A stretch of DNA of 63,764 nt, taken from the NCBI GenBank assembly GCA_949285145.1, contig CASDXQ010000011.1:1-63764 (forward strand). The letters run 5' to 3'. Below the pieces are notes generated by a model that searched no databases, was not told where the DNA came from, and saw only the letters and a program-made list of their open reading frames with translations. This document shows, in pieces, positions 1 through 63,764 of this stretch. The position numbers and the translations under genes were made by a program. Positions within the stretch are counted from its first letter, which is position 1. Each line of letters starts with the position of its first letter. The DNA comes from an uncultured Spirochaetales bacterium. Its GTDB lineage: Bacteria; Spirochaetota; Spirochaetia; Sphaerochaetales; Sphaerochaetaceae.

Positions 1-1353
1 TCCATTTCAAGAAGGGACGGCTTCCAGGAGATGATGAGCGACGCGCTTTCAGGGAAGATTGACCTCATACTCACGAAATCGGTATCGCGCTTCGCGAGGA
101 ACACCGTGGACAGCCTTACCTCCGTAAGGGAACTAAAGGCTAACGGAATCGAGGTTTACTTCGAGAAGGAGAACATCTGGACATTCGACTCCAAGGGCGA
201 GCTGCTCATCACGATAATGTCCTCGCTCGCACAGGAGGAATCAAGATCGATATCTGAGAATGTGAAATGGGGAATCAGAAAGCGCTTCTAGGAAGGCAAG
301 CCGAGATTCCCTTATGCCTCGCTCGGCTACAGGAAGGGAGCGGACGGAAATCCTGAAATCGTGGAGGAGGAAGCGGAAATCGTCAGATTCATATTCTCAG
401 AGTTTCTTCTCGGACGCTCGATATCCAGCATAGCGAAATCACTGACTGATAAGGGTATCCCGACACCTCATGGAAAGCGAAAATGGAGCATATCCGCTGT
501 CAAGTCGATGCTGAGGGCGGAACGCTATACGGGCTCTTTCACGATGCAGAAGACATTCACGGAGGATTTCATATCTAAGAAGCACGTCATCAATGAAGGA
601 CAGTTGCCGATGTACCATGTCGAGGACAATCATCCCTCCATCATAACCCACGAGATGTTCGCGGCCGCTCAGGATGAGTTCATCCGCAGGGCTGAGGACG
701 GCACGAAGAAGGAATCCGCGGACATCTTCGCATCACGCATCATCTGCGGTAAATGCGGTTCATTCTATGGACGGAAGACGTGGCATTCCACAGACCAGTA
801 CACGAAGCGGATATGGCAGTGCAACGAGAAGTACAGGACAAGGGATAAGGAGAGAAGGAAGAACCATGCCCCGAATCTCTCTGAAGATGAAATCAAAAGA
901 GCCGCCACTGCAGAAATGAACAAGGTCATTGCTGACAAGGACAGGATTATGAGAAGACTGACGAAATCACTGTCAGGGAATCATGAAATCGACAGGCTGC
1001 TAAAGGAGAAGAACAGACTCGCAGGAATCATGAACGAGATGGCTGAGAAAGCCGATTCGATCCTGTCATGGAACAGCAGCACAGATGAGGCTTCCAATCC
1101 TGAGTATGCCGAAGTAAAGGCATCCTTCGAAGCGGCGGAAAACGAACTCAAGTCTGTCGAGTCACGGATTATGAGAATCAGGGCGCAGCGCGCCTCGTAC
1201 CGGCTTGTGCTCAATGCCCTTGAGAATCACTCCGAACAGCTCGAATCCTTCTCGGAGGATTTATGGATATCGCTCGTCGACAGGATGGTCGTATACAGCA
1301 AAGAAGATATCAGGCTGATTCTGAAAGACGGAACAGAAATAAGCTGCTGTTAA
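1..1353 (+). pseudogene. Large serine recombinase, interrupted by an in-frame TAG
   Basis: Site-specific DNA recombinase of the large serine family; its start lies left of the window. Visible in order: the second half of the resolvase catalytic domain ([32 protein letters not shown]), the recombinase domain, a zinc ribbon (CGKCG, then the Cys of WQCNEK) and a charged coiled-coil C-terminus. The frame is open across the whole stretch except for TAG at 289-291, between residues KRF and EGK. Homologues usually carry a polar residue there, so CAG to TAG is the simplest lesion. TAG ends ordinary genes in this window, so read-through is unlikely and I call it a pseudogene. Such enzymes integrate or excise mobile elements, which fits the accessory genes that follow. 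Confidence 0.85.
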
Positions 1354-1426
1354 TAATCCTTGTTTCAACCAAAGTACAGTAATTATTTATTCTCATTTTC
1401 TTTTGTCTTGTAAAACTTTACCAAAA

Positions 1427-1739
1427 TTTAGCCACTTTCTATTTGGTTTAGCCACAGCAGTTTTATTTTCGTTTAATTGTATTTTCCACAAAGAATAATT
1501 CATGTGATGTTCACACTTTTGATACAACCGGGATTTTGAGGCATATCTCAACAATGCAACTATAATCAATATTATTCCTTTTATTATAAGAAGTTATGAA
1601 ATAGACATTACATTTACATAAACAACATTATGAAGATTAACAAGAAGACACGATGAGAAAAACCAGCATTCTTCTGTGCTTTTTAATTCTTTAGCCACCC
1701 CTATAGGTATTTTCGTTTCATAGTGTGAATTTCGTTTCA
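1427..1739. repeat. AT-rich gene-free stretch with TTTAGCCAC and TTTTCGTTT repeats
   Basis: The 490 bases between the recombinase and the next gene (1354-1846) hold no convincing gene. They contain TTTAGCCAC at 1427, 1447 and 1690 in the same orientation. The last two are followed 19-20 bp later by TTTTCGTTT (1466 and 1710), and TTTCGTTTCA recurs at 1730. Repeated short motifs like these occur at the ends of some insertion sequences, including the IS21 family, so this may be an element end whose transposase genes are gone. That origin is a guess; the repeats are directly visible. Confidence 0.4.
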
Positions 1740-1790
1740 GGGTTTCTTTTATACAAAATCTGCTGGCGAGGCGAATTAAATTTTAAGATT

Positions 1791-1799
1791 TGGTATAAT
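1791..1799 (+). promoter_or_regulatory. Extended -10 promoter for the small-gene cluster
   Basis: TGGTATAAT is a perfect TATAAT preceded by the extended -10 TG. It sits about 48 bp before the GyrI-like gene at 1847. No good -35 is seen, which is normal for extended -10 promoters. It probably drives the tight cluster 1847-3825. Confidence 0.55.
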
Positions 1800-1846
1800 A
1801 GCAGTAATCCACGTCCAGTCAACATAATCCAAAGAGGAGATCCCAT

Positions 1847-2482
1847 ATGCCATTCGATTTCAAGAAAGAATACAAAGAGTTCTATATGCCAAAGCAGGTA
1901 CCTGCGGTAATCACAATACCGTCTATGAACTACATAGCTGTCAGCGGGACAGGTAACCCAAATGATGAAAATGGTGAGTACAAAGAAGCGGTCGGGCTTC
2001 TGTATGCTGTTGCCTATACGCTGAAAATGTCAGAGAAATCAGGATACGAGATGAAGGGTTTCTTCGACTATGTTGTCCCTCCTCTTGAAGGTCTCTGGTG
2101 GCAGCAGAATTCAGATGAGAGGATAAATTATTCAAGAAAGGATGATTTCAACTGGATTTCAATGATACGAATCCCAGATTTCGTATCTTCTGACGATGTT
2201 GAATGGGCGAAACAGACAGCATCAAAGAAGAAAGGTCTGGATTGCTCAAAAGTGGAATTTATGAATCTGGATGAAGGACTCTGCGTCCAGATAATGCATG
2301 TCGGATCATATGACTCAGAGCCGGAAACTGTGAGGCTCATGGATGATTATCTGAAAGCAGAAGGATACGAGAAGGATATAAACGATGTGCGGAGGCACCA
2401 TGAGATATATCTTTCAGACCCACGCAAGGCAGATCCATCAAAAATGAAGACCGTCATAAGACACCCAATCCGGAAAAGGTGA
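1847..2482 (+). CDS. GyrI-like small-molecule-binding protein
   Basis: A 211-residue protein of the GyrI-like (SbmC/BmrR effector-binding) superfamily, here without a DNA-binding domain. The start is typical of stand-alone members (FDFKKEYKEFY followed by a PAVITIPSMNYIAVSG strand), and the C-terminus ends KTVIRHPIRKR, as in related uncharacterised proteins. The family binds hydrophobic or cationic small molecules; some members hydrolyse cyclopropyl natural products. The ATG at 1847 follows an AGAGGAG ribosome site. It is first in a same-strand run with 4-15 bp gaps. The ligand cannot be read from the sequence. Confidence 0.8.
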   Translation: MPFDFKKEYKEFYMPKQVPAVITIPSMNYIAVSGTGNPNDENGEYKEAVGLLYAVAYTLKMSEKSGYEMKGFFDYVVPPLEGLWWQQNSDERINYSRKDDFNWISMIRIPDFVSSDDVEWAKQTASKKKGLDCSKVEFMNLDEGLCVQIMHVGSYDSEPETVRLMDDYLKAEGYEKDINDVRRHHEIYLSDPRKADPSKMKTVIRHPIRKR

Positions 2483-2486
2483 TGAA

Positions 2487-2912
2487 ATGAATAACAATGA
2501 AGATATCATACGTTATTTCTACGAACATATAGTTTCTGACAACCTTCTTGGAAAGCTTGAAGACTTCGCTTCAGAAGACTGTACGGTATGGGCTGATGGT
2601 AAATCTGAGAAGGTCGGTGTAAATGGCATGAAGGAACATCTTGAAGCCATAAGGCATACCTATCCTGATTACAGAATGAAAATATTGAGACAGTTCGTTT
2701 CAGGTGATTACGTGATATCGGAATTCAGAATGGAAGGTACCTTCCAGAATGAATGGCTTGGAATAAAACCGACAGGTGAAAGAATCTCAATCACAGGCGT
2801 CGATATCGATAAAGTCATCGATGGTAAAATCGTCGAACATGGTGGTGCTGCAAATACATTCGAGGCATTCTGGGCGATGAATTTGATTATGCCAGATAGT
2901 AACCATCTATAA
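2487..2912 (+). CDS. SnoaL/NTF2-like fold protein (ester cyclase-like)
   Basis: A 141-residue single-domain protein of the SnoaL-like branch of the NTF2-like cone fold. Supporting signs are its length, the N-terminal helix (NNEDIIRYFYEHIVSDN), the HLEAIRHTYPDYRMKI segment and the closing strand pair around SITGVDIDKVIDGKIVEHGG, which is typical of SnoaL/ester-cyclase relatives. These proteins bind hydrophobic ligands, and some are isomerases or hydrolases; the substrate here is unknown. It starts 4 bp after the GyrI-like gene behind an AAGGTG site, so the two are probably co-translated. Confidence 0.75.
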   Translation: MNNNEDIIRYFYEHIVSDNLLGKLEDFASEDCTVWADGKSEKVGVNGMKEHLEAIRHTYPDYRMKILRQFVSGDYVISEFRMEGTFQNEWLGIKPTGERISITGVDIDKVIDGKIVEHGGAANTFEAFWAMNLIMPDSNHL

Positions 2913-2927
2913 GGGAGAGTTGGATAG

Positions 2928-3386
2928 ATGAAGTTGAAAAATCCTATGCTTGTGGTAAAGGACATTGATAAATCAGTCGAGTTCTACAAAAGGGTCTTCT
3001 CCCTGCATGTCATCATGGATTTCGGAGCAAACAAGACTCTGACAGGAGGACTGGCTCTGCAGACAGAAGATACATACAGGGACTTTATCGGAATGGAAAT
3101 CCAATTCGGAGGTAATGATTCAGAAATCTATTTTGAAGAACATGATTTCGACAGCTTCATCAATAAGCTGAAAGACTTAGATGTTGAATATGTTCATCCT
3201 GTCGTTGAGCATAAATGGGGACAGCGTGTTGTACGTCTCTATGATCCTGATAGGCATATCATTGAGGTCGGAGAGGATATGAAGGTGGTATGCAGACGGT
3301 TCCTTGATAGCGGTATGACACCTGAAGAGGTGGCAAAGCGTATGGATGTACCGATGAAATTCATCAATGTCTGCATGAGGAGCTAA
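2928..3386 (+). CDS. VOC-family (glyoxalase/bleomycin-resistance-like) protein
   Basis: A 152-residue vicinal-oxygen-chelate protein. The first 120 residues show the usual beta-alpha-beta pattern: NPMLVVKDIDKSVEFYKRVF at the start, a central EIYFEEHDFDSF strand-helix, and VVRLYDPDRHIIEVGE at the end with the metal-ligand-like Glu. The last 30 residues form an added helix-turn-helix-like tail (GMTPEEVAKRMDVPMKFIN) seen in some clostridial homologues. It lies 15 bp after the SnoaL-like gene. Plausible roles are detoxification or resistance to a small molecule; the substrate is unknown. Confidence 0.8.
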   Translation: MKLKNPMLVVKDIDKSVEFYKRVFSLHVIMDFGANKTLTGGLALQTEDTYRDFIGMEIQFGGNDSEIYFEEHDFDSFINKLKDLDVEYVHPVVEHKWGQRVVRLYDPDRHIIEVGEDMKVVCRRFLDSGMTPEEVAKRMDVPMKFINVCMRS

Positions 3387-3396
3387 GGAAGAGGCT

Positions 3397-3825
3397 ATGG
3401 AGAAGACTAAGCTTGAGAAAATCCCATCTGAGTCCATTATGATCGCCCTGCTTGGGAAGGCTTTATATGATGTTTGGCTATCCTTATGTTCTGTCATTGA
3501 CGAAAGATATGACATGGAAAGAGCATGGAACAGTGGAGGTAAAAACTGGACATATGAGTATAAATACCGCAGAGGTGGAAAAACTCTATGTTCGTTATAT
3601 GCTAGGAACAACTGTGTGGGATTTATGATTATCTTCGGGAAAGATGAACGCACGAAGTTTGAAGAAAACAGAGAAAGCTATTCTTCAGGAGTTCAGAAGA
3701 TATATGATGAAGCCCAAACATATCATGACGGAAAATGGATCATGTTCTATCCTGAGGATTCTTTAATGTTTGATGATTTCATGAGACTGCTTGAGATCAA
3801 GAGGAAACCCAATAGGAAACGATGA
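3397..3825 (+). CDS. DUF3788 family protein
   Basis: A 142-residue protein that I recognise as DUF3788 from its pattern: an N-terminal LLGKALYDVWLSLCSVI helix, the WNSGGKNWTYEYKYRRGGKTLCSLY sheet region, a FMIIFGKDERTKFEEN segment, and a C-terminal KWIMFYPED strand followed by a basic tail. Function is unknown. It is the fourth gene of the compact run, 10 bp after the VOC gene, and such genes are commonly found with VOC and GyrI-like neighbours. Confidence 0.75.
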   Translation: MEKTKLEKIPSESIMIALLGKALYDVWLSLCSVIDERYDMERAWNSGGKNWTYEYKYRRGGKTLCSLYARNNCVGFMIIFGKDERTKFEENRESYSSGVQKIYDEAQTYHDGKWIMFYPEDSLMFDDFMRLLEIKRKPNRKR

Positions 3826-3903
3826 TTATTACTGACAGGCGGAAGCCTGTAACGAAATGTTGTTCGGACTTTTCTAAACTTATAATATAAAGAGGAGCTT
3901 TGA

Positions 3904-4671
3904 ATGGAGTATATTAAAGTAACGGATGAGAATATAGAGAAAGAGCATATATGCTGTGCGATCTCAAATAATAATGATATCCAGGTATCATCTAAAAAAT
4001 CCTGGTTACGAGAGCGTTTTAATGAAGGATTGGTTTTCCTGAAAAGCAAAGAAAGAGGAAAATGCTTTATTGAATACATTCCTGCTGAAAATGCATGGAT
4101 TCCTATCAAGGCTGATGGCTATATGTATATCAACTGCCTTTGGGTGGCCGGCTCCTTAAAAGGAAATGGGTATTCAACAGATTTATTAAATGCCTGTATT
4201 GAAGATTGCAAAAACAAAGGTAAAAAAGGAATATGCATTTTATCCTCAAAAAAGAAGAAACCCTTTTTATCTGATCCAAAATTTTTGAAATACAAAGGTT
4301 TCATCGCTTGTGATGAAGCAGATAACGGTATCCAGCTATGGAGTTTATCATTTGATAAAAATGCTTCTATACCTAAATTCAAAGAGTGTGCTAGGCACCC
4401 TCATATTGATGAAAAGGGATATGTTTTATATTACACCAGCCAATGCCCATTTAATGCAAAATATGTTCCTGTCGTGGAAGCAATAGCAAAAGAAAAAGGA
4501 GTATGTTTTAAAGCCATTCATTTACAAAAAACACAAGAAGCGCAGAATGCGCCTACGCCAATCACAACTTATGCCCTATTTTATAACGGAGAGTATTTGA
4601 CAAATGAGCAAATGAATGACACGAGGTTTTTGAAGCTATTAGAAAAGAATACAGAGGTTCCGTTTAATTAA
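3904..4671 (+). CDS. GNAT acetyltransferase with C-terminal YoaP-like domain
   Basis: A 255-residue two-domain protein. Residues 1 to about 145 are a GNAT acyltransferase: the central strand is YINCLWVAGSLKGNGYSTDL, where the loop binds the acetyl-CoA pyrophosphate, followed by a KGICILSSKKKKPFLSDP strand-helix. Residues from about 165 are the YoaP-like domain with the thioredoxin-like YYTSQCPFNAKYV motif (a single Cys). B. subtilis YoaP is the namesake; its acceptor is unknown. A good AGAGGAG site precedes the ATG. It is followed directly by the remains of another GNAT gene. Confidence 0.8.
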   Translation: MEYIKVTDENIEKEHICCAISNNNDIQVSSKKSWLRERFNEGLVFLKSKERGKCFIEYIPAENAWIPIKADGYMYINCLWVAGSLKGNGYSTDLLNACIEDCKNKGKKGICILSSKKKKPFLSDPKFLKYKGFIACDEADNGIQLWSLSFDKNASIPKFKECARHPHIDEKGYVLYYTSQCPFNAKYVPVVEAIAKEKGVCFKAIHLQKTQEAQNAPTPITTYALFYNGEYLTNEQMNDTRFLKLLEKNTEVPFN

Positions 4672-4951
4672 CGGATATGGACATATTGATGATGACATTC
4701 CTGAATTTGTAATTTCTGTACTCCAAGAATATAGAGCCAAGGGGATTGGGACGGTACTCCTGTCTGAGCTTCTGGATTCTCTGAAGATGAAGAACTGTAG
4801 ATATGTATCCCTCTCTGTTCAGAAGGCTAATACTGCAGCATTAAGGCTCTACAGGAAAGCAGGTTTCAGGATTGTCGAGGATAAAGGAGATGAACTTGTA
4901 ATGAAAATCGATCTTGAAAATAACGAAGCGGTGTTTGCTGTCATCAGGTAG
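4661..4951 (+). pseudogene. C-terminal fragment of a second GNAT acetyltransferase
   Basis: Reading the frame that overlaps the end of the previous gene gives a clear GNAT C-terminal half with no start codon: GYGHIDDDIPEFVISVL, EYRAKGIGTVLLSELL (the acetyl-CoA loop), SLSVQKANTAALRLYRKAGF, then a TAG stop at 4949-4951. This is the standard end of a stand-alone GNAT of about 150 residues; the N-terminal half is missing. A deletion joining it to the YoaP-type gene is the simplest explanation. Bases 4952-5142 show nothing recognisable. Confidence 0.75.
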
Positions 4952-5142
4952 CATCTTTCGGCAATCCATAGATACAGAGATTACTCACAGTCCCATCCTT
5001 TATGACAGCATTATGAAGAAATAGTTGAGAAGAACATATTTTGAAGTGAGAAAGCAAAACTCAACCAATGGTTTGTTTAATCCAGAGGGCAAAAAACATA
5101 ATATTGAAATCAGGAACAGAATGATGTTCGCTTGGAGAACAA

Positions 5143-5754
5143 ATGATTGATCAGACAAAGATAGGAAGATTCATCGCAGCTAAAAGGAAGGAGAAATCCC
5201 TTACTCAGGCTGAAGTCGCAAAGAGCTTGGGCATAACAGACAGAGCTGTTTCAAAATGGGAGAGAGGACTCGCCCTTCCTGATGCATCCATAATGCTGAA
5301 TCTGTGCAGCATTCTGGGTATCAGCATCACGGAACTGCTCACGGGAGAAGAGGCAATGGAAGAGGACTATAAGGACAAGGCGGAAAAACTCATTCTTGAG
5401 ATAAGGAAAAAAGAAGAAGAGAACAACAGGTATCTGCTCAGACTTGAGACAGTTATAGGTGTTCTAGCCACTGTCTCTTGCCTCACAATCATATTTATAG
5501 CGGCATTTCTGACTCCAGGAACCGTACTTATGTCTTCCCTGGTTTTGATTGCGCTCTTGATACTCTTTATAGGAATTTATTTTGCATTGAATATCGAGCG
5601 AGATGCGGGATATTACGAATGCAGATCCTGCCATCATAGATACGTTCCTGATTTCAGCCGTGTCGTCATGGCGATGCATATAGGAAGAGTTCGTCTGATG
5701 AAATGCCCTTCATGTGGAAAGAGGACATGGCAGAAGAAAGTTCTTTCAAGATAG
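5143..5754 (+). CDS. XRE-family regulator with membrane segments and zinc ribbon
   Basis: A 203-residue protein. Residues 5-60 form a Cro/CI-type helix-turn-helix (GRFIAAKRKEKSLTQAEVAKS, then ITDRAVSKWERGLALPD). A charged helix (residues 70-100) leads to two hydrophobic segments (about 105-125 and 128-150) that should anchor it in the membrane. The C-terminus is a four-Cys zinc ribbon (CRSC and CPSC). This HTH-membrane-zinc-ribbon layout is common in Firmicutes-type accessory regulators of unknown signal. Its target may be the gene starting 25 bp downstream. Confidence 0.8.
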   Translation: MIDQTKIGRFIAAKRKEKSLTQAEVAKSLGITDRAVSKWERGLALPDASIMLNLCSILGISITELLTGEEAMEEDYKDKAEKLILEIRKKEEENNRYLLRLETVIGVLATVSCLTIIFIAAFLTPGTVLMSSLVLIALLILFIGIYFALNIERDAGYYECRSCHHRYVPDFSRVVMAMHIGRVRLMKCPSCGKRTWQKKVLSR

Positions 5755-5767
5755 ACTTCTCTGAACC

Positions 5768-5773
5768 TATAAT
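5768..5773 (+). promoter_or_regulatory. -10 element 5 nt before the ATG at 5779
   Basis: A perfect TATAAT is followed by five bases and the ATG of the zinc-ribbon/flavin-binding gene, leaving no room for a ribosome site. If used, the mRNA would start at or next to the ATG (leaderless). No clear -35 is seen. Confidence 0.45.
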
Positions 5774-5778
5774 TAGGC

Positions 5779-6447
5779 ATGGAAAAGAAAATCTGCCAGA
5801 GCTGTGGCATGAAAATGGATGAGAGTCTCTATGGAACACATGGAGATGGACACAAGAATACTGAATACTGCATACACTGCTTCAAAGATGGATTCTTCAC
5901 CGTATCCTCAATGGAAGAGCAGATTGAAATCAACACATCACCTGAAGGACTTGAGGATTTCAACAAAGCTTCCGGACTGAATCTCCCGGAAGATGAAGCA
6001 GTTAAGGGACTTCGCCTGTATCTCCCTACCCTTAAAAGATGGTTGAAAGCTGAGGATCAGGCTTCCTGGATACTCGACCATACAGGATATGTAACGTTAT
6101 CAACGATAGATGAGGAAGGTTTTCCTCGTCCTGTTGCGATAGATGTGATCGCGCATGATGGTATAAAGACAATCTGGATGACAACGTTCAGAAATTCAAA
6201 CAAAGCGAGACAGCTTATGAAGAATCCTAAAGCAGGAATCTCTTTCGTGCATGAGGCAGACAGTGTAACGCTTACAGGAATTGCTGAAGTCATTACAGAC
6301 AGTACCACTCTCCATGAATTCTGGAAAGATGTTTTTATACATTATTACACTGCCGGCCCTGACGATGAGAATTACTGCCTTATCAGATTCACGACACAGA
6401 AAGCAGTATGCTGGATAGACAGCGAGAAAAAGGAATTCTGTTTTTGA
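5779..6447 (+). CDS. Zinc-ribbon plus pyridoxamine-5'-phosphate-oxidase-like flavin-binding protein
   Basis: A 222-residue fusion. Residues 4-45 are a small zinc-binding domain (CQSCGMKM, then CIHC). After a helical linker (KGLRLYLPTLKRWLK), residues 95-222 form a PNPOx-like split-barrel: HTGYVTLSTIDEEGFPRPV, a KTIWMTTFRNSNKARQL core strand-helix and GISFVHEADSVTLTGIAEV. Such proteins bind FMN or F420-like cofactors and are often general stress or putative nitroreductase proteins. The enzymatic reaction is unknown. It lies 24 bp after the XRE regulator. Confidence 0.75.
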   Translation: MEKKICQSCGMKMDESLYGTHGDGHKNTEYCIHCFKDGFFTVSSMEEQIEINTSPEGLEDFNKASGLNLPEDEAVKGLRLYLPTLKRWLKAEDQASWILDHTGYVTLSTIDEEGFPRPVAIDVIAHDGIKTIWMTTFRNSNKARQLMKNPKAGISFVHEADSVTLTGIAEVITDSTTLHEFWKDVFIHYYTAGPDDENYCLIRFTTQKAVCWIDSEKKEFCF

Positions 6448-6614
6448 TTTTCCAAGTGCAAGTAAAACAGAATTTCTGTGAAGCGAAGTTCACCTTGTTC
6501 ATATTTCACAATTTACCAGCAAATAGTTGAATTAAAATAATTTAAAAAATTTATTGAATCTGATTTTAACTGCTCTTATCATGATTTCCAAATCTTGAGT
6601 AACAGGTGGGAATA

Positions 6615-7049
6615 ATGGTAATCGAGGAATTCAGAAATATCAGAATCGCTTATATGCGGAGAACCGGAGAATATGGAATCAGAAACAAGGAATTGATGGA
6701 AACATTCAAAGCATATCTCAGGGATAGGAACCTGCTCTCTGCAGACAACACAATCCTTGGGATTGCATTGGATGATCCGGACAGTGTGGAGAAAGAAAAC
6801 CTAAGATATGATGTCGGTCTTGTTATGACAGGAAATGAAAATATCGGATTAGACGTGAGGAAAATACCAGATGGAATGTATTCCGTCTTTGAAATACCTC
6901 ATACGGCAGAGGCTGTATCGGAATTCTGGAGTAATCTTTCATCCTTGCTTGGTAAGCTGCCAGTCGATCGGTCAAAGCCGGTTGTTGAACGCTACAATGC
7001 AGCAAAGATTTCAAATCATTTGTGTGAGTTCTGCATACCGCTGAAATAA
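6615..7049 (+). CDS. GyrI-like domain protein (second copy of the fold)
   Basis: A 144-residue protein with the stand-alone GyrI-like (AraC effector-binding) fold: IEEFRNIRIAYMRRTGEYG, LGIALDDPDSVEKENLRYDVGLVM and GMYSVFEIPHTAEAVSEFW are the diagnostic segments. The ATG at 6615 is preferred over an in-frame GTG at 6606 because AGGTGGG lies just upstream. It has no DNA-binding domain and probably binds or neutralises a small molecule. It is a different subfamily from the gene at 1847. About 150 bp of AT-rich spacer precede it. Confidence 0.75.
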   Translation: MVIEEFRNIRIAYMRRTGEYGIRNKELMETFKAYLRDRNLLSADNTILGIALDDPDSVEKENLRYDVGLVMTGNENIGLDVRKIPDGMYSVFEIPHTAEAVSEFWSNLSSLLGKLPVDRSKPVVERYNAAKISNHLCEFCIPLK

Positions 7050-7145
7050 ACTTCAAAATAAAATTTTATAACACTTGCAATAAAAAATTTGTTTTTATAG
7101 CCTGATTACAGAAGTGGCGCCACTCTCTGATAAGGAGAGTATTGA

Positions 7146-8096
7146 ATGAGACATTTTGATTTGCATAACGGTTCTTCTCTTGCAGATAAAATCATGAGAA
7201 GAGGAATAGATTTACTTGGAGAAATACCTTTCCCTTTGACTCCGGACAGGTTCGATTTCGCTTCCTCATGCCTGCCTTTGTACGAAAAGCATTATCCTCA
7301 AATCATCTTGGAGATCCAGAACCTTGCAAAAGGTTTGAACATTGATGAAAAGATTCTGTTTGCACTTTTCTTTTCAATGTATGCGATAGTTCCTGTAGCA
7401 CATTGTTCCTGTATTGCAGTGCGTGATGAGGAGAATGTTTTTCTCGGACGTAACAGTGATTTCTATATCCATATGAAGGAGCTGAACAGCCATTTCATCT
7501 ATGACGGTTATTATGGAAACAGCACAGCCTTCCTTGAACTGGAGGACGGCAGGAATAAAGCAGGACTTGCCATCGGTTTTACATCCGTCTTTCCTCATAA
7601 TCCGAAGCCCGGCCTCAACTCAGGATTGATTCTGCGTCTGCTTCTCGAAAAGGCAGATTCAGTGAAATCTGCAATAGAGATATTGGAATCCATTCCAATT
7701 GCATCATCCCAGACCTATATGCTGGCGGATAAAAGCGGACATATCGCATATGTGGAATGCTCACCGGAACATATGGAGACAGCAGAATACAGAGAAGGCA
7801 GGCATTGCCTGATATCAACAAACCGCTTCATTCTCCCGGGAATGCAACCATACTCCATCACCGTAGATGATGACTGGAACGCAGAGGCAAGACATGAAGC
7901 AATAGAAACAGTTCTTTCAGAGCATTCAGAGTGGAATCTGTCTGTAATGAGGAAATCTCTCGTTTCCGCAAGCTCATACGATACTGCCACTGGACATGAT
8001 ACTGTATGGTCTGTCATTGAAGACATGAGTGCCGGTCAGGCTTACCTTTGTGAAGGCAATCCATCCGAAAACAGCTACAGCAAAACAGAGCTCTGA
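7146..8096 (+). CDS. C45-type autoproteolytic amide hydrolase / acyltransferase (Ntn fold)
   Basis: A 316-residue member of the linear amide C-N hydrolase / acyl-CoA:6-aminopenicillanic-acid acyltransferase group. The nucleophile region is AHCSCIAVRDEENVFLGRNSD, where one of the two Cys should become the new N-terminus after self-cleavage; GLNSGLILRLLLEKADSVKSAI and YVECSPEHME are further family hallmarks. Such enzymes cleave or transfer acyl groups on small amides or peptides; the substrate is unknown. An AGGAGA site lies upstream. It converges on the acetyltransferase at 8175, with a hairpin between them. Confidence 0.75.
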   Translation: MRHFDLHNGSSLADKIMRRGIDLLGEIPFPLTPDRFDFASSCLPLYEKHYPQIILEIQNLAKGLNIDEKILFALFFSMYAIVPVAHCSCIAVRDEENVFLGRNSDFYIHMKELNSHFIYDGYYGNSTAFLELEDGRNKAGLAIGFTSVFPHNPKPGLNSGLILRLLLEKADSVKSAIEILESIPIASSQTYMLADKSGHIAYVECSPEHMETAEYREGRHCLISTNRFILPGMQPYSITVDDDWNAEARHEAIETVLSEHSEWNLSVMRKSLVSASSYDTATGHDTVWSVIEDMSAGQAYLCEGNPSENSYSKTEL

Positions 8097-8132
8097 CCAT
8101 CGGAAGAATAACCTTCCCACTTTTTTGAAGAA

Positions 8133-8170
8133 CAGGCGGAATTGTCATTAAGAATCCTGTATTCCGCCTG
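8133..8170. terminator. Hairpin between convergent genes
   Basis: A perfect 10-bp inverted repeat (CAGGCGGAAT at 8133-8142, ATTCCGCCTG at 8161-8170) with an 18-nt loop sits between the convergent genes ending at 8096 and 8175. A six-T run lies just before it (8121-8126) rather than after. It is probably a two-way transcription stop or mRNA end-stabiliser. Confidence 0.5.
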
Positions 8171-8174
8171 CGTT

Positions 8175-8783
8175 TCATGAGGGGTACCAGATCATGTCAT
8201 ACAGCGTCATGGTTGTTGTAATGTGCCTCATACCGGCAAGCGTCATGCCGAGATGTCTGTATTTTTCCACCTTGACCATCTCATCGGTTTCAAGCACACA
8301 GGGAATACCTTTTTTCTCCGCCACCGATTTTGCAACATTCAGAGCCTGACTCATATACCCATTCCCCTGATACGGTTTTCTCACACAGAGCATGGCTACA
8401 TTGACGAAAGGTTCCTTGTTCTTTCTCATCGTGTCAGCAAGAGAAGGTCCGGCACTGCGAACAAGTTTCAGCATGTGTGTCAGAGATGACAGCCTGACAG
8501 ATTTCATTACGATGAAAGGGAATTTCACCAGCAGGGAAAGAGGAGGTTTCCACTCTGATGCCGTGATGCCAATGTAAGCCTGTCTTTCATCTCCGACAGT
8601 CCAGATCCAGCCGGCTTTCAGTGCCATTTTAAGCGATGCCGTCTGATAGCGGATGATATCTTCTCGGCTTCCAAGCATGGTGAACAGATTTTCTTCCCCG
8701 TTGCTGAAAGCGTAATCCGCATACGTTTCAGCTATTTCCCTTATTTCCCCGTCTGTCAGTGTTCTAACGTTTTCAGCAGTCAT
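8175..8783 (-). CDS. GNAT-family N-acetyltransferase
   Basis: A 202-residue acetyltransferase. The N-terminal helix region (LTDGEIREIAETYADYAFSN) and the C-terminal NVAMLCVRKPYQGNGYMSQAL acetyl-CoA loop followed by GIPCVLETDEMVKVEKYRHLGM match the GNAT subgroup of about 200 residues common in Firmicutes and spirochaetes. The acceptor is unknown. The ATG at 8783 follows a GGAGG site. It lies 11 bp downstream of the small membrane protein gene, and the two are probably co-transcribed. Confidence 0.75.
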   Translation of the reverse strand: MTAENVRTLTDGEIREIAETYADYAFSNGEENLFTMLGSREDIIRYQTASLKMALKAGWIWTVGDERQAYIGITASEWKPPLSLLVKFPFIVMKSVRLSSLTHMLKLVRSAGPSLADTMRKNKEPFVNVAMLCVRKPYQGNGYMSQALNVAKSVAEKKGIPCVLETDEMVKVEKYRHLGMTLAGMRHITTTMTLYDMIWYPS

Positions 8784-8794
8784 AAGCGGCCTCC

Positions 8795-9118
8795 TCAGTC
8801 AGAGAGCAGCCGTGACTTCAGCTCTTTCAAAGCCCTGAAGTACGACAGCAGCATATGACAGCAGGCCTTTCCTGCAAGATACAGAAGCACTCCTGCAATT
8901 AGCGAAAAGCAGAATGCCAGCCACGGGTTGCCGATACCTTTCAGCACCATGTCATCAGCAAAAGGCATAGAAAGACTGAAGATGCTGCTGACAAGCCTTA
9001 ATGCACCAAGAAGCGGACAGACAAAGCCGCTTATTATGAATACAGGCGCACATACGCCAAGGGTAGGAACAACAGCAAGCGAAATGCAGATTGCAGCAAA
9101 ATAGAAAAGTACAGCCAT
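8795..9118 (-). CDS. Small membrane protein, unknown
   Basis: A 107-residue protein that I do not recognise. It has about three hydrophobic segments: AVLFYFAAICISLAVVPTLG at the N-terminus, VFIISGFVCPLLGALRLV, and WLAFCFSLIAGVLLYLAGKA, followed by a basic C-terminal tail. The ATG at 9118 is chosen over an upstream in-frame start because GGAGG precedes it directly. It is placed between two acetyltransferase genes on the same strand. Confidence 0.55.
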   Translation of the reverse strand: MAVLFYFAAICISLAVVPTLGVCAPVFIISGFVCPLLGALRLVSSIFSLSMPFADDMVLKGIGNPWLAFCFSLIAGVLLYLAGKACCHMLLSYFRALKELKSRLLSD

Positions 9119-9262
9119 ACAGCCTCCTGCTTTGTTCACTGCAATTAGCATGCCACTAGCATGATCAAACCTATAATTGCTGCTGTATTCACGTCACAAT
9201 GGCATTTCATGCCGGGAAATATATTCTTATGGTATTTTTCACCTGGAAATGAAAAAAGTGCG

Positions 9263-9769
9263 TCAGTTCAGAATCAGATCGTACAGCTGTCCGTCAACAT
9301 ACTTTCCGTCAATGAGGAAAAGCATCCTGTCTGTGCCACAGAAGCAGAAACCGTTTTTTCTGTAGAAAGCCTTCGCTCTTTCATTGTCAGAACGTACGGT
9401 AAGGAAAATCTTCCTGATTCCCCTCCTCCGTGCTTCAGAGACAGCCATATCGAAAATATGCTTGGCAACCCCTTTTCCCCAGTATTCTTTCCTTACAGCT
9501 ATCCCCATTTCGCCGCGGTGACGGATACGTTCCCGTCCCGATACACGTATGTCGCAGGAACCGCAGATTCTGCCATCCAGAACGGCAACAGCTGAAAAAC
9601 ATCCCGAAGCTGCCGAGTTTCTTATGAAAGACCTCTCATCTTCAATGCTCATTGCATCCGCCTCTTCAGCCGAACATGCGAGATTGTCGCTTTCACCGGC
9701 AATGGACCTGAAAAAATCAAGATAGGCTGAAGCATCTTCCTCTCTGACAAGTCTGTACTCAAATTCCAT
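9263..9769 (-). CDS. GNAT-family N-acetyltransferase
   Basis: A 168-residue stand-alone GNAT. FEYRLVREEDASAYLDFF starts the fold; GEMGIAVRKEYWGKGVAKHI is the acetyl-CoA-binding loop and IRKIFLTVRSDNERAKAFYRK the following strand-helix. It looks like the branch that acts on small molecules or protein N-termini; the substrate is unknown. The ATG at 9769 follows GGAGAGGTG; the frame stays open upstream to 9946, but that part overlaps the metK promoter and start and has no family similarity. Confidence 0.8.
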   Translation of the reverse strand: MEFEYRLVREEDASAYLDFFRSIAGESDNLACSAEEADAMSIEDERSFIRNSAASGCFSAVAVLDGRICGSCDIRVSGRERIRHRGEMGIAVRKEYWGKGVAKHIFDMAVSEARRRGIRKIFLTVRSDNERAKAFYRKNGFCFCGTDRMLFLIDGKYVDGQLYDLILN

Positions 9770-9836
9770 CGGCACCTCTCCTTTTCCTCTTCTTAAGAAT
9801 ATTACACACATAATGCAGATTTGCAATGAATACGGT

Positions 9837-9866
9837 TTGAAACACAATGGGATCATGTAATATAAT
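9837..9866 (+). promoter_or_regulatory. metK promoter
   Basis: TTGAAA (9837-9842), an 18-bp spacer and TATAAT (9861-9866) form a near-consensus sigma-70 promoter. The leader to the metK start would be about 24 nt, too short for a SAM riboswitch. Confidence 0.65.
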
Positions 9867-9896
9867 GGCACACAAGATTTTATAGGAATGGAAATT

Positions 9897-11054
9897 ATGC
9901 GGAAATATTTCACATCTGAGTCAGTCTCTGACGGACACCCTGACAAAATATGCGACCAGATCGCAGACGGAATACTCGATGAGCTTCTGAGACAGGATCC
10001 TTATTCCCGTTCAGCATGCGAGGTCACAGCTGAAAGCGGCAGCGTGCACATAATGGGGGAAATCACGACAAAAGCTGATGCTGACTATATCAGGGCAGCA
10101 AGGAAGATCATAAGGGAAGCAGGCTACACAAAAGCGGAATACGGCTTTGATGACAATGCCAGTATCACATGCTCTCTTCATGAACAATCCCCAGACATAG
10201 CCATGGGTGTAGACTCGTCCTTCGCCGATGAAAGCACCACCGGAGCCGGAGATCAGGGAATGATGTTCGGCTATGCTGTGAATGAAAGCGAGGAATACAT
10301 GCCACTCACCCTTTCGCTTTCAAGGAAGCTGGTGATGAGTCTCTCTGATGCAAGAAAGAGCGGAAAGCTTCCCTTCCTGCGTCCTGACGGCAAAAGCCAG
10401 GTGACGCTTGAGTATGAGGGAGGAAAGCCTGTGAGAATAGACACTGTTGTCCTCTCAGCCCAGCATGATCCAGATATTGAGCTTGAAGACCTCAGAAAGT
10501 CACTAATGGAAAACATCATCATCCCCTCCCTTCCTGAGAACATGCTTACGGAGAATACAAAATACTACATCAATCCTACAGGACGCTTTGTACTCGGAGG
10601 TCCTGCTGCCGACACCGGTCTTACAGGACGCAAGATAATCGCAGATACATACGGCGGCTATGCGCACCACGGAGGCGGAGCATTCTCCGGAAAGGATGCC
10701 ACCAAAGTTGACCGCAGCGCGGCACTTGCACTGAGGAACATCGCAAAGACGATCGTCGCCTCGGGTGCGGCAGATGAATGCGAAATACAGGCGGCATATG
10801 CCATAGGTGTCGCAGATCCGGTGTCCCTTGCAGTCCTGACTTTCTCCAGCGGAAAGATAAGCGAGGATGCTCTTGTCAGATGGATAATGGATCACTACGA
10901 TCTGAGGCCTGAAGGCATGATCAGACAGTTCTCTCTCCGGTCTCCGGTATACAGGCAGAGTGCCTCATTCGGTGCATTCGGCCGCACTGATGTCACACTG
11001 CCGTGGGAAGTCATTGATGCCGGTGCGCTTGAGGATCTGAAGGCATTGCTGTAA
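9897..11054 (+). CDS. metK: S-adenosylmethionine synthetase
   Basis: Makes S-adenosylmethionine from methionine and ATP in the cytoplasm. The 385-residue protein shows the full signature set: KYFTSESVSDGHPDKICDQI, GAGDQGMMFGYA, and GRFVLGGPAADTGLTGRKII with the following GGGAFSGKDATKVDRSA loop that binds ATP and metals. I choose the ATG at 9897 because the family begins M-[KR]-x-YFTSES and the upstream ATG at 9888 has no usable ribosome site. It is monocistronic, with its own strong promoter. Confidence 0.97.
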   Translation: MRKYFTSESVSDGHPDKICDQIADGILDELLRQDPYSRSACEVTAESGSVHIMGEITTKADADYIRAARKIIREAGYTKAEYGFDDNASITCSLHEQSPDIAMGVDSSFADESTTGAGDQGMMFGYAVNESEEYMPLTLSLSRKLVMSLSDARKSGKLPFLRPDGKSQVTLEYEGGKPVRIDTVVLSAQHDPDIELEDLRKSLMENIIIPSLPENMLTENTKYYINPTGRFVLGGPAADTGLTGRKIIADTYGGYAHHGGGAFSGKDATKVDRSAALALRNIAKTIVASGAADECEIQAAYAIGVADPVSLAVLTFSSGKISEDALVRWIMDHYDLRPEGMIRQFSLRSPVYRQSASFGAFGRTDVTLPWEVIDAGALEDLKALL

Positions 11055-11120
11055 GCACCTTGCAGCATCCGGAACAAGAAAGATCTGTCCTTCAGGCATT
11101 ATGATGTGTACTATTAGACA

Positions 11121-11526
11121 ATGAGCAGAATAATACGAAGAATACTGGTCATCATACCGGCGCTTGCCATTGAGTTTTTTCTGGATATTCGCACTGCTGA
11201 CATGGCTCAAGCCATGGGCAGCAGCAATAAGCACCTTTCTTTCCATACTTGCGGTACTTTTTGTGTTCTACCTCATGATGAAACAGGATGAGGACACATA
11301 CAAAATCCTCTGGCTGATAATAATCCTCTTCTCTCCTGTCATAGGTGCACTGCTGTATCTTCTCTTCGGCAACAAACGCACCACACGTCCGCTGAGAAAA
11401 GCACTGGAGAAAAATCCTCTCATGCCTGTTGAGAATGATTCCTCAGTGCTGGAAAAACTGGAAAAGGACAATCCCCGTATGGCACAGACATTCAGCAAAT
11501 TGACTAATAAAAAGTCGCCAAATTGA
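11121..11526 (+). pseudogene. Cardiolipin synthase N-terminal remnant (frameshifted and truncated)
   Basis: The start (SRIIRRILVIIPALAIEFF) and, one frame over, WIFALLTWLKPWAAAISTF, TYKILWLIIILFSPVIGAL and LLYLLFGNKRTTRPL are the membrane N-terminus of a cardiolipin synthase (PLDc_N plus the beginning of the enzyme). Removing one T from the six-T run at 11175-11180 joins the frames exactly, so this is a homopolymer insertion. Homology stops around 11495, right where the 23-bp repeats of the next locus begin; the two HKD catalytic domains are absent. The likely history is disruption by the ATPase locus that follows. Confidence 0.7.
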
Positions 11527-11554
11527 CTAATGAAAATATGCCAACTTGACTAAT
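11496..11554 (+). repeat. Three 23-bp repeats upstream of the ATPase gene
   Basis: AAATTGACTAAT at 11497, AAATTGACTAAT at 11520 and AACTTGACTAAT at 11543 recur at exactly 23 bp. The intervening bases are also similar (AAAAAGTCGC and GAAAATATGC). They end 41 bp before the ATG of the ATPase. The arrangement resembles an operator or iteron array. Three sites at the same 23-bp spacing precede the paralogous ATPase at 25151. Confidence 0.75.
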
Positions 11555-11595
11555 AGCATCTTAAAAACTATTATATTCACAGACGTGGTGATATA

Positions 11596-12882
11596 ATGTC
11601 TTTACATGATTTGATGTACAAACCAAGGATTGCGGATGAACTTCTGGCCAGAGAGCTGGAAGGAATGGGGGCTGTGTTGATCAAAGGTCCCAAATGGTGT
11701 GGAAAGACAACAACAGCCGAGCAAATGGCTGAAAGCGTCATCTATATTGATGAACCTGAAAATGTCGATCAGAACATAAGGGCCTCAGAAATCAATCCGT
11801 CGCAACTGCTTGATGGAAAGACACCACGTCTCATTGATGAATGGCAGATCGCGCCGAAACTATGGGATGCAGTACGTTTCACCATAGATCGCAGAAAACT
11901 TGATGGACAGTTCATTCTCACAGGGTCTGCAGTGCCTTCTGATCCGAAACAGGAAAACCATTCAGGTACAGGACGGATTGCACAGATTACGATGCGGCCT
12001 ATGAGCCTGTGGGAATCAGGAGACTCCAGCGGTGCTGTCAGTCTGCATGAATTATTCAATGATAACCTCAGCATTTCAGGGATAAACAAGAGTGATATCA
12101 ATGATATTGCTTATTACATATGCAGGGGTGGATGGCCACGTGCAACACTGCAGAGCAGGAATGTATCACTCCGGAGAGCTTTTGACTACTATGATGCGAT
12201 AGTCAATGTTGATATTCACCGCGTCGATAACGTTGAAAGAAGCACGGAAAGAACAAAACTGCTTATGAGATCTTATGCGCGCATACAGGGAGCACAGGTT
12301 CCTCTGACAACAATCCGTGATGACATGAGGCCTAATGACAGCCCTTCTCTTGATGAACGTACTGTATATTCATATATAGAGGCACTGAAAAAGCTTTTTG
12401 TCATAGAAGATATGCCGGCATGGAATCCGAATCTTCGTTCAAAAACAGCAATCAGAACAAGCGATACAAGGTACTTTGTTGACCCATCAATCGCCACGGC
12501 CTCGCTGGGCATAGGACCTGAATCGCTGATCAGTGATCTGAATACAATGGGCCTGATGTTTGAAACAATGTGCATAAGGGATCTCCGGGTCTATGCGGAC
12601 TCACTGGATGGAACAGTTTCACATTATCGTGACAAATCAGGACTTGAATGTGATGCTGTGATACATCTCAGAGACGGTTCATATGGTCTTGTTGAAATCA
12701 AGCTTGGTGGAGAAAGTCTTGTACGAGAAGGTGTGAAAAACCTTCAGGCCCTAGCTTCAAAAATTGACACCGGAAAGATGAAAAAACCGTCTTTTCTTAT
12801 GGTTCTTACAGGAACGGGACGCTATGCAATACAAAGGGATGACGGTGTGCTTGAAGTTCCAGTCTGCTGCCTGAAAAACTGA
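11596..12882 (+). CDS. AAA_14 ATPase with DUF4143 domain
   Basis: A 428-residue P-loop protein of unknown cellular role. Residues 30-50 hold the Walker A motif (GPKWCGKTT), PRLIDEWQ is Walker B, and GQFILTGSAVP with RIAQITMRPMSLWESG are the usual AAA_14 sensor region. The C-terminal DUF4143 region carries a PD-(D/E)xK-like pair, ECDAVI followed by VEIKLGG, as in many members, suggesting a nuclease-like fold. Such genes are abundant, mobile and often single. This one sits behind a three-repeat array and faces its paralogue at 23889 across the nitrogen cluster. Confidence 0.85.
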   Translation: MSLHDLMYKPRIADELLARELEGMGAVLIKGPKWCGKTTTAEQMAESVIYIDEPENVDQNIRASEINPSQLLDGKTPRLIDEWQIAPKLWDAVRFTIDRRKLDGQFILTGSAVPSDPKQENHSGTGRIAQITMRPMSLWESGDSSGAVSLHELFNDNLSISGINKSDINDIAYYICRGGWPRATLQSRNVSLRRAFDYYDAIVNVDIHRVDNVERSTERTKLLMRSYARIQGAQVPLTTIRDDMRPNDSPSLDERTVYSYIEALKKLFVIEDMPAWNPNLRSKTAIRTSDTRYFVDPSIATASLGIGPESLISDLNTMGLMFETMCIRDLRVYADSLDGTVSHYRDKSGLECDAVIHLRDGSYGLVEIKLGGESLVREGVKNLQALASKIDTGKMKKPSFLMVLTGTGRYAIQRDDGVLEVPVCCLKN

Positions 12883-12920
12883 ATACAGGTTTTCAGATAT
12901 ATTTCCCTACGCAATAAAAG

Positions 12921-12953
12921 GCTGCCCTGAAATATGGATCATTTCAGGGCAGC
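12921..12953 (-). terminator. Terminator of the glnA-ANTAR-glnN operon
   Basis: A perfect 13-bp stem (GCTGCCCTGAAAT / ATTTCAGGGCAGC) with a 7-nt loop. On the minus strand it is followed by CTTTTATTGC, so it ends the glnN transcript. It may also stop plus-strand transcription from the ATPase gene, although no T-run follows on that side. Confidence 0.75.
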
Positions 12954-12968
12954 ACAGAATATCATGTT

Positions 12969-15044
12969 TCACACATAAAAAAGGATTTCAGAATATGTCG
13001 GCACAGGCCAGTAGGACTTGTCGACAATGCATTCAAGCCTGTCACAGATCCTGCGGGCATTCTCCATAGCCGGTATGATCTTGTCCGCGGCATAGAAAGC
13101 AGCCTTCTCTGTCTGCTGAGGTCCTTTTGCCACGCATTCATCAAGCTCATCAATTTTGACAAACAGCTCATCACACAGGGCACTTGCCTCAGCACAGAGG
13201 TTTTTGTCCGCATTCGCAGCCACTCCGATCCTGCCCTTCACCTGAACCGATGAAGCAAGAGAAGATGTGAAACGCAGAGCTGAGGGAAGTATCTGACGGC
13301 GGAGCATCTCACTCATTGTGACAGCCTCTATGTGAATCGCCTTCTGATACTCGTCAAGCGATATCTCAAGACGGGACTCCATCTCCTCTTTCGTATACAC
13401 ATTATGACGCTTGAACAGTGCAACGTTCTTCTCATCACAGTAATGAACAAGGGCATCCGGCGTTCTCTTATAGTTGGAAAGGCCTCTCTTCTCAGCCTCT
13501 TCCTCCCACTCTCTGCTGTATCCGTTGCCGTTGAAAAGGATTCTCCTGTGTGCTTTGAGTTCCCTTTTTATCAGAGCATTGAGGGATGCGTTGAAATCAG
13601 AAGCACCCTCAAGCTCATCACAGAAAGCCTTCAGGGCATCCGCCACTGCCGTATTGAGCATCACATTCGTACAGGCAATGTTGAAAGATGAGCCGGGCAT
13701 TCTGAATTCAAACTTGTTTCCGGTAAAGGCAAACGGACTTGTCCTGTTCCTGTCAGAGTTGTCGCGGGCAAGCTTGGGAAGCACGCTTGTGCCTATGTCG
13801 AGACGGGATGAAGAAGACCTGCCCTTGAACGGCGTTCCCTCGATGATTGATTCAATAACGGCATCAAGCTCATCACCGACAAATATCGACCCGATAGCAG
13901 GAGGTGCCTCGTTTGCGCCGAGCCTGTGATCATTTCCGGCACTTGCAACGCTTATGCGCAGCAGATCCTGGTAATCATCGACAGCCCTGATCACGGCAGT
14001 CAGGAAAAGCATGAACTGTGCATTGTCCTTAGGTGTCTTTCCGGGATCAAGAAGGTTCTCTCCTTCATCCGTGCTCAGAGCCCAGTTGTTGTGTTTTCCC
14101 GATCCGTTTATTCCTTCAAACGGCTTTTCATGAAGCAGACATGCAAAACCGTGCCTGTCTGCAACCTTCTTCATCATTTCCATCGTAAGCTGGTTCGCAT
14201 CGGTTGCCTTGTTTGCGTTATCGAAAATGGGAGCCATCTCATGCTGGCACGGTGCGACTTCATTGTGCTCGGTCTTCGCTGTTATGCCGAGCTTCCACAG
14301 CTCCTCGTCAAGATCAGCCATGAAAGCCTTCACCCTTCCCCTTATCGAGCCGAAGTAATGATCCTCCATTTCCTGCCCCTTGGCCGCAGGTGCACCTATT
14401 AGAGTGCGTCCGGTAAGCCTGAGATCCAGACGTCTGGAGAAATCCTTCTTGTCTATGAGGAAATATTCCTGCTCTGCACCTATGGTCGCATTGACTCTCT
14501 TCACCTTCTTGCCGAAAAGTGAAAGTGCCCTGACAGCTTCGCGGCTTATTGCATCCATGCTTCTCAGAAGCGGAGTCTTCTTGTCAAGGATCTGCCCCGT
14601 ATACGAACAGAATGCTGTAGGTATGCACAGTGTATCATCCTTGATGAATGCATAGCTTGTCGGATCCCATGCCGTATAACCGCGGGCTTCGAATGTTGCA
14701 CGCAGTCCGCCGGAAGGGAAACTTGATGCATCTGGTTCGCCCCTGGTCAGTTCCTTGCCGGAAAAATCCATGATGACACAGCCAGTTTTATCGACGGTGA
14801 GGAAACTGTCATGTTTTTCCGCGGTTATGCCGGTCATCGGCTGGAACCAGTGTGTGAAATGGGTCGCCCCCTTGCTGACCGCCCATTCTTTCATTGCTGC
14901 AGCTACAATATCCGCTGCATCCTCATCAAGGGCTTTTCCTTCAACCATTGTATCCTGTAATGATTGATATACCTTTTTCGGTAGCATTTCTCTCATTACA
15001 TGATCATTGAAAACCATGGAACCGAACATTTCAGATACGTTCAT
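12969..15044 (-). CDS. glnN: Glutamine synthetase type III
   Basis: ATP-dependent synthesis of glutamine from glutamate and ammonium by the large (GSIII) enzyme class. The length of 691 residues is usual for GSIII. Visible motifs: GSMVFNDHVMREMLPK at the start, GAEQEYFLID, the metal/ammonium region KTEHNEVAPCQHEMAPIF, GINGSGKHNNWALST and NRTSPFAFTGNKFEFRMPGS. The start follows AGGAGG. It is the last gene of the glnA-ANTAR-glnN operon (17-bp gap to the regulator gene), so it should share the attenuated leader at 16921-16959. Having both GSI and GSIII is typical of anaerobes that scavenge ammonium. Confidence 0.95.
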   Translation of the reverse strand: MNVSEMFGSMVFNDHVMREMLPKKVYQSLQDTMVEGKALDEDAADIVAAAMKEWAVSKGATHFTHWFQPMTGITAEKHDSFLTVDKTGCVIMDFSGKELTRGEPDASSFPSGGLRATFEARGYTAWDPTSYAFIKDDTLCIPTAFCSYTGQILDKKTPLLRSMDAISREAVRALSLFGKKVKRVNATIGAEQEYFLIDKKDFSRRLDLRLTGRTLIGAPAAKGQEMEDHYFGSIRGRVKAFMADLDEELWKLGITAKTEHNEVAPCQHEMAPIFDNANKATDANQLTMEMMKKVADRHGFACLLHEKPFEGINGSGKHNNWALSTDEGENLLDPGKTPKDNAQFMLFLTAVIRAVDDYQDLLRISVASAGNDHRLGANEAPPAIGSIFVGDELDAVIESIIEGTPFKGRSSSSRLDIGTSVLPKLARDNSDRNRTSPFAFTGNKFEFRMPGSSFNIACTNVMLNTAVADALKAFCDELEGASDFNASLNALIKRELKAHRRILFNGNGYSREWEEEAEKRGLSNYKRTPDALVHYCDEKNVALFKRHNVYTKEEMESRLEISLDEYQKAIHIEAVTMSEMLRRQILPSALRFTSSLASSVQVKGRIGVAANADKNLCAEASALCDELFVKIDELDECVAKGPQQTEKAAFYAADKIIPAMENARRICDRLECIVDKSYWPVPTYSEILFYV

Positions 15045-15061
15045 GCTAATCCTCCTATGAT

Positions 15062-15607
15062 CTATGATAGTTCTCTTACAATTGTCATCGCCGCATCCAG
15101 CAGGCTTATGCGGCAGTTCATCGCTTTTTTCTCTATATAGGCATGAGCCTCCTCTTCACTCATAGCCTTGTATCTTGCAAGAAGGCATTTTGCCTTTGTA
15201 AGCATTTTCTCATTCTTCAGCCTTTCAAGAAGCTTTCTGTTCTTCTCTTCAGCCCTGCTTATCTTGTTTCTGGACACCCGCAGGGTTCTGAATACAGCAG
15301 CAAGCTCTCCTGTGCCCGCAACATACACACCGTACTTTTCCATTGTCTCCGCCATATGCTGCATAAGCGCATCAGGAACAATATATATCGTGTCGAATCC
15401 ACGTTCAGAAGCAAGAACTGATACTTCCTTTGCCGAGCCGTCCGGAAGAGATGCATCCACGATGACGAGTGAAAGAGACAGATCAAGTATCTTCATTCTC
15501 GCCTCTTTGCCGCTTTCCGCACGGAAGAGAGCATACCGCCCCGCAGCAAGCGTTTTCTTTATCATGTCGCATCTGCTTCTCTCAGCAGCGATAAGCACCA
15601 TTTCCAT
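15062..15607 (-). CDS. ANTAR-domain RNA-binding antiterminator
   Basis: A 181-residue two-domain regulator. Residues 1-115 are a receiver-like domain: the phospho-acceptor Asp51 is kept (LVIVDASLPDG), but the acidic pocket is reduced to AAER and the usual late Lys-Pro is missing, so signalling may not be by phosphorylation. A coiled-coil linker leads to the ANTAR three-helix domain (KCLLARYKAMSEEEAHAYI, then the MNCRISLLDAAMTIVREL helix). ANTAR proteins bind hexaloop RNA hairpins and prevent termination. It lies 8 bp after glnA; similar glnA-linked regulators exist in clostridia. Its probable targets are the three leaders described at 16921, 17095 and 23737. Confidence 0.9.
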   Translation of the reverse strand: MEMVLIAAERSRCDMIKKTLAAGRYALFRAESGKEARMKILDLSLSLVIVDASLPDGSAKEVSVLASERGFDTIYIVPDALMQHMAETMEKYGVYVAGTGELAAVFRTLRVSRNKISRAEEKNRKLLERLKNEKMLTKAKCLLARYKAMSEEEAHAYIEKKAMNCRISLLDAAMTIVRELS

Positions 15608-15615
15608 AGAAACAC

Positions 15616-16902
15616 CTATATAAAGCGTAAAAAGCGTCTGATCATTGAATCGTAATCACTCAGTTCCTGTCCGTATTCGTCTGCCTCCGCCTGTCTGTCT
15701 TCAAGGTAGCCCTCGACAATCCCGGGAGGAATGACGGAGCGGATGAAACTGCTTTTTCCCGCTGCGTCCACAGCAGCAGCAAGACTTGAAGGCAGCTTCA
15801 CTCCTGAAGAAAGTGAAATCATGTCGCCGGAAGCCTCGATCTGCGGTACTGCACCATCCGCAATACCCTCAAATCCTGCAGACAGCAGCAGGGAAATGAG
15901 AAGATACGGATTAGATGACGGATCAGGACTTCTCACCTCCATACGGCAGTCATTGCCTTCCGCATGCGGGATTCGCACAAGTGTCGACCTGTTCTGATGA
16001 CTCCATGAAACTGAAGAAGGAGCCTCAAAGTGACCGAACCTCTCATAAGAAGAAACCAGGGGATTTGCGAATGCTGTTATCTCATTCATTCTCCTCAGTA
16101 TGCCGGCCATGAATGACATTGCCTTGGGATCTTCCTTCTCAAAAAGATTCTCATTGTTCTCATAAAGGGAAAGATTTATATGCAGTCCGCTTCCGCTTTC
16201 ATTCCTGAGCGGTTTCGGCATGAATGAAGCGAAAAGACCATGCTGCTGTGCTATTGCTTTCACCGCAGTCTTGAATGTCATCATGTCATCGGCAGCTTTC
16301 AGCGGAGAAGAACAGCGGAAGTCTATCTCATTCTGCCCCGGTCCGTGCTCATGATGACTGCGCTCCGGCTTTATGCCCATATTTTCAAGAGCGAAGCAGA
16401 TTTCCCTTCTGACGTTCTCCCCTCTGTCAAGCGGTGCCATATCGAAATACCCCGCATCATCAAACGGACAGAGGGTCGGAAAACCTTTCTCATCAGTTTC
16501 AAAAAGATAGAACTCACACTCAGGTCCTACAAGGAAAGAGTATCCGGCAAGGCTGCTTTTCTTCTCTATGCGGGAGAGAAGATATCTTCCATCACCTTCA
16601 AATGGTCTTCTGTCAGGGTATGTGATATAACAGTAGAATCTGGCAACACCCCTGTCCGCAGGTCTCCACGGCAGGATGGAGAATGTGTCAAGATCAGGAA
16701 ACAGCAGAAGATCAGACTCGCTTATGTTCAGGAATCCCTTTATTGCGGATGCATCAAAGGAAACCCCGTGCTCAAGCGCGTGTTCCAGCTCATCTGCCAT
16801 TATCGCGATATTCTTCTGACGTCCGAAAATGTCACAGAAGGCAAGCCGTATGAATTTCACCTCATACTCTGCAAGCAGCTGCCTGATATCCTCCGTATCC
16901 AT
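15616..16902 (-). CDS. glnA: Glutamine synthetase type I
   Basis: A 428-residue GSI enzyme making glutamine from glutamate, ATP and ammonium. The short length and lack of the adenylylation-loop insert mark the GSI-alpha group. Motifs: VKFIRLAFCDIFGRQKNI, PECEFYLFE, HHEHGPGQNEIDF, GSGLHINLSL and NRSTLVRIPHAEGNDCRME. The ATG at 16902 is chosen because GGAGG lies 6 bp upstream; the first in-frame ATG (16914) overlaps that site. It is first in the operon with the ANTAR regulator and glnN, behind a short leader holding a hexaloop hairpin and an overlapping terminator. Confidence 0.96.
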   Translation of the reverse strand: MDTEDIRQLLAEYEVKFIRLAFCDIFGRQKNIAIMADELEHALEHGVSFDASAIKGFLNISESDLLLFPDLDTFSILPWRPADRGVARFYCYITYPDRRPFEGDGRYLLSRIEKKSSLAGYSFLVGPECEFYLFETDEKGFPTLCPFDDAGYFDMAPLDRGENVRREICFALENMGIKPERSHHEHGPGQNEIDFRCSSPLKAADDMMTFKTAVKAIAQQHGLFASFMPKPLRNESGSGLHINLSLYENNENLFEKEDPKAMSFMAGILRRMNEITAFANPLVSSYERFGHFEAPSSVSWSHQNRSTLVRIPHAEGNDCRMEVRSPDPSSNPYLLISLLLSAGFEGIADGAVPQIEASGDMISLSSGVKLPSSLAAAVDAAGKSSFIRSVIPPGIVEGYLEDRQAEADEYGQELSDYDSMIRRFLRFI

Positions 16903-16920
16903 AGTAACCTCCATTAACGG

Positions 16921-16952
16921 AAAAAGCGCCGCAGAAACATTTCTGCAGCGCC
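16921..16952 (-). terminator. Attenuator terminator in the glnA leader
   Basis: On the minus strand, GCGCTGCAGAA pairs with TTCTGCGGCGC (11 bp with one G-U) around an ATGT loop, followed by five T. It ends about 18 nt before the glnA ATG and just ahead of the ribosome site, so transcription must read through it to express glnA, the ANTAR gene and glnN. Confidence 0.85.
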
Positions 16953-16959
16953 TTTGCTG
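16946..16959 (-). promoter_or_regulatory. ANTAR-type hexaloop hairpin (antiterminator), glnA leader
   Basis: CAGC-AAAGGC-GCTG: a perfect 4-bp stem with a six-base loop that has A at position 1 and G at position 4, the recognition signature of ANTAR proteins. Its loop and 3' arm are the left arm of the terminator, so hairpin and terminator exclude each other. It begins 11 bp after the -10 element. Confidence 0.75.
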
Positions 16960-16970
16960 TATATGCCGGA

Positions 16971-17000
16971 ATGATATGGAAAAGCCTCAGTCAAAGTCAA
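16971..17000 (-). promoter_or_regulatory. glnA operon promoter
   Basis: TTGACT (17000-16995), an 18-bp spacer and TATCAT (16976-16971). Predicted start near 16964, about 5 nt before the hexaloop hairpin. Confidence 0.6.
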
Positions 17001-17054
17001 GTATGTTTCATGCAGTTTTCTGAATTTTTATTCTTGAAAAATTCAAAACCATAA

Positions 17055-17084
17055 TTGACACACAATGAAGATATGTCGTAAAAC
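17055..17084 (+). promoter_or_regulatory. Glutamate synthase operon promoter
   Basis: TTGACA (17055-17060), an 18-bp spacer and TAAAAC (17079-17084, four of six consensus bases). Predicted start near 17091, just before the hexaloop hairpin. A CATAAT at 17050-17055 is an alternative -10 but lacks a matching -35. Confidence 0.5.
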
Positions 17085-17094
17085 GTACCTCAAA

Positions 17095-17108
17095 GAACAA
17101 GGACGTTC
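17095..17108 (+). promoter_or_regulatory. ANTAR-type hexaloop hairpin, glutamate synthase leader
   Basis: GAAC-AAGGAC-GTTC: a perfect 4-bp stem and hexaloop with A1 and G4. The loop AAGGAC and 3' arm form the left arm of the terminator at 17099-17140, so the two structures are mutually exclusive. The hexaloop is identical to that of the pyrG leader. Confidence 0.75.
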
Positions 17109-17140
17109 AAAGAGATGATTCTCTGAACGTCCTTTTTTTT
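17099..17140 (+). terminator. Attenuator terminator in the glutamate synthase leader
   Basis: AAGGACGTTC pairs with GAACGTCCTT, the stem continues through AGAG/CTCT with a mismatch, and a run of eight or more T follows. There is no upstream plus-strand gene for it to end, since glnA is divergent. It therefore acts on the leader of the gene at 17165. Confidence 0.85.
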
Positions 17141-17164
17141 ATTTTCCGGTTTCAGAGGCGGCTT

Positions 17165-18262
17165 ATGAAGAAAGAAGGCGAAGTCAGAATCAGTTCAGGA
17201 TGCGCGATAAGCGGAATATTCTGCCGTGACGGAAGACGTATCACGGGTGAAGCGATAAAAAAGAGCATAAAGGTCATGCACAACAGGTCAAACGGACTTG
17301 GCGGAGGCTTTGCAGGTTACGGGATATACCCGCAGTATAAAGATTACTATGCACTGCATGTTTTCTATGATTCACAGACCTCAAGAGAAGAGACGGAACG
17401 TTTTCTGGACAGACGGTTCGACATAATAAACCTCTCGAAAATACCTGTGCGCCAGACAAGTGCGATTGCGGATGCGCCTCTCATATGGCGCTATTTCGTA
17501 TCCCCGCTGCCTCACATGCTGCAGGACAGCCAGCTTGATGAGGACGAATACACATCACGGGCCATGATCAGGATAAACGATTCGATTGATGGCGCGTATG
17601 TCGTCTCTTGCGGCAAGGATATGGGCGTGTTCAAGGCTGTAGGCTATCCTGAGGATGTCGCTGATTTCTACCGCATCGAGGAATACGAGGGGTATTCATG
17701 GACGGCTCACGGACGCTACCCCACAAACACTCCGGGATGGTGGGCAGGATCTCACCCTTTCTCATTGCTGGATCTCACTGTCGTGCACAATGGCGAGATA
17801 TCTTCCTACGATGCCAACCGCAGGGCTGTCGAGATGTACGGTTACTCCTGCAATCTTCTGACAGATACAGAGGTCATAACCTATATTCTCGACTATCTTA
17901 CACGCAAACAGGGGCTCACGCTTGAAGAATGCTCACATGTCATAGCAGCTCCATTCTGGTCCACAATCGCGACGACAGAGGATGAAGATGAAAGAAACAG
18001 GCTTTCCTACATGAGACAGATGTTCTCTTCATTCCTCATCACCGGACCGTTCTCGATTCTTGTAGGTTTCACAGGAGGAATGATGGCTCTCAACGACAGG
18101 CTGAAACTCAGAAGCCTCGTCGCGGCGGAGAAAGGAAGCACTGTGTATTTCAGCTCGGAAGAAGCTGCAATCAGAGTCATTGAGGACAATCCTGACAGAA
18201 TATGGGCACCGCGCGGCGGAGAGGCTGTCCTAGTGACACTTGAAAAGGAGGCCGGAAGATGA
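17165..18262 (+). CDS. Glutamate synthase, glutamine amidotransferase (class II) subunit
   Basis: A 365-residue stand-alone GATase II domain of the three-gene glutamate synthase seen in archaea and clostridia. It releases ammonia from glutamine. SSGCAISGIF near residue 13 should supply the nucleophilic Cys, which would require removal of the 12-residue leader. GGGFAGYGIYPQYKDYYALH, WTAHGRYPTNTPGWW and HNGEISSYDANRR are the substrate-binding segments. It overlaps the next gene by 4 bp (ATGA). Expression should depend on read-through of the terminator at 17099-17140. Confidence 0.9.
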   Translation: MKKEGEVRISSGCAISGIFCRDGRRITGEAIKKSIKVMHNRSNGLGGGFAGYGIYPQYKDYYALHVFYDSQTSREETERFLDRRFDIINLSKIPVRQTSAIADAPLIWRYFVSPLPHMLQDSQLDEDEYTSRAMIRINDSIDGAYVVSCGKDMGVFKAVGYPEDVADFYRIEEYEGYSWTAHGRYPTNTPGWWAGSHPFSLLDLTVVHNGEISSYDANRRAVEMYGYSCNLLTDTEVITYILDYLTRKQGLTLEECSHVIAAPFWSTIATTEDEDERNRLSYMRQMFSSFLITGPFSILVGFTGGMMALNDRLKLRSLVAAEKGSTVYFSSEEAAIRVIEDNPDRIWAPRGGEAVLVTLEKEAGR

Positions 18263-19743
18263 GGAGATACAGAATTAGAAAGGATGACAGCTGCGTTTCC
18301 TGCCTCAGATGCGTATCGGAATGTTCATTCGGGGCAATAACAGCAGGTGAGAACAGAACACCTGTATTCCATCATGACAAATGCGTTGACTGCCAGCGCT
18401 GTGTGTCTTTCTGTCCTGCCGGAGCCATTTACATAACGGAAGACGGAAACAGATTCAGGGAAAACTCCGTTTTCAGGAAGGATGACATCAGTGAGATAAT
18501 CCTTCAGGCTGAAACGGGAGGAGTCCTGCTTTCATCCATGGGGGCAAGAGAGAAGAACATTCCCGTATACTTCGACAGGATGCTGCTGAACGCCAGCCAG
18601 GTGACAAACCCCTCCATTGATCCGCTCAGGGAACCTATGGAAAGTGCAGTGTTCATCGGACAGCGGCCTGAAAAGATCCAGAGGGATAAGGAAGGACGGC
18701 TTATAAATAACCTTCCGCCGCATCTTGAGCTGAAAACACCGATTCTGTTCGCGGCAATGAGCTATGGAGCGATCAGTCTGAATGTTCACAAAGCTCTGGC
18801 AGCAGCGGCAGAAGAACTCGGAACGTACTGGAATACAGGTGAAGGAGGACTTCATGAAAGTCTTTACCCGTACAAGGAGCACACTATCGTTCAGGTCGCA
18901 TCGGGACGTTTCGGTGTGCATGAGACATATCTGAACACGGCAGCCGCCATTGAAATAAAGATCGGCCAGGGAGCAAAGCCCGGAATCGGAGGTCATCTCA
19001 CAGGGCGCAAGATCATCGGCGATGTATCTAGAACAAGGATGGTGCCGGAAGGTCTTGATGCCATAAGTCCGGCTCCGCATCACGATATCTATTCCATCGA
19101 GGATCTGGCGCAGCTCGTCATGTCAATAAAGGAAGCCACGCATTACAGGAAACCTGTGATGGTCAAAGTCGCAGCCGTTCACAACATCGCTCCGATCGCC
19201 TCGGGAATTGCAAGAAGCGGAGCCGACATAATCTCCATAGACGGTTACAGGGGCGGAACGGGAGCTGCTCCCAAACGCATAAGGGACAATGTGGGAATTC
19301 CCATCGAGCTTGCAATCGCAGCTGTGGACCAGAGACTGAGGGAGGAAAAGATAAGGGACCGCGTGAGCATCATCGCCTCAGGCGGCATAAGGAATTCAGC
19401 CGATACCGTCAAGGCCATAGCACTTGGTGCCGATGCTGTCTCAATCGGAACTGCAGCCCTTTGCGCACTTGGCTGCCATATATGCGCATCATGCCACACC
19501 GGCAGGTGTGCATGGGGAATCGCGGCACAGGATCCTGAACTAACAAAACGACTTGATCCGGAAAAAGGCGCAAAACGGCTTGTCAATCTCGTGAATGCAT
19601 GGACACGCGAAATAAAGGAGATCATGGGAGGAATGGGGATAAACAGCATCGAGGCACTGAGGGGCAACAGGATGGCACTGCGCGGTGTGGCACTCAATGA
19701 GAAAGAACTTGAGATTCTCGGAATCAGATATGCAGGAGAATGA
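18259..19743 (+). CDS. Glutamate synthase, FMN catalytic subunit with ferredoxin domain
   Basis: A 494-residue synthase subunit. Residues 8-60 contain two [4Fe-4S] clusters of the bacterial ferredoxin type (CVSCLRCVSEC and CVDCQRCVSFC). The rest is the FMN TIM-barrel domain: AAMSYGAISLNVHKALA, GEGGLHESLYPYK, GQGAKPGIGGHL, ISIDGYRGGTGAAPKRI, and a CALGCHICASCHTGRC cluster for the 3Fe-4S centre. It condenses ammonia with 2-oxoglutarate to glutamate, probably taking electrons from ferredoxin. No NADPH small subunit is encoded in this operon. Confidence 0.92.
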   Translation: MRRYRIRKDDSCVSCLRCVSECSFGAITAGENRTPVFHHDKCVDCQRCVSFCPAGAIYITEDGNRFRENSVFRKDDISEIILQAETGGVLLSSMGAREKNIPVYFDRMLLNASQVTNPSIDPLREPMESAVFIGQRPEKIQRDKEGRLINNLPPHLELKTPILFAAMSYGAISLNVHKALAAAAEELGTYWNTGEGGLHESLYPYKEHTIVQVASGRFGVHETYLNTAAAIEIKIGQGAKPGIGGHLTGRKIIGDVSRTRMVPEGLDAISPAPHHDIYSIEDLAQLVMSIKEATHYRKPVMVKVAAVHNIAPIASGIARSGADIISIDGYRGGTGAAPKRIRDNVGIPIELAIAAVDQRLREEKIRDRVSIIASGGIRNSADTVKAIALGADAVSIGTAALCALGCHICASCHTGRCAWGIAAQDPELTKRLDPEKGAKRLVNLVNAWTREIKEIMGGMGINSIEALRGNRMALRGVALNEKELEILGIRYAGE

Positions 19744-19744
19744 C

Positions 19745-20458
19745 ATGAAGGTGGTTGACATAAGAAAAGACGGAATCGATGGAATAAGAAAGCATGAGAA
19801 CAAGGAGATAACTGTGACAGGATGTCTCGGTGAACGTTATATCGGCTGCGGCATGAAGGACGGGGTCATGCATATAGAAGGGACACCGGGCAATGCGATT
19901 GCATCCTATCTTGACGGCGGCAGCATTTATGTGGATGGCAATGTCCAGGATGCTGCGGCAGATACAATGAATGCGGGTCTTCTTGCCGTGAACGGCAGCG
20001 CCGGCGATGCGCTTGCATACGGCATGAGAGGCGGCCGTGTCTATATCAGGGGCGATGCCGGCTACAGGGCCGGTGTGCACATGAAGGCATATGAGGACAG
20101 AAAAAGCATCCTGGTCATAGGAGGAAGGACAGGATCCTTTCTGGGTGAATACCTTGCCGGAGGAATCATCATAGTCCTCAACCTTGATGAGGAAAAAGAC
20201 ATAACAGGTTATTTCTGCGGAAACGGAATGTATGCCGGAACCATATATCTGAGGACACAGCGTCCTCCGGTGAATCTTTCCGACAAGCTGATTACAAGAA
20301 AAGTCGGAAAAGAGGAAATGGAGAGTGTCATCCGCCCGCTGGTAACTGACTTCGCATCTGTTTTCTCGCTCAGTGCGGCTAAGTGTCTTGAAGGCGGGTT
20401 CATGGCAGTCGAAGCGGATAAATCAAAATCATACAGCCAGCTTTATGCTGCAGTCTGA
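19745..20458 (+). CDS. Glutamate synthase, GXGXG (alpha-subunit C-terminal) subunit
   Basis: A 237-residue protein consisting of the right-handed beta-helix (GXGXG) domain: repeated turns such as DGGSIYVDGNVQDAAADTMN, GSAGDALAYGMRGGRVYIRG and GGIIIVLNLD. In the one-chain enzyme this domain lies at the C-terminus and is structural; here it is separate. The ATG at 19745 is 1 bp after the previous stop and has AGGAG upstream; the longer in-frame reading from 19685 overlaps the FMN subunit and is discarded. Confidence 0.9.
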   Translation: MKVVDIRKDGIDGIRKHENKEITVTGCLGERYIGCGMKDGVMHIEGTPGNAIASYLDGGSIYVDGNVQDAAADTMNAGLLAVNGSAGDALAYGMRGGRVYIRGDAGYRAGVHMKAYEDRKSILVIGGRTGSFLGEYLAGGIIIVLNLDEEKDITGYFCGNGMYAGTIYLRTQRPPVNLSDKLITRKVGKEEMESVIRPLVTDFASVFSLSAAKCLEGGFMAVEADKSKSYSQLYAAV

Positions 20459-20468
20459 GGAGTGGAAT

Positions 20469-22055
20469 ATGTGTACAGTTTTTGCTTACAGGGGAAGAGC
20501 CCTGACTCCTGCCCAGCTCAAAGACATTCTTGAAAGGACAAGAAGAAGAGGTCCGGATGCAGAGAGGATCATAATGCCGGAGGAGAATCTTTTCCTTGCC
20601 TTCCAGAGACTTTCCATAATGGGCATAGATGGAAGAGGCATGCAGCCTTTTGAATACAATGGAATGTACGCCATCACCAACGGGGAGATCTACGGATGGC
20701 GTGACATGCGCAGGAAACTTGAGGCGGAAGGATATGCTTTCCACTCTGATTCCGACTGTGAGACGGTGCTCTACATGTTTGACAGATACCGCGAGAAAAT
20801 GTTCGCCATGCTTGATGCGGAGTATGCATCCGTAATATATGATCCGGCTGAAGGCTTCATAGCCGCAAGGGATCCTGTCGGAATCCGTCCGCTTTTCTAC
20901 GGCTATGACAGGGACGGGAATATCGCATTCGCAAGCGAAGCCTGCCTGCTCACCACTCTGTGCTCTGCAGTAAGACCTTTTCCTCCCGGACATTACTACA
21001 AGAACGGTTCCTTCATCTGCTACCGCGATATCTCCGCAGTGAAATCGTATACATACGGCAGCATTGACGAAATAACACGAAATATAAGGGAGAAGCTGAT
21101 AAAAGCCGTGGAGAAGCGCCTTGATTCCGATACACCGGTTGCCTTCCTGCTTTCAGGCGGTCTGGACAGTTCCCTTGTATGTGCAATCGCATCCAGACTG
21201 CTTGGAAAGAAAATCCGTACATTCTCAATAGGAATGGACAAGGATCCGATAGACTCGAAATATGCACAGCGCACAGCTGAATATCTTGGCAGTGAACACA
21301 TAAACGTCACGATGACAAGGGATGACGTGATCACCATCCTTCCTGAAGTCATAAACACGCTTGCCACCTATGACATAACAACCATCCGGGCAAGTATCGG
21401 GATGTACCTCCTGTGCCGGTATATCCATGAGCACACTGATGTGAAGGTACTCCTCACCGGAGAAGTGTCTGACGAGCTTTTCGGCTACAAATACACCGAT
21501 TACGCACCTGATGCAGAAGCTTTTGAGAAAGAAAGCCGGAAACGTGTGCATGAGCTGTATGCATATGATGTGCTCAGGGCAGACAGGTGCATTGCCGACA
21601 ACAGTCTTGAAGCCCGCGTGCCGTTCGGCGATCTTGATTTTGTCTCATACGTGCTGTCAGTCGATCCCGAGATGAAGATGAACCATTACGGGCATGGCAA
21701 GTACCTTCTGAGAAAGGCATTCGAAAAAGGAGGCTGGCTTCCTGATGACATCCTCTGGAGGCAGAAAGCAGCCTTCAGCGATGCAGTGGGACACAGTATG
21801 GTGGACGATCTCAAGGAATACGCAGACCAGATATACAAAGGCAAGGACCTTGAAAAGGAGTATGAGAAATACCCTGAGAAAGGACGTCCTTTCACGCCGG
21901 AGTCTCTGCTTTACAGGGAAATATTCGAAAGTTTCTATCCCGGCCAGCATGAAATGATACCCGGCTTCTGGATGCCCAACACCAGCTGGCCCGGCTGTGA
22001 TGTAAAAGATCCTTCCGCCCGTGTCCTCTCAAACTACGGACAGAGCGGATGCTGA
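20469..22055 (+). CDS. asnB: Asparagine synthase (glutamine-hydrolysing)
   Basis: Converts aspartate to asparagine with glutamine and ATP. The 528-residue protein starts MCTVFAYRGR with the class II amidotransferase Cys2, then shows RRRGPDAERI, NGEIYGWRDMR, and the synthetase P-loop FLLSGGLDSSLVCAIASRLL. EVSDELFGYKYTDYAP is the ATP/aspartate site. The start at 20469 is fixed by Cys2 and a GAGGAG site. It is the last gene of the glutamate synthase operon, 10 bp after the GXGXG gene, and so should be under the same attenuator. Confidence 0.94.
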   Translation: MCTVFAYRGRALTPAQLKDILERTRRRGPDAERIIMPEENLFLAFQRLSIMGIDGRGMQPFEYNGMYAITNGEIYGWRDMRRKLEAEGYAFHSDSDCETVLYMFDRYREKMFAMLDAEYASVIYDPAEGFIAARDPVGIRPLFYGYDRDGNIAFASEACLLTTLCSAVRPFPPGHYYKNGSFICYRDISAVKSYTYGSIDEITRNIREKLIKAVEKRLDSDTPVAFLLSGGLDSSLVCAIASRLLGKKIRTFSIGMDKDPIDSKYAQRTAEYLGSEHINVTMTRDDVITILPEVINTLATYDITTIRASIGMYLLCRYIHEHTDVKVLLTGEVSDELFGYKYTDYAPDAEAFEKESRKRVHELYAYDVLRADRCIADNSLEARVPFGDLDFVSYVLSVDPEMKMNHYGHGKYLLRKAFEKGGWLPDDILWRQKAAFSDAVGHSMVDDLKEYADQIYKGKDLEKEYEKYPEKGRPFTPESLLYREIFESFYPGQHEMIPGFWMPNTSWPGCDVKDPSARVLSNYGQSGC

Positions 22056-22065
22056 GAGAAAAATA

Positions 22066-22109
22066 CCGTATGTATACACACAGTCTCATCTATGTGTGTG
22101 CACATACGG
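22066..22109 (-). terminator. Terminator of pyrG (shared hairpin with asnB)
   Basis: CCGTATGTATACACAC pairs with GTGTGTGCACATACGG (16 bp, one mismatch and a wobble) around a 12-nt loop between two convergent genes. On the minus strand TATTTTTCTC follows, giving a good terminator for pyrG. On the plus side no T-run follows. Confidence 0.75.
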
Positions 22110-22127
22110 CACAATATGGAAATAAAC

Positions 22128-23723
22128 TCAGATACAGGCTTTCATGAATGCATCAAAGAGAGGATGAACCCTGTTCGGCCGGCTCTTGAACTCCGGGTGT
22201 GACTGCACTGCGACAAAAAAGCGGCAGGCAGGATTTTCCATCGCTTCAACAAGCTTGCCATCAGGACTTGTGCCGCTGAATGTGATCCCGCTTTCTGCAA
22301 TCCTGTCCCGGAATACAGGAGACACCTCATAACGATGTCTGTGACGTTCCTGTACAAGATCCTGTCCGTATATTTCATATAGCAGCGTCCCCTTCTTCAC
22401 CGCACACGGATATGAACCGAGCCGCATGGTGCCGCCTTTCGCGCTTATGTTGCGCTGTTCATCCATAAGATCGATCACGCACTCATTTCCATCAGGATCA
22501 AATTCCCTTGAATTGGCATGGCTCACTCCGGCAAGAGAGCGTGCCGCCTCAATCACCGCAACCTGCATGCCGAGACATATGCCGAAATAAGGGATGTTGT
22601 TCTCACGGGCATAGCGTGCGCACAGGATCATGCCTTCAATGCCCCTTGAACCGAATCCACCGGGAACAAGTATGCCGTCGGCATCCTTGAGAAAATGTTC
22701 TGCCCCTGACTTCTCCACTTCCTCAGTATCGATGAATGAAAGCTCAAGAGCTGCATCATTCCAGCTTGCGGCATGGTAAAGAGCCTCATTTATTGAAAGA
22801 TAAGCATCTCTCAGCTTCACATATTTACCGCATACCGCGATTCTCACAGTACGCTTCTTCGGCTGTGTCATACGCCCTACGGCTGCTCTCCATTCAGCAA
22901 GATCACAATCTGAGCATTCAAGTGAAAGCCTGGAGACCACATAATCGTCAAACCCGCGTTCATGCAGCAGTAAAGGAAGTGCGTATATCGGAGAAACATT
23001 CTCATTGGCAATGACTGCACGCCTTTCAACATTGCAGAACATTGCAAGCTTTGAGAGGACATCATCATCAAGACTCTTGTCCGAACGTGCGATAATGCAG
23101 TCAGGCATTATTCCCATACCCTGAAGCTCCCGCACGGAATGCTGGCCGGGCTTGGTCTTGTACTCTCCGCTGCACTCAAGGTACGGAACAAGAACGACAT
23201 GGATGAACATGCAGTTGGCGCTTCCCTTTTCAATGCGCAGCTGTCTTGCCGCCTCCAGGAACGGCTGGCTTTCGATATCGCCGATGGTGCCTCCGATCTC
23301 AGTGATCACGACATCGGCACCCGTAAGCTCGCCAAGAGAATATATTGCCGATTTTATCTCATCGGTCACGTGAGGGATTATCTGGACGGTGCGGCCGAGA
23401 TATTCCCCTCTTCTCTCCCTTGTCAGTATGTTCCAGAATACCTTTCCGCTTGTCAGGTTAGACTTTCTGTTCAGATTCTCATCGATGAACCGCTCGTAAT
23501 GACCGAGATCAAGATCGGTTTCAGCTCCATCCTCCGTCACGAACACTTCACCGTGCTGATACGGGCTCATAGTGCCGGGATCCACATTCAGATAAGGATC
23601 CAGCTTCTGCGCCGCCACTTTCAATCCTCTCTGTTTCAGCAATAAGCCGAGACTTGCCGCGCTCACGCCTTTGCCCAGTCCTGATACAACTCCTCCCGTG
23701 ACGAAAATGTACTTACGGTCCAT
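22128..23723 (-). CDS. pyrG: CTP synthase
   Basis: Makes CTP from UTP using glutamine and ATP. The 531-residue protein has the synthetase domain first (KYIFVTGGVVSGLGKGVSAA, DPYLNVDPGTMSPYQHGEVF, EIGGTIGDIESQPFLEA) and the class I amidotransferase domain second (GGFGSRGIEGM, the nucleophile elbow YFGICLGMQ, and SHPEFKSRP). The ATG at 23723 follows GGAGG; the in-frame extension to 23756 reads through the leader terminator and is not coding. The leader holds an ANTAR-like hexaloop and terminator identical in design to those of the glnA and glutamate synthase operons. Confidence 0.96.
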   Translation of the reverse strand: MDRKYIFVTGGVVSGLGKGVSAASLGLLLKQRGLKVAAQKLDPYLNVDPGTMSPYQHGEVFVTEDGAETDLDLGHYERFIDENLNRKSNLTSGKVFWNILTRERRGEYLGRTVQIIPHVTDEIKSAIYSLGELTGADVVITEIGGTIGDIESQPFLEAARQLRIEKGSANCMFIHVVLVPYLECSGEYKTKPGQHSVRELQGMGIMPDCIIARSDKSLDDDVLSKLAMFCNVERRAVIANENVSPIYALPLLLHERGFDDYVVSRLSLECSDCDLAEWRAAVGRMTQPKKRTVRIAVCGKYVKLRDAYLSINEALYHAASWNDAALELSFIDTEEVEKSGAEHFLKDADGILVPGGFGSRGIEGMILCARYARENNIPYFGICLGMQVAVIEAARSLAGVSHANSREFDPDGNECVIDLMDEQRNISAKGGTMRLGSYPCAVKKGTLLYEIYGQDLVQERHRHRYEVSPVFRDRIAESGITFSGTSPDGKLVEAMENPACRFFVAVQSHPEFKSRPNRVHPLFDAFMKACI

Positions 23724-23736
23724 ATATGCCTCCAAT

Positions 23737-23770
23737 AAAAAAGACGCCCATCCCACATGAGATAGACGTC
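23737..23770 (-). terminator. Attenuator terminator in the pyrG leader
   Basis: On the minus strand GACGTCTATCTC pairs with GGGATGGGCGTC (12 bp, three G-U) around ATGT, followed by six T. It sits directly before the GGAGG site of pyrG. Its left arm overlaps the hexaloop hairpin at 23764-23777. Confidence 0.85.
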
Positions 23771-23777
23771 CTTGTCT
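23764..23777 (-). promoter_or_regulatory. ANTAR-type hexaloop hairpin, pyrG leader
   Basis: AGAC-AAGGAC-GTCT: a perfect 4-bp stem, hexaloop with A1 and G4, the same loop sequence as in the glutamate synthase leader. It overlaps the terminator's left arm and starts 11 bp after the -10. Confidence 0.75.
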
Positions 23778-23788
23778 TATTCATCCGG

Positions 23789-23818
23789 ATTATAGCACTC
23801 TTCACAGATTTTTCTCAA
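23789..23818 (-). promoter_or_regulatory. pyrG promoter
   Basis: TTGAGA (23818-23813), an 18-bp spacer and TGC-TATAAT with a perfect extended -10 (TATAAT at 23794-23789). Predicted start about 5 nt before the hexaloop hairpin. Confidence 0.75.
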
Positions 23819-23888
23819 TTGAATTCACATGGTACATATGAAATTTCTGAAAACAGATCTGACTGGATGCAAAAAGAAAAAATGCGAA

Positions 23889-25151
23889 TCATACACCCAG
23901 CGCTGTAACAGGTATTACATTGACACCATCTTCCCTGCAGTATCCGTATGAAGCTAGACCGCATACGACAGCAAGGAAAGAAGCCCCCTTGCCTGACGCT
24001 TCCCTCATGGCCTTGTCAGCTTTGAGAAGCGTTTTCGCCGCATAGTCGATTTCCCCTGCTCCGAGTTTTATTTCCACAGCTCCCCATGAACCGTCAGGAG
24101 CCTCAACCACAGCGTCGATTTCATTATTCTTGTAGTCCTGATAATGCATAAGACGACATCCTGATGCAACAGCATAGACTGCAAGATCTCTTTCAACAAG
24201 CGATTCAAAAAGAAAACCGAATGTCTGAAGATCTTTGATAAGATGATCCTGTCTCATACCAAGAAGTGCAGCAGCTATGGAAGGATCCGTGAAATGACGC
24301 TTTTCCATCTGCTTCAGCCTCAGTGATGATCTTACAGCAGGACTGAATGGCTGCTGTGGAGACAGAAGAAACAGCCTTGACAGAATCTGCAGATATGAGT
24401 TCACCGTCTCATCAGTTATCTCGCCATTCATATCCCTCATGAGAACTTTCTTTGAAGCGGTTGTGCTTTCGTTTCTTGCAAGGGAACGCATGAAACGATG
24501 CATTTTCAACAGGTCTATTGATTGTGCGACTCTCGGAATATCTTCCTGAATAAGACCTGCCACATAATCAGCTGAAAATGAATAAGCATGTTCATATGGA
24601 AGATCAACAGCAGAAGGCCAGCCTCCCCTGACTATGTAATAGGCAAGTTTCTCGATTCCTGGATTTTCAGCCTGCACAACCTCGCTGATATTGCCTTTGA
24701 ACAGCGATGCCAAAGATATTTTTCCAGACGATTCTCCTGACTCATAAAGCGACATCGGTCTCATGGTCAAAAGCGAAATACGACCGGTGCCTGAATGCAT
24801 TATTCCTTTTTGTACCGGTGTGGATGATCCTGTCAGTATGAACTGACCTTTTTCAGGAACCTTATCCACTTCAGAACGGACAACATCCCATAAAGCAGGG
24901 ATTTCCTGCCATTCATCAATCAGATGAGGCCTCTCACCTTTCAGTGCAAAAGAATTATCCATCATGGTGATTCTGCGGTTTGCAAAGTTGTCTGTTGCAT
25001 CACCCAGTTTTATCTCGCTGGCCGCCTGATGTTCCGCGGCCCATGTTTTTCCACAGGCTTTAGGTCCCTGAATACATACAGCCTTTGAGAGCTCAAGTTT
25101 AAGTTTTATCTCGCTGTCGACAATCCGCGGTTTGTAGAACTCGTTATCCAT
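23889..25151 (-). CDS. AAA_14 ATPase with DUF4143 domain (second copy)
   Basis: A 420-residue paralogue of the ATPase at 11596. Walker A is GPKACGKTW, Walker B PHLIDEWQE, followed by GQFILTGSSTP and RISLLTMRPMSLYESGE. DUF4143 follows, with the PD-(D/E)xK-like pair EIDAVV and VEIKLGAG. The ATG at 25151 is preferred over an in-frame TTG at 25178 because the latter lies inside the third upstream repeat. The function of the family is unknown. It is convergent in orientation with the first copy and upstream of no obvious partner, so it is probably a single-gene unit with its own regulation. Confidence 0.85.
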   Translation of the reverse strand: MDNEFYKPRIVDSEIKLKLELSKAVCIQGPKACGKTWAAEHQAASEIKLGDATDNFANRRITMMDNSFALKGERPHLIDEWQEIPALWDVVRSEVDKVPEKGQFILTGSSTPVQKGIMHSGTGRISLLTMRPMSLYESGESSGKISLASLFKGNISEVVQAENPGIEKLAYYIVRGGWPSAVDLPYEHAYSFSADYVAGLIQEDIPRVAQSIDLLKMHRFMRSLARNESTTASKKVLMRDMNGEITDETVNSYLQILSRLFLLSPQQPFSPAVRSSLRLKQMEKRHFTDPSIAAALLGMRQDHLIKDLQTFGFLFESLVERDLAVYAVASGCRLMHYQDYKNNEIDAVVEAPDGSWGAVEIKLGAGEIDYAAKTLLKADKAMREASGKGASFLAVVCGLASYGYCREDGVNVIPVTALGV

Positions 25152-25177
25152 ACAGTTTATTTTCCAGCTGATAATCA

Positions 25178-25229
25178 AAATTTGTCAAGGTGGCTTTTAC
25201 AAATTTATACAACTCACTTTGATAAATTT
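25178..25229 (-). repeat. Three AAATTT-centred repeats at 23-bp spacing before the ATPase
   Basis: AAATTT at 25178, 25201 and 25224, exactly 23 bp apart, upstream of the ATPase start at 25151. On the coding strand the copy nearest the gene reads GCCACCTTGACAAAT, 13 of 15 bases identical to GCCAACTTGACTAAT in the array before the first ATPase (11540-11554). The units are less uniform than in the first array. Confidence 0.6.
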
Positions 25230-25366
25230 GCAAAACTCTAACGATATGTATGACTCTCAGATTCTATTATTGATACGGAATTCAGAAACATCAAACCTCA
25301 ATATATGAGAACAGAATGCTTTAATTGCCATTTGTCAGGATTTGACAGAAAAGACCCTAAACTCAT

Positions 25367-25903
25367 TCACTCCTGGCTAACAAGATAAACAGGTATCGAA
25401 TCTTCAACATTGATACAGATCTCATCATATTCCTCACTGAAAGTACCGAATTCCTGCTCATTTCCATCCACATTGACAATGTATAAGGCCTTTGAAGGCG
25501 TTATACGGTACTCCATCTCAATAGGCATTTCACCTTCCAATGATACAAGAACCTTATCCTCAGAAAGGAACACCATTGAGAAATCCGGAATCTCCGCTAT
25601 TATCATATCCATGATTCCCGTATCCTCAAGGATGGGATAATAATACTCCTTGCCAAGAAACGCGAGGGAGGGTTCCTCCATCATTGCAAGAGTGATAACA
25701 GGATCAATGGAACGCATCATATCCAGTTTGTATTACCGTCCAACTATTCTATCCACTTCAACTTTAGAAGTGATTATCTCATACGTCCCATCTTCATGGA
25801 GCAGAAGTGTCTGCCCTCCCCCAAGATCATATTCCGTAACGGAAGCAGAAACTGCTGAACAAATGAAACCAAGCAGAATTACCAGAGTTATAACTTTTCT
25901 CAT
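25367..25903 (-). pseudogene. Small exported protein, interrupted by TAA
   Basis: From the ATG at 25903 (preceded by GGGAGG) the frame encodes a signal peptide (MRKVITLVILLGFICSAVSA), then SVTEYDLGGGQTLLLHEDGTY and VEVDRIVGR, and stops at TAA 25733-25735. The same frame continues after the stop for 122 residues (YKLDMMRSIDPVITLAMM to VYLVSQE). One nonsense change therefore splits a protein of about 178 residues. I recognise no family; it looks like a small periplasmic protein. A separate short gene starting at 25720 is possible but has no ribosome site. Confidence 0.6.
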
Positions 25904-26041
25904 AGAGTCCCTCCCGTATAGAGAATTATATCATGATTTTTTATCAAGCTGTTTTCAGGTCAGATTTCTGCTTCTGGTTTCAAATTCCCTTTTTATAGAT
26001 CGTGTTACTCAAAATGCTTTTTTCGATTGCCATTAAGAGTA

Positions 26042-27529
26042 TCATTCATCTCCCTCAAACTCCTTCAATACAATCCATCTGCCGTTTTTATCAGCACCTT
26101 GTCTGCTTATATAGCCATTTTCTCTGAACCATAATATATCCCTGTCAATTGTTCTTTTTGAAATAGAGAGAATGGTAGATAGCATATCTGCTGTTATCTC
26201 TGGATTGATCCTAATCTGATTTATGATATAACTTCTACGTTCTCTTTTATTCCCAGGTTTATCAATAGGTTTTACATCGACAATTTCAGGTTTTACATCG
26301 ACAATTTTAGGATTTACATCGACAATACCTGATTTTACTCCGCCATGGTCAGGCTTTTCGTTACCACTGTAAGTGGTAATGTCTTTTGCAGGTTTACATC
26401 CTAGCGCTAGTTCAATGTTTTCATGTCTTGACCCCATTTTCAGGGTAACCATATCCGGCTGGATAGAGTATTTTGGTGTCGGATTTCCATTCGCTATACA
26501 TGAACTGATGATTTTCTGTATACCGGAACCAAAGCGTTCAACAAGACCTGCCCTGAAGAAGCCTACTGCGATATTGGGATTGAGCAATTTCGACTCATGC
26601 GACAAGTAAAGGGTTTCTTCCGTCCACCCCGAAGGGAAAATGCTTCTGTTGTAGATCCACATTTCGTATGGGGAAACTCTTATCGATATAGGCTGATCAG
26701 ACATGTAATTATTGTGCATTAAAGCGTTAAGGATACCTTCCCTCACAGCCTCCCTCGGATACGGAAGAGTCTCAACTCTTACGAGACCATCATACTCAAT
26801 GGTAGCATAGAAGTATTTCAGTACAAGTAACTCTTCTGCCTGTTTTGCAAGGGAAAGAAGAGATCCGTATAACTCATCCTGGTAGCGGAGCTGATTTTTC
26901 TCATTGAAATAGCCAAGCTTAATGTGAGCACCGCCGAAGAAGTACTCAGGATGTGGATGAAACAGTAAAATCGCAGCCCGTGTCAGTTTTCCGTTTTTGA
27001 TCAGTGACATCTTTTCAAGAAGCTCCCGTCTTGTAAGATTCCTGTCATATTCCGTAAGCCTCTTGTTTCTTATACCGTCATCAAGAAGCATTCTGAAACT
27101 ATTCTCATCAAGATCATCAATGTTAACATTCGGTTCAACAACAGCATCCCATGTGGCGGTACTTTTCCTGAGAATGAATTCAATGAGATTGTTTCCATCA
27201 ACCAGCTGAGTGGTAGACCCGACTCTGATATATATTTTCCCGTCAAAGAAGACAGGATGCTCCATTTTAGGAACTATGATTTCAAGATAGTCCTTTCCTT
27301 CTTAGTTTCTTGCAATAAGTGAAACAAGTATTCCCAGCTTGTTGCGGATTGTATTTGGTATATCTTCAATTCGTGCCTTTGCATTCTGGATGCCAACAAT
27401 ATTCCCATTGTCATCGATACCAACATAGAGTCTGCCTCCATCTGTATTAGCAAAAGCACAGATGGATTTCAGGTTCAAATCACTCCATGACTGTTTGAAT
27501 TCTATATTCTGATCTTCTCTTATTGTCAT
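26042..27529 (-). pseudogene. AlbA_2/ATP-binding transcriptional regulator, interrupted by TAA
   Basis: The first part (27529-27305) is a Schlafen-AlbA_2 domain: EFKQSWSDLNLKSICAFANT, GGRLYVGIDDNGNIVG and IPNTIRNKLGI. TAA follows at 27302-27304. In the same frame EGKDYLEIIVPKMEHPVFF continues into RVGSTTQLVDGNN, the long central region with PREAVREGILNALMHNNY (HATPase_c_4), and a C-terminal winged helix (ITADMLSTILSISKRTIDRD). Joined, it is a normal-length regulator of about 495 residues; one nonsense mutation breaks it. A run of three near-identical IVDVKPEIVDVKP-type repeats lies before the winged helix. Confidence 0.8.
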
Positions 27530-27895
27530 TGTAACCTCTTTTTCAAGCTTCAGGTTCAGCTTAAGCCATTCAAATCTTTATATGACTCATTATATATGAA
27601 GAAGCCTGTAAGAAAAACACCTTTTCTGTCGAACCAAAGAGATTATTAAGTGAATTCGGCAGACGCATCTGCCGAATTAAAAGTTTCTTTCTGCCAGCTT
27701 CAAATTCAATCATATGTCTAAATCCTTTACCATTACAGGTAGTCTATAATGAGAGAGCCGTAGCCCTCCAATTTATCCTCACTACAGAAAGAAAAGTGAA
27801 GATTGCTAAGACAGTGTCCCAGCCCTGCAAGGAAGAGATTATGAGCCGTCACAGTTGAACGGCAAATCTATTGCAATTATCAATGTATCAAACTT
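27530..27895. other. Gene-free stretch between the regulator and mcrC
   Basis: Some 366 bases with no supported gene. It contains the palindromic hairpin at 27653-27678. The segment 27730-27890 looks like worn coding sequence in places, but no frame is long enough to name. Confidence 0.4.
27653..27678 (-). terminator. Perfect 11-bp hairpin downstream of mcrC
   Basis: AATTCGGCAGA and TCTGCCGAATT around CGCA, an uninterrupted 11-bp stem. It lies about 220 bp past mcrC on its strand. No long T-run follows on the minus strand; AAAAG-TTTC lies on the plus side. It may be a terminator or a degraded element end. Confidence 0.4.
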
Positions 27896-28939
27896 CTAGA
27901 GAATTGTTTTTGCTATTAAGTCAAGCTGTTTTGAGATAGAGAAGAAATCTTTATTCAAATCCAGAGTCTTCACTGCAATCCCGTTTCCACTCATCTGGTA
28001 TGAAACATCCGGCTGTACTGACTCGTCCGTCCTGGCATAAAGAAGCATTCCGGAAACTATGCAATCCTTCTTCAATTCCGCTTCATTCTTGACATATGTG
28101 AAAATCTGATAAAGATTGCTGGAATGAAGGCTTTGCACTCCATATTGTGATTGCATTGTGTGAGTATAGTACTTGGCATCAATAATCAGAATCTTATTCC
28201 CACATGAAAGCATGATATCGCTCTGCATCACGGGAAGCAAAGTTCCTACTCCATCATCCAATGCCCATTCAATCTGAGATGAGGAGGTCTTTATCTCGGG
28301 ATGCTCTTTAATGTAGTACTCAAGAATAAACTTCTCATATAAGCGGCTCATTCTCTGCTCATCAATAAAGGAAACAAGCTTGTACTCTCCGTTTTCTGTG
28401 GTGAGTAGCATTCCTTCAATTATCAGCTGACAGAAACTGATAAGCATTCTGTAAGATCCTGAGTTCCGATGGAATCTTATCGAGTTCCACTTTATTGTTG
28501 TCGGATCAATTTCGTCTACCGTCGAGAAAAAAAGCATCTCTTTCTTCAGGTCTGCCTTATATTCATCATCGACTTCAGAATGACGAATAAGCAGCATGAC
28601 AGTTGTCTTCAGAATCTGATTCAGCAGATTGTTTTCAGTAAGCTCATCAAACTCACAGGTCAGCAACTGTTTTCTCGCTATAAGGTTCCTTGCTGTAGCC
28701 TGAATATCAATTTTGCCTCTGAGAGTCGGAAGATCTTCAGAGAGGAGTTGGTATTCCCGATAAAGTCCTTGTTTTATCTGGCGCCCGATTCCCTTTGAAA
28801 GAATTGCCGCAAACAGATTGTGAAGTTTATCGAATTCCTCAGTGGCTATGCTTTCATACTCTCCTTGATTCAGAGTCTGAAACGCATATGAGAGCATGTA
28901 ATAGATGTTCTTTATCAGAATGCTCTTGTCTTTAGTCAT
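27896..28939 (-). CDS. mcrC: McrC, nuclease subunit of the McrBC system
   Basis: A 347-residue endonuclease partner of the McrB GTPase in type IV restriction of modified DNA. NIYYMLSYAFQTLNQGEYES at the start, the middle region LPTLRGKIDI, and the catalytic PD-(D/E)xK core SDIMLSCGNKILIIDAKYY are characteristic. The ATG at 28939 overlaps the mcrB stop (ATGA), giving translational coupling; the longer reading from 28969 is inside mcrB. It is the last gene of the restriction operon. Confidence 0.9.
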   Translation of the reverse strand: MTKDKSILIKNIYYMLSYAFQTLNQGEYESIATEEFDKLHNLFAAILSKGIGRQIKQGLYREYQLLSEDLPTLRGKIDIQATARNLIARKQLLTCEFDELTENNLLNQILKTTVMLLIRHSEVDDEYKADLKKEMLFFSTVDEIDPTTIKWNSIRFHRNSGSYRMLISFCQLIIEGMLLTTENGEYKLVSFIDEQRMSRLYEKFILEYYIKEHPEIKTSSSQIEWALDDGVGTLLPVMQSDIMLSCGNKILIIDAKYYTHTMQSQYGVQSLHSSNLYQIFTYVKNEAELKKDCIVSGMLLYARTDESVQPDVSYQMSGNGIAVKTLDLNKDFFSISKQLDLIAKTIL

Positions 28940-31326
28940 TGAAAAACACCGCGAAGTATGTTTTCCCACTTCTGAAGTCGGGATGTATCATCAAACCAGT
29001 ATTCACTGAGCATAGGTAGAATGTCATATTCAACAACCGAGCGGAGCCATTCATCTGTACAGATATCACGGGAGCAGAAATAGCTGTGTCCTATGCAGAA
29101 ACCTTTACCAAGCGTCTTATCATTTGCGATCTCATAATTCAGTTCTTTGATTCTCATGATTAACTCATTAAGAGTCTCACTCTTCAGACTTTCCTGGTAA
29201 CTTATGAAACCTTCCGAATCGAATCCGGGTTCAAGATCGAAAAAGCTGAAACGACGGCGCAGTGCATAGTCTATCATTGCAAGGCTTCTGTCTGCCGTGT
29301 TCATCATACCGATGATGTAGAGATTCTTAGGAACAGAGAATGGAAGTCCATTATAGGCAAGAGTAGCCTTTGTTCCTCTGTAGTCATTCTCAATCAGCAT
29401 CAAGAGTTCACCGAAGATCTTGCTGAGATTCCCTCTGTTGATTTCATCGATTATGAAAAAGAAGTCCTTGTCCCCTTGGTTCGCTGCCTTCTGACAGAAC
29501 TTATAGAAAATACCATATTTCAGTTCAAAACCATTCTCAACAGGTTTGTAGCCCATCACGAAATCCTCATAGGAGTAGTTCTGGTGGAACTGGACAAACT
29601 CAATGCGGCTATCATCTTTTTCGCCCATTATGGAGTATGCAAGCCGTCTTGCAGTGAATGTTTTTCCAACTCCTGGGGCACCTTGAAGAATTATATTTTT
29701 CTTGTTCTTCAAAACAGCAGCCAATGCGTCATATTTCTCCTCAGACATATAGACTTCACCAAGGAAATCAGCCTTGGAATATGATTCAATTGCTTTATTC
29801 GTCTCTATGGGATTCTCTTCTCTGATCAGATCGATAATGAAATCATATTCTCCCGGAGAAAGCCTGAAGAGACTACCATTGGGATTCTGGAAGAATTCCA
29901 TCTTCTCAAGTTCCGGGCACTCCTTCAGAATTGCATAGTCGATTGGATTGGCAAGGCCTTCTGTTTTCTCAAAATAGATTTTCTGACCATCCTGTTCTCC
30001 TGTGATACGGCCAAGTGAAACAATTTGCTTTACAGGATTTGATTCATATCCAATAAGCTTGTCCCCGACTTTCACATCAAGAAAATTCTGAAAGATTCTT
30101 CTCTTGTTTCCTGCCTCATTGTATAGTGTATAAGACTGAGATTCTCCAACAGAAAGATCAGAAAAACTCCAAATCTTAGGATTTGCGTTAAGCCACCAGC
30201 ACTGAATTTTATTCTCATCATCTTTATCAGCTGCATACAGCTTGATATCTTTCAGATTTACCTTGGTAAGTGCTGAAGCAAGAGATTCTCGGAGCTTCCA
30301 TACGAAACTGCCCTCTTCATCTTTTTCTGCAGATCTGCCGATGTATAAGATCGGCCACCATTTCTGGTTATCCTGTCCATTGTTGTCAGGTTCGACTCCA
30401 GTTGATTCTGATACACGCTTAGCCAATGCCACCGATCCGGCCATGTAGAAATTCGGACTCTCTCCATACTTCACAGAGAGCTGCTTACACGAAGCCTCTC
30501 CCCCGTAATCCTTCATGCGTTTCATGATTTCAAGACTGCTCTCTGTAAACACAGATCTGTCCTGAAGAAGCCTGATCCAATCATCTTCTGATAGACCTGT
30601 ATCAAAATCTTCTCCGTACCAGACTATTCCGTTTTCCTGATTGTTCTGAGAGTAATATCTGCTGATGTAAAATCCGACATCGATTGTCAGTGTCTTTAAC
30701 TCCGGATCAGGATAACAGCTATCTGTTAGCTGAGACTGTAAAAGAGAAAAAAGATCTGTATCTTCTTTCAGACAGGCGCTGAGTTCATCATATAGATGAA
30801 GAAAGTTTCTCAGATTCTCTGCGTATGCACCTTTCTTGAACTTGTAGTCCGATTCAAGAACATCTGCGACAGCTTTTATTTCACCAAGCTTATAGATGTA
30901 ATACTTATCCGGATAACGAAGCCATAAATATGTCGTGATTGCATTCTCATACTGATAATGCTGAGCAGCTCCGTTACCATATTTCTCAAGAAGGATTGTT
31001 GATTCCAGTTTGAAGTTCTCAATTCTCTGTATTACATCAAGGCTTTCATCAAATAGTTCAATGAACATTGCCTTGACTTCTTCTGGAGCCACTTTCACAA
31101 AATCCAGCAGCATTCCTCTCGGATAATACTTTGCAGAAGTTAAAAGATTCTCTGTCTTGCTCAGGGAATTTCTCAACATTTCCGCAAAGTTAGGAGCATT
31201 GATTTCCCAGTTGTTCTGAAAACATTTGACAGCTTCCCACTTGTACTTCTCGTTGGGCCATTGCCGAGAAATGAAAACTTTCTTGTATTCAATGAGAACT
31301 TCTTTAAGTCGGTTTCTATCTATCAT
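28936..31326 (-). CDS. mcrB: McrB-type AAA+ GTPase with an internal EVE domain
   Basis: A 796-residue motor for McrC. The first 270 residues are an uncharacterised helical region; residues about 350-530 hold an EVE-like domain (KIQCWWLNANPKIW, then KVGDKLIGYESNPVKQIV), a reader of modified bases. The AAA+ GTPase follows: Walker A GAPGVGKTFTARRLA, Walker B FFFIIDEINRGN, and the McrB signature MNTADRS that sets GTP preference. EVE-McrB fusions are known in type IV systems that cut DNA with modified cytosine. It starts 9 bp after hsdR, linking type IV to type I restriction in one operon. Confidence 0.9.
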   Translation of the reverse strand: MIDRNRLKEVLIEYKKVFISRQWPNEKYKWEAVKCFQNNWEINAPNFAEMLRNSLSKTENLLTSAKYYPRGMLLDFVKVAPEEVKAMFIELFDESLDVIQRIENFKLESTILLEKYGNGAAQHYQYENAITTYLWLRYPDKYYIYKLGEIKAVADVLESDYKFKKGAYAENLRNFLHLYDELSACLKEDTDLFSLLQSQLTDSCYPDPELKTLTIDVGFYISRYYSQNNQENGIVWYGEDFDTGLSEDDWIRLLQDRSVFTESSLEIMKRMKDYGGEASCKQLSVKYGESPNFYMAGSVALAKRVSESTGVEPDNNGQDNQKWWPILYIGRSAEKDEEGSFVWKLRESLASALTKVNLKDIKLYAADKDDENKIQCWWLNANPKIWSFSDLSVGESQSYTLYNEAGNKRRIFQNFLDVKVGDKLIGYESNPVKQIVSLGRITGEQDGQKIYFEKTEGLANPIDYAILKECPELEKMEFFQNPNGSLFRLSPGEYDFIIDLIREENPIETNKAIESYSKADFLGEVYMSEEKYDALAAVLKNKKNIILQGAPGVGKTFTARRLAYSIMGEKDDSRIEFVQFHQNYSYEDFVMGYKPVENGFELKYGIFYKFCQKAANQGDKDFFFIIDEINRGNLSKIFGELLMLIENDYRGTKATLAYNGLPFSVPKNLYIIGMMNTADRSLAMIDYALRRRFSFFDLEPGFDSEGFISYQESLKSETLNELIMRIKELNYEIANDKTLGKGFCIGHSYFCSRDICTDEWLRSVVEYDILPMLSEYWFDDTSRLQKWENILRGVFQ

Positions 31327-31335
31327 ATGGCCTCC

Positions 31336-34305
31336 TTATGCTTCTCTCAGACTTTTGTAGATTTCTTCAGCAAAGATTCCAAGAACCTCTCTCTTTATTT
31401 CTGCATTGCTCAGAAGAAGAGAGAAGAAATCCTGATTCTGCTCCAGCCCCTCAATCAGTGCATTGTCGATATCATCAAAGTAGGAGAACTCGAAGTCCTT
31501 CTCAGTGTTATTCTTTGCACTGGTCTTGAGTTTCTCAGACTTCAGAAGAATGTCACGAATCTGAAGCATTGCCTTCACCGCCACATCATTGTCATATTCT
31601 TTTCCTGTACGACTGTTTATCTCTGCTATGATTTCTGAGAGCCGTTTTTCCTTTGCTTCTGTCAGACCAAACGTCTCTGCTGTTGGAAGCTTCACAACAG
31701 GTTTTGCAACGATGGAAGATTTAACATGTTCTTCAGCCTTTTTCTGCACAAAGTTCGTTGCCTGTATTTTTCCATCAAGATTGAAACCTCCGCCGGGATG
31801 CTTGATATCAATAAACGAAAGCAAATATGTGATGAAATTGTACTTCTTATACAACTCAATATCTTCGAAACAAGAAACTTGAAGCAGGAACTCATAGAAA
31901 CGGACAAAATGTCTCATCGTGACGACAATCTCCCGCTGCTTCAAAGACTCGTACTTTTCAATCATGTTTTTAGCTCTCTGAAGGTAGAATGTCATTTTCT
32001 TCTTATCCGATGCATTTGGATTCTTTTTATAGAAGAGTTCATTCGCCTTCTCTATGTCATCCGGATCAAGAACTGTGTAGGCGTCAATCTGTGCCTCAAG
32101 GTCATATATTGCAGTAGGTGTTACTGAATTTGAAAGAAGCGTAGTTGTATAGTAAGGAGCGAATGCTGAAATAATATCTTCATATGTATTCACAAAGTCC
32201 AAAATAAAGGTCTTTTTGTCGAATGGAGGACAGATTCTGTTCAACCTTGATAATGTCTGTACAGCAGCAACACCTTTCAGTTTCTTAAGAACATACATTG
32301 AACAGAGCTTCGGCTGGTCAAATCCCGTCTGGTATTTGTTTGCAACAAGAAGCACCTGATAGTCATCTTTATCGAACTCTCTTGTGAGCTTATCTTCCGA
32401 GAATCCATTCATTGATGCTTCTGTATATTCAGTATCATCGTCGGGAAGCTTCACCTTGCCGGAAAAGGCAACAAGCGCTTTGATATCGTTGTATCCCTTT
32501 TTCTTTGTATACTCTTCAAACGCCTGACGATACTTCACAGCTTCCTGCCTTGAGGCGGTAATGACCATAGCCTTTGCCATACCACCGAGCTCTGACATTA
32601 CAGTTGTTCTGAAGTGCTCAACGATAACTTCAACTCTCTGAGAGATATTTACATCGTGAAGTGCTACAAAACGTGCAATCTGGCGTTTTGCATCTGCTGT
32701 CTTGCACTTTGGGTCGTCCTCAATCTCTTTATTGATTTTACAGAAGGTATCATAGGTCGTATAATTCTGAAGCACATCAAGAATGAAGCCTTCCTCAATT
32801 GCCTGCTTCATCGAATATGTATGAAAAGCTTCTCTCTGCCCTTTTGTATTTATTTTTCCGAATAGCTGAATTGTCTTTGCTTTAGGAGTGGCAGTAAAGG
32901 CGAATATGGAAACATTCGGCTGTTTTCCATGACGCCGGATTTCATCTGAAATCATTTCCTCTGCATCTTCATAATCGGCAGCACTCTTACCCAGAGTCTT
33001 AGTAACAGCAGCCATATCCTTGCCTGCGGTAGAAGAATGAGCTTCATCAATGATCACAGCAAAATGCCTGGTCATCAAATCTGCGACATTATCGACAATA
33101 TATGGAAACTTCTGAATAGTTGTTGCAATGATTTTCGTATTTCCGTTCAGCGCCCTTGCCAAGTCTTCTGATGAGCATTTGGCATCCATTACACGGATAA
33201 GACCAGCCTTATGCTCAAGACTCATGATTGCCTTTTGAAGCTGTCTGTCAACCACAACACGATCCGTAATTATGATAATATTATCAAAAATGATTTTATT
33301 TTCAGAATCATGCAGGGATGCCAGACGATGAGCAAGCCATGCAATTGAATTTGTTTTACCGGACCCCGCACTGTGCTGGATGAGGTAGTTCTGTGATGTT
33401 CTGTTTTCTCTGACATCATCAAGGAGTTTCCTAATAACATCAAGCTGATGATAGCGGGGAAAGATAAGCGATTCAGACTTTATAGTCTTTCCTGTAATGT
33501 CATCTTTTTTCTCTTTCTTGCTGATGAACATGAACTTACTGATCAGGTCAAGAACAGTATCTTTCTGCAATATGTCATCCCACATATATGAAACACTGTA
33601 TCTGTCTTTGAAAATAGGATTTCCAGCTCCAGCATTCACACCTTCCCCATTGCCCATATTAAACGGAAGAAAGAATGTAGAATCACCTGCGAGTCTTGTA
33701 GTCATATAGACCTGCTCAAGATCCATAGCAAAGTTCACAAGACATCCTGCCTTGAACCAAAAGAGTCTGGTCTTTGGATTTCTTTCTTTACGGTATTGAT
33801 AGATTGCATCCTGATATGATTGACCTGCAGCATTGCACTTGAGCTCGAAAGACATGATAGCAAGTCCATTGAGGAAGATGACAATATCGATTCTCTCGTC
33901 GTCGCTTGCACAGACCTCCTCCATCACGGAGAAGATATTCTTCTCATACTTGGAAAGAAGCTCTTTGTTGAATGTCGTTGCAGGCTTCGTATACATCAGC
34001 GAAAGCTTCATGTTTGATATCTCAATGCCATGTTTCAGTACATCCAGAAGACTTCCAGAACCCTTTGTGGCTTCTCTGTTGATATAGTTGACAATCGTAT
34101 CTTCTAAATCTGACTTGTAAACCTTCCGAAGAGCATCCATCTCTTCAGGCTGAGTATCATTAAGAAACTTAAAGAGCATCTCCTTGTCCATAGCAAAGAA
34201 ACGATCAAAGGACGATGCTTTACGTTCAATATATCCAGTACTCTCATCTGTAAGCTTCCCTATTATGAATCTCTGATACTCTTTTTCTGAAAGGATGTTG
34301 TTCAT
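31336..34305 (-). CDS. hsdR: Type I restriction enzyme, motor/nuclease subunit
   Basis: A 989-residue HsdR. N-terminal nuclease: RIDIVIFLNGLAIMSFELKCNA with the catalytic Asp and ELK. Superfamily 2 translocase: HSAGSGKTNSIAWLAHRLAS (motif I), VIIDEAHSS (motif II), FAFTATPK (motif III), then KYQTGFDQPKL and QTLSRLNRICP (motifs V and VI). The C-terminal helical domain binds the methylase core. It overlaps the upstream membrane-protein gene by 4 bp and is followed by mcrB. Confidence 0.95.
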   Translation of the reverse strand: MNNILSEKEYQRFIIGKLTDESTGYIERKASSFDRFFAMDKEMLFKFLNDTQPEEMDALRKVYKSDLEDTIVNYINREATKGSGSLLDVLKHGIEISNMKLSLMYTKPATTFNKELLSKYEKNIFSVMEEVCASDDERIDIVIFLNGLAIMSFELKCNAAGQSYQDAIYQYRKERNPKTRLFWFKAGCLVNFAMDLEQVYMTTRLAGDSTFFLPFNMGNGEGVNAGAGNPIFKDRYSVSYMWDDILQKDTVLDLISKFMFISKKEKKDDITGKTIKSESLIFPRYHQLDVIRKLLDDVRENRTSQNYLIQHSAGSGKTNSIAWLAHRLASLHDSENKIIFDNIIIITDRVVVDRQLQKAIMSLEHKAGLIRVMDAKCSSEDLARALNGNTKIIATTIQKFPYIVDNVADLMTRHFAVIIDEAHSSTAGKDMAAVTKTLGKSAADYEDAEEMISDEIRRHGKQPNVSIFAFTATPKAKTIQLFGKINTKGQREAFHTYSMKQAIEEGFILDVLQNYTTYDTFCKINKEIEDDPKCKTADAKRQIARFVALHDVNISQRVEVIVEHFRTTVMSELGGMAKAMVITASRQEAVKYRQAFEEYTKKKGYNDIKALVAFSGKVKLPDDDTEYTEASMNGFSEDKLTREFDKDDYQVLLVANKYQTGFDQPKLCSMYVLKKLKGVAAVQTLSRLNRICPPFDKKTFILDFVNTYEDIISAFAPYYTTTLLSNSVTPTAIYDLEAQIDAYTVLDPDDIEKANELFYKKNPNASDKKKMTFYLQRAKNMIEKYESLKQREIVVTMRHFVRFYEFLLQVSCFEDIELYKKYNFITYLLSFIDIKHPGGGFNLDGKIQATNFVQKKAEEHVKSSIVAKPVVKLPTAETFGLTEAKEKRLSEIIAEINSRTGKEYDNDVAVKAMLQIRDILLKSEKLKTSAKNNTEKDFEFSYFDDIDNALIEGLEQNQDFFSLLLSNAEIKREVLGIFAEEIYKSLREA

Positions 34306-34790
34306 ATCTTCGACCTCGCTTGTCTCTTTATTTGCCGTTTTGTCTGCTTGTATATCTTTCCATTGGGTTCCATTGCCATAACAAAAACATCTTTCCCTGA
34401 AAGTTCCTGCTCTGTGCTTAATTCATATGGAACTTCAGCAACTTCATTCACATTTAGTATTCTACTATGCACATTAGGAGAGAGTTTATTAACTAATCGC
34501 TTCACCGTTCCGTCAGATGCTTTATATGCCAATCCAATAAAACTTAAGGATATAGGAACTCTTCCTAAATTGGTTGCTTCAATCTGGTACTTCAACGGAA
34601 TCAAATCCCCGCTACCTTGAAGAACACCATACACAATCTTGTATTCTAGCTTGAGCTTCTTCTTATAAGACAATCTTGATGTATGGATAGATACAAAAAC
34701 AGCAATTATTGAAATTAGAATTGTAAAGAAAGAAAGTATGGCTGAGATAAAACCTTGATTATCATTACAGAACTCAATGAATTCAGTCAT
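34302..34790 (-). CDS. Membrane-anchored accessory protein within the type I operon
   Basis: A 162-residue protein with one N-terminal membrane segment (AILSFFTILISIIAVFVSIH), a basic stop-transfer region (SYKKKLKLEYK), a soluble beta-rich domain (IEATNLGRVPISLSFIGLAY) and a very basic C-terminus (KQTKRQIKRQARSKI). I do not recognise a family. It overlaps hsdS (its start) and hsdR (its stop) by 4 bp each, so it is translated as part of the operon. The role is unknown; possibly it tethers the complex to the membrane or nucleoid. Confidence 0.65.
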   Translation of the reverse strand: MTEFIEFCNDNQGFISAILSFFTILISIIAVFVSIHTSRLSYKKKLKLEYKIVYGVLQGSGDLIPLKYQIEATNLGRVPISLSFIGLAYKASDGTVKRLVNKLSPNVHSRILNVNEVAEVPYELSTEQELSGKDVFVMAMEPNGKIYKQTKRQIKRQARSKI

Positions 34791-36067
34791 TTGACCTCCT
34801 TCTTGCCTGTGACATATTCGTAGATCAAGGACTTCTTGTAAGTAGTTAACGTCTCAAGCTGCTGTTTTTTGGAAAAGATGATGGAGTCGATTTCAGAGCA
34901 TTTGCTATTCAAATACCTCGTAATTAATAATTGTTCCGGCTCTGAGGGTATGATAACCATCAACTTACAGAACTCACTATAATTCAATCCCTGCCTAACC
35001 CCATTTCCCATGTTATAGAATACTTTTTTCAAGTCGTATGAATGCAATAAATAGTGAAAATACTGAGGAACACCTTCTTTTATCTTCAGTGTGATATATG
35101 CAGATGTTATTATTCCATGCATAGTTGAAAAACCAGTACGTAAACTTTTCTTATCGTTCTGCAAATCTGTAGGGCGAATGACAATGTCATTTTTTTCTAT
35201 GATGTTATAGGTTGAGAAACTGGCAGGAAGAAGCCCTTCATTTGTATTAATATCTTTTTGAACAATTCTTCCATAACTCAAAGAAAGCAAATTATGTTCC
35301 AGCAAAAGCCTATTAGGATTTTTTCTTTCCTGGGCAACAAGAAATAAAGGCTTGACATTCCATGAAGCGGGAATTTTACCCACCCAAGGAATATCGCTAT
35401 CTTTCATTGGAACAGACTTATTCAATCCTTTGGTGACAGCCTCCGTTATCAGAGACCTCTTGTATGCCTCAAGTGTCTCGACTTCCTTTTGGATATCAGA
35501 GGAGAGGGAATCCAGCTCAGCACACTTTTTATTCAGCCATTTTCCTATTTGTTCTTGTACTTCGAGTGGCGGATATGGGATGAATGTGTTAAGGAGTTTT
35601 TGATTGTTCAAGCTGGGTACAGGACCATAGTTTTCAAACCATCGCATATCAATGCATCGCAATAAGTAATATGCATAATAAATGTCTATATTTTGAGGTA
35701 CTAATGCTTGGCAGTTATTATCAACACAACAGTCGATACTCGTAATGGCACGACTGTTTTTCCTCATTGCTTCTCCTATTTTGGGAAGCAAAATACTTTT
35801 GGCTGGAATTATATTATATCTCTCTATTGTAGCCAGTTCTCTTGTTACCCAATTTGGTGATGTTGAGATATTTTGTCCAAAGGCATAAGCTTGGCTAATA
35901 TCACCAGCCTTAAAAAAAGGATAATCTCCATATTCATTTCCTTGATATTCAGGGCTAAATCCATTACCACCAATGATAGTAAAATGGTACTTTAACCGCT
36001 TTAATGTCCAGCTATCGGGAATTTTTCCAATCCATGTATTTTGAGTATCTTTTCTAGTAGATTCCAT
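34787..36067 (-). CDS. hsdS: Type I restriction, specificity subunit
   Basis: A 426-residue HsdS with two target-recognition domains. Each half begins with an IGKIPDSWTLKRLKY / VGKIPASWNVKPLF motif and ends in a conserved helix (EIQKEVETLEAYKRSLITEA at about 200 and KQQLETLTTYKKSLIYEYV at the end). It dictates the sequence methylated and cut by HsdMR; the target cannot be inferred. It starts one base from the hsdM stop. No second hsdS or recombinase is beside it, so shufflon-type switching is not indicated. Confidence 0.93.
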   Translation of the reverse strand: MESTRKDTQNTWIGKIPDSWTLKRLKYHFTIIGGNGFSPEYQGNEYGDYPFFKAGDISQAYAFGQNISTSPNWVTRELATIERYNIIPAKSILLPKIGEAMRKNSRAITSIDCCVDNNCQALVPQNIDIYYAYYLLRCIDMRWFENYGPVPSLNNQKLLNTFIPYPPLEVQEQIGKWLNKKCAELDSLSSDIQKEVETLEAYKRSLITEAVTKGLNKSVPMKDSDIPWVGKIPASWNVKPLFLVAQERKNPNRLLLEHNLLSLSYGRIVQKDINTNEGLLPASFSTYNIIEKNDIVIRPTDLQNDKKSLRTGFSTMHGIITSAYITLKIKEGVPQYFHYLLHSYDLKKVFYNMGNGVRQGLNYSEFCKLMVIIPSEPEQLLITRYLNSKCSEIDSIIFSKKQQLETLTTYKKSLIYEYVTGKKEVK

Positions 36068-36068
36068 A

Positions 36069-38189
36069 TCAGTCCCCTTTCCTCATCAGATTCTTGATGC
36101 GTTCTGATATGGACTCTTCAAGAGAAAGGAATTCCTTGAGAAGCTCTTCACTAGGTCTGGGCTCTTCATACTTGTAGAAATAACGTGTGAAAGGAATCTC
36201 TGCACCTGTCTTGATTACAGGTTTCTTTGCTCCGAGGTTCTCTTCAAAGAATGCTTTTGCATCAGGGATGTATGGAAGGACTTCTCTGGTCATGTATGTA
36301 TCGATATCCTCTTCAATCTTCACTATTTCAGAGTCCTTCGTCTCCTTGTCATAGATGATGTTGCCCTTTCTGTCCCTCTGGATCTTGGCATTCTTGTCCA
36401 TTATCGAAAGGCCGTCTGCAATCTTCTCAATGAGTTTTTTGTCAGTTGTTATTGATACCAAAGTTTTAGAGAGTACAGGCATGAACTCTTCAGGCGAATC
36501 GAATACTGCATCTGAAGTGTTTTCCCTCAGAGAACTGAGGATAGAGTCGTAGAGAGGCTTGTTATTCTGCATCTGCTCAAGCTTCTTTTGGTCTTTAGCA
36601 GAGAGTTCTTCTTCTGAATTCTCAAGACTATTTACAACAGCTTCATCGTAAAGCGAAGAGAGGCTGTTCTTCATGAGAAGATTCTCTATACGTTCTTCAT
36701 TGATTGCATAGCTTCTCTGAAGAGGCTGCATGACAGCATACTCTCGATATATGAACTCCTCGTTCCTGAAGATCTTGCACACTTCAGATTCTTCGAAACT
36801 AGAGTAAATTTCGGTTATCTGTCTTCTGTCTTCAGGAGAGATCTCGTTACGTTTGTTGCCAAGAGATTTCCTGAGTTTATGATAGATGTGACTTGCATCA
36901 ATTAGCTGGACTTTTCCCTTTCTTTCATTTCTCTTGTTCTTTGAAAGAACCCAGATATAGGTGGCAATGCCTGTGTTGTAGAAGAGGTCTGTCGGGAGAG
37001 CAATGATAGCTTCAATAAGGTCTTTCTCCAGTAGCCAACGCCTGATCTGACTCTCACCAGAGGATGTACCGCCAGTGAAGAGCGGTGAGCCGTTCTCGAT
37101 GATGGCCGCCCTTCCATAGTTATCATCCATCTTATCGACAGCAGACTGAAGAAAAAGCATCTGCATATCACCGGATCCGGGAAGGCCAGCTCCCCATCTG
37201 CCATTGAAACCTTTCTCGTATTCTTCCTTGACAGCAACTTCAACACCTTCTGCCGCATCCTTTCCACCCCAAGGTGCGCCAAATGGAGGATTCTCCAGTA
37301 CAAAGCGCATCTTCGTTCCTTTGAACCTGTCAGCCTTCATGGTGTCCTGATAGCAGATGTTCTCTGCGTTCTGTCCCTTGATGAGCATCTCGGCAAGACA
37401 TATTGCATAGGATTCTGGATTCACTTCCTGCCCAAATAGACGCACATCTGCTGATGGATTGTATCGCTTGATGAAATTGTAGCCAGTTGAGAGCATACCT
37501 CCTGTGCCGCAAGCCTGATCAAGAATTGTGATGACCTTTCCAGCATCAAAAATATCGTCACAACCTTCTGAAAGAAGGATGTTAACCATAAGTTTGATGA
37601 TGTCACGTCCTGTATAATGATCACCGGCTTCTGCATTTTCAGAGAACTTTCGGATAAGCTCTTCAAATATATATCCCATCTTTACGTTGTCTATTGTCCT
37701 GGGATCTAGATCCAGTTCAGAAAATGCTTTGACTACGGAGAGAAGACGATTATTCTTATCCATCTTGTCAATCTCTTCACCAAAATTAAGGCCTCTCTCT
37801 TTCGACATAAGAATCTCCTGAACATTAGGAGAGAAACCATTGAGGTAGCTCTTAAAATTCTCTGCAAGATGGTCAGAATCATTCACAAGTTCTGCAAGGT
37901 CAAACTCACTGGTATTGTAGAACTGGAATCCAGAAAGTCTGTACATTGCTATAACAGGATATCCAGGGTTTACTTTGTACTGGTTGACAACTTTCTCCTT
38001 TGTCGGAGCAAGTGCACATTCAAAACGACGGATTATAGTCATCGGAATGATGACATCCTTATATTTGTCGCTTCTATATGGACCCCTCAGTTTATTTGCA
38101 ATAGACCAGATGAAACTGACTTCTGTTGAGACATCAACAGGGGAATCGTCAAACATGATATCAACATTGGCGTTAACTGCACCTGCCAT
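36069..38189 (-). CDS. hsdM: Type I restriction, DNA adenine methylase subunit
   Basis: A 706-residue HsdM. N-terminal helical domain (VSFIWSIANKLRGPYRSDKY), SAM-binding motif I DQACGTGGMLSTGYN and catalytic motif IV NPPFGAPW identify an N6-adenine methylase. Extra C-terminal length (about 200 residues after the catalytic fold) is usual for this subgroup. The ATG at 38189 follows GGAGAGG. It is first in the hsdM-hsdS-membrane protein-hsdR-mcrB-mcrC operon. Bases 38190-38427 upstream hold the promoter region and a 50-residue open frame I cannot identify. Confidence 0.94.
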   Translation of the reverse strand: MAGAVNANVDIMFDDSPVDVSTEVSFIWSIANKLRGPYRSDKYKDVIIPMTIIRRFECALAPTKEKVVNQYKVNPGYPVIAMYRLSGFQFYNTSEFDLAELVNDSDHLAENFKSYLNGFSPNVQEILMSKERGLNFGEEIDKMDKNNRLLSVVKAFSELDLDPRTIDNVKMGYIFEELIRKFSENAEAGDHYTGRDIIKLMVNILLSEGCDDIFDAGKVITILDQACGTGGMLSTGYNFIKRYNPSADVRLFGQEVNPESYAICLAEMLIKGQNAENICYQDTMKADRFKGTKMRFVLENPPFGAPWGGKDAAEGVEVAVKEEYEKGFNGRWGAGLPGSGDMQMLFLQSAVDKMDDNYGRAAIIENGSPLFTGGTSSGESQIRRWLLEKDLIEAIIALPTDLFYNTGIATYIWVLSKNKRNERKGKVQLIDASHIYHKLRKSLGNKRNEISPEDRRQITEIYSSFEESEVCKIFRNEEFIYREYAVMQPLQRSYAINEERIENLLMKNSLSSLYDEAVVNSLENSEEELSAKDQKKLEQMQNNKPLYDSILSSLRENTSDAVFDSPEEFMPVLSKTLVSITTDKKLIEKIADGLSIMDKNAKIQRDRKGNIIYDKETKDSEIVKIEEDIDTYMTREVLPYIPDAKAFFEENLGAKKPVIKTGAEIPFTRYFYKYEEPRPSEELLKEFLSLEESISERIKNLMRKGD

Positions 38190-38427
38190 TTTGTTCCTCT
38201 CCGATATTCCACGATACATGGCTTGGTTGAATCAAACCCTGTCGTTTGGTTTGCTGGAATGCTATAGATTGAAAGCTGATCCAACGAGAAAACTGGAAAT
38301 TGCCTCAGCACAACTTCCATCAATAGCTCCTTTTCTTTTGGAGTCTATCATATTCCTTACATCATGATAATTGTTGAATGGTTTAATCTCGAATGTTTTT
38401 ATACGCTCGTCGAAAGTATAAACTCAA

Positions 38428-39267
38428 TTATGCTATTTTCCTGCACAAGACTTTCAGGCTATCAATAACAGCTTCATAGCTTATATCAGATGCATACGGA
38501 AACTTCTTTTGATATGCTGCCCACAAAGACCGGAGATGATTGTCAGACTCAATGGAAGAAACTATTCCAGTGGTGTCGTGAATAAGATTGGTTGTCCCCC
38601 TTTTGATGCATGTCGCATTGAAGGCACTCTTCAATACATCTGCATCAAGTTGATCTCCATACATCAGAAAAAGAGTTCTGATATCGTAGAAATCCCTCAT
38701 CCGTGTATTCAATATTCCTCTTGTAAGGACAGTCTGAATCTTCTCAGCCAATACTGTTTCCAGATTGTATGACAACAAGTTGATATAACGATCCTCAATA
38801 AACAGTTTATACCGGAATTCAACAGGCTGAGGGGTAATGATGTCTCCTGTAGAGATATTAACCTTGATAGGAGTGACAAATTTTCCCATGAGGGCATTCA
38901 TTGTAATTCTTATTCCCGGATACTCCATCTCATCCATGATACTTGATGAGTCCTTGATCTCAAATTTGACACCATCTCCGATATCTATATCCGTGATTTC
39001 AGTAATGATGTGTCTTGCATCATCTTCGGAAAAATTCAGATTCTTGAGACTTGTATCTATATCCATCGTGGAACGCAGAGATACTCCGACCAAAGCCGTT
39101 ACGAGCATGCCTCCCTTTATGATGAAATTATTTCTGTAGTTTGAAACAGAAACACGTTCAAGCAGCCGTTCCATCATATGAATCCTCAGCAGGATCCTTG
39201 CATCTGCATTGTTGTCTTTTGCTATATTCTTGATACGTCCTTTTATCTGTTCCGGTGTAAGCGGCAT
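38428..39267 (-). CDS. AbiEii-type nucleotidyltransferase toxin
   Basis: A 279-residue toxin-like nucleotidyltransferase of the AbiEii/AbiGii family. The NTase core is visible: FIIKGGMLVTALVG followed by TMDIDTSLKNLN with the two metal-binding Asp, then VKVNISTGD-like strands (PIKVNISTGD) and AEKIQTVLTRG with RMRDFYDIRTLF. AbiEii transfers nucleotides to tRNA acceptor ends in known examples and causes abortive infection. All catalytic residues appear kept. It starts immediately after the end of the truncated AbiEi gene. Confidence 0.88.
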   Translation of the reverse strand: MPLTPEQIKGRIKNIAKDNNADARILLRIHMMERLLERVSVSNYRNNFIIKGGMLVTALVGVSLRSTMDIDTSLKNLNFSEDDARHIITEITDIDIGDGVKFEIKDSSSIMDEMEYPGIRITMNALMGKFVTPIKVNISTGDIITPQPVEFRYKLFIEDRYINLLSYNLETVLAEKIQTVLTRGILNTRMRDFYDIRTLFLMYGDQLDADVLKSAFNATCIKRGTTNLIHDTTGIVSSIESDNHLRSLWAAYQKKFPYASDISYEAVIDSLKVLCRKIA

Positions 39268-39651
39268 TTAAAACAATACCTCCATATATCTGCGGATGAC
39301 ATTCTCAATATGGAATTTGCTTGCATATTCCATGAGAAGATTAAGATTCTTGTCCTTTCGTGCAATGTAGGATTTCATGACAGAACTGAACTCCTGTATC
39401 TCTATCGAGTTCCGGCTACGTACAAGATCACAGATTGTCCTTTCAAGATCATACATGGGGATGTTATTGCCAAAGTTATCCTTCACTGTTGTCTTTCCGA
39501 TATCCAGCAGTTCTTCCTTGACATAATAGACCTTGCACTTACCGCCTGCTTTGAGACGGTGAGCATTATAGCCGCTGTATATCGTAACAGTATGAACAAG
39601 AGGCTCCCTGTCAGACAGGCCATGATAATATTTCTTTCTCAGAACAATACT
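39268..39651 (-). pseudogene. AbiEi antitoxin, 5'-truncated
   Basis: In frame from 39651 the sequence reads YYHGLSDREPLVHTVTIYSG, KCKVYYVKEELLDIGKTT, and from a GTG at 39486 NNIPMYDLERTICDLVRSRN and KNLNLLMEYASKFHI. This is the C-terminal two thirds of AbiEi. The N-terminal winged-helix DNA-binding domain, normally about 60-80 residues, is absent: TAG lies at 39652-39654 and there is no good start or ribosome site. The C-terminal part is the one that neutralises the toxin, so a shortened product might still matter. Confidence 0.7.
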
Positions 39652-39884
39652 CTACACTGAAACACAGACAAAGTATATCGCTGGAACGATATCAATATTT
39701 CTGGCTTCTGTTGTCATCTTTGCTTTGAGAATCAAGACCGAAGAACAAGGGAAAGGTAGAATTTCCGGATTAGTTTTCTACGCTTACTATCCCTTACATT
39801 TAACAATGGTATTATGCGTCGATTCATTCTTAACAGTATATTAGTATCCATAAAACTGTTATTGGATGCACATACAATTATCAA

Positions 39885-41177
39885 TCACCCATAAAAAATT
39901 GAAATCAAATAATTACATATAGTGGCTGTAGAATCAGCAAGCAAATTTATCTGTGCTTTTGTGTATTCCGGAATATCTTCACTAGAATTTCCGTGTGCTG
40001 AACTATAATAATTTCTAAGCTTTGATAATGAACTTACAATTTTGGTGATTGATCCAGAAATATTTCTAATAAGAGTATTTTGTGTTGATCCAGGATGAAT
40101 ACCATAAGCTTGGAAAACGGAGTTCTGCAAATCCAATATCTTACAATCTTGTGCTATTTGAATATTCTTCTCTTTTGCCATGTCCTTTAATGCCGAATCA
40201 ATTGCAGTAATTGAATAGTGAACAGCATCAAGGTACTCACCCCTGTCAATACAAGCTCGCATAGAATCAAAAGCCTGTCGACATGCTGTAAAAGCTTTTG
40301 AACTTGAGGCATCTATTATCATGGGATGCGGAATATATCTATCATCAATAACAATCAGTTCTTTATGCAACAGTTTCAATGGGATTTTATTTCTTTCAAA
40401 AAGATCATTAATTTCTACACGAAATGATTCGTCATTTCCTGCAAAGAGCTCTAAGGCATCCAACACCTTGCATGGACTGATTCTGTCAGCAAGAATCTCT
40501 TTAATATCATGTTCCTGTAACTCTTCTGGAATATCTAAATCTTCTTTCAACACTTCAATGGCAGTTAAATCAACCCAATATGAATCAAAATAATCCGGCT
40601 GGGTTCTTACAGATATGTCATGTATTTGTATTGATTCCGCAATAGCAAGAAGTAATTCCCTTTTGAGGAGACTAGCAATGGCATTTACATCATGAACCAT
40701 GGATTCACGAATGGAAAAAGGTTGCCATCCTTTGACAAGATCATATTTCCTATAGCCAAATATAGGTTCGTTAGAAATAATATCCTTTTCATAAAGCTCT
40801 ACACCGTCCACACGCAATAGTTGATTTACCTGTTCGTACAAATTTGTCCAGTTACTCGCTCGAATATCAGGGGCAAAAATATGTAATATAAATTTCAGAT
40901 ATTCACTATCACAACACCTCTTAAGGTTGAATCTATCATCTTCAAAAACCCAAGAATTACTCCAATCATAGTTTCTTACTCGATGCTGAAAAATATCCTC
41001 TTCAGCATTTTTCAAACGTGAATCATAACTTGGCATTTGTTTAAGATTATAAAGATCAGCCAAAAAAGAAACTTCATCCTTATTACCAGAAAACAAATAT
41101 GGCACTGTAACCCAGTCAACATCAATTCCATTAAGGAATAAACTCGCTATTTTAGTTCTTGTAATCTGCGTAATCAT
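39885..41177 (-). CDS. AbiJ-like abortive-infection protein (AbiJ-NTD3 plus Abi_C/HEPN-like)
   Basis: A 430-residue protein. The N-terminus (ITRTKIASLFLNGIDVDW, FLADLYNLKQMPSYDSR, VRNYDWSNSWVFEDDRFNL) matches my recollection of the AbiJ N-terminal domain 3. The C-terminus (SSLSKLRNYYSSAHGNS) matches the Abi_C domain and holds an R-x6-H motif (Arg388, His395) as in HEPN RNases. It overlaps the upstream gene by one base (TAATG), so the two are coupled. AT content is visibly higher than in the core genes. Likely an anti-phage abortive infection effector acting on RNA; untested. Confidence 0.65.
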   Translation of the reverse strand: MITQITRTKIASLFLNGIDVDWVTVPYLFSGNKDEVSFLADLYNLKQMPSYDSRLKNAEEDIFQHRVRNYDWSNSWVFEDDRFNLKRCCDSEYLKFILHIFAPDIRASNWTNLYEQVNQLLRVDGVELYEKDIISNEPIFGYRKYDLVKGWQPFSIRESMVHDVNAIASLLKRELLLAIAESIQIHDISVRTQPDYFDSYWVDLTAIEVLKEDLDIPEELQEHDIKEILADRISPCKVLDALELFAGNDESFRVEINDLFERNKIPLKLLHKELIVIDDRYIPHPMIIDASSSKAFTACRQAFDSMRACIDRGEYLDAVHYSITAIDSALKDMAKEKNIQIAQDCKILDLQNSVFQAYGIHPGSTQNTLIRNISGSITKIVSSLSKLRNYYSSAHGNSSEDIPEYTKAQINLLADSTATICNYLISIFYG

Positions 41178-42253
41178 TAAAATACCCCATTAGGCTCGTA
41201 CTTATTTAGAACCCTAATAATGTGGACTGTTGACAGAACAGCCGTATAACATAATTCAGCATCCATAGAAACAGCTGTTCTTGTATGAGTTAATTCATTT
41301 GAGAAATCTACAGCAGCTCTTGCAAATTTAGTTTCTCTTTCACGACTTTTGTGCTTTAGGCAGAATGTTACGTACGCATCAAGCATACGTTTTGAGTCGG
41401 TTTGGCTAATTTCTACTCCGTCAATAGTAGATCCATGTTTTTCTTTTCTATAAACTGTCTGTGCTAAAGTAATTAACAACTCTCGACCATACATGCCAAC
41501 TGATTGGAAGTCCTGAGTTTTATATGCACCTTCTAAGACTTCTTTCATTCTTTGTGCATCTTCATCAACCTTATCCCATCCAGTTTTATCATAATGAAGT
41601 AAATTAATACTATTATCCTCAGAACCTTCAATCATATGAATCAATGGCGAGTAAAGTTCTTTTAGATAATCTCTTCTACTTTGATAAGTTTTTAATTCCT
41701 TATCATCATAGTCGGTATACCAATCCCACAAATCATTATAGTTATGAGCAGGTGAAAGACCTAACTTAGATAATACATTACAAAGATACTGGTGCTTTGC
41801 TTTATATGAGTTGTTTTCCTTGGTATCTCGGATTTGAATAATTCCAGTCCCTGCTTTTACCAGAATGTCCTTCTCTTCATTTATTAATCGCAAAACAGAG
41901 TCCCGATTCTCTTTTGGTTGTATTGCTACCCAATCAATATATTTTGTCAGCTTTGCTTTGATTCTAACTCCATAAATTTTTGTATAATCATCTGAAAAGA
42001 ATGACTGCAAAGAGTTAAGCACTATCTCCTCATATTCACTTTTTTTCTGCAAAATGTTTGAGTATTCGCTAAGAGGTAAATAAAAGTCCAGGTAGTAATA
42101 ATTTATTCCGCCATCCCAATTATCGTGGCGCAAAAAATCAAGTGTATATTCTGATTTCTTTATCAAATTTACAATTACACCATACCCACATTGGCGTAGA
42201 TCTTGGATAATCATTGATACAAGAGTTTGAACAAGCTCTGTTTCACTATTCAC
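41177..42253 (-). CDS. Partner of the AbiJ-like gene, unknown
   Basis: A 358-residue protein I do not recognise as a whole. The first 130 residues look like a mixed alpha-beta domain (DLRQCGYGVIVNLIKKSEYT, WVAIQPKENRDSVLRLI). The C-terminal 110 residues (GYGRELL-like MYGRELLITLAQTVYRKEKH, SKRMLDAYVTFCLKHKSRER, ELTHTRTAVSMDAELCYTAV) resemble helical C-terminal regions shared by several AbiJ-type proteins. It is first in the two-gene unit and starts about 180 bp from the tRNA-Phe gene. Probably a sensor or regulator for the effector. Confidence 0.5.
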   Translation of the reverse strand: MNSETELVQTLVSMIIQDLRQCGYGVIVNLIKKSEYTLDFLRHDNWDGGINYYYLDFYLPLSEYSNILQKKSEYEEIVLNSLQSFFSDDYTKIYGVRIKAKLTKYIDWVAIQPKENRDSVLRLINEEKDILVKAGTGIIQIRDTKENNSYKAKHQYLCNVLSKLGLSPAHNYNDLWDWYTDYDDKELKTYQSRRDYLKELYSPLIHMIEGSEDNSINLLHYDKTGWDKVDEDAQRMKEVLEGAYKTQDFQSVGMYGRELLITLAQTVYRKEKHGSTIDGVEISQTDSKRMLDAYVTFCLKHKSRERETKFARAAVDFSNELTHTRTAVSMDAELCYTAVLSTVHIIRVLNKYEPNGVF

Positions 42254-42431
42254 TGATAACCATCCTTAATCATTTTTAAGATACGTAATTTCAAATGCCT
42301 TGCATTGTACAGTAGTATCAGTGTATTTCTTGTTCGGGAAATTTTCAATGAAAATCTGTAGTGTAAAAGAATGAAAAATGAAGATAAAATAAAAAGCTAA
42401 CTCCTTATCTAGGGAAGAGTTAGCTTTCAAG

Positions 42432-42504
42432 TGCCGCCTCCAGGAATTGAACCAGGGACACAAGGATTTTCAGTCCTTTGCTCTACCAACTGAGCTAAAG
42501 CGGC
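42432..42504 (-). tRNA. tRNA-Phe (GAA)
   Basis: A 73-nt cloverleaf on the minus strand: acceptor GCCGCTT/AGGCGGC (one G-U), D-arm GCTC/GAGC, anticodon loop CTGAAAA giving GAA, T-loop TTCAATT, discriminator A, CCA not encoded. The T-stem CCTGG/CCTGG has a U-U mismatch at its middle pair (51-63). The defence island lies at its 3' end, the usual side for integration of mobile elements. Confidence 0.93.
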
Positions 42505-42564
42505 GTAACGGTAGAATTTGTACCAAAAAACGCTGTCCCTTGTCAATAAGTTTTACGATCTTTT

Positions 42565-43680
42565 TCACATTTCTGAAGAAACCAGTTCGTAAATATAATC
42601 ATAGCCTAGATTTAACCCTGTAGAAAAACTCTTCAGGTCAACATATTCCTCTCTGGTGTGGGACCCTTTCACATAAATCAGTCCAAGGCAGATCGCCTTT
42701 ATGCCGAGGGAAAGAGGAATGTTGCAGTCCGTGGAACCAGCCCCAGGAGTATACTTCATTCCATACTTCTCCATAAGAGTGCGCGCAAGATTCTCCATCC
42801 CTGTCGTATCAGCTTCTCCGTTTGAACATGGTCTGAGCCCGATGCACTCTGCTGTAACATCATTGTTCTTGGCTTTGAATGACGAAATGATGCTGTCAAA
42901 TGATGATCTCATCTTTGAAAGGGCACTCTCGTCAACAGAACGGAATTCATATGTGCATTCAGCCTCCTGGGCAATACTGTTAATGCTCGTGCCGCCGCTT
43001 ATGGTACCGACGTTGTATGTGGTTTTTCCGCTGTCTGGAAGTGTCTGCCTGTAGAGTTTTGTAATGATCTCACTCAAAATGGCGATTGCGTTCCTGTTGC
43101 CGAAATTAGCATAAGAGTGTCCCCCTTCCGTTTTCACCTTTATGCGGTAACGCTCACTTCCCACGGCAACGTTGACAATACCCTTTCCAAGACAGTGGTC
43201 GAATGATGTGAAAGATGAGATTCTGCCCTTGTAGTTCTCAAATAAAGTCCTCACTCCGTAAAGGTTTCCAAGTCCCTCCTCACAGGAATTGCAGACAAAG
43301 AGAACACCTCTTTTTGTCTTGATCCTTTCTTTTATGAAATGAATCGCATACATGATAAGTCCGGCGACATTGGCTGTATCATCCCCGCATCCGGGACAAT
43401 AAAGTCTGTCCCCTTCAATCCTCATGGGAAGCTCTTCTGTATCAGGAAAAACAACATCGGTATGAGCGGCAAAGACATCAAGTTCACATTTCCCGTCATC
43501 ATTGTACGGTATGATCACGTTCTTCGCCTCATCGACATAGAAACCTTCAATCCCTTCTTTTTCAAGATAGCTGCATATGAACTCAGCCCGCCGCCCCTCA
43601 TCATGACTGGGAGAGGGAATCGGGCACAGCTGTTTCAGCAAATCAAGTGTCTTATCGTAATATAAGGATGAGAAATACAT
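42565..43680 (-). CDS. M20-family metallopeptidase (PepT-like)
   Basis: A 371-residue zinc aminopeptidase of the M20 type that probably trims imported peptides in the cytoplasm. Metal ligands are in DVFAAHTDVVFPD, YCPGCGDDTANVAG and VCNSCEEGLGN; the dimerisation (lid) domain follows (GGHSYANFGNRNAIAI), then GAGSTDCNIPLSLGI near the end. It is 17 bp downstream of two peptide-type ABC permeases on the same strand, supporting a peptide uptake-and-degradation role. Exact specificity is not clear. Confidence 0.85.
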   Translation of the reverse strand: MYFSSLYYDKTLDLLKQLCPIPSPSHDEGRRAEFICSYLEKEGIEGFYVDEAKNVIIPYNDDGKCELDVFAAHTDVVFPDTEELPMRIEGDRLYCPGCGDDTANVAGLIMYAIHFIKERIKTKRGVLFVCNSCEEGLGNLYGVRTLFENYKGRISSFTSFDHCLGKGIVNVAVGSERYRIKVKTEGGHSYANFGNRNAIAILSEIITKLYRQTLPDSGKTTYNVGTISGGTSINSIAQEAECTYEFRSVDESALSKMRSSFDSIISSFKAKNNDVTAECIGLRPCSNGEADTTGMENLARTLMEKYGMKYTPGAGSTDCNIPLSLGIKAICLGLIYVKGSHTREEYVDLKSFSTGLNLGYDYIYELVSSEM

Positions 43681-43697
43681 CTTGAACCTCCTTTCAA

Positions 43698-44489
43698 TCA
43701 GATCTTAACACTGTCCCTTTCTCTCAGTCCATCGGAAATCAGATTGAGGGAAAGGACCGTCAGGAAAACGAATACGGCAGGAAATGCAGTCATCCACCAT
43801 GCCTGGTAGATGACATCCTTCGCCTCTCTGAGAATATTCCCCCAGCTGGGAGTGCCGGCTTCAAGTCCTGCTCCTATGAAGCTCAGTCCGGCTTCGGCGA
43901 TTATGCTTGATGTGAATATGAAACATGACTGTATCAGCAGCGTGCTTTTCACATGACGGAGTACAGTCGTGAACAGTATTCTCATTTCCGAATACCCCAT
44001 CAGTCTCTGCACATCGACGAAGGTCTGCCTCTCAATATGCACTGCCCTTTGCCTTACAAGCCGCGCTGTCTGGGGAATATTCACAACGGCAAGGGAGATG
44101 ACGATGCCCGTTCTGCCGCCTCCAAGTGTCAGAATGATAAGAACGGCAAGAAGTGAGGCCGGAAGCGCCTTCATCCCGTCACACATGCGCATCAGAACCA
44201 GATCAATATTCTTGCCAAGTCGTGAAAGAAGACCTGCGGCTGTCCCCATAGCAGTTGAGATGAGGCACACCTGCAGTGCAATGGAAAGTGAAATACGTGA
44301 TCCTGCGATCACCCTTGAAAAAAGATCCCGGCCGAGGCTGTCGGTTCCGAAAAGATGAAGAAAAGACGGGGGCAGGAGTCTCTCGGAAAGATTCACGGTA
44401 AGCGCATCAGCGCTGAAGAAAGGAGATATGAAGGCTGAAAGCATTATCAGAGAAAGAACTGCAGTACCGCACATAAGTTTCCTGTTCAT
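43698..44489 (-). CDS. Oligopeptide/dipeptide-type ABC permease (DppC-like)
   Basis: A 263-residue inner-membrane permease. LLPPSFLHLFGTDSLGRDLFSRVI is the conserved DppC/OppC start of the core, AGLSFIGAGLEAGTPSWGNIL is the EAA-type loop that contacts the ATPase, and six hydrophobic segments are present. It overlaps the upstream DppB-like gene by 4 bp. No ATPase or binding-protein gene is nearby, so those are encoded elsewhere. Confidence 0.88.
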   Translation of the reverse strand: MNRKLMCGTAVLSLIMLSAFISPFFSADALTVNLSERLLPPSFLHLFGTDSLGRDLFSRVIAGSRISLSIALQVCLISTAMGTAAGLLSRLGKNIDLVLMRMCDGMKALPASLLAVLIILTLGGGRTGIVISLAVVNIPQTARLVRQRAVHIERQTFVDVQRLMGYSEMRILFTTVLRHVKSTLLIQSCFIFTSSIIAEAGLSFIGAGLEAGTPSWGNILREAKDVIYQAWWMTAFPAVFVFLTVLSLNLISDGLRERDSVKI

Positions 44490-45406
44490 CCAAGCGCCTT
44501 CCTTGTCCTTGAGAACGTTATTATGTCTGCTGCCGTGGATGCGGCTATGCTCAGCGCAGCACCGATGAGCACAAGAGCCGTCACTGTGTTTATGTCCCTG
44601 CGGCCGATCGCGCTTACAGTCAGTGCGCCTATTCCGGGAAGGGAGAATATGTATTCAACCGCCGCACCTGACGTGAAAAGGGATATGAAGCTCTGGAAGC
44701 CGAGCGTGAGGACTTCATTAAGGACATTCACACCCGCATGGATCATGACAACTGCGCTTTCCCTCAATCCTTTTGCTTTCGCCAGTGTTATATATGAAAG
44801 CTGCATTTCCCTCTCCAGCGATGATTTCATGAGTCTCATGAAAAGTCCGCTGTGCATGAAACCAAGTGACAGGGACGGGAGTATCAGGCTTTTGAAAAAA
44901 CCAGCCGGATCCTGTGTGAAATGTACAAAGCCGCCGGAAGGCAGAAGTCCCAGCTTAACGGAAAACAGCAGTATGAGAAGAAGGGAAATGACAAATGAAG
45001 GCAGAGAAAGGCTTACCAGGGATACTGTTTCATAAATAAGCACGGCTGACTTTCTCTTCTGTATTACGGCCATGCCCGCTATGAATGATGAAAAAAGAAA
45101 TGCGAAGACAAGAGAGAAGAATGCAAGTGTCAAGGAAAGCGGAATGCGCTGCGCAATAAGCGATGAAACACTCTGAGAGCCGAAACTGCTGACTCCGAAA
45201 TCGAGACGCAGCACCCTGCCCAGCCACTGTGCATAGGATGGAACTTCACTGCTTATGAGAGCATAGCTTTCCTCGCCCACGCTGTCCCCGAATATGATAT
45301 GGCTTCTCTCTCCGGGGAGGATGGAAACTATGCAGTAGACTATAAGAGAGACAATCAGCAGCAGCAGTACTGCCGAAAGCAGTTTTTTAATACACTCTCT
45401 CAGCAT
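44486..45406 (-). CDS. Oligopeptide/dipeptide-type ABC permease (DppB-like)
   Basis: A 306-residue inner-membrane permease with six predicted membrane segments. SYITLAKAKGLRESAVVMIH is the DppB-type coupling loop, and SLPGIGALTVSAIGRRDINT ends the core as in the family. The ATG at 45406 has no ribosome site but is preceded 7 nt upstream by an extended -10 (TGC-TAGAAT), so it may be leaderless; an alternative in-frame GTG at 45442 also lacks a ribosome site. It is first in the permease-permease-peptidase operon and divergent from the folate cyclo-ligase gene. Confidence 0.85.
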   Translation of the reverse strand: MLRECIKKLLSAVLLLLIVSLIVYCIVSILPGERSHIIFGDSVGEESYALISSEVPSYAQWLGRVLRLDFGVSSFGSQSVSSLIAQRIPLSLTLAFFSLVFAFLFSSFIAGMAVIQKRKSAVLIYETVSLVSLSLPSFVISLLLILLFSVKLGLLPSGGFVHFTQDPAGFFKSLILPSLSLGFMHSGLFMRLMKSSLEREMQLSYITLAKAKGLRESAVVMIHAGVNVLNEVLTLGFQSFISLFTSGAAVEYIFSLPGIGALTVSAIGRRDINTVTALVLIGAALSIAASTAADIITFSRTRKALG

Positions 45407-45413
45407 GTGAATG

Positions 45414-45422
45414 ATTCTAGCA
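45414..45422 (-). promoter_or_regulatory. Extended -10 before the DppB-like gene
   Basis: TGC-TAGAAT on the minus strand (45422-45414) ends 7 nt before the ATG at 45406. No ribosome site fits between, pointing to a leaderless start. Confidence 0.45.
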
Positions 45423-45481
45423 GAAAGCTTTTCCTTGTGCACGTGTTTGGATTATCATTCAGGAACATGGAGGACGGGTGC

Positions 45482-45976
45482 ATGACAAAAGAGGAAATCA
45501 GGCTGATGCTGAGAGGAAGGAAAGTCAGCAGAGCTTGCAGTGAGACTGTCCTTGAAAAGCTCATGCTTAATGAAAGATTCATCAATGCCTCCACCATACT
45601 GCTGTACTACCCGCTTGATGATGAAGTTGATGTGAGGCCTCTCCTGAACTGCACTAAAAAAACGGCACTCCCTTATATTGAGAGAGGAAAGATGGAATTC
45701 AGTCTTTATACAGGAGATCTTGTAAAAGGGGCATTCGGCGTGATGGAATGCAGGAACAGGATTCCGGTCCATCTGGATGAGACATGCATTGCCCTCATAC
45801 CGGCTGTCGCTTTCTCGCCTGAGGGATACAGGCTGGGACGCGGCAAGGGTTTTTACGACAGGTTCATGAAAGAAAAGGACATCTACAAGATAGGTCTCAT
45901 AACAAAAGACAGACTCATTGAGGGGCTGCCTTATGAAGAACATGATCTGAAAGCTGACGAGATCATCACTGACTGA
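45482..45976 (+). CDS. 5-formyltetrahydrofolate cyclo-ligase
   Basis: A 164-residue enzyme converting 5-formyl-THF to 5,10-methenyl-THF with ATP. KEEIRLMLRGRKVS starts the fold; ILLYYPLDDEVDVRPLL and the ATP/folate motif GYRLGRGKGFYDRFM identify it. The ATG at 45482 follows GGAGG; the frame is open upstream to 45299 but overlaps the divergent permease. The product ends two residues after ADEIITD, in the usual position. It converges on the PTS IIA gene, overlapping it by 11 bp. Confidence 0.9.
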   Translation: MTKEEIRLMLRGRKVSRACSETVLEKLMLNERFINASTILLYYPLDDEVDVRPLLNCTKKTALPYIERGKMEFSLYTGDLVKGAFGVMECRNRIPVHLDETCIALIPAVAFSPEGYRLGRGKGFYDRFMKEKDIYKIGLITKDRLIEGLPYEEHDLKADEIITD

Positions 45977-46445
45977 GCGGATGAAAATCCTGATTCACCA
46001 TCATGTCAAGAAAAGCCCTGAGCCTGGGCGAAGATTCATCACGGTTTCTGAGGGCTTTTCTCAGATCACTGTCGTGAACCCACGAAAGCAGTGCCCCAAG
46101 AGCCTTGACGTATTCGGACGGTTTTGTCGGACAGCTCGCAATGAGAAAGACAAGATGAACCGGAGAGGGAAATATGTCATCAAAACAAATGCCGTCCCTG
46201 CTTATCCCAAGTGCGATTCTGGTGCTCTCAAGATGGGGAACCTTGCCGTGGGCGATAGCAACCCCATGCCCGATGCCGGTTGACTGCAGCTTCTCTCTTC
46301 TGATCACTGAATCAAGAAAGGCATGCTTGTCACTCACTACATCAAATACGCTGCAGTTTCTGACAATTTCGCCGAAAGCGGCAAATTTATCTATCGCTTC
46401 CGGCAACAATGTACAAAATTCGTCAAATCGTTCCTTGTTCGGCAT
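45966..46445 (-). CDS. PTS IIA component (fructose/nitrogen type)
   Basis: A 159-residue IIA domain of the PtsN/FruA type. The phosphorylated His is in STGIGHGVAIAHGKVPHLES. It has no fused IIB or IIC domain. With HPr, HprK and sigma-54 also in the window, it may act in a regulatory PTS-Ntr-like phosphorelay rather than in sugar uptake. It is directly downstream of the NfnAB genes, with the start abutting the nfnB stop, so it is probably co-transcribed with them. Confidence 0.85.
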   Translation of the reverse strand: MPNKERFDEFCTLLPEAIDKFAAFGEIVRNCSVFDVVSDKHAFLDSVIRREKLQSTGIGHGVAIAHGKVPHLESTRIALGISRDGICFDDIFPSPVHLVFLIASCPTKPSEYVKALGALLSWVHDSDLRKALRNRDESSPRLRAFLDMMVNQDFHPLSQ

Positions 46446-47926
46446 TATTTTCTCTCAAGATACTCATTCATGGCTTTTGCCGCTTTTCTTCCCTGTCCCA
46501 TGGCAAGAATTACGGTTGCCGCTCCGAGTACTATGTCGCCTCCGGCATAAACACCTTTGATTGAAGTTTCACCGGTTTCCTCATTCACAATGAAGTTACC
46601 TCTCTTATTGACTTCAATTTCAGGTGTGGTCATCTTTATGAGCGGATTTGAGGCGTTTCCGATTGCAACTATCACGCAGTCAAACGGAATGAGATAATCC
46701 GATCCGGCAATCTCGACAGGACGGCGGCGGCCTGATTCGTCGGCATCTCCGAGTTCGCATTTACGGACCACAACACCGTTCACCCGCCCCTTTTCATCCG
46801 CAGTGATCTTCACAGGCTGACTGAGCATGAGGAAGTTTACGCCTTCCTCATGAGCATGTTCAACCTCTTCCTTTCTTGCCGGCATCTCCTCTCTGGTTCT
46901 TCTGTAGATGATCGTCACATCATCAGCACCGAGACGCAATGCAGTCCTTGCAGCATCCATTGCCACATTTCCTCCACCGAATACAGCAACACGTTTCGCA
47001 TGATACAGAGGAGTATGTGAATCCTTCTCATCATAAGCCTTCATGAGATTGCTGCGTGTGAGATATTCATTGGCGGAAAACACACCGACATAGTTCTCAC
47101 CGGGGATTCCCATGAATTTCGGCAGGCCTGCGCCGGTACCTATGAAGATGGCATCAAAACCGTCCTCTTCCATAAGTTCATGGATGGTTCTGGTGCGCCC
47201 CACAAGATAGTTTGTCTCTATATGGACACCCATCTCTTTCAGTTTTCCGATCTCTCTCTCCACAAGAGCCTTCGGAAGACGGAATTCGGGAATACCGTAA
47301 ACAAGAACACCTCCCGTTTTGTGAAGTGCCTCGAACATATACACATCATGACCCGCTTTTCTCAAGTCGGCGGCAGCGGCAATAGACGCAGGCCCCGAAC
47401 CGACGACAGCAACCTTCCTGCCGCTCTCCGGTGCAACAGGAGGAATTGAGCTTATTCCATTTTCCATTGCCCAGTCCGCGACAAAACGTTCAATTCTTCC
47501 GATTGCCACGGCCTCATCAACATTCTTATGGCCCTTTCCGACAGTGCAGTTCTTCTGGCACTGATTCTCCTGCGGACAGACACGGCCGCAGATTGAAGGA
47601 AGAAGCGAGCTTTCCAGAATGACATCAAGGGCTTCCTTGAATTTCCTCTGGGCCACGAAACCGACAAAGCGCGGGATATCGATCGAAACAGGACAGAGGG
47701 CAACGCACGGCTTGTTCTTGCACTCAAGACATCTCTTCGCCTCAAGCACGGCCTGATCCTCGCCGTATCCAAGAGCGACTTCCTTCATATTGTGACAGCG
47801 TACCGCCGCATCCTGACTCGGCATCGGACATACGGGAATCGACATTCTGTCTTTCACACTGAGATTTTCAGGAAGTTTCTCAAGCATCCGTGCCGCTTCA
47901 AGATTCATCTCATCCCTGCTTTTCAT
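46445..47926 (-). CDS. NfnB / NADPH-dependent glutamate-synthase-like subunit
   Basis: A 493-residue flavoprotein. N-terminal Cys clusters for two [4Fe-4S] centres (CLECKNKPCVALCP and ICGRVCPQENQCQKNC), FAD-binding VAVVGSGPASIAAAADLRKAG, a central NADPH-binding VAVFGGGNVAMDAARTA, and GVYAGGDIVLGAATVILAMG at the end. Alone it resembles GltD, but its coupling to the NfnA-like gene by a 4-bp overlap makes it the large subunit of NADH-dependent ferredoxin:NADP oxidoreductase, an electron-bifurcating enzyme. It could also supply NADPH electrons to the glutamate synthase at 17165-20458. Confidence 0.85.
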   Translation of the reverse strand: MKSRDEMNLEAARMLEKLPENLSVKDRMSIPVCPMPSQDAAVRCHNMKEVALGYGEDQAVLEAKRCLECKNKPCVALCPVSIDIPRFVGFVAQRKFKEALDVILESSLLPSICGRVCPQENQCQKNCTVGKGHKNVDEAVAIGRIERFVADWAMENGISSIPPVAPESGRKVAVVGSGPASIAAAADLRKAGHDVYMFEALHKTGGVLVYGIPEFRLPKALVEREIGKLKEMGVHIETNYLVGRTRTIHELMEEDGFDAIFIGTGAGLPKFMGIPGENYVGVFSANEYLTRSNLMKAYDEKDSHTPLYHAKRVAVFGGGNVAMDAARTALRLGADDVTIIYRRTREEMPARKEEVEHAHEEGVNFLMLSQPVKITADEKGRVNGVVVRKCELGDADESGRRRPVEIAGSDYLIPFDCVIVAIGNASNPLIKMTTPEIEVNKRGNFIVNEETGETSIKGVYAGGDIVLGAATVILAMGQGRKAAKAMNEYLERK

Positions 47927-48771
47927 GCTCTTCCCTCCTCGATCTGCATATCTATATGACACTTGTGATGATGTTCCATCTCGAAATCGCGGAAAGTGGC
48001 CTGGCGGGCCATGAGATTGTCCCAGTCGACCAGATGACCGTCGAATTCAGGCCCTTCAACACATACGAACTTCATCTTGCCGTCAACGACAACACGGCAG
48101 CCGCCGCACATTCCGGTACCGTCAATCATGATTGTATTTAGTGATACGAGAGTATGCACATCATATTTCTTCGTCGTCAGGCTGCAGAACTTCATCATAA
48201 CCGCAGGGCCGATTGCAACCACGCAGTCCGGCTTCCAGTTCTGACAGAGCTCCTCGAGAGGAGCGGTTACGACACCCTTGATGCCTTTTGAGCCGTCATC
48301 TGTTACCGTAATTGTGTCTTTATCGACACTCATCATCCTGTCTTCAAAGATAAGGAGACTCTCATTCCTCGCACCAATTATGACTCTCACATCATTTCCG
48401 GCATCCTTCATTGCCCTTGCAATAGGATACGCCGGCGCAACGCCTATTCCTCCGCCTACAATCACGACTCTGCCGTATTTGTGAATATCTGTAGGACGCC
48501 CGAGAGGACCGAGCAGGTTTGCGATGTACTCGCCTTCATTGAGGCGGACAAGACGGTGAGTTGATTCACCTACTGCCTGGACAATAAGCGTGATCGTACC
48601 TTTATCTGTATCAGCATCTGCTATTGTAAGGGGAATGCGCTCATTGAAATCATCGCCCAGCTGGAGCACAACAAACTGTCCGGCTTTTCTTTCCTTTGCG
48701 ATAAGCGGAGCTTCCACTTCCAGTTCGAAGACTTCAGCTGACAGCTGTTTCTTCACGACAATCTTGTTCAT
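47923..48771 (-). CDS. NfnA / ferredoxin-NADP reductase-like subunit
   Basis: A 282-residue FAD/[2Fe-2S] protein. KQLSAEVFELEVEAP starts the FAD barrel; RIPLTIADADTDKGTITLIV binds flavin; VVGGGIGVAPAYPIARAMK is the NAD(H) loop; CGGCRVVVDGKMKFVC holds the 2Fe-2S ligands. It pairs with NfnB downstream (ATGA overlap). The ATG at 48771 follows AAGGAGA; the extension to 48864 runs through the tRNA-Leu gene and is not coding. It balances NADH, NADPH and reduced ferredoxin in an anaerobe. Confidence 0.87.
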   Translation of the reverse strand: MNKIVVKKQLSAEVFELEVEAPLIAKERKAGQFVVLQLGDDFNERIPLTIADADTDKGTITLIVQAVGESTHRLVRLNEGEYIANLLGPLGRPTDIHKYGRVVIVGGGIGVAPAYPIARAMKDAGNDVRVIIGARNESLLIFEDRMMSVDKDTITVTDDGSKGIKGVVTAPLEELCQNWKPDCVVAIGPAVMMKFCSLTTKKYDVHTLVSLNTIMIDGTGMCGGCRVVVDGKMKFVCVEGPEFDGHLVDWDNLMARQATFRDFEMEHHHKCHIDMQIEEGRA

Positions 48772-48819
48772 AAAAGTCTCCTTTTGAAAAAAACAGAACG
48801 GAGCATGTAAAAAAAAAAT

Positions 48820-48901
48820 TGCCCAGAACAAGACTCGAACTTGCACACCGGTGGGTACTAGCACCTGAAGCTAGCGCGTCTACCAATTCCGCCATCTGGG
48901 C
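48820..48901 (-). tRNA. tRNA-Leu (CAG)
   Basis: An 82-nt class II tRNA on the minus strand: perfect acceptor stem GCCCAGA/TCTGGGC, anticodon loop TTCAGGT giving CAG, long variable arm, T-loop TTCGAGT, discriminator A, no encoded CCA. A run of nine T follows directly and may serve as a stop. Its first 19 nt lie inside a 35-bp tandem duplication. Confidence 0.94.
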
Positions 48902-48952
48902 AATAACATCAATCACGCCAATTCCGCCATCTGGGCAATAACATCAATCACG
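48883..48952. repeat. Perfect 35-bp tandem duplication over the tRNA-Leu 5' end
   Basis: Two identical 35-bp units (48883-48917 and 48918-48952). The first covers the first 19 nt of tRNA-Leu plus 16 upstream bases; the second places a copy of those 19 nt in the precursor leader. The lack of any difference suggests a recent event. Confidence 0.95.
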
Positions 48953-49017
48953 GCAAGATTACGGATAATCATGCCTTTCTGTCAAGATACAAAATGAAAA
49001 AAAGAAGATACGGGCTG

Positions 49018-49046
49018 TTGGAATTTTGATGAACTTATTCTATTTT
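49018..49046 (+). promoter_or_regulatory. Promoter placed 6 nt before the YmdB-like gene
   Basis: TTGGAA (49018-49023), a 17-bp spacer and TATTTT (49041-49046), then six bases and the ATG at 49053. This spacing predicts a leaderless mRNA. Confidence 0.4.
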
Positions 49047-49052
49047 ATAGGC

Positions 49053-49871
49053 ATGAGTCTGAATGTTCTGTTTCTTGGAGAGATTGTTGGCCGTGCCGGA
49101 ATTGCATGTCTGAAAAAAGGCCTGAAGGATCTGAAGCGAAAACATGATGTGGACATCTGCATCGCAAACGGAGAAGGCACCACAAACGGATTCGGTCTTG
49201 GCTTTCCGCATTCCGTACAGCTTTCAAAACTCGGCATTGATGTCATCACCGGCGGAGAAAAACTGTATTACAAGCCTGATCTTGTCGAGAACATCGCAAA
49301 GTGCAGCTATATCATAAGACCGGCTAACTACCCGCCGCAAAGTCCCGGAAGATCTTACAAAATCCTGAATGTGAAAGATAGAAAAGTCGCAGTTGTGAGT
49401 TTTCTCTCTTCATCCGGCTTTTCCAGAAGCAGTGCGAACAATCCATTCACGCAGGCTGAATTCCTGATTGCAAAACTCAGGGAAGAAAACGACATTGTAC
49501 TTGTGCAGTTTCACTGTGCGACAACAGCTGAAGCCGCCACATTCGCCCATTTTCTGGATGGCAAAGCCGCTGCTGTGATCGGTACTCACAATAAAGTCCT
49601 CACCGCAGATGCCGTTGTTCTTGAAAATGGCACTGCGTTCATTTCAGACAACGGCCGGTGCGGCTCCGCTCTTTCAGTCGGAGGACTTGACGAGACAACA
49701 GAAATAGAGAAATTTCTCAAAGCCCTTCCTCTGAGAAGCAGGGAATCCTGGAAAGAAGGTCAAATCCAGGGAGTGCTTGTCTGTGTAAATGAGGAAACAG
49801 GCCTTGCAGAGAGCATCACGCCAGTCATGGAAAGGATCAAGATCGAGAAACCAGAGGAAAAAAATGACTAA
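49053..49871 (+). CDS. YmdB-like metallophosphoesterase (TIGR00282 family)
   Basis: A 272-residue calcineurin-like phosphoesterase. LNVLFLGEIVGRAG at the start, DICIANGEGTTNGFGL in place of the usual IANGENA, VITGGEKLYYKPDL (the family normally has a His-containing GNHIWD-type motif here), VQFHCATTAEAATFA and AVIGTHNKVLTADA. The substitution of GNH by GEK and of NGEN by NGEG would remove metal ligands, so activity may be altered. B. subtilis YmdB hydrolyses cyclic nucleotides. It overlaps the RseC-like gene by 8 bp. Confidence 0.78.
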   Translation: MSLNVLFLGEIVGRAGIACLKKGLKDLKRKHDVDICIANGEGTTNGFGLGFPHSVQLSKLGIDVITGGEKLYYKPDLVENIAKCSYIIRPANYPPQSPGRSYKILNVKDRKVAVVSFLSSSGFSRSSANNPFTQAEFLIAKLREENDIVLVQFHCATTAEAATFAHFLDGKAAAVIGTHNKVLTADAVVLENGTAFISDNGRCGSALSVGGLDETTEIEKFLKALPLRSRESWKEGQIQGVLVCVNEETGLAESITPVMERIKIEKPEEKND

Positions 49872-50286
49872 AGATGTCAGGATACTGAACATAGAAGACG
49901 GGAAAATAACGGCAGGATGCGACACAAGCGCATGCGAAGGATGCAAGAGCTCACTTTTCTGCCGCGGCAAAAACAGTAAATTTGAAGTATTCAATCCAGA
50001 CATGCTTGAAATAAGCAAAGGAGATGAAGTTACTATCGACATGCCTCCGGGGAAAACGGTACTGGCATCCCTCATGAGTCTTATTTTTCCTCTTGCCTGT
50101 TTTTTTCTTGGCATGCTTGCAGGTTTTTTCATCACTGCGGAAAACGAGCTCATTCAGCTGCTTTGTGCAGTAGCCGGACTTGCTGCAGGATTTCTTATAT
50201 CCGCAATCTATTTCCGCTTCACACGAATAAAATACACCCCTGTGATCACAGCCATGAGAGAAAAGGTGAAGAACGGTGATTTATGA
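49864..50286 (+). CDS. RseC-like membrane protein
   Basis: A 140-residue protein of the RseC/SoxR-reducing family. The N-terminal cytoplasmic Cys motif (CDTSACEGCKSSLFC) precedes DEVTIDMPPGKTVLASLMSL and two membrane segments (SLIFPLACFFLGMLAGFFI and AVAGLAAGFLISAIYF). RseC is linked to Rnf-type electron transport or sigma regulation in other bacteria. It overlaps ymdB (start) and the lptC-like gene (stop). Confidence 0.8.
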   Translation: MTKDVRILNIEDGKITAGCDTSACEGCKSSLFCRGKNSKFEVFNPDMLEISKGDEVTIDMPPGKTVLASLMSLIFPLACFFLGMLAGFFITAENELIQLLCAVAGLAAGFLISAIYFRFTRIKYTPVITAMREKVKNGDL

Positions 50287-50819
50287 GAAAAGTTTTACTT
50301 GTGCCGGCTATTATCACCGCAATGCTCCTGTCTTCCTGTATTCTTGAAGATCAGGAGTACGCTGTCCGCAGATCGGAAGAGATAGAAAGAGCCGACATCG
50401 TTCTGACAAACGCACTCTATACTCTCGGTCAGGAAAACGAAGAGCCGATAAGGCTTGAAAGCGACAGCCTTTCATACTGGATAGACAGTGAAAGGATAGA
50501 AGCGGAGAATATCCGTTTCACACAGATGAATGAAGACGGAAGCCCTGCAGTGAGAGGCATGGCGGACAGGGCGCTTATAGACTCCGGTTCAAAAATCATG
50601 AACCTCTCGGGAAATGTGTTTCTTGAAAGCATTGACGATAATTTGTCGATAAGATCGCAATATCTTATCTTTGATACTGAAAGGGACACAGTCAACAGCG
50701 AGGACGAGGTATCGGTAAGCTTTGACGGAGGCATCATCAAAGGCTGCAATCTCAGTGCGGATCTTGTCCGTCTTGACTTTGATATCGGAAAAATAACATC
50801 AGGGGAGGTGGAAATTTGA
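50283..50819 (+). CDS. LptC-like lipoprotein of LPS transport
   Basis: A 178-residue envelope protein with a lipoprotein signal (VLLVPAIITAMLLSSC, Cys19 the lipidation site) and an LptC-like beta-jellyroll: ADIVLTNALYTLGQENEEPI, ESDSLSYWIDSERIEAENI and GSKIMNLSGNVFLES. It precedes the LptA- and LptB-like genes, which supports the assignment; sequence similarity within this family is low. LptC links the inner-membrane transporter to the LptA bridge. It overlaps both neighbours by 4 bp. Confidence 0.72.
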   Translation: MRKVLLVPAIITAMLLSSCILEDQEYAVRRSEEIERADIVLTNALYTLGQENEEPIRLESDSLSYWIDSERIEAENIRFTQMNEDGSPAVRGMADRALIDSGSKIMNLSGNVFLESIDDNLSIRSQYLIFDTERDTVNSEDEVSVSFDGGIIKGCNLSADLVRLDFDIGKITSGEVEI

Positions 50820-51439
50820 GATTATTGACAATAGCAGTACTGCTTATGTGTACTCTGCTCCCCCTGAATGCAGGCGACAGCATAACCTTCTCAGGAGGCA
50901 CTTCGTCAGTTTCCCTCAAGGAAGGAAAACGTTCTGTAAATCTGACAGGAGGAGCACATGTCACTGTGGGAACTCTCTCAATCCGCGCCGACAGCATCAT
51001 GATCGAGGGGGATGATTACGAGGAGATCACATGCCGCGGTGGGATTCTCATCACAGATGAGGAGAAAGGACTGACGATAAGAACGTCAGAGCTGTACTAT
51101 GACAGAATGTCGGAACGGCTGCTCATTTCATCGTGGTGCGAACTTAACGACACCGGCAATGAACTGGCTGCATCCGCTTCAGCGCTCTATTATGACATGG
51201 ATGCGGAAATACTGGAGCTCAGCATGAGAGTTAACCTTGCGAAGAACACATCAAGCGGAATGCTCAGTGCTGCATGCGAGAACATGATATATGACAGAAA
51301 TGAGGAAAGCCTGATTCTTTCAGGATCTGCAGACGTGAAATGGAAGGATGACACTTACAAGGCATCCGTCATTGCCATTGATCTTGAAAACGAACAGATC
51401 CGTCTGGAAGGCCAGATCGGAGGACAGGTATATGGTTAA
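50816..51439 (+). CDS. LptA/OstA-like periplasmic protein
   Basis: A 207-residue exported protein with signal peptide (LLTIAVLLMCTLLPLNA) and repeated OstA-type strands (RADSIMIEGDDYEEITCRGG, RTSELYYDRMSERLLI, ENMIYDRNEESLILSGSADV). It starts with TTG, overlapping the LptC stop (TTGA), with GGAGG 7 nt upstream. It should form the periplasmic bridge for LPS or an equivalent glycolipid. Confidence 0.78.
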   Translation: MRLLTIAVLLMCTLLPLNAGDSITFSGGTSSVSLKEGKRSVNLTGGAHVTVGTLSIRADSIMIEGDDYEEITCRGGILITDEEKGLTIRTSELYYDRMSERLLISSWCELNDTGNELAASASALYYDMDAEILELSMRVNLAKNTSSGMLSAACENMIYDRNEESLILSGSADVKWKDDTYKASVIAIDLENEQIRLEGQIGGQVYG

Positions 51440-52172
51440 TGTGCTCTCGGTCGACGGACTTGTAAAGAAATACGGACGCAAGACAGTTGTAAATCATCTT
51501 TCATTCAGCATGGAAAGCGGACAGATAACTGGCCTGCTCGGCCCTAACGGTGCCGGGAAAACCACAACCTTCTATATGATAGTCGGCTTCATCAAGGCAA
51601 ACGGAGGAAAGATAAGTCTCAATGAATCAGACATAACAAATCTTCCGATGTACAGACGAAGCAGGCTGGGTCTCAGCTATCTTCCTCAGGAAAGCTCGAT
51701 TTTCAGAAAGCTCACTGTTGAGGACAATATCAACCTTGTCATCCAGACACGCGGAGATCTTGATAAAACCGGAAAAAAAGAGCTCCTTGAATCGCTTATT
51801 TCAGATTTCGGCATTGAAAAAGTGAGAAAGCAGTACGGTTATACCCTTTCCGGAGGAGAAAGAAGAAGGACGGAAATCGCCCGTTCCCTTGCGACAAGTC
51901 CCCGCTTTCTGCTCCTTGACGAGCCTTTCGCCGGCATTGATCCGAAAGCTGTATACGAGATCAAGCAGATCATAAAGGAATTAAGCAGGAGAGGAATAGG
52001 AATTCTTCTCACAGATCACAATGTACGCGACGCACTTTCCATTACCACCTGTGCACACATAATCAATGAAGGGGAAATACTTATTTCCGGCACAAGCGAT
52101 GAGCTCATAAACAACGAAACTGCCCAGGAAATTTACTTCGGACATGATTTTGCCAGAGGTCTCGGCCTATGA
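51432..52172 (+). CDS. lptB: LPS export ABC ATPase
   Basis: A 246-residue ABC ATPase. Walker A GLLGPNGAGKTTTFYMIVG, Q-loop LSYLPQESSIFRKLTV (an LptB hallmark), signature LSGGERRRTEIARSL, Walker B FLLLDEPFAGIDP and switch TDHNVRDALSI. It powers extraction of LPS by LptFG, which are not in the window. It starts inside the end of lptA and ends overlapping rpoN by 4 bp. Confidence 0.95.
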   Translation: MVNVLSVDGLVKKYGRKTVVNHLSFSMESGQITGLLGPNGAGKTTTFYMIVGFIKANGGKISLNESDITNLPMYRRSRLGLSYLPQESSIFRKLTVEDNINLVIQTRGDLDKTGKKELLESLISDFGIEKVRKQYGYTLSGGERRRTEIARSLATSPRFLLLDEPFAGIDPKAVYEIKQIIKELSRRGIGILLTDHNVRDALSITTCAHIINEGEILISGTSDELINNETAQEIYFGHDFARGLGL

Positions 52173-53554
52173 TTGAGCAGTCTCTGGTTCTCACCCAGAA
52201 ACAGACTCTGAAGCTGAATACCCAGATGATTCAGTCTCTGGAGCTGATGACTCTTCCTCTTGCGGAACTTCAGGCAAGAATAGACAGCGAGCTGCTGGAG
52301 AATCCGACTCTGCATGCACAGGAAGCAAACTCATCAATAAGTTATGAAGAGTATGTCAGAGGACAGGTCAGGAGAGAATCAGAGAGTGACGGCTATTCAG
52401 ATTCATCTGCCTACGGGAGTGATCTGTCAGACAGCCGGCAGGCATGGTTTGAAGGTGCGCTAAGCGACAGGATTACGCTGAAAGAATACCTCATGAGGCA
52501 GCTTGGAAGCACAAGCTGCAGTGACGAAGTCAGACAGACTGCCGCGCTTATCATCTCCGATCTGGATGAAAACGGATTTTATTCAGCCGATCTGGACAGC
52601 CTCCTTTCAGATAAGGAGAAGGAATGCAAAGCAGAAGCACTTGCCCTTCTCCACAGTTTTGATCCAAGCGGTGTATGTGCAAGCGACCTGCGCGATTCTC
52701 TTGTCATTCAGGCGGAGAATCTGGGTCTCGAAGGGGAGGAACTTCAGGTTTTCCGCCGCATGGTCTATGAAGAACTTGACACTCTCCGGCTCGGAAAATA
52801 CGATGAGGCGGCAAAAAGACTCCATACGGAAAAAGAAGACATAGAAGTTCTCTACAAGTTCCTAAAAACACTGACACCTTACCCCGCCAGTCTTTTTTCA
52901 TCAGGATATGAACACTACATAGAACCGGATCTTTCAATAAAAATCGAAGACGGAAAACTTACGGTAAGGCTCAACTCCTCTGCCCTCCCTGTTCTGACCA
53001 TAGACAGCAGCTATGAGGAAATGGCAAAGGAACTTGCGGGCAGCCGGAAACCTGCGGAGAAAGAAACCTTCAGATACCTTAAAAAGGAAATTCAGGATGC
53101 AGAAAGCCTCATCAGGCAGGTTGATCTGAGGAATACAACACTTGAAAAAGTAGCGAAAGTACTTGCCGTAAAACAGAAAGCCTTCTTTCTTTTCGGGCCT
53201 GGACACCTGAAACCGCTCACTCTCAGGGATGTCGCATCTGAAATCGGAGTGCATGAGGCAACTGTCAGCAGGATAACAACAAGCAAATATGCCGACACGG
53301 ACTGGGGAATAATAAGCCTCAAAAGCCTTTTCTCATCACCTGTCAGAACAACAGGCGGAAACGGGGATTTGTCAAAAGAAGCTGTCAAGGAGATGGTCAG
53401 GAAGATAATAGAAGACAACAGCAGCGGCAAGCCCATTTCCGATCAGAAAATAAGCGATATACTCAAGGAAAAGGGCATAAGCTGTGCCAGACGGACTGTC
53501 AACAAGTACAGGAAAGAACTTGACATCGACTCTTCTTTCGAACGTATGAGATGA
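52169..53554 (+). CDS. rpoN: RNA polymerase sigma-54 factor
   Basis: A 461-residue sigma-54. Region I is Gln/Leu-rich (LTQKQTLKLNTQMIQSLELM), the core-binding region follows, then the HTH for the -12 element (VASEIGVHEATVSRITTSKY) and the RpoN box binding -24 (ARRTVNKYRKELDI) near the C-terminus. The position after lptB matches many Gram-negative genomes. I see no convincing -24/-12 site in the intergenic regions of this window, including the nitrogen genes. Confidence 0.96.
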   Translation: MIEQSLVLTQKQTLKLNTQMIQSLELMTLPLAELQARIDSELLENPTLHAQEANSSISYEEYVRGQVRRESESDGYSDSSAYGSDLSDSRQAWFEGALSDRITLKEYLMRQLGSTSCSDEVRQTAALIISDLDENGFYSADLDSLLSDKEKECKAEALALLHSFDPSGVCASDLRDSLVIQAENLGLEGEELQVFRRMVYEELDTLRLGKYDEAAKRLHTEKEDIEVLYKFLKTLTPYPASLFSSGYEHYIEPDLSIKIEDGKLTVRLNSSALPVLTIDSSYEEMAKELAGSRKPAEKETFRYLKKEIQDAESLIRQVDLRNTTLEKVAKVLAVKQKAFFLFGPGHLKPLTLRDVASEIGVHEATVSRITTSKYADTDWGIISLKSLFSSPVRTTGGNGDLSKEAVKEMVRKIIEDNSSGKPISDQKISDILKEKGISCARRTVNKYRKELDIDSSFERMR

Positions 53555-53664
53555 AAAAACAACATTTTCCTTTGTCTGAACCACTACTCGTGGTAAAATG
53601 ATAATGACTGATGGAGAAAGGAGGTTCTTTCTGAAGTCAGATTCGGCTTTAAGAGGAGGTATTT

Positions 53665-53961
53665 ATGAATCTTACAGTCAGAGGTATAAACTACGTCCCA
53701 AGTCAGGAGACAAAGGACTTCATCGACAAAAAGCTGAAGAAGATAGGATTCGCCGAGGATTATCTTCACGATCTTGACATAGCAATCAAGAGAGAGACAA
53801 AAGGAATCGGCTATCATATCGATGCGATTCTTCACTTCAAATGGAAAACAGAAAAAATAGTCAGCAACGACTGCTACGAGCTTTATGAAGGAATTGAGCT
53901 TATTGCCGACAAAATACAGAGCGTGGCCAAAAAAGAAAAGGAAAAAGTCATGAATATCTGA
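53665..53961 (+). CDS. hpf: Short ribosome hibernation-promoting factor
   Basis: A 98-residue HPF/YfiA-like protein: MNLTVRGINYVPSQETKDFI and DYLHDLDIAIKRETKGIGY with the later HIDAILHFKWKTEKIV strand. It binds the 30S decoding centre and dimerises or silences ribosomes in starvation. Length matches the short form. An AGAGGAGG site precedes it. It is separated from hprK by a terminator. Confidence 0.9.
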   Translation: MNLTVRGINYVPSQETKDFIDKKLKKIGFAEDYLHDLDIAIKRETKGIGYHIDAILHFKWKTEKIVSNDCYELYEGIELIADKIQSVAKKEKEKVMNI

Positions 53962-53984
53962 CACAGGATCGGATCATGTCAGTA

Positions 53985-54014
53985 AAACGGCTGTTTTTCA
54001 GCCGTTTCTTTTTT
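53985..54014 (+). terminator. Terminator after hpf
   Basis: AAACGGCTG pairs with CAGCCGTTT around five T, followed by C and six T. It ends the lpt-rpoN-hpf transcript 24 bp after the hpf stop. Confidence 0.85.
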
Positions 54015-54023
54015 GCCCATCTG

Positions 54024-54032
54024 TGCTATCAT
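54024..54032 (+). promoter_or_regulatory. Extended -10 placed 6 nt before hprK
   Basis: TGC-TATCAT ends 6 nt before the ATG at 54039, with no ribosome site between. Predicts a leaderless hprK mRNA starting just after the hpf terminator. Confidence 0.5.
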
Positions 54033-54038
54033 TTGCAC

Positions 54039-55031
54039 ATGAATAACTTCACTGTTCTTGATCTTCTTGATATGGATCTCAAGGAGAAGAATCATCTTGA
54101 ACTCAGCTGCAATGCCGGCAGAAGCGGTCTGTCCCGTCAGATAACAAGCGCAATGATCTCACGTCCGGGTCTGCCGCTGTCCGGATTCTTCACTGACTTC
54201 AACTGCAAGAGCATACAGCTGTTCGGAAAAGGAGAACAGGCGTATCTCAGACTGCTGGAAGAGAAAAGAAATCTGGACAATGTCGAGAAAATACTCTCAT
54301 CAGGCATACCATGCTGTGTTTTCACAGATGCTCAGGTTCCTTCTGGCAATATAACGGAACTTGCAGAGCGCTATGCAATTGCAATTCTCACCACAAAACT
54401 CAGCTCTTCCGACTTTTCCAGACGTCTTTACAGCGTTCTTGAGGAGGTTTTCGCAAAAACCGAAACCATCCACGGAGTACTTATTGAGGTCTTCGGTATC
54501 GGTGTTCTCATCACAGGGGATGCAGGAGTCGGAAAAAGCGAAACAGCCCTTGAGCTCATAAGCAGAGGTCACCGCCTGATCAGCGACGATACTGTGAAGC
54601 TGATGAATATTTCAGATTCATATCTTGTGGGAAGCGGTGCAAATGCAACACTTGCCCATCATATGGAAATAAGAGGGCTGGGAATAATAAACATCGCCAA
54701 TATGTACGGGATCGGGGCGATAAGGGAAAAAAAGCAGGTACAGCTTTCAGTTCATCTTGAAAAATGGGATGACAAAAAGAATTATGATCACATCGGAGAC
54801 AGCCTGCAGGCTGAATTTCTGGGAATAAATATCCCGCGCGTTGAAATTCCGGTGAAACCGGGGCGGAATGTTCCTGTTCTCATAGAAACCGCAGCAAGAA
54901 ATGAAAGACTCAAGAAACAGGGATTCTACTCTGCAAAGGAATTCGATCAGAATGTGATGTCATGGCTTGAAAGCGAATCCACAAGAGAGATGTATTACAA
55001 CACACTCTCCCAGGAGGAGAGCGAAAAATGA
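54039..55031 (+). CDS. hprK: HPr kinase/phosphorylase
   Basis: A 330-residue bifunctional enzyme that adds or removes phosphate at Ser46 of HPr. The N-terminal domain begins FTVLDLLDMDLKE; the catalytic domain has the IHGVLIEVFGIGVLITGD region with the catalytic His, Walker A GDAGVGKSETALELI, and LISDDTVKLM; IRGLGIINIANMYGIGAI is the family signature. The ATG at 54039 has no ribosome site. It overlaps ptsH by 4 bp. Confidence 0.95.
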   Translation: MNNFTVLDLLDMDLKEKNHLELSCNAGRSGLSRQITSAMISRPGLPLSGFFTDFNCKSIQLFGKGEQAYLRLLEEKRNLDNVEKILSSGIPCCVFTDAQVPSGNITELAERYAIAILTTKLSSSDFSRRLYSVLEEVFAKTETIHGVLIEVFGIGVLITGDAGVGKSETALELISRGHRLISDDTVKLMNISDSYLVGSGANATLAHHMEIRGLGIINIANMYGIGAIREKKQVQLSVHLEKWDDKKNYDHIGDSLQAEFLGINIPRVEIPVKPGRNVPVLIETAARNERLKKQGFYSAKEFDQNVMSWLESESTREMYYNTLSQEESEK

Positions 55032-55297
55032 CACAGAGAGAACTGACCGTCGAGAACAGGGCCGGAATCCACGCACGGCCTGCAACACAAATCGTAAAAG
55101 TTGCCGCCAGATACAGCTGCGACATCTTTTTTGAAAAGGATACGATGAAGATAAATGCGAAATCCGTCATGGGAATAATAACGCTCGGAGCAACATACAA
55201 GACAAAAATACTGTGTGTCTGCGACGGAGAAGACGAAGTGGAAGCAGCTGATGCCATGGCACAGTTATTTGCACACAGGTTTGAGACAGATGGCTAG
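55028..55297 (+). CDS. ptsH: Phosphocarrier protein HPr
   Basis: An 89-residue HPr. His15 (GIHARPA) is the PTS phosphorylation site and Ser46 (AKSVMGIITL) the site used by HprK. It begins inside hprK and overlaps the next gene by 8 bp. With no enzyme I or sugar permease here, the pair may serve mainly regulation. Confidence 0.95.
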   Translation: MTQRELTVENRAGIHARPATQIVKVAARYSCDIFFEKDTMKINAKSVMGIITLGATYKTKILCVCDGEDEVEAADAMAQLFAHRFETDG

Positions 55298-55895
55298 AAA
55301 ACTTACCGGAAGGCAGGACGAGATCCTCCGTTTCATCTCTTCTTTCTATGCTGAGAACAATATATGTCCGACGCTGCATGAAATCGCATCTTTCTTTTCA
55401 ATTTCAGATGCGGGAGCATGGTACCATGTGGATGCCCTTGAGAAGAAGGGGCTTATCGCCAGCAGCAGGAACACGGCAAGAGGGATAAGGCTGAAAGAAT
55501 GGAACGAGTATTCTCCGGGCATCACGATAATTCCCCTTTATGAGGAAGAACGCTGGCTGGCTGGAGACAAAAGCGTGAAAAAAGACTTCAACGCGACAGG
55601 GCTTCAGCTTGAGAAAAAAACATCCTATTTCGCACTCAGAATGACAAGCAGCAGTCTGATAAACATACACATCATTCCCGGTGACATACTGGTTTTCAGG
55701 AAGTGTTCCCATGCCGCTGATAACGATATTGTGATTGCCAAGACAGAAGGATCCGCAGTCTGCCAGATAAGGAGCTTCCACAAGACAAAAAACAAGATAA
55801 TTCTTCAGGCAGAATGTGACAGCATCGGAAACATAAGTTGCCAAAGCTGTGAGATACAGGCTATTCTTCAGACAGTGGTAAGACGGTATGAGTAA
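55290..55895 (+). CDS. LexA-like repressor lacking the catalytic Lys
   Basis: A 201-residue LexA-like protein. The N-terminal winged helix is clear (LTGRQDEILRFISSFYAENN, PTLHEIASFFSISDAGAW). The C-terminal S24-like domain keeps a possible cleavage pair (RWLAGDKS) and a Ser in MTSSSLINIHIIPGD where LexA has GDSM. The strand that normally carries the catalytic Lys (TVK) reads AVCQIRSF, so Lys is Gln. Self-cleavage is therefore doubtful. It is in the hprK-ptsH operon, an odd place for an SOS repressor; it may sense something else. Confidence 0.7.
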   Translation: MARKLTGRQDEILRFISSFYAENNICPTLHEIASFFSISDAGAWYHVDALEKKGLIASSRNTARGIRLKEWNEYSPGITIIPLYEEERWLAGDKSVKKDFNATGLQLEKKTSYFALRMTSSSLINIHIIPGDILVFRKCSHAADNDIVIAKTEGSAVCQIRSFHKTKNKIILQAECDSIGNISCQSCEIQAILQTVVRRYE

Positions 55896-56967
55896 CAACG
55901 TGAAATTCCTCTTCGGAAGCGAGGAAGGAGAAAAGGAAGAGTACATCGAAAAAGAAAAGACACGGCTTGAAAAGCAGTATCCGGATCTGGAAGTGAAGAC
56001 CGTTTTTGCTTTCGACTATGATACGCCGCAGCTTCAGGATGCTCTTTTCTCCCCCTCTCTTTTCTCGTCATTCACTCTTGTAATACTAAAGCACTATGAG
56101 GAAGTGAAGAAAGACAGTCAGATCAACAGGATCATCCTCCGCTTCATCTCTGAAGATAATCCCCCGGCATTTCTTATCGTGCTTTCCTCAGGTACAAGCT
56201 ACAGTCTTCCTCAGGCTCTGTCAAAGGCTCTCTCAAAGAACGACATGATCATGTTCTGGGAAATGTTTGAAAACAAGAAACAGGACTGGATCAGAAATTT
56301 TTTCAGAAAAGAAGGATACAGCATAGACAATGAAGCAGTGCGTTATATTCTCGACATGATCGAGAACAATACGCAGGAAATGAAAAACACCTGCTCCCAG
56401 CTTGCGCTTTTCTTCTCGCTGAACAGCAAGAGAGGACAGATCACCCTTGACGATATATCCTCATATGTCTCACATACAAAAGAAGAAGACGGTTTCTCTC
56501 TCTTCTCCTGCATCGCAAAAGCAGATCTTTCAAAAAGTCTTTCCTGTCTCAGGAAAATACTTGTCTCCGATACCAGAGCAGCTATGACACTTGTACCTGT
56601 GATGCTCAGGCAGTTCCGTCTTCTGGAAAGTTTCATAAAGCTCAGGGAAAATGAAGGAGAAGATGCCGCTTTTGCAAATGCATCGGCAATGAGTACGGGC
56701 TCAGCCGAGATCAGAGGCATAAAATCATCAAAAGACAAACAGACATTCAGGAATGCGGCGGCAAACTACACATACTGCGATGTGAAAAACATCATACTGT
56801 ATCTTGATGAAATGGATACCATGGTGAAAACCGCAGCAAGCGATGATGTGGGACTCACTCTGGAGCTGATGCTTTTCACCATAATAGTGAACAAAGGCAA
56901 GGTCACTGACATCCGCCTACAGAGTGAGCTTTTTGATAATCCTCTGAGCTACCGTAAGCGGTATTGA
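55888..56967 (+). CDS. holA: DNA polymerase III delta subunit
   Basis: A 359-residue clamp-loader subunit. KFLFGSEEGEKEEYIEKEK is the usual start (F-x-G-x-[ED]), AFLIVLSSGTSYSLPQALSK the middle, and WIRNFFRKEGYSIDNEAV and NTCSQLALFFS the conserved domain II/III helices. The last 51 bp overlap, on the opposite strand, the end of uvrC. Confidence 0.88.
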   Translation: MSNNVKFLFGSEEGEKEEYIEKEKTRLEKQYPDLEVKTVFAFDYDTPQLQDALFSPSLFSSFTLVILKHYEEVKKDSQINRIILRFISEDNPPAFLIVLSSGTSYSLPQALSKALSKNDMIMFWEMFENKKQDWIRNFFRKEGYSIDNEAVRYILDMIENNTQEMKNTCSQLALFFSLNSKRGQITLDDISSYVSHTKEEDGFSLFSCIAKADLSKSLSCLRKILVSDTRAAMTLVPVMLRQFRLLESFIKLRENEGEDAAFANASAMSTGSAEIRGIKSSKDKQTFRNAAANYTYCDVKNIILYLDEMDTMVKTAASDDVGLTLELMLFTIIVNKGKVTDIRLQSELFDNPLSYRKRY

Positions 56968-58695
56968 GCATTTTCCTGCAAGTTCCTCCGGACTCAGCGA
57001 AAGGATGTTTTCTATTGAAATGCATTCCTTTATTATCTTCTCTGCTCTCTTTTGCCCGACTCCCTCGATCGACTGAAGAAGGGCAAAACCTGCATCACGG
57101 CTCCTCATTCTCTGGTTTGCAGATGTCGCAAACCGGTGGCATTCATCACGCAGAGCAATAAGAACCCTGAGTGCAGGATCCGCCTTGTCGAGCACAAGGT
57201 TATCCCTGCCATCAGGAAAGACAATCTCCTCATTTTTCTCCGCAAGCCCCACAACCGGAATATAATCAAGGCCCAGCGCCTCAAGCTCATCTATTGCGGC
57301 ATGCACCTGGCCCTTGCCGCCGTCAACCATTATGAGATCAGGCATTTCCTTCTCTTCATTGTAAAGACGGGAATAACGCCGGCTGACGGCCTCTCTCATC
57401 GACTGGAAGTCATCAATCCTTCCTCCCAGCGTCTTCATGTTAAAACGTCTGTATTCCTTGACGGAAGGATTTCCGTTCCTGAAGACAATGAGACTTGCCG
57501 TTGTGTATTTTCCGGCAAGCTGCGCTATGTCGAAGCCTTCAATATAAAGCGGGATTTTATCAAGTTCGAGGTACTGCGCAAGCTTTTCGAGGGCCGGAGT
57601 GTTGTCAACCTTGCACAGCCTCTTGTCAACATCCTCGGCAGCATTCACCTCGGCCATTCTCAATATGCGGTAGTGCTTTCCGTCACGCGGAAATCCAATG
57701 AAGAGGGGCACACCGAGTTCGTTTTTAAAATAAGAAGAAAGAAGTGACGCATCGATCTCCTGATTCACATACAGCTCATGAGGCAGATTGTCGCCATCAC
57801 TGTAATACTGTATGAGAAAGCTCAGGAGGATTTCTGTCTCATCGGAGAAGGTCTCCGCCCTGTAAAGAGCCTTGCCTATCACCCTTCCGTCCCTCAGCTG
57901 GATGATTGCTACAGTACACAGGGAACCGCGCAGTGCAACTGCGGCATAATCACGGCTGTCGCTGGCACCGGCTTCTTCCACAGACTGCCCTTTCGTGATG
58001 TTTTTCAGATCTTCAATGAGATTGCGTTTCTTCGCCGCCTCCTCGAAGCGGAGGGCTTTCGCATCATCCTTCATCTCCTTCTCAAGGCGGGCAATCATCT
58101 TCATGTCATCCTCCCCGCTGAGGAATTCCTTTATCTCATCGACATATGCCATGTAATCCTTTTCGCTGATCTTTCCCATACACGGTGCCGCACACTTGTG
58201 TATGTGGTAATAAAGACACGGGCTTTTATGCTTACCGATGCTGCCTGAACACAGTCGCAGGGGATAATTTTCCCTTATGAGGTCAAGATACGTCTCAAGG
58301 GCGCCCCCTGCAGGAAAAGGCCCGAAATAGGACGAGCCGTCCGGGATTATGCGCCGTGTCTTGTAGACACGCGGGAAATCCTCATTGGTTATCTTTATCA
58401 TGGGATAACTCTTGCCGTCTTTGAGCAGAATGTTGTAATGCGGGTTATGACGCTTGATCAGGTTGTTCTCAAGCACAAGTGCCTCATACTCATTTCCGGT
58501 GATGATGTAATCGATGTGATCTATCTTCTCCACAAGAGCTGTCGTCTTTGCATCTCTGTTGGGAAGAAAGTAGCTCGTCACCCTCTTTCTCAGATTCTTC
58601 GCCTTACCGACATAGATGATCCTGTCATCCTTGTTCTTCATCATGTATACGCCGGGATTGTCAGGAAGTGCATGTGCCTGTTCTTTTGCAGTCAT
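56917..58695 (-). CDS. uvrC: Excinuclease ABC subunit C
   Basis: A 592-residue nucleotide-excision repair nuclease. GIY-YIG domain at the start (NPGVYMMKNKDDRIIYVGKA, LRKRVTSYF), Cys-rich region CSGSIGKHKSPCLYYHIHKC, UVR motif (KALRFEEAAKKRNLIEDLK), RNase H-like domain (EGFDIAQLAGKYTTASLIVF and MVDGGKGQVHAA) and a C-terminal helix-hairpin-helix (LLQSIEGVGQKRAEKII). The ATG at 58695 has no ribosome site; a TAAAAG -10 ends 6 nt before it. Confidence 0.95.
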   Translation of the reverse strand: MTAKEQAHALPDNPGVYMMKNKDDRIIYVGKAKNLRKRVTSYFLPNRDAKTTALVEKIDHIDYIITGNEYEALVLENNLIKRHNPHYNILLKDGKSYPMIKITNEDFPRVYKTRRIIPDGSSYFGPFPAGGALETYLDLIRENYPLRLCSGSIGKHKSPCLYYHIHKCAAPCMGKISEKDYMAYVDEIKEFLSGEDDMKMIARLEKEMKDDAKALRFEEAAKKRNLIEDLKNITKGQSVEEAGASDSRDYAAVALRGSLCTVAIIQLRDGRVIGKALYRAETFSDETEILLSFLIQYYSDGDNLPHELYVNQEIDASLLSSYFKNELGVPLFIGFPRDGKHYRILRMAEVNAAEDVDKRLCKVDNTPALEKLAQYLELDKIPLYIEGFDIAQLAGKYTTASLIVFRNGNPSVKEYRRFNMKTLGGRIDDFQSMREAVSRRYSRLYNEEKEMPDLIMVDGGKGQVHAAIDELEALGLDYIPVVGLAEKNEEIVFPDGRDNLVLDKADPALRVLIALRDECHRFATSANQRMRSRDAGFALLQSIEGVGQKRAEKIIKECISIENILSLSPEELAGKCSIPLTVAQRIIKKLTL

Positions 58696-58701
58696 ACAAT
58701 A

Positions 58702-58753
58702 CTTTTAGCCTTAATATCAAAGTCTTGCAACCGGTTTTTTTCTGAGTTATCTT
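58702..58753. promoter_or_regulatory. Divergent promoters sharing one palindromic -35 (uvrC / CmpB-like gene)
   Basis: TTGCAA at 58725-58730 is its own reverse complement. On the minus strand it is followed after 17 bp by TAAAAG (58707-58702), 6 nt before the uvrC ATG. On the plus strand after 17 bp comes TATCTT (58748-58753), 5 nt before the ATG at 58759. Neither gene has a ribosome site. Confidence 0.5.
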
Positions 58754-58758
58754 AAAGT

Positions 58759-59712
58759 ATGAGCATACCAATAGTTAGAAACGAAAAACTTCAGGCACGC
58801 CTCAATGCCTACTATTCAGCACTGGCCACCATTGACACACTCAGCGACAAGGAACAGAAAAAGCTCTACAAAGATATTTCAAAATCCATTGAAAAGCTGA
58901 AAGTGCAGGAGGAAGATGCGAAAGAATGGGCTAAGATCCTCTCCGACTCACGCGATGAGCTTGAAGCCAGGCTCAAGGATACAAAGAACAGCGAAAAAAC
59001 CTTCTTCCTGTTCAAACGGGCTCCCGCAAACGGCACAATCGACTATCAGGAGAAGCTGCAGAATCATTTCGCCCGCGGCATGAATTTCTACAAACTCTTT
59101 CTCATACTTTTCATCGGCTCATTCGCCGGTGTGATAATAGAACTGCTATGGTGTTTCATCCGGCACGGTTATTTTGAAAGCCGTTCCGGTCTTGTTTACG
59201 GTCCTTTCAATCTTGTCTACGGCCTCGGTGCACTGTGCCTTACGCTGACACTGTATAAGTACCGCAACAGATCCGCGATCTATTCATTCATAGGCGGTTT
59301 CATCACAGGAAGCGTTGTCGAATACCTGTGTTCATACTTTCAGGAAATGCTCTTCGGTTCCACAAGCTGGGATTACTCGAGAATACCTTTCAACCTGAAT
59401 GGCAGGATATGTCTGCTGTATTCGATTTTCTGGGGTTTCCTCGGAATTCTCTGGATCAAGTCCGTATATCCCCGCCTTGCGACCTATACCCTCAAAATAC
59501 CGAACAGCATCGGAAAGACACTTGTGTGGATACTTCTCGTATTCATGGTCTTCAATTCCATCGTATCAGGACTGGCCGTATTCCGCTGGTCTCAGCGCAT
59601 TGAAGGAAAGCCTGCGGCCAATGCAATTGAACGTCTGATGGATGAAAGATTCCCGGATGAACGGCTTGAGAAGATTTATCCGAACCTTGTTTTCCGGCAG
59701 GAGACTGACTGA
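58759..59712 (+). CDS. CmpB-type putative ABC transporter membrane protein
   Basis: A 317-residue protein. The first 110 residues are a charged coiled-coil (KLYKDISKSIEKLKVQEEDA). About four or five membrane segments follow (LFLILFIGSFAGVIIELLWC, VYGLGALCLTLTLY, LLYSIFWGFLGILWI, LVWILLVFMVFNSIVSGL). The SRSGLVYGPFNLVYGLGAL motif is typical of the Pfam family ABC_trans_CmpB. Function is unknown. It overlaps the esterase gene by one base. Confidence 0.75.
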   Translation: MSIPIVRNEKLQARLNAYYSALATIDTLSDKEQKKLYKDISKSIEKLKVQEEDAKEWAKILSDSRDELEARLKDTKNSEKTFFLFKRAPANGTIDYQEKLQNHFARGMNFYKLFLILFIGSFAGVIIELLWCFIRHGYFESRSGLVYGPFNLVYGLGALCLTLTLYKYRNRSAIYSFIGGFITGSVVEYLCSYFQEMLFGSTSWDYSRIPFNLNGRICLLYSIFWGFLGILWIKSVYPRLATYTLKIPNSIGKTLVWILLVFMVFNSIVSGLAVFRWSQRIEGKPAANAIERLMDERFPDERLEKIYPNLVFRQETD

Positions 59713-60467
59713 TGACAAAACTTGAATTCACAATAGGCAAAGCCTGTTCAAAAGTCACGGCTTATCTGCATTCATACGTATGCGAAAATTCTCATGAAAG
59801 CCATCCGGCACTCATCGTACTGCCGGGCGGAGGATACCGCTACACTTCTGCCCGCGAAGCTGATCCGGTTGCCCTCCGGTATTTCGCACATGCCGTGAAC
59901 ACGTTCATCCTTGACTATCCGACAGATAAAGACATCATTGTCGAAAAACCGCTGGAAACAGTTAAACAGCTTGTGGAACACCTCATTGAAAACAGGAAAG
60001 AATACGGCATTGATGCAGAAAGGATGGCGGTTATAGGGTTTTCCGCAGGTGCCCATCTTGCCGCAAGCTACGGCACAGTATACAAAGGAGAACACCTGAA
60101 GGCCATGATACTCGGCTATCCTGTGATATCATCAAGGGAATTCGGACATCAGGGTTCTTTCCAGGTTCTCTGCCGGAGTGAAGAGGAGAAGGCATATTAT
60201 TCTCTTGAAGACAGAGTTGATGAAGATACCCTTCCCTCTTTCATATTCCACACAAGCGATGATGGCAATGTGAATGTCCGCAATTCCCTCATCTTCGCCG
60301 ATGCTCTTGCAAGACACAATGTTCCCTTTGAGATGCACATATTCCCCCACGGAGTGCATGGCCTTTCAGTTGCGACAAAGGAAACAGGCAACAGGAACGA
60401 GGAATTCCAGTCCTGGGTGGATCTTTCGATAAAGTGGCTTTTCAGGCAGCTGGAGTTTGAAGAATGA
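59712..60467 (+). CDS. Alpha/beta hydrolase, carboxylesterase-like
   Basis: A 251-residue esterase of the BD-FAE/acetyl-xylan-esterase-like group. LIVLPGGGYRYTSAREADPV forms the oxyanion hole (GGGY), AVIGFSAGAHLAAS carries the nucleophile Ser, and the Asp and His are likely in FHTSDDGNVNV and HIFPHGVHGLSVA. It has no signal peptide, so it acts in the cytoplasm on short acyl esters, perhaps on acetylated sugars taken up from the gut. It is coupled to the CmpB-like gene. Confidence 0.85.
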   Translation: MTKLEFTIGKACSKVTAYLHSYVCENSHESHPALIVLPGGGYRYTSAREADPVALRYFAHAVNTFILDYPTDKDIIVEKPLETVKQLVEHLIENRKEYGIDAERMAVIGFSAGAHLAASYGTVYKGEHLKAMILGYPVISSREFGHQGSFQVLCRSEEEKAYYSLEDRVDEDTLPSFIFHTSDDGNVNVRNSLIFADALARHNVPFEMHIFPHGVHGLSVATKETGNRNEEFQSWVDLSIKWLFRQLEFEE

Positions 60468-60470
60468 GAC

Positions 60471-60492
60471 AAGGCGCCATATGGCGCCTTGC
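60471..60492. terminator. Palindromic hairpin between the esterase and thyX
   Basis: CAAGGCGCCA-TATGGCGCCTTG is a perfect 22-bp palindrome between two convergent genes. It is followed by TGCTTCGTTC on plus and TCTCATTC on minus, so T-runs are weak; it may be a two-way terminator. Confidence 0.6.
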
Positions 60493-60516
60493 TTCGTTCA
60501 AAAATAATCTGAATTC

Positions 60517-61341
60517 CTATTTGTTCAGTTTCTCCATGAATATCTCCCTGTCTCGGCCTTCAAGAGGATTTGGCTGACCATCAGCCATTGCCTTTATCGC
60601 AGCGACTTCCTTTCCGGAGAAGCTCCGTCCCTTCAGCTTGTGGTTTTCAAAAGCCTCTGCCGCCATCGGGCATACAGCCTTCACCATCTCAAACATGACC
60701 TCGGCATAGGCCCTGATCTCAGCCTGGGCATGATGATCAAGTCTGAGTGCAAGGAAGTGGAAAAGATTGTGCAGATCAATTTCCCAGTAGAACTCGGTAT
60801 AAATTGACAAAGGCAGGTTGATTCTCGAAAGCTCACGGGCGATACCCATATCAAGAAGTTCATGATAAGTGTCGAATGTCGCCCTTGCATTGTCCTCAAG
60901 AAGCTTTTTAACCTTCTCTGCAGTCTCTCTGTCAACAGGCTCATTCTTTCTTCCCTGCTTGTTGTCTTCACTCTGAAGCGCGATCAGATCATCAGATGGA
61001 AGATAGGTTTCATCCTTCATGACAGAATAGCGGCCTGAAATCTCATTCATTCTCGCAGTTCTGTGCCTTACCCACTGGCGGGCAACAAAAATCGGAGCCT
61101 TGACGTGGAATGTGAAAACAACCTGTTCAAAAGGAGAGGTATGATCATTCCTGAGAAGGTAATTTATGAGGCCTTTGTCCTGACGGTATGTCTTTGTTCC
61201 TTCCCCATAGCTCACGCGTGCGCTCTGCACGATCCTCTGGTCTGAACCGAGGTAATCAACAAGGCGGACAAACCCCTTGTCGAGAACCGGGAATTCCCTA
61301 TCAAGTATTTTCTCGGCTTCTTCTACAATGCAATGTGCCAT
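60517..61341 (-). CDS. thyX: Flavin-dependent thymidylate synthase
   Basis: A 274-residue ThyX that makes dTMP from dUMP with FAD and methylene-THF. The signature RHRTARMNEISGRYS binds FAD and substrate; ARVSYGEGTKTYRQDKGLI and LPLSIYTEFYWEIDLHNLFH are flanking family motifs. The ATG at 61341 follows AGGAGG, and the open frame to 61482 overlaps rsmE. Last gene of malQ-rsmE-thyX. Confidence 0.95.
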   Translation of the reverse strand: MAHCIVEEAEKILDREFPVLDKGFVRLVDYLGSDQRIVQSARVSYGEGTKTYRQDKGLINYLLRNDHTSPFEQVVFTFHVKAPIFVARQWVRHRTARMNEISGRYSVMKDETYLPSDDLIALQSEDNKQGRKNEPVDRETAEKVKKLLEDNARATFDTYHELLDMGIARELSRINLPLSIYTEFYWEIDLHNLFHFLALRLDHHAQAEIRAYAEVMFEMVKAVCPMAAEAFENHKLKGRSFSGKEVAAIKAMADGQPNPLEGRDREIFMEKLNK

Positions 61342-61351
61342 AAAGCACCTC

Positions 61352-62059
61352 CTAAATAATTCCCATGGCTTCAAGCGCCAGTGCGCTGGATGCAACAGCG
61401 GCAGTCTCGCTGCGGAGTATTCTCTCTCCCATTTTAACAGGGATGAATGAATGAGTGAGGAAAACTTCCCTTTCCCTTGCACTCCAGCCCCGTTCGCCGC
61501 CTACTGCAATTGTAAGATCTCTTCCTTTTAAGTCAAGTTCGCAGAAACGCTTTGAACCGATGACATTGTCAAGAAGAATGTCCGTATCGCTTTCATTCAT
61601 TTCAAGCGCTTCTTCAAGACAGGAGGCAAAGCTCACCTTCATTATACCGGTGTGTCCGCCCTGCATGGCACCTGAAACGACAATTTCCCTGTATTCCCCG
61701 TTTGTGTAAAGTCCTGCCTCCTGATAGCTTTTCTCGCCCAAATCGCTTTTTACGAGTATCAGACGGGAAAGCCCCATTGAGGCAAGTTCCCTGAGAATCC
61801 TTTTCATGCAGATCGGGCGCACCATGGCAAGTATCATGGTAAGAGGATTGAGCTTACTGTCGTCACAGTGCGGATGGAATGTGAAATCAAGAGAATCCCC
61901 GGTAAGGGAAGTTATGACAGCCTCGCCGCGGAAAGAATCGTATTCACCCGCAATGAAGCTGTCACCTTCCCTGAGACGGAGCACTTTCCTTATATGAAGA
62001 AAGCGCTCATCACTGCCCTCGAAATGTCTGGTATCCTTGTCAAAGAGAATGATGTTCAA
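61352..62059 (-). CDS. rsmE: 16S rRNA m3U1498 methyltransferase
   Basis: A 235-residue SPOUT methyltransferase. HIRKVLRLREGDSFIAGEYD is the PUA-like start; ILVKSDLGEKSYQ, TIAVGGERGWSAREREVF and MGERILRSETAAVASSALAL form the SAM-binding knot. Overlaps malQ by 4 bp. Confidence 0.93.
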   Translation of the reverse strand: MNIILFDKDTRHFEGSDERFLHIRKVLRLREGDSFIAGEYDSFRGEAVITSLTGDSLDFTFHPHCDDSKLNPLTMILAMVRPICMKRILRELASMGLSRLILVKSDLGEKSYQEAGLYTNGEYREIVVSGAMQGGHTGIMKVSFASCLEEALEMNESDTDILLDNVIGSKRFCELDLKGRDLTIAVGGERGWSAREREVFLTHSFIPVKMGERILRSETAAVASSALALEAMGII

Positions 62060-63561
62060 CGGTTGTACATCCTGATGTAATACCTGAGGCGTCCGAAATT
62101 GTCATCATCAAGCATGCCCTGGCTCATCTTCCACGACCAGTTTGAAGTACCGCAGGTGGAAGGAACGTTCATCCTGGCATCGCTGTCAAGAGCAAGCACG
62201 TCCTGAAGAGGAATGACAGCATAGCGTGAACGGCTTGAAAGAGCTGCCCTGATGAAACGGTAGACGATATCCTCATCCGAGCATTCAAAGTAACGGCGGA
62301 CAATGTCTTTCATCTTGTCGCTCTGAGACTTGTACCAGCCCAGCGTGGTGTCATTGTCATGAGTGCCTGTATAGATGACACTGTTCTCATCCACATTGTG
62401 AGGAAGGTAGGCATTTGCCGCGTCAATCTCGCCGTCCCTCTCGTCAACGGAGAAGGCAAACTGAAGAATCTTCATTCCGGGCAGATTGTTCTCATCCCTT
62501 AGAGTCTCCACATCAGGAGTGATCACTCCGAGATCCTCTGCGATGATCGGAAGGTCATCTCCGAATTCCTTTCTGAAAGCTTCAAGCAGCTTATGCCCCG
62601 GACTGGGCACCCACTTGCCGTTCATTGCGGTATCCTCACCTGCAGGCACCTCCCAGCAGGCGGCAAAGCCTCTGAAGTGGTCAATGCGTACGATATCGCA
62701 CAGGGAGAAAGTTTCGCGCAGACGGCTTATCCACCAGGCGAAGCCGGTCTTCTCATGTTCCTCCCACCTGTAAAGAGGATTGCCCCACAGCTGTCCGGTC
62801 GCACTGAATGCATCAGGCGGGACTCCGGATGAAGCTTCCTGCACGCCGTTCTCATCTATTTTGAGGAGTCTTGTATTCGTCCATGCATCAACTGAATCAG
62901 GAGCAACGAATATGGGTATGTCTCCGATGATTCTGATGCCGTTCTCATTTGCATATTCCTTCAGTTCTGCCCACTGGGAGAAGAAGAAATACTGATACAC
63001 CTTGTAAAGTTCTATCTCATCCCTGAACTCGCTCCTCGCTTTATCGAGAGCACCTTTGTCGCGGACCTTCAGTTCCTCTGGCCACTGCGAGAACCAGCGG
63101 GAATCATTGTAATAGCCGCAAAGCACCTGATAGAGCGCATAGTCATCCAGCCACCATGCCTTGGCATTGCAGAATTTCCGGTATTCCTTTGGAGGCTTAA
63201 CGAGAAAATTCTGTGCGGCTTTTCTCAGAAGAGGCATCTTGAGCTCTCTCACCTGGCCGTAATCGACACGCTCGGTATCAAGATTGACATTGAATATATC
63301 AACAAGCTCCAGATAGCCGTTCTCATAAAGACTTTCCATGCTGATAAGCAGCTCATTGCCCGCAAACGTGGAACGGGCGGCATAAGGACTGTCTCCGAAA
63401 CCGGTAGGACCGAGCGGCAGAACCTGCCAGAGTCTGACCCCCGCATCCTTCATCTTGTCAACAAACCTGAAGGCATTCTCTCCGATATCACCGATCCCCC
63501 AATGAGAGGGAAGACTTACAGGATGCAGAAGCACCCCGCATTCTCTTGTTTTGTTTTCCAT
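62056..63561 (-). CDS. malQ: 4-alpha-glucanotransferase (amylomaltase)
   Basis: A 501-residue GH77 enzyme that transfers alpha-1,4-glucan segments. SLPSHWGIGDIGENAFRFVD, WQVLPLGPTGFGDSPY, VRIDHFRGFAACWEVP (nucleophile Asp), IAEDLGVITPDV (acid Glu) and GTHDNDTTLGWYKS. The ATG at 63561 has no ribosome site; a CATAAT -10 ends 6 nt upstream, so the mRNA is probably leaderless. First in malQ-rsmE-thyX. Confidence 0.95.
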   Translation of the reverse strand: MENKTRECGVLLHPVSLPSHWGIGDIGENAFRFVDKMKDAGVRLWQVLPLGPTGFGDSPYAARSTFAGNELLISMESLYENGYLELVDIFNVNLDTERVDYGQVRELKMPLLRKAAQNFLVKPPKEYRKFCNAKAWWLDDYALYQVLCGYYNDSRWFSQWPEELKVRDKGALDKARSEFRDEIELYKVYQYFFFSQWAELKEYANENGIRIIGDIPIFVAPDSVDAWTNTRLLKIDENGVQEASSGVPPDAFSATGQLWGNPLYRWEEHEKTGFAWWISRLRETFSLCDIVRIDHFRGFAACWEVPAGEDTAMNGKWVPSPGHKLLEAFRKEFGDDLPIIAEDLGVITPDVETLRDENNLPGMKILQFAFSVDERDGEIDAANAYLPHNVDENSVIYTGTHDNDTTLGWYKSQSDKMKDIVRRYFECSDEDIVYRFIRAALSSRSRYAVIPLQDVLALDSDARMNVPSTCGTSNWSWKMSQGMLDDDNFGRLRYYIRMYNR

Positions 63562-63567
63562 AGCATG

Positions 63568-63596
63568 ATTATGGCTGAAAAAATGCAGATTTTCAA
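63568..63596 (-). promoter_or_regulatory. malQ promoter, leaderless spacing
   Basis: TTGAAA (63596-63591), a 17-bp spacer and CATAAT (63573-63568), then six bases and the ATG at 63561. The clearest leaderless arrangement in the window. Confidence 0.6.
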
Positions 63597-63695
63597 TGTC
63601 AAAAAAATAAAACATATGGTATAATATTTGATTGTATCACCATTGATTTACGCTGTTTGAGCACTATGTAATTACATTCTTTACAAAAAGATATA

Positions 63696-63724
63696 TTGAG
63701 TTTCCCGTAAACTTGAAGTAAAAT
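63696..63724 (+). promoter_or_regulatory. Promoter 6 nt before the gene at the right edge
   Basis: TTGAGT (63696-63701), a 17-bp spacer and TAAAAT (63719-63724), then six bases and the ATG at 63731. Confidence 0.5.
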
Positions 63725-63730
63725 GGGACT

Positions 63731-63764
63731 ATGGATAGCAAGAGTGGGAAACTTCAGTTCAGCA
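63731..63764 (+). CDS. Start of an unidentified gene, cut by the window edge
   Basis: ATG followed by 10 open codons (DSKSGKLQFS) to the end of the window. It is supported mainly by the promoter with leaderless spacing directly upstream. Too short to identify. Confidence 0.35.
   Translation, partial: MDSKSGKLQFS

Follow-up and report, generated by a model that had tools for sequence, protein, structure and literature searches.

The window analysed here, 63,764 nt of contig CASDXQ010000011.1 (assembly GCA_949285145.1) from an uncultured Spirochaetales bacterium of the Sphaerochaetaceae, contains a nitrogen gene cluster flanked by two AAA_14/DUF4143 ATPase genes (11596-12882, plus strand; 23889-25178, minus strand). 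A minus-strand operon encodes type I glutamine synthetase (glnA, 15616..16914), directly followed by an ANTAR protein whose receiver domain is degenerate (15062..15607) and, as third gene, type III glutamine synthetase (glnN, 12969..15044); its leader (16915..16959, minus strand) forms a CAGC-AAAGGC-GCTG hairpin and an overlapping terminator. On the plus strand, the leader of gltA (17095..17142), in which a GAAC-AAGGAC-GTTC hairpin (17095-17108) overlaps a terminator (17099-17134) with a T tract, precedes the glutamate synthase genes (17165-20458) and asnB (20373-22055). The gene of CTP synthase, pyrG (22128..23723, minus strand, 531 aa), begins at a conserved ATG (23723-23721); an alternative GTG at 23756 in the list of open reading frames falls inside the leader.

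The pyrG leader reads, on the minus strand, TTGAGA-18 nt-TATAAT-ccggatgaata-AGAC-AAGGAC-GTCT-atctcatgtgggatgggcgtcTTTTTTattggaggcatatATG. It comprises a predicted sigma-70 promoter (23789..23818, with TTGAGA at 23818-23813, an 18-nt spacer and TATAAT at 23794-23789; 11/12 matches, extended TG), an ANTAR-type hexaloop hairpin that is the putative antiterminator (23764..23777, a 4-bp stem and an AAGGAC loop identical to that of the gltA leader, conserved and covarying) and an intrinsic terminator (23740..23773, 15 pairs counting G-U, a 4-nt loop, T6 at 23742-23737) that begins with the hexaloop and 3' arm of the hairpin. The hairpin lies 11 nt beyond the -10 box and approximately 55 nt upstream of the start codon. 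By the rule of thumb that places the transcription start about 7 nt past the -10 box, the RNA is predicted to begin approximately 4 nt upstream of the stem (near 23782), a start that has not been mapped. The whole leader folds as the terminator (-22.8 kcal/mol, z -4.4), and the mini-hairpin by itself reaches only -3.3 kcal/mol, so that a protein would be required to keep it folded. A sequence-only reading had reported the AGAC-AAGGAC-GTCT hairpin, the loop shared with the glutamate synthase leader, the lack of GGGC at the predicted start and an overlapping 12-bp terminator with six T; all of these hold except the terminator length. A short leader peptide (ATGGACAAGGAC..., in a few leaders) was considered and rejected on inspection, its frame not being conserved.

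A scan of the window for stems of at least 4 bp with an A1/G4 hexaloop and an overlapping terminator returned four matches (the gltA, pyrG and glnA leaders and one weak antisense match inside glnN), against 0.13 expected from first-order Markov, dinucleotide-preserving simulated windows. With a covariance model (R1) built from 17 leaders, these three among them, a search of the whole 2.06-Mb genome recovered only the gltA, pyrG and glnA leaders and the opposite strand of the gltA terminator, which is palindromic; all three leaders precede genes of glutamine metabolism. Rfam models at gathering thresholds matched nothing but tRNAs over the window, and to our knowledge Rfam has no ANTAR-leader family.

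Conservation and genomic context of the element

With the pyrG protein as query, a search across species genomes yielded 30 named contigs of spirochaetes (uncultured Spirochaetales and Spirochaetaceae, Candidatus Ornithospirochaeta, Candidatus Avitreponema), 29 of them with a complete pyrG leader. The hairpin is present in 29/29: 25 were found by the scanner (A1/G4), one has the loop GAAGGC (L127), and three were recognized by eye because their terminators escaped the scanner (L116, L125, L135). Loop position 1 is A in 28/29 and position 4 is G in 29/29, and the element is absent from 6/6 pyrG loci outside the spirochaetes found by the same search. The stem varies among relatives (AGAC/GTCT, GGAC/GTCC, GAAC/GTTC), with a covariation score of 0.353 versus 0.209 in shuffles for 27 distinct pyrG leaders and 0.721 versus 0.289 for 37 leaders of all targets, no shuffle scoring as high in 500 trials in either case; in the 37 leaders, the stem pairs are 100% formed and 37 cells are changed on both sides. 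The shuffle control ignores relatedness; slid controls, which retain it, score much lower. This covariation supports the mini-hairpin itself, because its 5' arm lies mostly outside the terminator. Four further pyrG leaders (L258, L260, L261 and L262, of G365, G267, G263 and G200) have a strong terminator and no hexaloop despite an ANTAR gene in the genome, which in three of these genomes adjoins pyrG convergently.

The second hexaloop hairpin of known ANTAR targets (P1, 5-12 nt upstream in eut leaders), the absence of which the sequence-only reading overlooked, is missing from the pyrG leader of the window, where the predicted start leaves no room for it. No A1/G4 hexaloop hairpin occurs within 50 nt upstream of the usual one in any of the 29 pyrG leaders (1.4 expected by chance). 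All 29 have a predicted -10 box whose end lies 7-12 nt upstream of the stem and, another 16-19 nt upstream, a box resembling TTGAGA or TTGACA; the median distance from -10 box to stem in the other target groups is likewise 7-12 nt. Four gltA leaders of genus g18 (L169, L207, L196, L201) have, in addition to the usual hairpin, another A1/G4 hexaloop hairpin 27-42 nt farther upstream, and it is possible that one- and two-hairpin leaders coexist within the same family.

Among 120 relatives, an ANTAR domain was found in 37 and the element in 37, with 33 possessing both, four only the one, four only the other and 79 neither (Fisher p 1e-20). Of the four with the element alone, two are incomplete genomes (G010, G070) and two have weak matches (G076, G119). 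A broader set of 296 genomes from the phylum, partly overlapping the first, contained 24 with the element, and ANTAR was found in 23 of these. The 37 ANTAR genomes among the relatives include 14 in which pyrG has its own element, 17 in which pyrG lies directly behind the ANTAR gene, and six with neither arrangement.

In many genera of the window's family, the element heads a cluster in the order gltA-gltB-(gap)-gltC-glnA-ANTAR-pyrG (for example G061, G032, G019, G034, G006, G058, G017, G037 and G064), and the order in G036 is ANTAR-pyrG. A genome of another family (G082) has ANTAR-element-pyrG, and a second large family, f24 (possibly Treponema-like, the family names here being inferences), has element-pyrG-glnA-ANTAR (G195, G364, G376, G348). 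Members of g16 and of the window's genus mostly have pyrG apart from the ANTAR gene, with its own element. The hexaloop-terminator element also precedes glnN, asnB of two kinds, a gene for an ammonium transporter that is fused to a PII domain (L181:726-2462, minus strand), and genes for the ATPase of an amino-acid-type ABC transporter, for a class IV aminotransferase (branched-chain type) and for a permuted ATP-grasp enzyme. Since the targets are mostly nitrogen genes and the linkage of pyrG to ANTAR recurs, the element apparently marks a nitrogen regulon of which pyrG is a regular member. Several genomes possess two or three pyrG paralogues (G300, G309, G340, G358, G359, G364, G375, G376, G385); in G364 and G376 a single paralogue is within the element-pyrG-glnA-ANTAR operon.

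The ANTAR protein and its possible sensor

The proposed trans-acting antiterminator (PF03861 match at 15077-15235; 43 bits, cut-off 27.3) is the product of the one ANTAR gene that the Pfam model detects in the genome. Aligned to EutV (PMC8934654), it has counterparts of the RNA-contact residues Met172, Asn173, Arg175, Lys143 and Lys147 (MNxR, K..K), and none of Arg168 and Tyr164. It does not meet the criterion of a response regulator activated by phosphorylation (acidic pair, phosphorylated aspartate, lysine): the aspartate is kept in the window, and gone in many relatives, and the acidic pair and lysine are lacking. Because these residues are missing, often together with the aspartate, the domain is evidently a pseudo-receiver like that of AmiR.

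The gene usually found immediately upstream of the ANTAR gene is glnA, and Bacillus glutamine synthetase is known to bind the regulator TnrA. By analogy with this pair and with AmiC/AmiR, GlnA could conceivably be the sensor of the ANTAR protein. There is no sign that this GlnA is a dead enzyme, since the usual glutamine synthetase motifs are kept. An obligatory sensor role was rejected, as G036 and G082 have no close homologue of type I glnA yet possess ANTAR with pyrG, and for this reason the idea remains only a suggestion.

Antitermination model and alternatives

Sequence alone shows the anatomy of the leader, its conservation and covariation, its occurrence alongside ANTAR genes and the linkage of the genes. 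The interpretation, held with high confidence, is that the pyrG leader is an ANTAR-type transcription attenuator with a single hexaloop, in one regulon with gltA and glnA-ANTAR-glnN; protein binding, read-through, the nitrogen signal and the direction of the response are inferred. By default, the nascent RNA would fold into the terminator and transcription would halt ahead of pyrG. The ANTAR protein, when active, would bind A1, G4 and C6 of the hexaloop in the small hairpin at the 5' end, and the bound hairpin would keep the AAGGACGTCT segment out of the terminator, allowing polymerase to read through into pyrG. The same protein would act on the gltA and glnA-ANTAR-glnN leaders, and because one ANTAR protein would thus serve all three, the glutamine-using CTP synthase would be co-regulated with the synthesis of glutamine and glutamate. 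Judging from the partner genes, pyrG would be expressed more under nitrogen shortage, like the glutamine synthetases.

This regulon membership had been claimed in the sequence-only reading and is supported by the conservation, the co-occurrence and the pyrG-ANTAR linkage in two families. Conservation of the hexaloop upstream of pyrG in relatives, set beforehand as a test, was passed, and so was the position of the predicted start upstream of the hairpin, both on sequence only. The coupling of CTP synthesis to nitrogen status, also claimed, rests on the regulon partners only. Against the mechanism stand the six of 37 ANTAR genomes in which pyrG has neither an element nor linkage to ANTAR, and the need of known systems for two hexaloops.

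The closest known system is EutV/EutW, acting on the eut leaders of Enterococcus faecalis (PMC3369931, PMC8934654), which shares the short stem, the A1/G4 hexaloop overlapping an intrinsic terminator, and an ANTAR protein with a receiver domain and conserved RNA-contact residues. Unlike the spirochaete leader, which has one hexaloop at its 5' end, eut leaders need both of their two hexaloops, which are spaced 5-12 nt apart, and EutV is phosphorylated by a kinase, whereas the spirochaete receiver lacks the usual phosphorylation residues. eutP was no longer induced once P1 had been deleted (PMC3369931), and antitermination in vitro was lost when the linker was extended by 20 nt (PMC8934654). The structure of EutV, in contrast, shows an ANTAR dimer bound to one hexaloop, and its authors (Walshe et al., PMC8934654) ask why two are required and what single hexaloops can do, and urge further work on single-hexaloop sites. 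AmiC/AmiR and NasR (PMC3369936) resemble the spirochaete system in their nitrogen-related targets, in A1 and G4 of the loop and, for AmiR, in a non-phosphorylated pseudo-receiver, but their leaders have two hairpins and their sensors are an amide-binding protein or a NIT domain, where the spirochaete neighbour is a glutamine synthetase gene. The ANTAR regulons of Desulfotomaculum and Pelobacter likewise have several leaders per genome, before genes of glutamate synthase, glutamine synthetase and ammonium transport; they were found with a two-hairpin model by Ramesh et al. (PMC3369931), who list such leaders ahead of genes for glutamate and glutamine synthesis in a variety of bacteria, in a text that names neither pyrG or other pyrimidine genes nor spirochaetes. 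Because the two-hairpin criterion is unmet, the pyrG element is classed as a variant that acts like an ANTAR leader, not as a standard member. That it is a natural single-hexaloop form of ANTAR antitermination is likely, though inferred from sequence with a predicted start and no data on binding or read-through.

Three alternatives are each considered very unlikely. The element could be an ordinary terminator or the target of another protein, the ANTAR link being a coincidence of gene clustering. In its favour, direct binding data are lacking, and the co-occurrence partly reflects joint inheritance, since ANTAR and its targets are often neighbours. However, the conserved A1 and G4 are the loop bases that NasR and EutV need (PMC3369931), the element also lies upstream of targets away from the cluster (asnB, the Amt-PII fusion), and it is nearly always absent where the ANTAR gene is absent. 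A second alternative is that ANTAR control relies on two hexaloops, as it does in eut, nas and ami, and that P1 is transcribed from a start farther upstream than predicted. The four g18 gltA leaders with a second hexaloop indicate that two-hairpin forms may exist in the group, but none of the 29 pyrG leaders has an upstream hexaloop and all have the predicted -10 box 7-12 nt from the hairpin. The last, CTP-sensitive attenuation as in Bacillus subtilis, where G residues added at a GGGC start by reiterative transcription pair with the 5' arm of the terminator and block termination at low CTP, without a protein antiterminator or hexaloop, is recommended by a leader terminator very near the pyrG start, as in B. 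subtilis, and has been proposed for streptococci too (PMC4448216, also citing the B. subtilis case), but only 1/29 pyrG leaders has GGG around its predicted start (the leader analysed here lacking GGGC at that position, as noted), start sequences are unconserved whereas the hairpin loop is conserved, and G addition leaves unexplained the element shared by gltA, glnA and asnB, the loop conservation and the co-occurrence with ANTAR genes.

Implications for nitrogen and nucleotide metabolism in spirochaetes

Single-hexaloop ANTAR attenuation of pyrG remains the preferred reading. A bolder version, which the balance of evidence favours only slightly, is a spirochaete-wide ANTAR regulon in which one hexaloop at the first nucleotides of the transcript suffices without a recruitment hairpin and which brings CTP synthase under nitrogen control. 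In this version, the adjacent glutamine synthetase might act as sensor, retaining the pseudo-receiver ANTAR protein or setting it free. No paper joining ANTAR with CTP synthase was found in the open-access literature searched, although a report may exist that was not seen. With a regulon conserved across two spirochaete families, and one hexaloop predicted to suffice there during transcription, the single-hexaloop question can be tested directly. CTP synthase, an essential nucleotide enzyme, would be added to the functions predicted to be under ANTAR control, and in a large group of gut spirochaetes its gene apparently shares a switch with the genes for glutamine synthesis and use.
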